Source: Gammaproteobacteria bacterium (GTDB lineage: Bacteria; Pseudomonadota; Gammaproteobacteria; GCA-2400775). Taken from it: a DNA stretch of 32,888 bases. The first letter of the stretch is position 1, and every line of letters starts with the position of its first letter. The stretch is taken from assembly GCA_013151045.1 (NCBI GenBank), contig JAADIY010000006.1, forward strand, positions 1 to 32,888. Direction: 5' to 3'. Below the pieces are notes generated by a model. That model was given only the letters and a program-made list of their open reading frames with translations, made no database searches and was not told where the DNA came from. Below are positions 1-32,888 of this stretch, piece after piece. Both the position numbers and the translations under genes were made by a program.

Positions 1-264
1 CATTGCAGCGTTAATACCGGCATCGGCCCATACGCCTTTACCACCTTTAGCAACCTTGGTCAAAAGGTGTGCTTTACCCGCAGCTTTGTCGTCTGCATAT
101 TTAGTAGCAACGTCTTTCCACGCTGGACCAAGAACCTTTCTTTCAATTGAATGACAAGCAAAACAACCGCTTGCTTTTGCTAAAGCTTCATCAGCACTTG
201 CAGTGCTTACACCAGCCATCAAAGTTGCAGCTGCTGCTGCGCTTACAATCCAACTTGCTTTCAT
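1..264 (-). CDS. Class I c-type cytochrome (cytochrome c551/c8-like), 3' end outside window
   Basis: The gene reads leftward from an ATG at 264 and leaves the window at base 1, giving 88 codons without a stop. The first 24 residues form a signal peptide (MKAS, a hydrophobic Ala-rich core, then an ASA cleavage site), so the product is periplasmic. A single haem-attachment motif CFACH lies at residues 34-38, followed by a segment (LGPAWKDVATKY) typical of small monohaem class I cytochromes of the c551/c8 type. The last visible residue is Met88, in the place where these proteins carry the axial Met ligand, so only a C-terminal helix of perhaps 15-20 residues should be missing. A Shine-Dalgarno AGAGGAAA (minus strand, about 270-277) supports the start. 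It is expected to carry single electrons to a terminal oxidase or peroxidase; the partner is not visible here. Confidence 0.9.
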   Translation of the reverse strand, partial: MKASWIVSAAAAATLMAGVSTASADEALAKASGCFACHSIERKVLGPAWKDVATKYADDKAAGKAHLLTKVAKGGKGVWADAGINAAM

Positions 265-966
265 ATCGGTTTCCTCTGTTGATTCCAACATACACTTAAA
301 AAATACTTAAACTTGCGTGGACACCGGTAATTGATATCGCCAATGACCGTATGGTGCTATCAATATAGGGTGATTTAATCACGCAAACTATTGGTAAAAC
401 ATAAGCCCAAAAAGCTTAAGCGCGCCTTTATGCCACGCAGTACATGAAGGTGTCAAGCATCACTTGATGCGACAAAAGCCAGTGATTGAGTAAATTAATA
501 TGATTTGTGGTGCTTATTTTTTGTATACAGGGGATAAGGAAATGGCATTTGGCGATGAATATTTAAGTATGAGATGTTTAAGTGCTATGGTTTGCCAAAA
601 TACTGATGCCAAGTTTTTATTGGATTGTGAGGGTTGTATTTAGTTGGGCCTATTGGCAGCGGGTTGTGACGTGATTGGGCGTAAGGTGAGTTAAGTTATG
701 CTATTCTAAGCGCCATACATCGGAAATATTATTGGCTCAAGAATTTAGTTTGAGCGCCGATGCAGTATTAACTACGGATAGTTTGGGAAATAGCATAGTG
801 CGAAACGGTAGTACGTGTAGCATTAAGTGCTTGGATTTAGTTAAAACGCCGATATATACTGGTTAAACCGTGGCAGTTTCGCCGTCTCACCTGCCCACCC
901 CTATAATGATTAGGTTAACACTGAGACGAGCGCCACGATTCCCTGAAGATTAATAGGAGATAGCGA
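265..966. other. Intergenic region without a convincing gene
   Basis: About 700 bases lie between the divergent cytochrome c and trxA genes. Frames are broken by stops throughout. The only small reading frame with a purine-rich stretch before it (542-643, 33 codons) has that stretch directly against its ATG, which is too close for normal initiation. There is a perfect TATAAT at 902-907 and a TATACT at 855-860 on the trxA side, and a short inverted repeat GCATCA/TGATGC near 455-468. I see no tRNA-like fold, no tandem repeat and no transposase remnant. Confidence 0.6.
902..907 (+). promoter_or_regulatory. Candidate -10 element for trxA
   Basis: A perfect TATAAT lies 59 bases before the trxA start codon, a plausible distance for its promoter. 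No good -35 hexamer is found at 16-18 bases upstream (the sequence there is C-rich). It would therefore be a weak or activator-dependent promoter, or a chance match. An alternative is TTGGAT-N18-TATACT at 831-860. Confidence 0.3.
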
Positions 967-1293
967 GTGAGTGGTAATATTGTTCATGTATCTGACGCGT
1001 CATTTGACGAAGAAGTGCTGAATTCGGACACACCTGCACTGGTGGATTTTTGGGCCGATTGGTGTGGCCCATGTAAAATGATCGCTCCGATTCTTGAAGA
1101 GATCGCCAATGAATACGGTGATAAGGTCAAGATAGCCAAATTCAATATTGATGAAAATCCAACGACTCCCCCGCGTTATGGTATTCGTGGTATTCCAACA
1201 TTGATGTTGTTTAAAGGCGGTAATGTTGAGGCGACCAAAGTGGGTGCATTGACCAAATCACAGCTGTCTGCTTTTTTAGATAGTAATTTATGA
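967..1293 (+). CDS. trxA: Thioredoxin 1
   Basis: This is a cytoplasmic dithiol-disulfide oxidoreductase that reduces ribonucleotide reductase, methionine sulfoxide reductases and other thiol proteins. The 108-residue length is standard. The redox site WCGPC is at residues 32-36, the buried Asp of the ALVDFWA strand at 27, and the cis-proline loop GIRGIPT ends in Pro77-Thr78. The start is GTG, supported by AGGAG at 955-959 with a 7-base spacing. The usual NPGTAPKYGIR stretch reads [11 protein letters not shown], an unremarkable variant. A strong terminator follows immediately, so trxA is probably monocistronic and separate from rho, although the two are neighbours in many gammaproteobacteria. 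Confidence 0.97.
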
Positions 1294-1314
1294 GCCTAAT
1301 TTGAAAATGTGGCT

Positions 1315-1346
1315 AATGAGAAAGGTCTAGACCTTTCTCATTTTTC
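1315..1346 (+). terminator. Rho-independent terminator after trxA
   Basis: Bases 1315-1342 form a perfect 28-base palindrome centred on TCTAGA (arm AATGAGAAAGGTCT). It folds to a stem of about 12 base pairs with a 4-base loop and runs into TTTTT at 1341-1345. It begins 22 bases after the trxA stop. On the minus strand the same stem is preceded by the A-run, so it can act in the trxA direction and, more weakly, the other way. Confidence 0.88.
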
Positions 1347-1383
1347 ATGATAGCTTTAACCAACTAAGGTATAACATTAAAAC

Positions 1384-1436
1384 TGCCGATTTTCCGGCAC
1401 CCTTCCCAAATATCAATATAGACACGCTATGTGTCT
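1384..1436 (+). promoter_or_regulatory. rho leader with two small hairpins
   Basis: Between the trxA terminator and the rho start are a TATAAC (1370-1375) that could be a -10 box, a hairpin TGCCG-ATTTTC-CGGCA (1384-1399) and a hairpin AGACAC-GCTAT-GTGTCT (1420-1436) followed by CTTCTTCTT. Rho is known to limit its own synthesis by terminating within its leader in enteric bacteria. These structures and the C/T-rich stretch fit such a leader, but this is inference. The upstream GTG at 1431 lies inside the second stem. Confidence 0.35.
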
Positions 1437-1463
1437 CTTCTTCTTAATATACGAATCAAGCCT

Positions 1464-2987
1464 ATGTCTGCTACTGTCGAAAAAATCCAAGCCAAAAATA
1501 GAGCTAACGCTCAAAAAGATAACGCCAACAAGGAAGAGACTCCTAAACAGGAGAGCTCGGGTAATCGAGAGAAGCCGCCCAGTAAAGAGGCTTCGCCTAG
1601 TAAAGAGTCTGGGCAGCGAGAAGGCAAGCCACGTAATCATCGTAATCATCGTAATCAACGTAACAACAATAATAATAACGATAATCGCAAAAATTATAAT
1701 CATGAAGATGTGCCAGATTCAGAAAACACGATGAATCTGACCGAGCTAAAACAAAACACCCCAACTGAATTAATTGAGATTGCGCAATCTCTAGGCATTG
1801 ATGATAAGGCCCGGTCGCGTAAGCAGGATATTATTTTCGCTATTCTCAAAGCTGCCGCAAGAAAGGGCGAGAATATTTATGGCGATGGTGTATTGGAAAT
1901 TTTGCAAGATGGTTTTGGCTTTCTGCGTTCTGCCCAAGGTTCTTACTTAGCGGGGCCTGACGATATTTATGTTTCACCAAGTCAGATTCGACGCTTTAAT
2001 TTGCGTACTGGCGATACCGTGTCTGGAAAGATTCGTCCACCTAAAGATGGTGAACGTTATTTTGCCATGCTCAAAGTTAACGAGATTAATTTTGAGTCAC
2101 CGGAAAATGCTAAGAACAAAATTTTATTTGAAAACTTAACGCCGTTATTTGCTAACGAAAGACTCACATTAGAGTTGGGAAACGGTAGCACAGAAGATAT
2201 TACTTCACGTGTGATTGAGCTGGTTTCACCAATAGGTAAAGGCCAGCGTGGCATGATTGTGTCTCCGCCTAAAGCCGGTAAGACTATGATGCTGCAAAAT
2301 ATTGCGCATTCAATTACAACGCAAAACCCTGAATGCTATGTGATTGTTTTATTGATCGATGAGCGTCCTGAAGAAGTGACAGAGATGGAGCGCTCGGTTC
2401 GTGGAGAGGTGGTTTCTAGTACTTTTGATGAGCCAGCAACGCGCCACGTGCAAGTTGCTGAAATGGTGATGGAAAAAGCTAAGCGCTTGGTTGAGCATAA
2501 ACGTGATGTGGTTATCTTACTCGATTCGATTACGCGTCTTGCGCGGGCCTATAACACGGTAATTCCTTCTTCAGGCAAGGTGTTAACGGGTGGTGTTGAT
2601 GCCAATGCTTTGCATCGCCCAAAACGGTTTTTCGGTAGTGCACGTAATATTGAAGAAGGCGGTAGCTTGACCATTATTGCTACGGCCTTGGTTGAAACGG
2701 GTTCTCGTATGGATGATGTGATTTACGAGGAGTTCAAGGGTACCGGTAATATGGAATTACACCTTGATCGTCGTATTGCTGAGAAAAGAATTTATCCTGC
2801 AATTAATCTCAATCGTTCTGGTACGCGTCGTGAGGAATACCTGACTCAGCCAGATGAATTACAAAAAATGTGGATTTTGCGTAAATTACTTCACCCAATG
2901 GATGAGCTGGCGGCGATCGAATTTTTGCTTGATCGACTCAAGGGCACTAAGAATAATGCCCAGTTTTTCGAGGCAATGAAACGATAA
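1464..2987 (+). CDS. rho: Transcription termination factor Rho with Asn/Arg-rich N-terminal extension
   Basis: Hexameric RNA-dependent ATPase/helicase that ends transcription and silences untranslated RNA. From residue 90 (MNLTELK) the protein matches the usual 418-419-residue Rho: the primary RNA-binding fold with GFGFLR at 150-155, the P-loop PPKAGKT at 268-274, then the Walker B region [16 protein letters not shown] and the secondary RNA-binding (Q and R loop) segments. Residues 1-89 are an extra, charged, low-complexity tail containing [18 protein letters not shown], partly coded by a repeated CGTAATCAT unit near 1632-1660. I chose ATG 1464; the frame is also open back to GTG 1431. Neither has a strong Shine-Dalgarno, and a start at 1731 (the E. 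coli-like Met) has none either. Translation of the tail is inferred from the long open frame with its biased composition. Confidence 0.95.
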
Positions 2988-3021
2988 TTGCTATTTTTTG
3001 GGCCAATGTTTGTAAGTTTGC

Positions 3022-3050
3022 TTGCCCATACAACGACTTTTACGTACTAT
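3022..3050 (+). promoter_or_regulatory. Candidate sigma70 promoter for rpmE
   Basis: TTGCCC (3022-3027), a 17-base spacer and TACTAT (3045-3050) lie about 64 bases before the rpmE start. Each hexamer matches consensus at 4 of 6 positions. A small hairpin CTTGC-ATAGA-GCAAG (3072-3086) sits in the resulting leader; L31 genes can be autoregulated at the leader, so it may matter, but this is unproven. Confidence 0.33.
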
Positions 3051-3113
3051 TGCCTGCCCTTTTGAGCCGTGCTTGCATAGAGCAAGTGGCGGTGAAACTA
3101 TCAAGGAAACATC

Positions 3114-3317
3114 ATGAAAACTGATATTCATCCAAAATACGACGAAATTAATGTTACTTGCAGTTGCGGTAATAAATTCCAAACCCGCTCAACCTTAGGC
3201 GAAGACCTAGGCGTAGAAATTTGTTCTCAATGCCATCCGTTTTATACCGGTAAGCAGAAGATCATTGATACTGCTGGTCGCGTTGATCGATTTAATCAAA
3301 AATACGGCAAGAAGTAA
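3114..3317 (+). CDS. rpmE: 50S ribosomal protein L31 (zinc-binding form)
   Basis: Small ribosomal protein bridging the two subunits. It has 67 residues with the family opening MKTDIHPKY and the zinc ligands Cys16, Cys18, Cys37 and Cys40 (CSCGN and [10 protein letters not shown]). This makes it the zinc-requiring C+ paralogue rather than the zinc-free YkgM type. The start is preceded by AAGGAA at about 3103-3108. It follows rho with a 126-base gap that may hold its own promoter. A GTGCTGC-TTTC-GCAGCAC hairpin follows the stop. Confidence 0.96.
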
Positions 3318-3326
3318 GCTGTATTT

Positions 3327-3344
3327 GTGCTGCTTTCGCAGCAC
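3327..3344 (+). terminator. Hairpin after rpmE (possible weak terminator)
   Basis: A perfect 7-base-pair stem GTGCTGC/GCAGCAC with loop TTTC starts 10 bases after the rpmE stop. It lacks a U-tract, so it may serve as a 3'-end stabiliser or a Rho-dependent terminator stem rather than an intrinsic terminator. Confidence 0.35.
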
Positions 3345-3422
3345 TACACTCAGGGTGAACTTGGCCAATTGGTGCCAAATTTAACGTAAGTTCAGATGCT
3401 ATCGTCTACACTAAGTAGGTAG

Positions 3423-4931
3423 ATGATTGGTTGTTGGAGTAGCGTTACGGTGAAAGATACCCCTTTACCTCGCGTTTTATTTTCTGTTTTTGTGCTGCTA
3501 TGTGTCAGCCTTGTGTCTGCTTGTGCCGTAAATCCTGCCACTGGAGAGCGCGATTTTGTGCTCATGAGCGAAAGCGCCGAGATTAAGCTTGGTCGTGAAT
3601 CGCATCAGCAAGTGGTCGACCAATTTGGTCTATATGACGATCCCGAGCTGCAAGCCTATGTACAAAAGGTCGGTGAGCAGCTGGCCTTAAACAGTCACCG
3701 TTCTGATTTAGTTTACCGTTTTACCCTCCTCGATAGTGATCAGGTGAATGCTTTTGCATTGCCTGGTGGTTATATTTATATCACCCGCGGCATTATGGCT
3801 TACCTTAATTCTGAGGCAGAGTTGGCAGCAGTGTTAGGTCATGAAATTGGCCATGTCACAGCACGCCATGGTGTACAACAGGCGAGTCAGCAACAAGCAA
3901 CAGGGTTCGGTTATTTAATCGGTTCAATCTTAGTGCCAGAATTGCGTGCAGCCGGCGCACAAAATTTATTTAATTTGTTGAGTACAGCCTGGATTCGTGG
4001 TTATGGTCGCGAACATGAGCTAGAAGCAGATAGCTTGGGCGCTGAATATATTGCTAAAAGCGGCTATCAGCCCGAGGCTATGATTGAAGTGATTGGTGTG
4101 CTCAAAAACCAAGAAATCTTCGATAAAGATTTAGCTGCGCTAGAGGGCCGTGAGCCAAGGGCCTATCATGGTGTGTTTGCCACCCATCCGAAGAATGATA
4201 CTCGCTTACAAGAAGTGGTTGGTAAAGCTAAAGCGTTGGCGAACAAAAATGCCAGTCGGGTAAATAGAGATGAATACCTGAGTAAAGTTGAAGGCATGGT
4301 ATTTGGTGATAGTGAGGAGCAAGGGATTCGTCGAGGCTCAAGCTTTTATCATGCTGAACTAGGTTTTGCGCTAGATTTTCCGAAAAATTGGCGTATCGAA
4401 AATCGGCCGAGTTCGCTTATTGCGCAAGCGCCAAAGGGTGAGGCGATCATTCGCATCAGAGCTGAAGATATTAATAAACGTGTTGATGCTGGCGAATTTA
4501 TAAAAACGCGATTAAAAGTGAAAAAGTTAGAACAGGGGCGTGCCTTGAGTAGTCATGGCCTTGATGGATATACCGGGCTGACACGTGGAAATACTCCATT
4601 TGGTCAGCGTGATATTCGCATCAGTGCCCTATATTTGGGAACAAAGGCTTATACTTTTTTTGCGACGACTAAAGAGGCTGATGCTTTAGGGCGGTTTGAC
4701 GAGGCTTTTTTGCAAACAACAGCAAGTTTTCATGCGCTGTTAGATAAGGAGCGGCCGCTAGCCAAGGCTCTTTCTATTGAGATTGTAGAAGCGCAGGAAG
4801 GCGATACCTACGCTAAGCTAGCAAAAGACACGCGAATTCCCAATTATGCGGAATCTCAGCTAAGATTGATGAACGACCAATATCCTCAGGGCGAACCAAA
4901 GCCCGGTCAGCGTATAAAAATAGTAAAATAG
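3423..4931 (+). CDS. M48 family zinc metalloprotease lipoprotein with C-terminal LysM-like domain
   Basis: The protein has a lipoprotein signal: a hydrophobic stretch at 18-33 and the lipobox VSAC with lipidated Cys34, so it should be anchored in an envelope membrane facing the periplasm. The M48 protease domain has HEIGH at 140-144 (two zinc histidines and the catalytic Glu) and ELEAD at 199-203 (third zinc ligand Glu199). This domain belongs to the BepA/LoiP/HtpX-like group that removes misfolded outer-membrane proteins. Residues from about 295 form a separate region resembling other M48 lipoproteins, ending in a LysM-like segment (EAQEGDTYAKLAKD to GQRIKIVK). LysM domains bind peptidoglycan. 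The ATG at 3423 is used; a GTG 27 bases later is an alternative start that leaves the signal peptide intact. It lies between rpmE and the malic enzyme gene with no overlap. Confidence 0.85.
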   Translation: MIGCWSSVTVKDTPLPRVLFSVFVLLCVSLVSACAVNPATGERDFVLMSESAEIKLGRESHQQVVDQFGLYDDPELQAYVQKVGEQLALNSHRSDLVYRFTLLDSDQVNAFALPGGYIYITRGIMAYLNSEAELAAVLGHEIGHVTARHGVQQASQQQATGFGYLIGSILVPELRAAGAQNLFNLLSTAWIRGYGREHELEADSLGAEYIAKSGYQPEAMIEVIGVLKNQEIFDKDLAALEGREPRAYHGVFATHPKNDTRLQEVVGKAKALANKNASRVNRDEYLSKVEGMVFGDSEEQGIRRGSSFYHAELGFALDFPKNWRIENRPSSLIAQAPKGEAIIRIRAEDINKRVDAGEFIKTRLKVKKLEQGRALSSHGLDGYTGLTRGNTPFGQRDIRISALYLGTKAYTFFATTKEADALGRFDEAFLQTTASFHALLDKERPLAKALSIEIVEAQEGDTYAKLAKDTRIPNYAESQLRLMNDQYPQGEPKPGQRIKIVK

Positions 4932-4988
4932 TCCTTTGCGCGGCGAAAGCCTTGCTACGATTGATAATTTAACTGGGTATCTCCCTAA

Positions 4989-6293
4989 ATGACCGACGAA
5001 CTCAAACAAGCGGCGCTGGAATACCATGCTCTGCCAAAACCTGGCAAGACAGCCATGTCCATTAGTAAACCCTGTGATACTCAGTATCAATTGGGTTTAG
5101 CCTATACCCCGGGCGTAGCTGAGCCTGTCCGGGCCATCGCTAAAGAGCCGCATGATGCCTATCGTTATACCAATAAGGGCAATTTAGTGGCGGTGATTAC
5201 CGACGGCAGTGCTGTTTTAGGTTTGGGTAATACCGGTGCTTTGGCAAGTAAGCCGGTTATGGAAGGCAAGGCCGTTTTGTTCAAAAAGTTTGCTGATATT
5301 GACGTTTTTGATATTGAGGTTGATTCAAAATCACCAGAACATTTTGTCGATGTGGTTGCTAGTATTGCGACGACATTTGGCGGCATTAATCTTGAAGATA
5401 TTGCGGCGCCACATTGTTTTGATATAGAAGAAGCCTTGCGCGAACGCGTTGATGTGCCGGTGTTTCATGATGACCAACACGGTACTGCGGTGATTATCGC
5501 CGCAGGCTTGCTCAATGCGCTGGAGTTGCAAGGTAAGCAGCTTGATTCGGTCAATATAGTTTGTCTTGGCGCCGGCGCGGCAGGTATCGCTTCTATGCAT
5601 CTTTTGCACTGCATGGGCGCTGACCCAGATCGATTACTGTTAGTGGATCGCCAGGGCGTCATACATAGTGGCCGTAGTGATTTAAATACGCATAAGCGTC
5701 GCTTTGCTGTTGATACTGAGCGTCGTAGTTTGGCTGATGCAATGGTTAATGCAGATGTTTTTATCGGTGTCTCGGGACCAAATTTATTGCCGCCGGAGAT
5801 GTTGAGCACGATGGCAGCTAAGCCTATTGTGTTTGCTTTGTCTAATCCAGACCCGGAAATTCGGCCTGATATTGCTTTGGCGGCGCGAGATGATTTAATT
5901 ATGGCGACGGGGCGCAGTGATTATCCAAACCAGGTTAATAATGTATTAGGTTTTCCTTTTATATTTCGTGGGGCGCTTGATGTCCATGCAACGTCAATTA
6001 ATGATGAAATGCTTGTCGCTGCGGTTGAGGCTTTGCATGCATTAACGCATCAGAGCGTACCAGAAGAAGTATTGTTGGCTTATCAGTTGGATTATTTAGA
6101 ATTTGGCGCTGACTACATTATTCCGAAGCCACTTGATCCGCGTTTAATTGATTACGTGGCGCCTGCGGTAGCGGCGGCGGCTGTAAAATCGGGTGTGGCG
6201 AAGCATGATTATCCGTCACACTATCCTAAGGATGTGCTTAAAGAAATTGAGCGGCCTTCTTTGGCGATGGCATCATCGGTTTCCACTAGCTAA
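4989..6293 (+). CDS. Malic enzyme (malate to pyruvate, short form without phosphotransacetylase domain)
   Basis: Catalyses oxidative decarboxylation of malate to pyruvate with reduction of NAD or NADP. The 434 residues correspond to the catalytic part of MaeB-type enzymes; the C-terminal phosphotransacetylase-like domain of E. coli MaeB is absent. Visible signatures are YTPGVAEP with catalytic Tyr39, EGKAVLFK with Lys94, NLEDI with metal-ligand acidic residues at 136-137, HDDQHGTAV at 160-168 and the dinucleotide-binding GAGAAG at 194-199. Coenzyme preference cannot be read safely. The gene is 14 bases ahead of malate dehydrogenase and almost certainly co-transcribed with it and citrate synthase, linking malate use to both pyruvate and oxaloacetate production. 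The family commonly sits next to ponA/mrcA in pseudomonads. Confidence 0.93.
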   Translation: MTDELKQAALEYHALPKPGKTAMSISKPCDTQYQLGLAYTPGVAEPVRAIAKEPHDAYRYTNKGNLVAVITDGSAVLGLGNTGALASKPVMEGKAVLFKKFADIDVFDIEVDSKSPEHFVDVVASIATTFGGINLEDIAAPHCFDIEEALRERVDVPVFHDDQHGTAVIIAAGLLNALELQGKQLDSVNIVCLGAGAAGIASMHLLHCMGADPDRLLLVDRQGVIHSGRSDLNTHKRRFAVDTERRSLADAMVNADVFIGVSGPNLLPPEMLSTMAAKPIVFALSNPDPEIRPDIALAARDDLIMATGRSDYPNQVNNVLGFPFIFRGALDVHATSINDEMLVAAVEALHALTHQSVPEEVLLAYQLDYLEFGADYIIPKPLDPRLIDYVAPAVAAAAVKSGVAKHDYPSHYPKDVLKEIERPSLAMASSVSTS

Positions 6294-6307
6294 ATATAGA
6301 GTGTTTT

Positions 6308-7240
6308 ATGGATAAAATTTCGATTATTGGTTCTGGTCGAGTTGGCGAAGCAGCCGCACATTTACTCGCGCAGAAGTCACTGGCTAAAGAAGTGATGTTA
6401 ATTGATGTGCGTCCTGGTATTGCAGAAGGTGTCGCATTAGACATACAGGAATGTGCGCCGTTATTTGGTTTTGATACGCGTCTGCGTGGTAGCACAGAGT
6501 TAATCGATATTGCTGATTCTGATGTTGTAGTCATTACAGCAGGTAAGCCGCGTCAACCTGGTATGTCACGCATGGATGTGCTGGGCGAGAATAATAAAAT
6601 TTTATTAGCTATTGCTAAAGGCATAAAACAATTTGCGCCTAATGCAATTGTTATTGTTGTCAGTAACCCTGTTGACATATTAACTTACCAGTTATGGCGT
6701 CACACAGGTTTTGATAAACAACGTGTTATTGGTCAAGCAGGTGTGCTTGATGCAGCACGAATGGCGAGTTTTGTTGCGCTTGAAACAGGTTTTTCGGTGC
6801 AAGATATTAATACGATGGTGCTCGGCGGCCATGGCGATGCAATGGTACCTATGACACGCTATACCTGTATAAACGGTATACCTATTGCCCATTTCCTTGA
6901 CGAAGAAGTGATAGAGAAAATTGTTAAGCGCACTCGAGAAGGTGGCGCAGAAATTTTAGCATTGAAGCAGACAAGCAGCGCTTATGATGCCCCTGGCGCA
7001 GCTATTGTCGAGATGATAGAAGCAATACATTATGATCGTAAGCGTCTGCTTCCTTGTGTTGCGTTATTAGATGGCGAATATGGTCACAAAGATATTGCTG
7101 CTGGCGTACCTGTTGTGCTGGGTGCTAACGGCGCTGAAAAAATAGTAGAGCTTGATCTTGAGCCTACAGAAGCACAAGCGCTTGATAAATCGTTGTCACA
7201 ATTACGCGAAGATTTAGCAACGCTGGCTGAAAATAATTAG
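6308..7240 (+). CDS. mdh: Malate dehydrogenase, LDH-like type
   Basis: NAD-dependent interconversion of malate and oxaloacetate in the TCA cycle. The 310 residues begin with the Rossmann motif GSGRVG at 8-13 and Asp33 at the end of the second strand, which favours NAD. Arg82 (PRQPG) is the specificity residue that distinguishes malate from lactate dehydrogenases, where Gln is found. Arg88 lies on the mobile loop, Asp148 and Arg151 (GVLDAAR) and catalytic His175 (GGHGDAMVP) complete the active site. The sequence pattern is that of the tetrameric LDH-like malate dehydrogenases common in Alphaproteobacteria, Chlorobi and Bacteroidetes, rather than the E. coli dimeric type usual in Gammaproteobacteria. 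Its start follows the malic enzyme stop by 14 bases, and citrate synthase starts 20 bases after it. Confidence 0.93.
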
Positions 7241-7260
7241 GATATAAAAAGAGGTCAGGC

Positions 7261-8556
7261 ATGGCAAAGGATACCGTTACAATTATTGATAACTCTACAG
7301 GTAAAGAGCTTGAGTTGCCTTTACGCCGCAGTACTTTAGGCCCAGCGGCGGTCGATATTACCTCTTTATATCGTGAATTTGGTTACCTCACTTATGACCC
7401 AGGTTTTATGTCGACAGCGAGCTGTCGCAGCAGTATTACCTATATTGATGGCCAGGAAGGTATTTTACTTTATCGTGGTTATCCTATTGAACAACTTGCT
7501 GAGCAGAGCAGCTATATGGAAGTTGTGTATTTATTGCTATATGGGAATTTACCTAATACCCAGCAGTTAAATGATTTTACTGGTTCTATTGCAACGCATA
7601 CGATGATTAACGAAAGCTTGAGGAGTTTTTATCAAGGCTTTCATTATGATGCACACCCCATGGCGAGTTTAATGGGTGTAGTAAGTTCATTGTCTTCATT
7701 TTACCCAGATGCAGCAGACATATATGACCCTGAGCAACGCGAAATTGCCGCGCACCGTCTAGTTGCGAAAATCCCTACTATTGCAGCAGCAAGTTATAAA
7801 TATTCGATTGGCGAGCCATTTGTTTATCCAAAAAATTCTTTAGGTTATTGCGCCAATTTATTACATATGATGTTCTCAGTGCCTGCTGAAGAATATGTGG
7901 TTGATCCTATTGCAGCTAAAGCATTAGATTTAATTTTTATGTTGCATTTAGATCACGAGCAAAATGTTAGTACGTCTACGGTGCGGTTGTCAGGCAGCAC
8001 AGGTACTAACCCTTTTGCTTGTATAGCAACAGGTATCAGTGCGCTATGGGGGCCAGCGCATGGCGGCGCGAATGAAGCAGTATTAAAGATGCTTGAAGAG
8101 ATTGGTGATGTTAAAAATATTGCCAAATATATCGAAAAAGCCAAAGATAAAAACGATCCATTTCGCTTGATGGGCTTTGGTCATCGTGTTTATAAAAACT
8201 ATGATCCACGCGCTAAGATTATTCGAAAAATGTGTTACGAAGTGTTGGATAAACTGGGCGACCCTAACGACCCTATGTTTGAGTTGGCACGTAAACTTGA
8301 AGAAGTGGCATTAAATGATGAGTATTTTGTTTCGCGTAAGCTCTATCCTAATGTTGATTTTTATTCGGGCATTATTTATCGAGCATTAGGCATACCAGCA
8401 AATATGTTTACGGTTATGTTTGCGGTTGCACGCGCGCCGGGTTGGGTGGCACAGTGGCTAGAAATGATAGCCGAGCCCGATCAGCGTATTGGTCGGCCGC
8501 GCCAAGTCTACGAAGGCGCGACAACACGTGAATACGTTCCCCTAGATAAACGCTAA
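7261..8556 (+). CDS. gltA: Citrate synthase (hexameric, type II)
   Basis: Condenses oxaloacetate and acetyl-CoA to citrate, the entry step of the TCA cycle. At 431 residues it has the N-terminal extension of the Gram-negative, NADH-inhibited type. Catalytic residues are His267 (WGPAHGGAN), His308 ([13 protein letters not shown]) and Asp366 (NVDFYSGI); the conserved HEQN stretch starts at His232. AGAGG about 9 bases before the ATG is a good ribosome site. It is the last gene of the malic enzyme-mdh-gltA cluster. In many gammaproteobacteria gltA sits next to sdhCDAB instead, so this position is uncommon. Its stop codon overlaps that of the convergent PBP1A gene (shared bases 8553-8556), leaving no room for a separate terminator. 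Confidence 0.97.
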
Positions 8557-10991
8557 AATAGCTGGTCTGGAATGCCGCTCTTAGACGATGCCCCGTTGCC
8601 GTTTTTGTCTGGGCGAGTGTTTGAGTTAGATCCAGTAAATGAGGGAGTTTGCTGGTTTTCCGGTTGTTTTTCTGGTACGAACTGAGCGCGAAATGTTTCG
8701 AAAATAGCGCCTTTATGTCCTGGCCCTACTGACAAGCCAGTTTCGCTGTCAATACGTACTGTCACCATTCCATCAGGTCTAGGCAATGGTTTTTCTGGAT
8801 ACATTGGTAGAGCGGTTTCCATGAAGCGAATCCACATAGGTAGCGCGGCGCTAGCGCCGGTTTCTCTTGGGCCTAGGGGCCTAGAATCATCAAAGCCAAC
8901 CCAAGTGATGGCGACAATATCTTGGTTGAAGCCTGAAAACCAAGCATCGCGTTGATCGTTAGTTGTGCCTGTTTTACCGCCGATGTCGCCACGTTTGAGT
9001 GATTTAGCTCGAGTGCCGGTGCCGCGACGTATGACGTCGCGTAATAGTTGATTCATTAAGTAAATATTTTGTTGGTTGATAGCGCGTGGTGCTAGCTTCG
9101 GTGTATCTACTGTGTCGTTCGGCAGTGATTCTGTTGCTATTTTTTCATCAATTTGTTTCTGTTCGCATTCCAGGCAAGCAATTGCAGGTTCTGCCTGAAA
9201 AATGACTTCGCCGCTCATATTTTCTATGCGTTCTATAAGGTAAGGTGTCGTTGCAAAACCGCCGTTAGCGAGCACCATATAACCATTGGCTAATTCGAGC
9301 GGTGTTAACGATAAACTCCCGAGTGATAGGGAGAGGTCACGTGGTAATTTGTTTTTGTCAAAACCAAAACGTTGAGCATGGTTAATAGCGTGGTTGATGC
9401 CTATGCTGCGTAACAATCTTATTGATACGAGATTGCGCGAATTGCGTAATGCTACGCGAAGACGGGTAGGGCCGTAAAATCTATTACCATAGTTTTCAGG
9501 GCGCCAAGCATTTTCGAGTCCGGCATCATCAAATACTACAGGCGCATCGTTGATCAGCGATGCAGAGGTATAACCTTTTTCCAGTGCAGCTGAGTAAATG
9601 AAAGGTTTAAAGCTTGAACCAGTTTGGCGTTGTGCCTGGGTGGCACGGTTAAACTTACTATGATTAAAATCAAAGCCACCGACGAGTGCTTTAATTGCGC
9701 CAGTATTAGGGTCGGGTGCGATGATGGCGCCTTCTACATCGGGTATTTGTGCGAGAGACCAACTGCCCGTAGAGTTCTGCGCGACACGAACTACATCGCC
9801 GACTTTGAGAATATCGGTTACGGATTGTAGTGCTGGGCCGCGTTTGGTTTCATCGATATAGGCGCGGGCCCATTTAATTTCTGCCCATTCAATATCAACT
9901 AAAAATTCGTCATCTAGGCGAACAGTTAATTTTTTTTCTTCGGCGACGATCACAACCGCTGGATATAAATCACCAATAATAGGTAACTTAGGATTTTGGT
10001 CGAACTGATCGGGCAATAAGGTAAGCTCGGGCCCACGATAACCATGGCGTTTGTCGTAGGCAATGAGATTTTCGCGTAGCGCTTTTTGAGCAGCGATCTG
10101 CAGTGCGGAGTTAAGGGTTGTGTAGACTTTGTAACCTTTATTATAGAGTTCGTTACCAAACTGTTCGTACATGTCTTGACGAACCATTTCAGCAACATAA
10201 TCGGCATTCAGTTCTACCTGTGTCTTATGGCTGGTTGCGGTAATAGGTGTGTTGTATGCCTCTTTATGTTCTTGTTTTGAAATTAAACTTAGTAGAAGCA
10301 TGCGATCTAGTACAAGATTGCGTCGTTTAAGGGCGCGTGGCGGATTGGTAATGGGATTAGTCGTTGATGGCGCTTTGGGTAAGCCAGCTATCATTGCCAT
10401 TTGCGCTAGAGTGAGTTTATTGAGTTTGGCACCGTAATATACTTGTGCTGCAGCGGCGATACCGTAAGCGCGTTGACCAAGAAATATTTTGTTCAAATAT
10501 AGTGTAAGGATTTCTTCTTTTTGTAGTTCTCGTTCTATTTTTAAGGCAAGAAGAATCTCGTTAAGCTTGCGTAGATAAGACTTTTCATTGCTGAGGAAGA
10601 AGTTGCGGGCTAGCTGCATGGTAATAGTGCTACCGCCCTGACGTTTTTTCCCTGTACGAATAAGCCCGACTACCGCGCGCATAAGAGCCTTGATATCCAC
10701 GCCGTTGTGGCTAAAGAACTCATCGTCTTCTATGGCAATAAAAGCGTTGCGCATTGCTTCAGGAATTTCTTCGTAGCGCACTGGAGAACGTTTGGTTTCA
10801 CCGAACTCAGCGATTAACGCGCCGTCAGCAGAATAGACGCGCATAGGCACTTGTAATTCGACGGTTCTCAACGTTTCTGGGTTGGGTAATTGCGGAATTA
10901 AATAGTAATAAACCGCAGCCGATACAAGCATTGTAGATATTGTTGTTAGTAGGGCGCTATAAAAACCGAATTTAATAAATTTACGCAGCAT
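8553..10991 (-). CDS. mrcA: Penicillin-binding protein 1A, bifunctional transglycosylase/transpeptidase
   Basis: Class A PBP that polymerises glycan strands and cross-links peptides in the periplasm, anchored in the inner membrane. The 812 residues comprise a short cytoplasmic end, one membrane helix at about 8-31, a GT51 glycosyltransferase domain with EDDEFFSH (catalytic Glu88) and [12 protein letters not shown], an OB-like insert typical of PBP1A, and a transpeptidase domain with SSFK (nucleophile Ser459), SRN at 518-520 and KTGTT at 673-677. A disordered Gln/Asn/Ser-rich tail ends the protein. It is divergent from pilM, as in pseudomonads where it is also called ponA, and convergent with gltA. 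The start ATG is at 10991 (minus strand). Confidence 0.97.
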
Positions 10992-11043
10992 ATTTGCAAT
11001 AAAGCCTAACTGTGACCTATGTCATAGAGTAAAACTAAGGAAT

Positions 11044-11109
11044 AGTATAAATTTTCCGATAATGTCAGGGGAATAGTGTTTTACCTGACACTTATGTTGC
11101 ACTATAGTT
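11044..11109. promoter_or_regulatory. Symmetric divergent control region between mrcA and pilM
   Basis: A perfect 7-base inverted repeat TGTCAGG (11063-11069) / CCTGACA (11084-11090) is separated by 14 bases, so the half-sites lie about two helical turns apart. Reading outward, each half-site contains CTGACA followed, after 13 bases in both directions, by a -10-like hexamer: TATAGT (11104-11109) toward pilM and TATACT (11049-11044, minus strand) toward mrcA. Thirteen bases is short for a sigma70 spacer, so CTGACA is more likely a regulator half-site than a true -35. The arrangement suggests one regulator controlling both genes; this is inference. Confidence 0.4.
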
Positions 11110-11157
11110 GCGCTTGAGTGCAGTTGTATGATATCGAGCGTTAACCATAACATTTAT

Positions 11158-12226
<1,069 letters not shown>

Positions 12227-12227
<1 letters not shown>

Positions 12228-12790
12228 TGACACGTATTAATCTTCTCCCTTGGCGTGAGATGCGGCGAGCTGAACAACGTCGACAATTTACCTCGACGAT
12301 GCTTGGTGCGGTAGTTGTGATGGTTGGCGTTATAGTATTGGTTCATATCAACCTCTCTGGCCAAATTGGCGCTCAAGAGTCTCGTAATAGTTATTTGGAT
12401 CAACAAATTGCACTTGTCGATAAGGAAATTGCAGAGATAAAGGGGCTTGAGCAGGAAAAAGAAAAACTGTTAGCGCGAATGAATGTGATACAAGAGCTGC
12501 AAAGTCGCCGTCCACAGATTGTACGTCTATTTGATGATATTCCTAGATTATTGCCAGACGGTGCCTATTTAAGCAGTATTGAGCAATCTGGTCAGCAGAT
12601 ACTGATGCAGGGTTTAGCGCAATCTAACTCAAGGGTCTCGTCTTTGATGCGTAATGTCGATAGTTCAGATTGGTTACAGATACCGAAGCTAGATGTTATT
12701 GAGAATACTGGCGATAAAGAAAGCGGCCGCAGTTTTCGGCTTAGAGCTACGCAAGTTCAGTTAGTCAAAACTGATGAAGAGGATGCCTAA
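12227..12790 (+). CDS. pilN: Type IV pilus assembly protein PilN
   Basis: Bitopic inner-membrane protein that forms a heterodimer with PilO. The short cytoplasmic end begins MTRINLLPWREMRR; the INLLPWR motif is the PilM-binding sequence of the family. A membrane helix spans about residues 24-44, followed by a coiled coil (about 48-85, rich in Glu/Lys) and a periplasmic ferredoxin-like domain. Length is 187 residues. Both ends overlap neighbours by one base in TAATG, showing tight coupling within the operon. Confidence 0.95.
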
Positions 12791-13383
12791 TGGCGACTAA
12801 TTTTTCAGATTTAGCAAATCTTGATTTTAGCGATGTTTCAGGTTGGCCCGGTATTGCTAAAGCGATTGCAATTATTGCTGTTTGTGTGGCGGTGTTGGGT
12901 GCTGGCTATTGGTTTGATACGCAACATCAGCTTGCAGAGTTGGAGCGCTCCAAAGCTAAAGAACCTGAGTTAAAGCAAACTTTCGAGCGTAAGCAAAACA
13001 AAGCAGCTAACCTTGATGCTTATCGTGAACAAAAAGTTGAAATGGAACAATCTTTTGGCGCCATGTTGAGGCAGTTGCCGAGTAAAACAGAAGTAGCCGA
13101 GTTATTGGTCGATATTTCTCAAGCGGGGATTGCCAATGGCTTAAATTTCGAGTTATTCAAGCCGGCTGGCGAAGTACCTATTGAGTTTTATGAAGAGTTA
13201 CCAATTAAAATACGTGTCACAGGTTCTTATCATGAGTTTGGGCAGTTTGTTAGTGATGTTGCCGCCTTACCAAGAATTGTCACACTAGATAATTTTTCGA
13301 TTAAAGGGGGCGATGACAATAATCTTACTATGGAAGTAACAGCCAAGACCTACCGTTATATTGATGACGAGGTGGTGGAATAG
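12790..13383 (+). CDS. pilO: Type IV pilus assembly protein PilO
   Basis: Partner of PilN in the periplasmic alignment complex between the inner-membrane platform and the secretin. The 197 residues have a cytoplasmic end of about 20 residues, a membrane helix at about 23-43, a coiled coil at about 50-85 and a C-terminal domain containing the family stretch LPSKTEVAELLVDISQAG and FYEELPIKIRVTGSYHE. It starts within the pilN stop and ends 2 bases before pilP. Confidence 0.95.
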   Translation: MATNFSDLANLDFSDVSGWPGIAKAIAIIAVCVAVLGAGYWFDTQHQLAELERSKAKEPELKQTFERKQNKAANLDAYREQKVEMEQSFGAMLRQLPSKTEVAELLVDISQAGIANGLNFELFKPAGEVPIEFYEELPIKIRVTGSYHEFGQFVSDVAALPRIVTLDNFSIKGGDDNNLTMEVTAKTYRYIDDEVVE

Positions 13384-13385
13384 TT

Positions 13386-13958
13386 ATGGGTAAGACTTTA
13401 TCTCATTTGTCTAGATCAGTGGCCTTGGTGTCTGCTTTGTTGATTGCTGGTTGTGGTGGTGATGGAGATACTACGGATCTTCAGAGCTATGTCACACAAG
13501 TTAAAGGCCAACAAAAAGGCCGAATAGAGCCATTGCCTGAGTTTACGCCTTTTGAAACGTTTGCTTATGATGCTGTATCGCTGAAAGATCCGTTTGCTGC
13601 ATGGGTGACCGAACGTGCGCCTGAACCGATTATTACAGAAAACGGTGAAGTAAGGCAGGTTGCTAGGCCGCGTGGGATTAGTCCCGATTTTGACCGGCGT
13701 AAAGAACTATTAGAACAATATCCGATTGATTCCTTAAATATGTTGGGCACTTTAGATTTGGATAACGTGTTATGGGCGATTATTAGTGACCCCGATAATA
13801 TTGTGCACCGCGTCAAAGTAGGAAATTATATTGGCCAAAATTTCGGCAAAGTTGTCGATGTGAGAGAAGACCAATTAAATTTGCGAGAATTGGTTGTTGA
13901 TGGTTTGGGTGATTGGCAGGTACGTGAAGCCAGTTTAGCTCTTGCCGAAGCACCTTGA
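13386..13958 (+). CDS. pilP: Type IV pilus assembly lipoprotein PilP
   Basis: Lipoprotein that joins the PilN/PilO dimer to the periplasmic domains of PilQ. The lipoprotein signal ends in LIAGC with lipidated Cys23. The remaining 168 residues include a Pro-rich linker (EPLPEFTPFETF), the YDAVSLKDPF motif that contacts PilO, and the beta-sandwich segment (LDNVLWAIISDPDNIVHRVKVGNYIG) that docks on PilQ. The 190-residue length is typical of PilP. Starts 2 bases after pilO; pilQ follows after 18 bases. Confidence 0.95.
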   Translation: MGKTLSHLSRSVALVSALLIAGCGGDGDTTDLQSYVTQVKGQQKGRIEPLPEFTPFETFAYDAVSLKDPFAAWVTERAPEPIITENGEVRQVARPRGISPDFDRRKELLEQYPIDSLNMLGTLDLDNVLWAIISDPDNIVHRVKVGNYIGQNFGKVVDVREDQLNLRELVVDGLGDWQVREASLALAEAP

Positions 13959-13976
13959 TCCCTTGAGGGTAGTTAA

Positions 13977-16100
13977 ATGAAAATTATAAAACAGGCTAAG
14001 ATTGCACGTACCATGGGGCGCAATCTAAAACGGTTTATCACCATGCTGGTGCCTATTACTACCTTGTTATTTGCAGGCGGTGTAATGGCAGCAGATCGTG
14101 TGCTTGAAGACATATCGTTTTCCTCTCTCTCTGGTGATCGAGTGCAAATTAAGTTGACCACTGATAGCGCTATGCCTCAACCATTGAGCTTCACTATAGA
14201 TAATCCCGCACGTATTGCCATTGATTTGGTTGATACCTCGAGCAATCTAAAATCAAAGTCGCTGCCCATTAATGTCGGTGTTGCTAAGAGCGCGACGACA
14301 ATCGAGGCTGGAGGCCGCACGCGTGTCGTACTAAACCTAGCTGAAATGGTTGTATATGATTTAGATGTACAAGGTAGTGACGTTATTATTACCTTGGGTG
14401 GTATTGGTGACAGCAATGCTTTAATTGCTACGTCTTCTGCGCGCTTCAACTCTGTTGCTGCTGAAGTGACAAATGTAGATTTTCGTCGTGGTGCCGCTGG
14501 TGAGGGTATTGTTGTTGTTGAAGTTTCTGACCCTGCTGTGACTTTCGATGTGCGCGAAGAGGGTGGAAAAATAATCGTTGATTTTATTGATGTTTCTTTA
14601 CCGCAAAGCTTAGCCCAACGTTTTGACGTTATCGATTTTGCTACACCTGTGCAAACTATTGATACGACATCGGCTGGCAGTAATGTACGGATGGTGATTT
14701 CTGCTAAAGGTTTTTATGAGCATTTGGCTTATCAGTCTGACAAAGTGTTTTCTGTGCAAGTCACGGAAGTGTCATCACAAGCAAAGAAAGAAGAGCTGCA
14801 AAAAGAGCGTTTTGGCTATACAGGTAAGCGTCTTTCTTTAAATTTCCAAGATGTGCCTGTTCGTGCGGTATTGCAGTTGATTGCTGATTTTACTGATCTT
14901 AATATGGTGGCTAGTGATACGGTTGATGGCAGCATTACTTTGCGTTTGCGTAATGTTCCTTGGGACCAAGCATTAGACATTATTCTTAAAACAAAGGGTT
15001 TGGCTAAACGCCAATCCGGCAATGTTATTTTAGTCGGCCCAGCTGATGAAATTTTGGCTCGAGAGCAACAAGAGCTTGAGTCTAAACAGCAAATTGCAGA
15101 ACTTGCACCGATACGTTCTGAATTAATCCAGATAAATTATGCTAAAGCCAATGATATAGCTGCATTGTTACAAGGTGATAGCTCTTCGTTGTTGTCTGAG
15201 CGCGGTGCTGTTTCTGTTGATGAGCGCACAAACACTTTACTTGTAAATGATACGGCTGATAAGTTGGAGGATATTCGTAAATTACTGCTATCGCTAGATA
15301 TTCCTATTCGTCAGGTACTAATTGAGTCTCGTATAGTCGTTGCTAATGATGATTTCAGCAAAGAATTGGGCGCACGATTTGGCTTTACACAGGATGTTAG
15401 TGATTTTTTCAGTAATGGTTCTGGTGGTCTGCTTAGTGGCGGTGGTTTGAATTCTTTTACTACTGCAACAGATGATGATCTTGAGCCAGGAGAGAGATTT
15501 ATTGGTGATGGATTAAATTCTGATCTAGGTATCAGCGGCCCCCAGTTTGGTTCATTTGGGATTAGTTTTGCGAGATTGCCAACAGGAACACTAATTGATT
15601 TAGAGTTGACTGCAATGCAAGCGGAAAGCCGTGGTGAAGTTGTTTCTTCTCCTAAGGTAGTGACTGCTAATCAGCAGGAAGCATTAATTGAGCAAGGTAC
15701 TGAAATACCTTTCCAAGAGGCGACATCAAGTGGTGCCACTGCAATTTCTTTTAAGAGCGCGGTTTTGAGTTTAAGGGTAACACCTCAAATTACCCCTGAT
15801 GATCGTATTATCATGGACTTGAATGTTAAGAATGATAGTGTTGGCCAGATTTTCTTTGGTGTGCCAAGCATTGATACTAATGAAGTGCAGACGCAAGTAT
15901 TGGTGGACAATGGTGAAACTATTGTGCTTGGCGGCATTTTTCAGGAAGAGACCAATGTTGGTCGTGATAAAGTTCCTTTCTTTGGTGATTTGCCAGTTGT
16001 CGGCCGTTTATTTCGGCGAGATCTAAATCAGCATGATAAAGAAGAGCTATTGATTTTTATTACACCTAAAATCCTTAAAGACGGTCTAAGCACCCTCTGA
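13977..16100 (+). CDS. pilQ: Type IV pilus secretin PilQ
   Basis: Outer-membrane channel through which the pilus passes. The 707 residues show a long N-region signal peptide (cleavage near GVMA-AD at about 38-39), two AMIN domains (about 45-140 and 150-265) that bind peptidoglycan, a secretin/TonB short N-terminal domain (about 285-350, GKRLSLNFQDVPVRAVLQL), an N1 (secretin_N) domain (about 370-440) and the beta-barrel secretin domain, ending in VPFFGDLPVVGRLFRRD and a C-terminal region ILKDGLSTL. GAGGG spaced 7 bases from ATG 13977 supports the start; Met13 is an alternative. Last gene of pilMNOPQ. Confidence 0.96.
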   Translation: MKIIKQAKIARTMGRNLKRFITMLVPITTLLFAGGVMAADRVLEDISFSSLSGDRVQIKLTTDSAMPQPLSFTIDNPARIAIDLVDTSSNLKSKSLPINVGVAKSATTIEAGGRTRVVLNLAEMVVYDLDVQGSDVIITLGGIGDSNALIATSSARFNSVAAEVTNVDFRRGAAGEGIVVVEVSDPAVTFDVREEGGKIIVDFIDVSLPQSLAQRFDVIDFATPVQTIDTTSAGSNVRMVISAKGFYEHLAYQSDKVFSVQVTEVSSQAKKEELQKERFGYTGKRLSLNFQDVPVRAVLQLIADFTDLNMVASDTVDGSITLRLRNVPWDQALDIILKTKGLAKRQSGNVILVGPADEILAREQQELESKQQIAELAPIRSELIQINYAKANDIAALLQGDSSSLLSERGAVSVDERTNTLLVNDTADKLEDIRKLLLSLDIPIRQVLIESRIVVANDDFSKELGARFGFTQDVSDFFSNGSGGLLSGGGLNSFTTATDDDLEPGERFIGDGLNSDLGISGPQFGSFGISFARLPTGTLIDLELTAMQAESRGEVVSSPKVVTANQQEALIEQGTEIPFQEATSSGATAISFKSAVLSLRVTPQITPDDRIIMDLNVKNDSVGQIFFGVPSIDTNEVQTQVLVDNGETIVLGGIFQEETNVGRDKVPFFGDLPVVGRLFRRDLNQHDKEELLIFITPKILKDGLSTL

Positions 16101-16121
16101 AAAACGTATAATCATCTTTTG

Positions 16122-16160
16122 ATAACGCACCGTAATACTTTACAGTGCGTTATTTATCAT
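16122..16160 (+). terminator. Probable terminator after pilQ
   Basis: ATAACGCAC (16122-16130) pairs perfectly with GTGCGTTAT (16145-16153). Inside, GTAA/TTAC extends the stem after one mismatch, leaving a 4-base loop TACT. The stem is followed by TTATCATT, a weak U-rich tail. It would separate pilMNOPQ from aroK. A TATACT at 16166-16171 just downstream may be the -10 of an aroK promoter, but no correctly spaced -35 is seen. Confidence 0.5.
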
Positions 16161-16197
16161 TACGGTATACTGCTGATAAATTAAATTATTTCTCAGT

Positions 16198-16743
16198 ATG
16201 TCGCGAAAATCCACTCAACAAAATATATTTTTGATTGGGCTTATGGGCTCAGGTAAAACGACTATTGGTCGTCAATTAGCTCGTGCCTGTAAGCTCAAAT
16301 TTATTGATAGCGATGCTGAAATTGTTGATCGTACCGGTGCCGAAATATCTTGGATTTTTGATATTGAAGGTGAAGAGGGCTTTCGTAAGCGCGAAGCTCT
16401 CGTTATTGAGGAATTAACTCTGGGCTCTGGTATGGTCTTGGCCACTGGTGGCGGGAGTGTATTAGATCCTGAAAACCGGCGAGTGCTGGCAACGCGTGGA
16501 ATTGTTGTATACATTTCAGCATCTCTAGATCAGCTATTTAAGCGCACGTCAAAAGATCAGAGTCGGCCACTACTCAATCATGATAATCCGAAAGAAGTCT
16601 TAAGGGCTTTGCAGCTAGAGCGCGACCCGCTCTATAGAGAAATAGCTGATGTGGTTATCGAAACGGATCATTGTACGGTGAATCAAGCGGTTAAACAGAT
16701 TCGCAAGCAAATACAAGCGTTGACAGCTATAGGCCATAGCTAA
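16198..16743 (+). CDS. aroK: Shikimate kinase
   Basis: Phosphorylates shikimate at the 3-hydroxyl using ATP, step five of chorismate synthesis. The 181 residues carry the P-loop GLMGSGKT at 14-21, shikimate-binding Asp39 (DSDAEI), Arg63 (GFRKRE) and the GGG at 84-86, and the lid segment DQSRPLL. The start ATG lacks a clear Shine-Dalgarno (upstream is ATTATTTCTCAGT). The neighbour aroB follows after 68 bases, the usual aroKB pairing; the gap contains a TATAAT at 16777-16782 without a matching -35. Confidence 0.96.
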   Translation: MSRKSTQQNIFLIGLMGSGKTTIGRQLARACKLKFIDSDAEIVDRTGAEISWIFDIEGEEGFRKREALVIEELTLGSGMVLATGGGSVLDPENRRVLATRGIVVYISASLDQLFKRTSKDQSRPLLNHDNPKEVLRALQLERDPLYREIADVVIETDHCTVNQAVKQIRKQIQALTAIGHS

Positions 16744-16811
16744 TCCATTTTCTGGCCACCTTGGCAAGATGCCGCGTATAATTAACATTTACTTGGTTTC
16801 GACGTAATTGC

Positions 16812-17894
16812 ATGAAAACCCTAACAGTTGATCTTGGTAGTCGCAGCTATCCTATTTACATTGGCAAAAACTTATTAACGAATGGCTCGTTATTGTCTCC
16901 CCATATTGCTAGCAAACAAGTACTGATTGTTAGCAATGATACGGTCGCACCTATTTATCTCGATACATTGTTAACGACATTAGAAGGATATCTGTGTCAT
17001 AGCGTCGTGCTCCAGGATGGGGAACAATATAAATCACTAGAGACGTTGAACCAAATATTTGATTCGGCGCTGAGCAATAGACTTAATCGTCAGCTCACAA
17101 TTATTGCCTTGGGTGGAGGGGTGATTGGCGATATGGCTGGCTTCGCAGCCTCGTGTTATCAGCGCGGTGTAAACTTTATTCAGATCCCGACAACATTACT
17201 GTCACAGGTGGATTCTTCGGTCGGTGGTAAAACCGCAGTCAATCATCCTTTAGGTAAAAATATGATTGGTGCATTTTATCAGCCTCAATGTGTATTGGTT
17301 GATACGAGAACGCTGGATACTTTGCCTGAGCGTGAGCTCAGTGCTGGACTTGCAGAAGTGATCAAATATGGTGTTATTCGCGATACTGAATTTTTTGATT
17401 GGTTAGAAAAAAATATGGATGCGTTGTTACAGCGCGATAATGATGCACTTTCTTATGCTATCGAAGTTTCCTGTCGTAATAAAGCTGAAATTGTTGAGCA
17501 AGATGAACGCGAGAATGGCATACGTGCTTTGCTTAATTTAGGCCATACGTTTGGTCATGCAATAGAGACAAGTTGTGGTTATGGGGTTTGGCTTCATGGC
17601 GAGGCAGTTGGTGCGGGGATGTGTATGGCGGCAGATTTATCTTATCAGCTTGGTTGGTTAGCGCGAGAAGATAAAGGTAGAATCATTGCGTTAATAGATA
17701 AGGCAAAACTACCAATAAGCCCGCCAGGCTCAATGTCGGCAGCGCAATTTATGGATCTTATGGCGGTAGATAAAAAGGTGGAAGATGGTAAATTGCGATT
17801 AGTATTACTAAAAGCGTTAGGAGATGCCGTGACTACAGCGAATTTTGATAAGAACATTTTTAATCAATTTCTCGATGAGTGTTGTAGTGCTTAA
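16812..17894 (+). CDS. aroB: 3-dehydroquinate synthase
   Basis: Second shikimate-pathway enzyme; NAD- and metal-dependent cyclisation of DAHP to 3-dehydroquinate. The 360 residues show the NAD-binding [11 protein letters not shown] at 101-111, [19 protein letters not shown] at 126-144, and the metal ligands Glu182 (GLAEVIKYG), His245 (LGHTFGHA) and His262 (WLHGEAV). All match the positions known for E. coli AroB within two residues. It is followed after 28 bases by the dGTPase-like gene, so a polycistronic aroK-aroB-dgt-damX unit is likely. Confidence 0.97.
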
Positions 17895-17922
17895 TCTATG
17901 TATTATTGTATAGTCAGATCAA

Positions 17923-19089
17923 ATGTCAATTGATGAGAAAGCACAGCTTGCTCCCTACGCATCACTAGCGGCCGAATCGCGAGGCCGTGAATATAACGAG
18001 AGTTCACCTTATCCACGTTCTGAGTATCAGCGTGATCGTGATCGCATTGTTCACTGTGGTGCATTTAGGCGGCTCGAATATAAAACCCAAGTTTTTGTAA
18101 ACCATGAAGGCGATATGTTTCGAACACGCCTTACTCACACTATTGAAGTCGCCCAAATAGCGCGATCTATAGCGCGCGCCTTGAAGCTGAATGAAGATCT
18201 TACCGAAGCGATCGCTTTAGCTCACGACCTAGGTCATACACCCTTCGGTCATGCAGGTCAGGATGCACTCAATGCTTGTATGCGAGAGCACGATGGATTC
18301 GAACATAATTTCCAATCTCTTCGGGTTGTAACATTGCTCGAGCAGCGTTATGCGGATTTTGATGGGCTGAATCTTACTTTCGAGTCTTGCGAAGGGATAT
18401 TGAAGCACTGTAGTAAAGAGAGTGCTAAAACTTTAGGGCCTATTGGCGAGCGCTTTTTAAATCGAGAGCAGCCGGGTTTAGAAGCGCAACTGGCCAATGC
18501 TGCTGACGAAATTGCCTATAACAATCACGATATTGATGATGGATTACGTGCCGGACTCATTACCATCGAACAGCTTTGTGAATTGCCAATATTTGCAGCG
18601 TATTATGAAGAGGTTGTTAGCGAGTATGCTAACTTGGCTAAGCGGCGGGTGATCCATGAAGTCATTCGTCGTATGATTAATGCTCAGGTTAATGATTTGA
18701 TTGCGACTAGCCAGGAATTGCTAAGTCAGTCAGCTGTTGATAGTGCAAATGCCGTTCGTCAATATGGCAAACCATTGATTCGTTATAGTGACTCTATGGC
18801 CGCGCTGAATCTTCAGTTGAAACGATTTTTACGTGAACAACTATATTGCCATTATCGTGTTAAACGCATGACGAATAAAGCAACGAAAGTGATTAGTGGT
18901 TTGTATGATGCGTTTATTAATGATCCACAGCTTTTGCCGACAAGTGCTTATGGTCTTGCCGAAGATGATAATCATAGGCATCATGAAAGTGCTACACCAA
19001 GGGTAGTCGCAGACTATATTGCTGGTATGACAGATCGTTTCGCCATAAAAGAATACTCGCGCATTTTTGATCCGCGTGAACTAACTTAG
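17923..19089 (+). CDS. Deoxyguanosinetriphosphate triphosphohydrolase-like protein (HD domain)
   Basis: HD-superfamily metal-dependent phosphohydrolase of the dGTPase family, which cleaves dNTPs to nucleosides and triphosphate. The 388-residue form is shorter than E. coli Dgt (about 505) and belongs to the type found widely outside enterics, whose physiological substrate is often unproven. Metal-site residues are visible: His72 (THTIEV), His101-Asp102 (LAHDLGHTPFGH) and the downstream Asp near 195 (ADEIAYNNHDIDDG). The opening RGREYNESSPYPRSEYQRDR is a family signature. It sits between aroB and damX, 28 bases after the former and 13 before the latter. Confidence 0.9.
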   Translation: MSIDEKAQLAPYASLAAESRGREYNESSPYPRSEYQRDRDRIVHCGAFRRLEYKTQVFVNHEGDMFRTRLTHTIEVAQIARSIARALKLNEDLTEAIALAHDLGHTPFGHAGQDALNACMREHDGFEHNFQSLRVVTLLEQRYADFDGLNLTFESCEGILKHCSKESAKTLGPIGERFLNREQPGLEAQLANAADEIAYNNHDIDDGLRAGLITIEQLCELPIFAAYYEEVVSEYANLAKRRVIHEVIRRMINAQVNDLIATSQELLSQSAVDSANAVRQYGKPLIRYSDSMAALNLQLKRFLREQLYCHYRVKRMTNKATKVISGLYDAFINDPQLLPTSAYGLAEDDNHRHHESATPRVVADYIAGMTDRFAIKEYSRIFDPRELT

Positions 19090-19102
19090 CGCCGTATCGA
19101 AG

Positions 19103-20737
19103 ATGGAGCTAAAAGCAGATCAAGTAGAAATATCAACGATATCGGATGCGATGGATAGGCATGCGAGTGACGACGTGTCGAATGTTATCGACATTAATAA
19201 CAACTTTTCTGATCCTGTTCGTGAACAACGCATTAACTTACTTTTGCATCTTATCCATTACGCTGATTTATTGCTGCTGTCGAGCCCAGAAGGTGCAGGC
19301 AAGACGACATTATTAACAAATTTTGTCGAGCGCATGGGTGATGGTTGGCAGATTCATCGTTTGCAAGGCGCAGCCTTGGCGCAAGAAACTAGTTTATCTA
19401 ATCGGTTAGCCGATATCTTTGGTAGTGCAGGCGATGGCCATGTTGATCGTGTTGAGCACTTAATTAATCATATTCCACGTTTACGTCGTCTTAGTAAGCC
19501 GATCATATTAATCATAGATGATGCGGAAAAGTTAACAGTCGCGTCGATGCTCTTGCTCGATAAAATGTTAGCGGCGGGAGATAATTACAGTAAGCCTGTT
19601 CACATTATTCTTTCCGGGCGCTCTGATTTGGATGATACGGTTGCGGCGCCAGAACTTGCTGGCTTGCTAGATCGTGTTGCGCATCGTTTAGATGTTCCGC
19701 CGTTTTCTGAATCCAATGCGACGCAGTTTATTAAGGCGTATGTTGATCGTGTCGCCGCGGATAAAAAAGAACTGTTTAACGCAGGATTGATAAAACGTAT
19801 TTATCGTCGAGCAGAAGGTTATCCAGGTCAGATCATTGGTGAGATAGACGATACATTAAAAGAGATGGGTGTAAGCAAGGCATTCAGTAAAACATCTTCT
19901 TCTTTATCAAAAATTGATGCCTTTGATAAAGAAAAGGTGAAGAAGAGCATAAAAGCATTGTCTTCGCGACCACTTATCTTCGGTGCTATTGCGCTGGGTG
20001 TTGCTTTGGCAGTAAGCGGTGTTTTACGACTGAGCGGTAATGATGCTGCTGAGTCCGCAATAATAAAAGTGCCGGTAGCAAAGGTTGAGCAGCAAGAAAT
20101 TGAGCAGCCTGTTGTTGAGCCAACGGTTGCTCCAACACCAGCTCCTGAGGTTGAGTTATCACCTGTAACCGAAACACCCGTTACTGAAAATGTAGTTCCA
20201 GAGTCAGCTCCAGTATTGGTTGAGGCTGAACAAGAGCCTGCGCCTACCCCGGTTTCGGAGCCTGAGATTGTCGCAAAACCTACGGTAGAAATAGAAATTA
20301 TTGAGCCTGCGGCGGCGCCAATAATAGACGTTGTGCGTGAGTTAGAATTACCTGCTGAGGCGCCTGACCCACCGTCAGAGCCTGTAGTTGAGCAGTCTGC
20401 ATCAGAGCATGAGTCTGTCGTGCCCGTAACGAGCAATGCTGGTGTTCGTCGAGATGATTGGTTGCTTGAGCAAGACCCTAATTACTTTACACTGCAGCTT
20501 ATGGCCGCAAATAATGAGCTTGGTGTCATTAAGTTTATTGAAGATAACGGTTTGACCGATGACGCAGCGTACTTTTTCAGCGAGCGAGATGGTAACCCTT
20601 GGTATGCCGTAACCTATGGCAGTTATCCTTCTCGATCTGAAGCGAATGCGGTGACATTACCATCATCTCTGGGTGGTGTTAAGCCGTGGGTGCGTACATT
20701 TGGTGGAATTCACAACGCAATTCACGCTGCGCGCTAG
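19103..20737 (+). CDS. damX: DamX-like cell-division protein: ATPase-like domain, membrane helix, SPOR domain
   Basis: The N-terminal 280 residues form an AAA/ExeA-like nucleotide-binding domain with a P-loop SSPEGAGKTT near 60-69 and a Walker B segment PIILIIDDAEKL near 133-144. A single membrane helix follows (about 288-308, IFGAIALGVALAVSGVL). Then comes a Pro/Glu/Val-rich linker of about 130 residues, and a C-terminal SPOR domain (about 460-544, FTLQLMAANNELGVIKFI, WYAVTYGSYPSRSEA). SPOR domains bind denuded glycan at the division septum. The arrangement and its place after aroB match DamX of pseudomonads and enterics, although enteric DamX has no intact ATPase motif as I recall it. The start at 19103 has no strong ribosome site; ATG 19151 is an alternative. 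Confidence 0.85.
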   Translation: MELKADQVEISTISDAMDRHASDDVSNVIDINNNFSDPVREQRINLLLHLIHYADLLLLSSPEGAGKTTLLTNFVERMGDGWQIHRLQGAALAQETSLSNRLADIFGSAGDGHVDRVEHLINHIPRLRRLSKPIILIIDDAEKLTVASMLLLDKMLAAGDNYSKPVHIILSGRSDLDDTVAAPELAGLLDRVAHRLDVPPFSESNATQFIKAYVDRVAADKKELFNAGLIKRIYRRAEGYPGQIIGEIDDTLKEMGVSKAFSKTSSSLSKIDAFDKEKVKKSIKALSSRPLIFGAIALGVALAVSGVLRLSGNDAAESAIIKVPVAKVEQQEIEQPVVEPTVAPTPAPEVELSPVTETPVTENVVPESAPVLVEAEQEPAPTPVSEPEIVAKPTVEIEIIEPAAAPIIDVVRELELPAEAPDPPSEPVVEQSASEHESVVPVTSNAGVRRDDWLLEQDPNYFTLQLMAANNELGVIKFIEDNGLTDDAAYFFSERDGNPWYAVTYGSYPSRSEANAVTLPSSLGGVKPWVRTFGGIHNAIHAAR

Positions 20738-20754
20738 TTTTGGTCCTTATTTTT

Positions 20755-20798
20755 TATCAGTGATTTTTTATTAAGTCATTGATAGTTATAAATTTTTT
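20755..20798 (+). terminator. Possible AT-rich terminator after damX
   Basis: TATCAGTGA (20755-20763) pairs with TCATTGATA (20776-20784) with one G-T pair; a T6 run at 20793-20798 follows after 8 bases. The stem is A/T-rich and the loop is 12 bases, so it would be weak. Confidence 0.35.
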
Positions 20799-20829
20799 CT
20801 TATTTGACTGATCTAAGTCCCGTCTTTGA

Positions 20830-20859
20830 TTGAACGCCTAAGCCTGCCTCAGCTATAAT
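20830..20859 (+). promoter_or_regulatory. Sigma70-type promoter of gltBD
   Basis: TTGAAC (20830-20835), an 18-base spacer and a perfect TATAAT (20854-20859). Transcription would start near 20866 and give a leader of about 68 bases before the gltB TTG start. Confidence 0.65.
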
Positions 20860-20894
20860 TCCAGCCCTTTTTCCTGAACATTTTTATTGCGGTT

Positions 20895-20914
20895 GTATTT
20901 GCGGCTGCAAATGC
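20895..20914 (+). promoter_or_regulatory. Hairpin in the gltB leader
   Basis: GTATTTGC (20895-20902), loop GGCT and GCAAATGC (20907-20914) form an 8-base-pair stem with one G-T pair. It ends 6 bases before the Shine-Dalgarno CGGGAG (20921-20926). It is well placed to influence ribosome access or to bind a small RNA; no function is shown. Confidence 0.4.
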
Positions 20915-20920
20915 AGTATG

Positions 20921-20936
20921 CGGGAGCTACACCTTG
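20921..20936 (+). promoter_or_regulatory. Ribosome binding site fixing the TTG start of gltB
   Basis: CGGGAG at 20921-20926 is 7 bases before TTG at 20934. This start leaves a 20-residue propeptide before the catalytic Cys21, the usual design of GltB. No ATG or GTG lies in frame in the right range. Confidence 0.7.
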
Positions 20937-23900
20937 GGTCACGAATCACAAGTCCACGAAGGGCTTTATCGCTCAGAATTTGAAAAAGACGCTTGCGGCT
21001 TTGGTCTCATTGCGCAAATGGATGACGTCGCGAGTCATTGGTTGGTTAGCACGGCGATCAGTTCGCTTGCCTGTTTGACGCACCGCGGTGCTGTTGCCGC
21101 TGACGGTAAGACCGGTGACGGTTGTGGTTTGCTAATGAAAATGCCGCGTGAATTCGTTGCATCTGTTGCCAAAGAAAGTGACATAGAGCTAGCCTCACAG
21201 TACGCCCTAGGCATGGTGTTTTTTAGCCAAGATGAGGCATTGCGTGATGCTGCAAGAACTAAACTGACCGTTGAACTCGCATCACAAGGGCTCAGTGTTG
21301 CCGGTTGGCGTGTCGTACCGACAGACCCAGGCGCCTGCGGTGAAGAAGCCTTAAAAAGCTTACCTGTTATAGAGCATATGTTTGTCAACGCGCCAGCAGG
21401 GATGGCCGTTGACGCGCTTGAGCGTCATTTATACGTAGCGCGTCGTCGCAGCGAATTAGCCCTTGCTGAAAGTGATGACACATTTTATGTGCCCAGCTTG
21501 TCGAGCAAAGTACTCTCTTATAAAGGCTTGGTGATGCCAGCCTATTTGCCCAAGTTTTATTTAGATCTAGATGATAAGCGTATGGCATCGTCGTTGTGTG
21601 TTTTTCATCAGCGATTCTCTACTAATACATGGCCGCAGTGGCGTTTGGCGCAACCGTTTCGTTTTATTGCGCATAACGGCGAGATTAATACGATTCAGGG
21701 TAACCGTAACTGGTCGTTGGCGCGGGGCCATAAATTCTCGACGCCGCTGATTCCAGAAATCGAAAGTATTCGCCCATTGGTTTCGACGACAGGGTCTGAT
21801 TCAAGCAGTCTCGATAATATGGTTGAGCTATTAATCGCGGGTGGCATGGATATATTCCGTACCATGCGTTTGTTGGTGCCGTCAGCTTGGCAAAACGTCG
21901 ATACCATGGACGATGATTTAAGAGCGTTCTATGAGTATCACTCCATGCATATGGAGCCGTGGGATGGGCCAGCAGGTATCGTCATGACCGATGGCCGTTA
22001 TGCTGCTGCTGTTACTGATCGTAATGGTTTGCGGCCTGCGCGTTATGTCATTACTAAAGACCGTCATATCACCGTGGCGTCAGAAATTGGAGTTTATGAT
22101 TATGCGCCGGGTGACGTCGTTGCCAAAGGCCGACTCAAACCAGGGCAAATGATTGCTGCTGATACCGAGACGGGCGAGCTACTATTGCCAGATGATATCG
22201 ATGCTGAGCTTAAAAAGCGTCAACCTTACCGTCAGTGGTTAAGCAATAACACACGCCGATTAATATCGGATCTTGATGATGCAGGTTCTGCCGACTTAAT
22301 GCCTGCAAAAGACCTGGTCGTATTAGAAAAGCTTTTCCAAATTTCATTTGAAGAGCGTGATCAAATTTTACGTGTGCTCGCCGAGGCAGGACAAGAAGGC
22401 GTAGGCTCAATGGGAGATGATACGCCTATTGCCGTGCTATCGAGCCGCGTTCGTTCAATTTACGATTATTTTCGCCAGCAGTTTGCCCAGGTGACCAATC
22501 CACCGATTGATCCTCTGCGTGAAAACATTGTGATGTCGTTAGAGACCTGCTTTGGGCGTGAGCATAACTTGTTTGAAGAGAGCGCTGATCACGCTAAACG
22601 TTTAGTCATAGATTCACCCGTTTTGAGCGACAGTAAATTTCGTCTTCTATTAACTCAAGACTCTGATGCTTACAGTAATAAAATTATTGAACTTAGTTAT
22701 GATCCGAAACAGGAGGACTTGCGCTCAGCCATTGTCGCGGTATGTGATCAAGCCGTAGCAGCGATTAAGTCAGGCAGCGTTGTGTTGGTCTTAAGTGATC
22801 GGAATGTCGCTAAAGATCAATTGTTAATTCAAGCACTGCTAGCGACAGGTGCTGTGCATCATCGTTTAATTAAAGAAGGTTTACGTTGCGATGCCAATAT
22901 CGTCGTTGAAACGGGTACCGCGCGTGATTCGCATCAATTTGCGGTATTGCTAGGCTATGGTGCTACGGCTGTCTACCCATACTTAGCTTACCAATCGTTG
23001 GCCGGTATGATTCGTAATGGCGAAATAAAAAATCGCAAAGCAGCAGAGCTGCAAGCTAGTTATCGAAAAGGTATTAATAAAGGTCTTTATAAGATTACTT
23101 CAAAGATGGGTATTTCAACCATCGCTAGTTATCGTGGCGCACAATTATTTGAAGTGGTTGGCCTCCATAGTGATGTTGTCGATCTTTGCTTTACTGGTTC
23201 GACTAGTCGTATACAAGGCGCAGGCTTCGTTGACTTCGAAGGCGATCAACAATTATTGGCTGATGCGGCGTGGAATCCACGTGAGTTGCCAGAACAAGGC
23301 GGCTTACTTAAGTATATCCATGGCGGCGAATATCACGCTTATAATCCTGATGTCATCGCGACTTTACAAGAAGCAGTACAAAAAGGCAGCTACGAAAAAT
23401 ATAAAGAATATGCAGAGCTCGTCAATACACGCCCTGTTGCAGCCTTACGTGACTTATTGAAACTTGATGATTCACAAACAGCTATCGCGCTTGATGATGT
23501 TGAGTCTATAGAAAAGATATTGCCGCGTTTTGATAGTGCCGGTATGTCCTTGGGTGCGTTATCGCCTGAGGCACATGAAGCCTTGGCTATTGCCATGAAT
23601 CGACTCGGCGGGCGTTCAAATTCCGGTGAAGGCGGTGAAGCAGTTGATCGTTACGGCACAGAGCGTATGTCGAAGATTAAACAAATTGCTTCAGGTCGTT
23701 TTGGTGTGACACCACATTACCTGGTTAATGCCGAGGTATTGCAAATTAAAGTGGCTCAGGGTGCTAAGCCTGGTGAAGGTGGGCAATTGCCAGGCGGTAA
23801 GGTTAATGAAATGATTGCGACCTTGCGTTATGCAACGCCAGGTGTGTCGTTGATTTCACCGCCACCGCATCATGATATTTATTCAATCGAAGATTTAGCA

Positions 23901-25403
23901 CAATTAATTTTCGATCTGAAACAAGTGAACCCAAAAGCATTGGTTTCAGTCAAGCTCGTATCGGAAGCAGGTGTCGGTACGATTGCCGCAGGTGTTGCTA
24001 AAGCTTATGCGGATTTAATTACTATTGCAGGCCATGATGGCGGTACTGGGGCGAGCCCATTAACTTCAGTGAAGTATGCGGGTTCACCTTGGGAGCTTGG
24101 TTTAACCGAAACGCATCAAACACTACGTGCGAATAATTTACGTGAGCGCGTGCGCTTACAAACAGATGGCGGTTTAAAGACCGGCCTTGATGTAATCAAG
24201 GCCGCTATCTTAGGCGCAGAAAGTTTTGGTTTCGGTACCGGGCCAATGGTTGCACTGGGTTGTAAGTATTTGCGTATTTGCCATTTGAATAATTGCGCGA
24301 CAGGTATTGCGACTCAAAATGATGTGTTACGTGAAAAACATTTTATAGGCATGCCTGAAATGGTCATGCATTACTTCCGTTTTGTCGCTACAGAAACACG
24401 CGAATGGATGGCAAAACTTGGAGTAAGTCGATTACAAGACCTAATTGGTCGTGTTGATTTGCTCAGCGTGATTGAAGGTCAAACTGAGCGCCAAGCTCGT
24501 CTAGACCTTACGCCCATTATTTCTGATGGTGGTGTGGACGCAGACAAACCGCAGTATTGCCAACAGCCACAAAACGTACCTTTTGATAAAGGCGAGTTTG
24601 CTGAGCAAATTGTGGCTGATGTTTTGCCGTCAATCGAAGCGTCTAGTGGTGGTGAATACAGCTACGAGATATGCAACCGTCATCGTTCTATTGGCGCACG
24701 GGTCTCTGGTGAGATTGCGCTACGACATGGTAATCAAGGTATGTCGGGCATGCCGATTACGCTTAACTTTAACGGCTCAGCGGGACAAAGTTTCGGTGTG
24801 TGGAATGCAGGTGGTTTACAACTGACCTTAGATGGTGACGCTAACGACTATGTTGGTAAAGGAATGGCTGGCGGTAAAATAGTCATTAGACCACCTAAAG
24901 GCAGCACCTTTGCCAGTTCTGAAACAACGATTATGGGTAATACTTGTCTCTATGGTGCGACCGGTGGTCGTCTCTATGCGGCAGGCCTTGCTGGTGAACG
25001 TTTTGCGGTACGTAATTCAGGTGCACATGCGGTAGTTGAAGGTGTTGGCGATCACGGTTGTGAATATATGACAGGTGGTATGGTCGTCGTGCTTGGTGAA
25101 ACGGGCTTAAATTTTGGTGCGGGTATGACTGGCGGATTCGCTTTTGTGCTTGATCAAAACAACACCTTTGTTGATCGCTACAATCATGAGTTGATTGATA
25201 TTCACCGAATTACCTCAGAAAGCATGGAGTCTTATCATAAGTACTTGCTAGGTAAGGTGCGAGAATTCGTTGATGAAACGCATAGCCAGCACGGACAAAA
25301 TATTATTGATAGTTTTGCATCGATGGTCGGGCGTTTTTGGTTGGTAAAACCAAAAGCTTCAAACATAGATACCTTATTGCACTCGCTGCGTGATGCAGCG
25401 TAG
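20934..25403 (+). CDS. gltB: Glutamate synthase (NADPH) large subunit
   Basis: Large (alpha) subunit of GOGAT, which transfers the amide of glutamine to 2-oxoglutarate giving two glutamates. The 1489 residues comprise a propeptide of 20 residues, the N-terminal-nucleophile glutaminase domain starting at Cys21 (ACGFGLIAQ), a central domain, the FMN-binding synthase domain with the 3Fe-4S cysteines Cys1110, Cys1116 and Cys1121 ([12 protein letters not shown]), and the C-terminal Gly-rich beta-helix domain ([10 protein letters not shown]). Ammonia is channelled from the glutaminase to the synthase site. The gene is driven by the promoter at 20830-20859 and followed after 48 bases by gltD. Confidence 0.98.
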
Positions 25404-25448
25404 CACTTGCAGACAATGGTCTGAGTGGGTCCTCTTAGAGTTATATAA

Positions 25449-26858
<1,410 letters not shown>

Positions 26859-26935
26859 TTGTTATATAGCTTTGGGGGCTATAACGATTTAGACCCAAAA
26901 ACAAAATATCTTAAGGCGATAGCCTGGGGACAGAT

Positions 26936-28015
26936 GTGAGTGAATTAAAGAACGATCGGTTTTTACGTGCTTTATTGCGTCAACCAGTTGATGCAACACC
27001 GGTATGGATGATGCGCCAAGCAGGCCGTTATTTGCCAGAGTATCGTGAGATTCGCGCTAAAGCAGGCAGCTTTATGAACCTTTGCAGTAACCCAGAGTTA
27101 GCTTGTGAAGTGACCATGCAACCGCTGCGTCGATACCCTTTGGATGCAGCCATTTTGTTTTCAGATATTTTGACCATTCCCGATGCAATGGGTTTGGGTT
27201 TGTATTTCGCTGAAGGCGAAGGCCCGAAGTTTGAACGACCAGTGCGAACAGAAGGCGACATCGCAAAACTAGGCGTGCCTGATCCAGAAGAAAGCCTACG
27301 TTATGTCATCGATGCGGTGCGTCTTATTCGTAAAGAGCTAGACGGAAAAGTGCCGTTGATCGGATTTTCTGGTAGTCCGTGGACTTTGGCAACGTATATG
27401 GTTGAAGGCGGCTCAAGTAAAGAATATGCCTATATCAAAGGCATGATGTTTGATCGTCCCGATATGTTACATAAAATACTTGCCATACTTGCTGATTCGG
27501 TAACGGTATATTTGAATGCGCAAATTAAAGCCGGTGCGCAAGCAGTACAAATATTCGATACTTGGGGCGGCACCTTAACTCCACGTGATTATCAAGAGTT
27601 CTCATTGCAATATATGCAACGCATAGTCGATGGCTTAATTCGTGAAAACGATGGTCGTAAAGTGCCAGTCATCTTATTTACTAAAGGTGGTGGTAACTGG
27701 TTAGATAAAATTGCTGATACCGGTTGTGATGCCATCGGCGTTGATTGGACAATGGATTTATCTGAAGCACGCGAACGGGTACAAGATCGCGTCGCCCTGC
27801 AAGGCAATATGGATCCATGCATATTGTATAGCTCACCGGATCGTATTCGTGAAGAAGTTGCTACAGTATTGGCAAGTTATGGTAATGGTCCAGGCCATGT
27901 GTTTAATTTAGGACATGGTATTCATCCAAAGATAGATCCAGATAATGTTAAAGCGTTTATCGAGTCTGTGCATGAGCTAAGCCATCAGTACCATCAAGCC
28001 AGTGACTTGAAATAG
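26936..28015 (+). CDS. hemE: Uroporphyrinogen decarboxylase
   Basis: Removes the four acetate carboxyl groups of uroporphyrinogen III to give coproporphyrinogen III in haem synthesis; cytoplasmic homodimer. The 359 residues carry the family signature [16 protein letters not shown] near 21-36 (substrate-binding arginines), the catalytic Asp in [13 protein letters not shown], the [11 protein letters not shown] segment and the final FNLGHGIHP. The start is GTG at 26936 with GGGGA at 26926-26930; an overlapping ATG is immediately followed by a stop in its frame. The methyltransferase-like gene follows after 8 bases. Confidence 0.97.
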
Positions 28016-28023
28016 GCTAACTA

Positions 28024-28878
28024 ATGGATTTTGAACGCTTAAAACAAATGGGCCCGTTCTCGGACGCCATGTTAAATCGTATTATCTCGTTTCAAGAGAA
28101 ACAGCATGTGGCATGGGATGAGAGCGCTAGCTTTGATGAACGCATAAAAGATTTGCCGCTGCATGCACTGGTTTTCAGTAACCCAGATCGAAACCCAGAA
28201 ACGCATCGTCATACCATAGCGCCGTTTTATCCAATGCGTAGCGAACTTAGACGTATCGCCGCATTTATTAAAAAGCTAGGTGATCAACCGCGTACAGTTG
28301 AATTTGAATGTGGTAACGGCTTTGTTGGCAGCTTGCTCGGTCGCGAAGGTATAAAGGTAGAAGGCTTACGCGGCAAAGACTATAAGCCGAATCAGCTCGA
28401 GTCATTTTACGATCCAGAAGTGTTTTCACTCATCGATGACGATGCCGATCTTTCTGAGACAGGCATCGATGCCGCATTAAGCATATGGATGCCGTCTAAT
28501 GTCAATTTAACACCGACGATATTGGCCGCGAAGCCAAAGCTTATTGTCTATATGTATTCGGCTTATGATCATGAAGGTATTAACCAGACTGGTGTGCCCG
28601 AAGCGTTTAATGGTCTGCCTGCTAACTACAAACTAGTTGAAGAATGGTCAATTACACGCCCTGCGGACTTGTTCCACGAAATATGGCCAGATTTAACGGC
28701 GTCTATGGAAGAGATACGTCATACACGTATTTATGCAGCTACCGATTATTTTGACATCGCAGTTGATGAAGATGACGATACCAAATTTGACAGTTATGAT
28801 TGGGAAAAAGAACTAGAAATGGCGCTGTTAGGTCATGAGGCGAAAAGATTTTTACATGCGAAAGGAATTGTTCGCTAA
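28024..28878 (+). CDS. Methyltransferase-like protein of unknown function
   Basis: I do not recognise a named family. The 284 residues are soluble, with no signal peptide or membrane helix. Residues 91-105 (TVEFECGNGFVGSLL) resemble motif I of class I SAM-dependent methyltransferases (hydrophobic strand, acidic residue, G-x-G), followed by a second strand region VEGLRGKDYKP. The next strands (AALSIWMPSNVN and PKLIVYMYSAYDH) fit a Rossmann fold; the middle glycine pattern CGNGF is close to but not the classical E-x-G-x-G-x-G. The C-terminal third is strongly acidic (DIAVDEDDDTKFD). The start is 8 bases after hemE, so it is probably co-transcribed with it. A role in haem or tetrapyrrole metabolism would be guessed from position only. 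Confidence 0.6.
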   Translation: MDFERLKQMGPFSDAMLNRIISFQEKQHVAWDESASFDERIKDLPLHALVFSNPDRNPETHRHTIAPFYPMRSELRRIAAFIKKLGDQPRTVEFECGNGFVGSLLGREGIKVEGLRGKDYKPNQLESFYDPEVFSLIDDDADLSETGIDAALSIWMPSNVNLTPTILAAKPKLIVYMYSAYDHEGINQTGVPEAFNGLPANYKLVEEWSITRPADLFHEIWPDLTASMEEIRHTRIYAATDYFDIAVDEDDDTKFDSYDWEKELEMALLGHEAKRFLHAKGIVR

Positions 28879-28928
28879 AGTCATTGTCCTAGCTCCAGAG
28901 CTCAATAAAAAACAATAATAATAGGTTT

Positions 28929-28951
28929 TGTAGTCACTACATTTTTAATTT
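28929..28951 (+). terminator. Possible terminator before the MotA-like gene
   Basis: TGTAG (28929-28933), loop TCA, CTACA (28937-28941), then TTTTTAATTTT. The 5-base-pair stem is short, so efficiency is doubtful. It would separate the hemE unit from the following membrane-protein genes. Confidence 0.35.
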
Positions 28952-28972
28952 TAAGCAAATAAAGAAAATAAT

Positions 28973-29983
28973 GTGGACCAGCGTGCGCTAAAAGCCCTAC
29001 TGTATTGGACAACATGGTTTACAGTTACCATTGTTGCTTATGCTCAGCTCTATCAAGGTACCGATGTTGTCGAGTTTATGCAGAACGACAACAGCCGGAT
29101 AACCTGGTTAATTATTGGCGCCTTCATCTTCGGAACAATGATTAGCTTGCTCCTTGTATTAGCGCTAACTTTTGAATGGGCTCAAGCCTATGATATCGAA
29201 GATCAGGTTGATGAGCGGGGCTTAGGAAGCTTCGATAATAAGCGACTACGCCGTATGTTAGGCCGTTATATACGTAACCTAAAATATGCACTATCAATTA
29301 ATGCTAGCCCCGAGCCAGAACAGTTACTCAATGTCGAAATGGGTGGTTATAGACGGACTAACCACTTTATAGAAATACTCGGCAATCTCCTTATTACGCT
29401 AGGTTTGATTGGTACGGTCGTTGGTTTGACCCTAACGCTTACCGGCCTAACGGGTTCGCTCCAAGCTTTGGGTAATGACCAAGAATTATTGATTGCCAGT
29501 TTACGTGACTCAATGGCGGGTATGGGCACCGCATTCTATACAACGCTACTCGGTGCAGCTTTGGGTGGAGTCATATTGCGTGTCTTTGCCTTAATCAGTG
29601 AGCACAGCATTGATGGTCTTCACGACATGATTATGCGCTTATGCATCGTTTACTTTGGCGCAGACCTCAAGCCGACAGCAGAAAGAGATATTCATGCATT
29701 AGAAGCTGAACTAGAGCGTTTGCGTAAAAACGTAGAAGGTTTAGATCAAGCCTTTAGTGGATCAGCGAGCTCATTAGCCAGCTTTAGAAATGAAGTGCAG
29801 TTATTAAGGCAACCGGTTGACGAAGAAGAAACCGAGACCTCACTGCATCAAGCAGTAAAAATGCAAGACTACTACTGCCACTTATTAAAAGCAGAGATTG
29901 AAATGCTCAATACGCTGAATAATCCATGGCGTATACGCTGGCGTCATTTGTTTAGACGCATGTTAGGGCGACCTAGCAGGTAA
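28973..29983 (+). CDS. MotA/TolQ/ExbB-family proton channel protein
   Basis: Predicted inner-membrane channel subunit of a proton-motive-force-driven complex. The 336 residues show four membrane helices: about 9-26, 43-68, 133-160 and 184-208. The third contains GLIGTVVGL (144-152, Thr148) and the fourth GMGTAFYTTLLGAALGG (183-199, Thr190-Thr191), which match the polar Thr pattern lining the ion path in MotA, TolQ and ExbB. A cytoplasmic loop lies between helices 2 and 3, and a coiled coil at about 238-262 precedes a basic C-terminal end (RIRWRHLFRRMLGRPSR). The start is GTG at 28973; the overlapping ATG at 28971 meets a stop after six codons. The likely partner is the MotB/ExbD-like VWA protein at 30254. 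It lacks the very long coiled tail of ZorA. Confidence 0.82.
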   Translation: MDQRALKALLYWTTWFTVTIVAYAQLYQGTDVVEFMQNDNSRITWLIIGAFIFGTMISLLLVLALTFEWAQAYDIEDQVDERGLGSFDNKRLRRMLGRYIRNLKYALSINASPEPEQLLNVEMGGYRRTNHFIEILGNLLITLGLIGTVVGLTLTLTGLTGSLQALGNDQELLIASLRDSMAGMGTAFYTTLLGAALGGVILRVFALISEHSIDGLHDMIMRLCIVYFGADLKPTAERDIHALEAELERLRKNVEGLDQAFSGSASSLASFRNEVQLLRQPVDEEETETSLHQAVKMQDYYCHLLKAEIEMLNTLNNPWRIRWRHLFRRMLGRPSR

Positions 29984-30018
29984 ACAAGTGTTTTATCCCC
30001 GAGATAATTACGGATTTA

Positions 30019-30115
30019 GCGCTGTTCTAGGGTTTCGCAGCAAGACACCGTATAAAGGTAAGGGTTATTCCCTTGTTGAATACTGCAACGCAGCAGTGAA
30101 ACCCTACAGTAGCGC
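30019..30115. repeat. Palindromic element A1 (imperfect long stem-loop)
   Basis: Arms at 30019-30036 and 30098-30115 pair as GCGCT/AGCGC (5 pairs), a 4x4 internal loop, and TAGGGTTTC/GAAACCCTA (9 pairs). Inside, AAGGG-TTATT-CCCTT (30060-30074) forms a small hairpin. It lies 35 bases after the MotA-like stop and is followed directly by CCCTTCGGG and element A2. Confidence 0.7.
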
Positions 30116-30122
30116 CCTTCGG

Positions 30123-30219
30123 GTTAGCTTAGTAATACTCTCGGGCTCGTTAGGTCTTTTGATAAGGGAGCAGCTCTTGTCTGCAAGACAGTCCTTGCCG
30201 AGAGTATTGATAAGCTAAC
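30123..30219. repeat. Palindromic element A2 (22-base arms)
   Basis: Arms at 30123-30144 and 30198-30219 pair at 20 of 22 positions by Watson-Crick rules, with one further G-T pair and one mismatch. The 53-base interior holds a hairpin TCTTG-TCTG-CAAGA (30175-30188) and the sequence GACAGTCCTTGC (30187-30198). It shares the core motifs CTCGTT and GACAGTCCTYGC with element B3 at 31182-31278 while the arms are unrelated. It lies just ahead of the Shine-Dalgarno of the VWA gene. Confidence 0.75.
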
Positions 30220-30237
30220 TGAACTCGCAATTATCTT

Positions 30238-30256
30238 GGGAGGTAGCACACTAATG
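30238..30256 (+). promoter_or_regulatory. Ribosome binding site fixing the start of the VWA gene
   Basis: GGGAGG at 30238-30243 lies 10 bases before ATG 30254. A TTG at 30236 in the same frame overlaps this site and cannot be served by it, so ATG 30254 is preferred. Confidence 0.7.
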
Positions 30257-31039
30257 AGCATTCGCACGCGTCGCCGCACGGGCGGCACTATGTATGAAAG
30301 TTTTTCTGATCTTTCATTGTTAATGTTAGCGGCATTTATCTTTCTCTTCGTTATTATTTTGATTACCTATCGCATTCAAGATACACATGAAGTGCCGCGA
30401 TTAAAAAAAGAGCTTGCTGAAGCGCAAGCAGAACTAGATAAAACTCAAAAACGCCTTAAAATATTTCAACGTGATATTTCAGGGCAAAATGGTTTAAGCA
30501 CGGGCGCTCAAGTTAAAATCGTATTAGAAGGTGCAGGCTTAAGCGAAGGTCAAGGCAAAAAAGACTTTGATCTTTTTGTTGAAGGGTTGCGAGACATACC
30601 AGGCAGCACCATCCACATGGTCATCGATGGCACAGGCTCAATGCATGGTGCTGCGACATTCTTAATACCTGTATTGCGAGTTATTGCACTACGCTCCGGT
30701 AAAGATTTAGACGCGGTAACTTGGTTCTCTGATGGCCGTGGCGATACTTTTCATGGCTCGATGTCATCAATGTTAGACGCCTTGATTGATGGCGCACCGT
30801 TTACCGGTAGCCAAGAAACCATCGGCGCAGCGTTTAAACGCGCAGAACAAAATGCAGATGTGCCGAGTGCCTATATCTTGATAGGTGATGAGCCGTCGGA
30901 TGATCGTATTTATTATAAGAAAATTAAAGCTCCTGTTTTTACTTTGCCATTAGGCCGGGTGAGTCCTTCTACGCGCTGGGAGTATGAGACGTTGGCGGAG
31001 GAGACTGGGGGGAAGATGTTGTGGTTGCAGTTTCAATAG
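30254..31039 (+). CDS. Single-pass membrane protein: MotB/ExbD-like helix fused to a VWA domain
   Basis: The 261 residues start with a basic cytoplasmic end (RTRRR), then a membrane helix at about 19-38 (SDLSLLMLAAFIFLFVIILI) that begins with Asp19. This matches the MotB, TolR and ExbD pattern in which one Asp at the start of the single helix carries the proton. The positive-inside rule places the rest in the periplasm. A coiled coil at about 47-75 follows. A von Willebrand A-like domain at about 115-261 keeps a metal-ion site: DGTGS at 125-129, Thr184 and Asp212. The C-terminal OmpA-like peptidoglycan-binding domain of MotB is absent. It follows the MotA-like gene by 270 bases that are filled with palindromes. 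I infer a channel/VWA complex; what it acts on is unknown. Confidence 0.78.
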   Translation: MSIRTRRRTGGTMYESFSDLSLLMLAAFIFLFVIILITYRIQDTHEVPRLKKELAEAQAELDKTQKRLKIFQRDISGQNGLSTGAQVKIVLEGAGLSEGQGKKDFDLFVEGLRDIPGSTIHMVIDGTGSMHGAATFLIPVLRVIALRSGKDLDAVTWFSDGRGDTFHGSMSSMLDALIDGAPFTGSQETIGAAFKRAEQNADVPSAYILIGDEPSDDRIYYKKIKAPVFTLPLGRVSPSTRWEYETLAEETGGKMLWLQFQ

Positions 31040-31104
31040 CGTAGGAACGCTTTCTTTTTCATCAATGTTTTTCGCCCTTCTTGGGCCCTAAAGGATTTCC
31101 TACG
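31040..31104. repeat. Palindromic element B1
   Basis: CGTAGGAA (31040-31047) and TTCCTACG (31097-31104) form a perfect 8-base inverted repeat starting one base after the VWA stop codon. Inside is the hairpin GCCC-TTCTT-GGGC (31074-31086). The stem lacks a downstream U-tract, so it is not a classical terminator. Confidence 0.6.
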
Positions 31105-31111
31105 GTCACGA

Positions 31112-31135
31112 GTTACTTTTTCGATAAAAAGTAAC
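31112..31135. repeat. Perfect hairpin B2
   Basis: GTTACTTTTT (31112-31121), loop CGAT, AAAAAGTAAC (31126-31135): a perfect 10-base-pair stem between elements B1 and B3. It could act as a structural part of the composite element. Lacking a following T-run, it is not obviously a terminator. Confidence 0.65.
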
Positions 31136-31181
31136 CAAAAATTCGACTCCCACACAGCAACCGTCCGTCTTCCAGGCGTAA

Positions 31182-31278
31182 CCTCGCTATTCTTCTAAAT
31201 ACGCGCGCTGCGGAACTCGTTTGCTTTGCTCTCTCAGACAGTCCTCGCTCTCGTCGCGTATTTAGAAGAATAGCGAGG
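31182..31278. repeat. Palindromic element B3 (perfect 24-base arms)
   Basis: Arms at 31182-31205 and 31255-31278 are perfect reverse complements over 24 bases (first arm begins CCTCGCTATTC and ends ATACGCG). The 49-base interior includes AACTCGTTTGCTTTGC and CAGACAGTCCTCGC, sharing the core of element A2. Perfect arms argue for recent acquisition or active maintenance. The type is reminiscent of intergenic palindromic repeats found in gammaproteobacterial genomes; I cannot assign a named family. Confidence 0.85.
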
Positions 31279-31320
31279 CTGCTGAGAGGGTCGCGAAAAC
31301 TATAGGAGTATGAGAAAAAC

Positions 31321-31380
31321 AATTTACAATAAAGATAAAAATTGAATTTACTGTAACTAAATTTACATATATTGTAATAT
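31321..31380 (+). promoter_or_regulatory. Candidate operator/promoter of the Dam-nuclease operon
   Basis: AATTTAC occurs three times (31321-31327, 31345-31351, 31360-31366). The second is part of TTAC-T-GTAA (31348-31356) and the third of the palindrome TTACATATATTGTAA (31363-31377). The sequence also offers TTTACT-N17-TATTGT (31347-31375) as a weak promoter. Repeated dyads upstream of a methyltransferase gene fit binding of a controller protein or the methylase itself; none is identified here. Confidence 0.4.
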
Positions 31381-31460
31381 GGCGAAGAGCATCAAATCCC
31401 GTCTATAGACATAATCGACAATATTGAAAAACCAAGGTTTGTTGCAAGGGGGCTATAGTA

Positions 31461-32273
31461 ATGGAACATGGAGAGTTATCGCCATTCTTAAAATGGGCTG
31501 GTGGAAAACGCTGGTTGACTCGTGGATACCCAGAGTTATTCCCCGAAAAATGTAATCGTTATATTGAGCCATTTTTAGGAAGCGGTGCAGTTTTTTTTCA
31601 GCTTTTACCTAAAAACTCTATCTTAGCAGATAAAAATAAAGAACTAATTGATACTTATAAGGCTATAAAAGACAATCAAAAATTAGTTCAGCGTTACCTA
31701 GCTAAGCATCATAAAAATCATTCCAAAGACTATTACTATAAAATTCGTTCTAGTGCGACAAGATCTATTTATTCGCGTGCTGCTAGATTCATATATCTAA
31801 ATAGAACATGTTGGAACGCTTTGTACCGCGTAAATCTAAATGGTCAATTCAATGTGCCTATAGGATCGAAAACTTCAGTGCTTCTATCTAGTGATAACTT
31901 TGAATCAACCGCTGGTGCTTTAAAGAGAGCAAAATTAATGCATAGTGATTTCGAAAGCATTATTAACAAATCTAGAGAAGGCGATTTTTTATTTGTAGAT
32001 CCACCATACACAGTTAAACATAATCTCAATGGTTTTGTGAAATATAATGAAAAAATATTTAGTTGGGATGATCAAATAAGGTTGAGAGACTCATTGGTAA
32101 GCGCGAGTAATAGAGGTGCGCAAATTTTATTGACTAATGCTGATCACGAAAGTATTAGAGAGATTTACAAAAATGTATTTAATTTGGAGAGGCTGGAAAG
32201 GAAAAGTGTGATTGCAGCTTCATCAATACACAGAATAAAAACTAGTGAGCTAATATTTTCTAATTATTTATAA
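31461..32273 (+). CDS. DNA adenine N6-methyltransferase, Dam/DpnM (D12 class) family
   Basis: Type II alpha-class adenine methyltransferase that transfers a methyl group from SAM to adenine in DNA. The 270 residues match the family length. Motif X FLKWAGGKRWL is at 9-19 and motif I FLGSGAVFF at 38-46 (SAM binding); the catalytic DPPY is at 180-183. The family members Dam and DpnM recognise GATC, but the target here cannot be read from sequence alone. The start ATG has a strong ribosome site AAGGGGG at 31446-31452, 8 bases away. The gene is clearly more AT-rich than the housekeeping block, with many AGA, ATA and AAA codons. The next gene starts 5 bases after its stop and codes for a nuclease-like protein, which suggests a restriction-modification role rather than the housekeeping Dam. 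Confidence 0.9.
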   Translation: MEHGELSPFLKWAGGKRWLTRGYPELFPEKCNRYIEPFLGSGAVFFQLLPKNSILADKNKELIDTYKAIKDNQKLVQRYLAKHHKNHSKDYYYKIRSSATRSIYSRAARFIYLNRTCWNALYRVNLNGQFNVPIGSKTSVLLSSDNFESTAGALKRAKLMHSDFESIINKSREGDFLFVDPPYTVKHNLNGFVKYNEKIFSWDDQIRLRDSLVSASNRGAQILLTNADHESIREIYKNVFNLERLERKSVIAASSIHRIKTSELIFSNYL

Positions 32274-32278
32274 ATTTT

Positions 32279-32888
32279 ATGATGAAAAATAAAGTTAATA
32301 TTATTGGTAGTCTGATATCTGAAATTATGATAGATGATGCGTTGGATTTAAAAAAAGAATATAGAAAGCGCAACTCTTCAATGGAGAAGATAAAGGTTCC
32401 TAACTCTTCTGTAAATAATTATGTCAATGAAAATTGGAGTGTATCAAGAGAATTAAAGAAAGATAGCTGGCTCGAGAGAGAAAAGAAACATAATTTCAAA
32501 TTGACTGATGATTTATGGGCTATATTTTATAGAATGGGTTATAGAGAGCTGGCAAGTTCTTTAGTCAAATTGCCTTACGGCGAAACTGATGACATAATAA
32601 AAAAGAAGCAAGTAGATATAATAGCGAAAGATGATGAAACTGTACTGATTGTAGAATGCAAGTCATCACTAAGACGTGGCAGAAGAAACTTGCAGAAAGA
32701 CTTAAATGAAACGATGCTGCTTAAGGGGGAAATAGCAGCGGGTATAAAGAGCCACTATGGTAAAGAATTTAAGCCAAAAATAATTTGGGTGTACGTGACC
32801 AAAAATATTATATGGTCGGAGGCAGACATAAATTTGGCTCAAAAAGCCAAGATAAATGTGTTGACTGAAAATGAGGTGTCCTATTACG
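32279..32888 (+). CDS. Putative PD-(D/E)XK nuclease-domain protein, 3' end outside window
   Basis: This reading frame begins 5 bases after the methyltransferase stop (ATG 32279, or the adjacent ATG 32282) and stays open to the window end, giving 203 residues. No Shine-Dalgarno is seen, so translational coupling to the methyltransferase is likely. After a Lys-rich N-terminal region, residues 76-130 contain DDLWAIFYRMGYREL, then QVDIIAKDDETVLIVECKSS. The Asp113 followed by Glu126-x-Lys128 on adjacent strands is the core of the PD-(D/E)XK nuclease fold. The context makes it a candidate restriction endonuclease. An alternative is a DGQHR/DndB-type protein with such an N-terminal domain, which the layout around residues 76-203 faintly recalls; the missing C-terminus would decide. 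Confidence 0.65.
   Translation, partial: MMKNKVNIIGSLISEIMIDDALDLKKEYRKRNSSMEKIKVPNSSVNNYVNENWSVSRELKKDSWLEREKKHNFKLTDDLWAIFYRMGYRELASSLVKLPYGETDDIIKKKQVDIIAKDDETVLIVECKSSLRRGRRNLQKDLNETMLLKGEIAAGIKSHYGKEFKPKIIWVYVTKNIIWSEADINLAQKAKINVLTENEVSYY

Follow-up and report, generated by a model that had tools for sequence, protein, structure and literature searches.

The window analysed here is the entire contig C8 (32,888 bases) of a 1.95-Mb genome assembled in 62 contigs. Two genes, referred to below as the cassette, lie at its right end, each with a G+C content of 33% against 43.8% for the window. The features of the locus are as follows:

31040..31302, no strand: interspersed repeat that contains a 24-nt inverted repeat; it separates the host VWA gene from the cassette, forms the left flank and is outside the system (repeat and palindrome searches)
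31461..32273, plus strand: Dam-family N6-adenine DNA methyltransferase, 270 aa, ATG start, putative modification half of the cassette (TIGR00571, PF02086, best PDB matches, clade-invariant residues)
32279..32888, plus strand: N-terminal 203 residues of a predicted PD-(D/E)XK-DGQHR fusion, truncated by the contig end (homologue comparison and continuation on contig C10)
32609..32662, plus strand: predicted PD-(D/E)XK core QVDIIAKDDETVLIVECK with D113, E126 and K128 (conservation in methylase-linked fusions, structural-model matches)

Five bases past the stop codon of the methyltransferase (MTase), at 32279, the second ORF begins; it runs for 203 codons off the end of the window. It is truly cut, because the contig stops at 32888. 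The spacing, the open end and the AT-rich composition of both genes agree with the preliminary description of this DNA. The same applies to the motifs it reported: FLKWAGGK, EPFLGSG and DPPY are intact in the MTase, and Asp113, Glu126 and Lys128 are found at these positions of the second protein and are kept in its homologues.

The MTase belongs to the TIGR00571 family ("dam"), with a score of 242.6 bits (cut-off 114.85), and scores 166 bits against PF02086. Its best PDB sequence matches are M.DpnII (188.8 bits) and E. coli Dam, and PADLOC assigns it to the Type II MTases. K11, N119, L121, R123 and P133 correspond to the E. coli Dam residues that we take to contact GATC, and all of them are kept. 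In detail, N119, R123, P133 and the DPPY motif are identical in 123/123 members of the MTase clade described below. Judged from these sequence features, the enzyme probably methylates adenine in the host's own DNA, in GATC. A single copy is present in the source genome and none of the four congeners has a match (0/4), their completeness of 52, 89, 80 and 95% making the absence uncertain in each one taken singly.

Plasmid homologues of the second gene are annotated as "DGQHR domain-containing protein" and are ~770-790 aa long. The 203-residue fragment matches their N-terminal 200 residues with 31-33% identity, and the DGQHR/DndB domain comes next in these proteins. On this comparison, gene 2 is best described as the PD-(D/E)XK end of a predicted PD-(D/E)XK–DGQHR fusion of ~780 aa. 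The architecture, read from the homologues and from two contig ends of the source genome, consists of a putative N-terminal PD-(D/E)XK nuclease, a central DGQHR domain (predicted ParB/sulfiredoxin-type fold, GmrS/DndB-like) and a helical C-terminal region. The preliminary description had left the partner as either an endonuclease or a DGQHR/DndB-like protein, and it appears to be both, as the homologues are fusions of the two and the C-terminal half was found on contig C10.

This second half, recovered by searching the source genome with the whole homologue, is a frame of 401 codons at the extreme end of C10 (G000:C10:28771-29978, minus strand; L009:15772-16979). The remainder of the protein thus bears a defence-type domain. 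Between the two halves the assembly lacks about 170 residues, which would include the DGQHR motif; among the contigs of the source genome, neither an overlap of the C8 and C10 ends nor a third contig covering the gap was found. That both halves belong to one gene is supported by three observations. The VWA gene, located left of the cassette, and the DUF2892 gene, located right of it on C10, are 340 bp apart and in the same orientation in the sister genome G004. Neither half has a second copy in the genome. The two halves also rank the other fusions alike (Spearman 0.76), with L076 as the nearest relative of both (43% identity for the N-terminal and 50% for the C-terminal half), and the gene order at L076 is the same. 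The full-length L076 protein scores 137.4 bits against the TIGR03187 DGQHR domain (cut-off 58.85), and the C-terminal half of the source genome scores 30.5 bits, because the part with the DGQHR motif falls in the assembly gap.

Scanned against genome contigs and viral contigs, the 203 residues gave 0 matches; in phage records neither half of the protein was matched and the full homologue gave DGQHR-domain matches only; PDB sequence searches with the fragment and with the L072 fusion returned no credible relative. A profile search with the 203 residues, as the preliminary description had proposed, did return Hjc/PD-(D/E)XK matches, but all were below threshold.

The putative nuclease core is conserved. 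Among the aligned methylase-linked fusions (n=30), the core Asp is found in 30/30, the Glu in 29/30 and the Lys in 28/30, the latter being lost in L049 (ECR) and L096 (KCV). The DGQHR and FxxIN motifs are invariant across the fusions. An AlphaFold2 model of L076, the nearest full-length fusion, was built from 29 sequences (pLDDT 87, pTM 0.73). Its Foldseek matches in the PDB include Card1/Cdn1, VC1899, AF1548, McrC, R2 endonuclease and Hjc, with weak E-values (best 1.6e-3), and a ParB-like protein at rank 40. Among predicted viral structures (BFVD), it matched GmrSD N-terminal domains, DndB-type proteins and restriction endonucleases. According to the model, the fusion is predicted to fold as a PD-(D/E)XK domain plus a GmrS/DndB-like domain. 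The D...E-x-K core, together with the alpha/beta nuclease fold, places it in the PD-(D/E)XK superfamily, with Pfam matches remaining below cut-off.

Fusions with the same domain order and 30-33% identity to L076 are also found by radical SAM genes (Novosphingobium pNL1, Agrobacterium and L200). These differ in their partners, which are radical SAM, ATPase or second DGQHR genes, and in the nuclease Lys, which is changed to R, T and R. The Lys is replaced in 3/3 of the cases examined (L004:6001-8310, L005:5869-8229 and L200:4938-7241, with ECR/ECT/ECR), and in L200 the core Asp is an Asn as well. The plasmid representatives have a second DGQHR gene and a HATPase gene nearby. They may represent a further modification system, one in which the nuclease is altered.

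In the sister genome G004 the site of the cassette is empty, and the cassette was not found in any of the four congeners, at the completeness given above. The stretch to the right of the VWA gene varies among the congeners, as expected of a variable insertion site. The palindromes at the left edge had been considered a mark of an acquired island. The palindrome does exist, with perfect 24-nt arms (31182-31205 and 31255-31278), but its role as a boundary is rejected, because it is part of the interspersed repeat, which has 16 matches in the source genome and 17 in the congener G002, several of them <1 kb from contig ends. Downstream of the cassette on C10 (L009:12740-13481), a hydrolase-like sequence is split over two frames and is possibly a decayed gene.

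An alignment of the methyltransferase was scanned over 84,980 species genomes and IMG/VR, yielding 80 + 80 loci, and the neighbours were classed with home-made DGQHR profiles. A clade of 122 loci carries MTases 49-63% identical to that of the window. The cassettes of 99 of these 122 loci include a DGQHR gene, in three layouts; these counts overstate the independent events, as they include near-duplicate loci from prophages or from a contig present in both collections. Beside the more distant Dam homologues (≤41% identity), no DGQHR gene was found (0/38 loci). The fusion model is matched in only 10/398 sampled genomes of the phylum, the source genome included, and the pairing of Dam and DGQHR genes is therefore far beyond chance. 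It also recurs in virus-derived contigs.

Layout A (32 loci) has the PD-(D/E)XK-DGQHR fusion, mostly 760-816 aa, encoded in all 32 on the same strand as the MTase and overlapping it or ≤215 nt apart. Its hosts belong to Pseudomonadota, Acidobacteriota, Actinomycetota, Verrucomicrobiota, Nitrospirota and Thermodesulfobacteriota. Layout B (58 loci, and one more truncated at a contig end) combines a protein of 160-240 aa with 2-5 predicted membrane spans and a DGQHR protein of ~390 aa. Layout C (9 loci, plus 3 cut or broken) has a DGQHR protein of ~510 aa and a ~450-aa protein of unrecognised kind; the predicted fold of a 447-aa representative (pLDDT 78) had no convincing match in the PDB. In layout D (14 loci) the partners are a HerA-type ATPase and a NurA-like protein. 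Other partners are found at 5/122 loci, one of them a ParB protein.

On the MTase tree, the type of partner has changed at least 22 times among the four types. Swapping of this kind in a single MTase clade would be expected if one modification module were combined with different restriction modules. Divergences of the fusion and of the MTase are correlated nonetheless (Mantel r 0.44; 0 of 2000 permutations).

Several variants of these arrangements were recorded. In P2-like prophages (L108, L109, L111, L118, L131-L133, L135, L140 and L144), the Dam and DGQHR genes are convergent; behind the DGQHR gene comes the gene for the membrane protein and, frequently, a repressor gene too, an arrangement resembling a cargo position. 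At blastn sensitivity, the prophage-type cassette has no relative at the DNA level among E. coli genomes. Examples of the HerA-type ATPase with a NurA-like partner are L085:6827-8821 and L075:8824-10167, and also L045, L046, L061, L083, L088, L102, L103, L105, L122 and L138. The name "NurA-like" is a tentative one, given from our reading of the sequences with no library match, and the combination with the Dam clade is a candidate for a further defence pairing. At L035:6813-8594, the DGQHR gene is replaced by genes for a classical ParB_N protein, which is another ParB-superfamily partner, and for a protein of 276 aa with no Pfam match. Rare partners, named by eye, are a possible winged-helix protein with a membrane-anchored protein (L080:3764-5520) and a phosphoesterase-like protein with a P-loop protein (L125:7346-10347). 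In the viral contig L203 (4388-7169), a further fusion overlaps a Dam reading frame, and it is this Dam frame that is without its N-terminal part.

Three groups of known systems share features with the cassette. The DGQHR domain is common to the fusion and to the DndB/DGQHR family of phosphorothioation systems (TIGR03187, PF14072). On the contrary, the fusion is joined to a putative PD-(D/E)XK nuclease and is linked to Dam rather than to dndACDE. L076 scores 19.4 bits against DndB (TIGR03233; cut-off 328) and 60.5 bits against DpdB (NF041060; cut-off 300), which excludes it from both equivalogs, and fusion scores are also far below the cut-off of the DGQHR_dnd_1 equivalog. GmrSD, BrxU and SspE (DUF262 ParB-type fold plus HNH) likewise have a nuclease joined to a ParB-type switch domain in one polypeptide, but the fusion has an N-terminal PD-(D/E)XK instead of a C-terminal HNH domain and a dedicated Dam MTase alongside. 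Neither PF03235 (DUF262) nor HNH (DUF1524) was matched in the scanned fusions L030, L072, P0001 and P0002, which sets these apart from the GmrSD/SspE type. Type II restriction-modification (R-M) systems with a Dam-type MTase (DpnII/MboI) have a similar MTase, as seen in the M.DpnII score and the retained GATC-contact residues. Of the two traits of a Type II R-M system, adjacency of endonuclease and MTase and a sequence specificity common to both, the adjacency is observed for the MTase and the nuclease fusion. The partner, however, bears a DGQHR domain, and the libraries searched yielded no known GATC endonuclease that matches its sequence.

In PADLOC 2023 and NCBIfam, the DGQHR parts are named only as remote DpdB/DndB or as a bare DGQHR domain. 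No description of Dam-DGQHR pairs was found in the literature searched on DGQHR, DndB, ParB, HerA/NurA and methyltransferases, which covered few subscription journals and preprints.

The adjacent MTase, the conserved nuclease core, the horizontal mobility and the exchange of partners point to R-M-type defence. We consider it rather probable that the cassette is an acquired two-gene, restriction-modification-like defence system, as the preliminary description had proposed. The recurrent pairing of Dam with a nuclease-DGQHR protein suggests an undescribed restriction-type defence against viruses. ParB folds bind CTP, ATP or GTP, and a DndB-like one binds ATP and GTP (PMC12704722); in SspE, recognition of the mark triggers GTP hydrolysis and then cleavage (PMC13251355). 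The Dam-family enzyme would mark self DNA by adenine methylation. By analogy to these remote relatives, the DGQHR domain would bind DNA and NTP and check the DNA for the Dam mark, and an NTP-driven change would let the PD-(D/E)XK nuclease cut unmarked invading DNA. The absence of the mark is favoured as the trigger over its presence. This logic would resemble that of SspE or GmrSD, with the PD-(D/E)XK domain standing for HNH. The DGQHR domain is the likely sensor or switch, because it is common to layouts A-C, and in the sibling systems it may work with the small membrane protein or the layout C protein as effector. The effector thus seems to be exchangeable.

The opposite trigger, in which the DGQHR-nuclease acts on sensing a methyl or foreign mark and the Dam mark licenses the nuclease, is unlikely. 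In its favour, phosphorothioate marks are the trigger of SspE, whose DUF262 ParB-type fold is related (PMC13251355), modified DNA is the target of GmrSD (PMC4619093), and the fusion model is similar to GmrSD N-terminal domains. However, GATC is not avoided in the host (117 sites in the window against 122 expected); an effector responding to methylated GATC would therefore have to tell self from non-self by some other cue. The same MTase clade also serves HerA and NurA-like partners. Somewhat less likely still is a plain Type II R-M system, with the PD-(D/E)XK domain as an ordinary endonuclease and the DGQHR/C-terminal part only as a recognition module with no nucleotide switch. The MTase does adjoin a nuclease with its catalytic residues kept, and its PADLOC class agrees with this reading, but the DGQHR motif and the ParB/GmrS-like fold are conserved and 58 clade loci pair DGQHR with a membrane protein, not with this nuclease.

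An improbable reading is that the pair serves epigenetic regulation or anti-restriction, marking the DNA of a mobile element so that it escapes host restriction, with the DGQHR protein as a DndB-like repressor. Several copies are located in P2-like and other prophage contigs, and DndB has been described as a transcriptional repressor (PMC4507180, PMC10853773), its role being disputed between transcription repressor, NTPase and nuclease (PMC10853773). Such a role, however, needs neither a conserved nuclease core nor a membrane partner. Finally, that the MTase is the conserved housekeeping Dam of the lineage, an orphan with an unrelated neighbour, is rejected as highly improbable in spite of its Dam family membership, since it is a single copy here that was not found in four congeners, and the low G+C, the empty site in G004 and the repetition of the pairing elsewhere also stand against it.

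Returning to the R-M-like defence reading, the siblings of the cassette may form a widespread, so far undescribed methylation-guarded family, a joint claim to which we give slightly less than even chances. In such a family, the Dam clade would mark self and the DGQHR protein would be an NTP-driven sensor of unmarked DNA. The effectors that it drives would be interchangeable: in one case the fused PD-(D/E)XK nuclease, in another a membrane protein that might arrest the cell, and in a third a helical protein of no recognised fold. So far, discussion of DGQHR/DndB proteins has centred on phosphorothioate or deazaguanine marks. With its probable GATC mark, and with E. coli dam mutants available as hosts, the Dam-DGQHR pair is a simple two-gene setting in which the signal sensed by a DGQHR protein can be tested directly. 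The pairing may add an R-M-like family that is unnamed in the profile libraries searched and, if the wider reading is true, this family would be a hybrid of R-M and abortive-infection modules.
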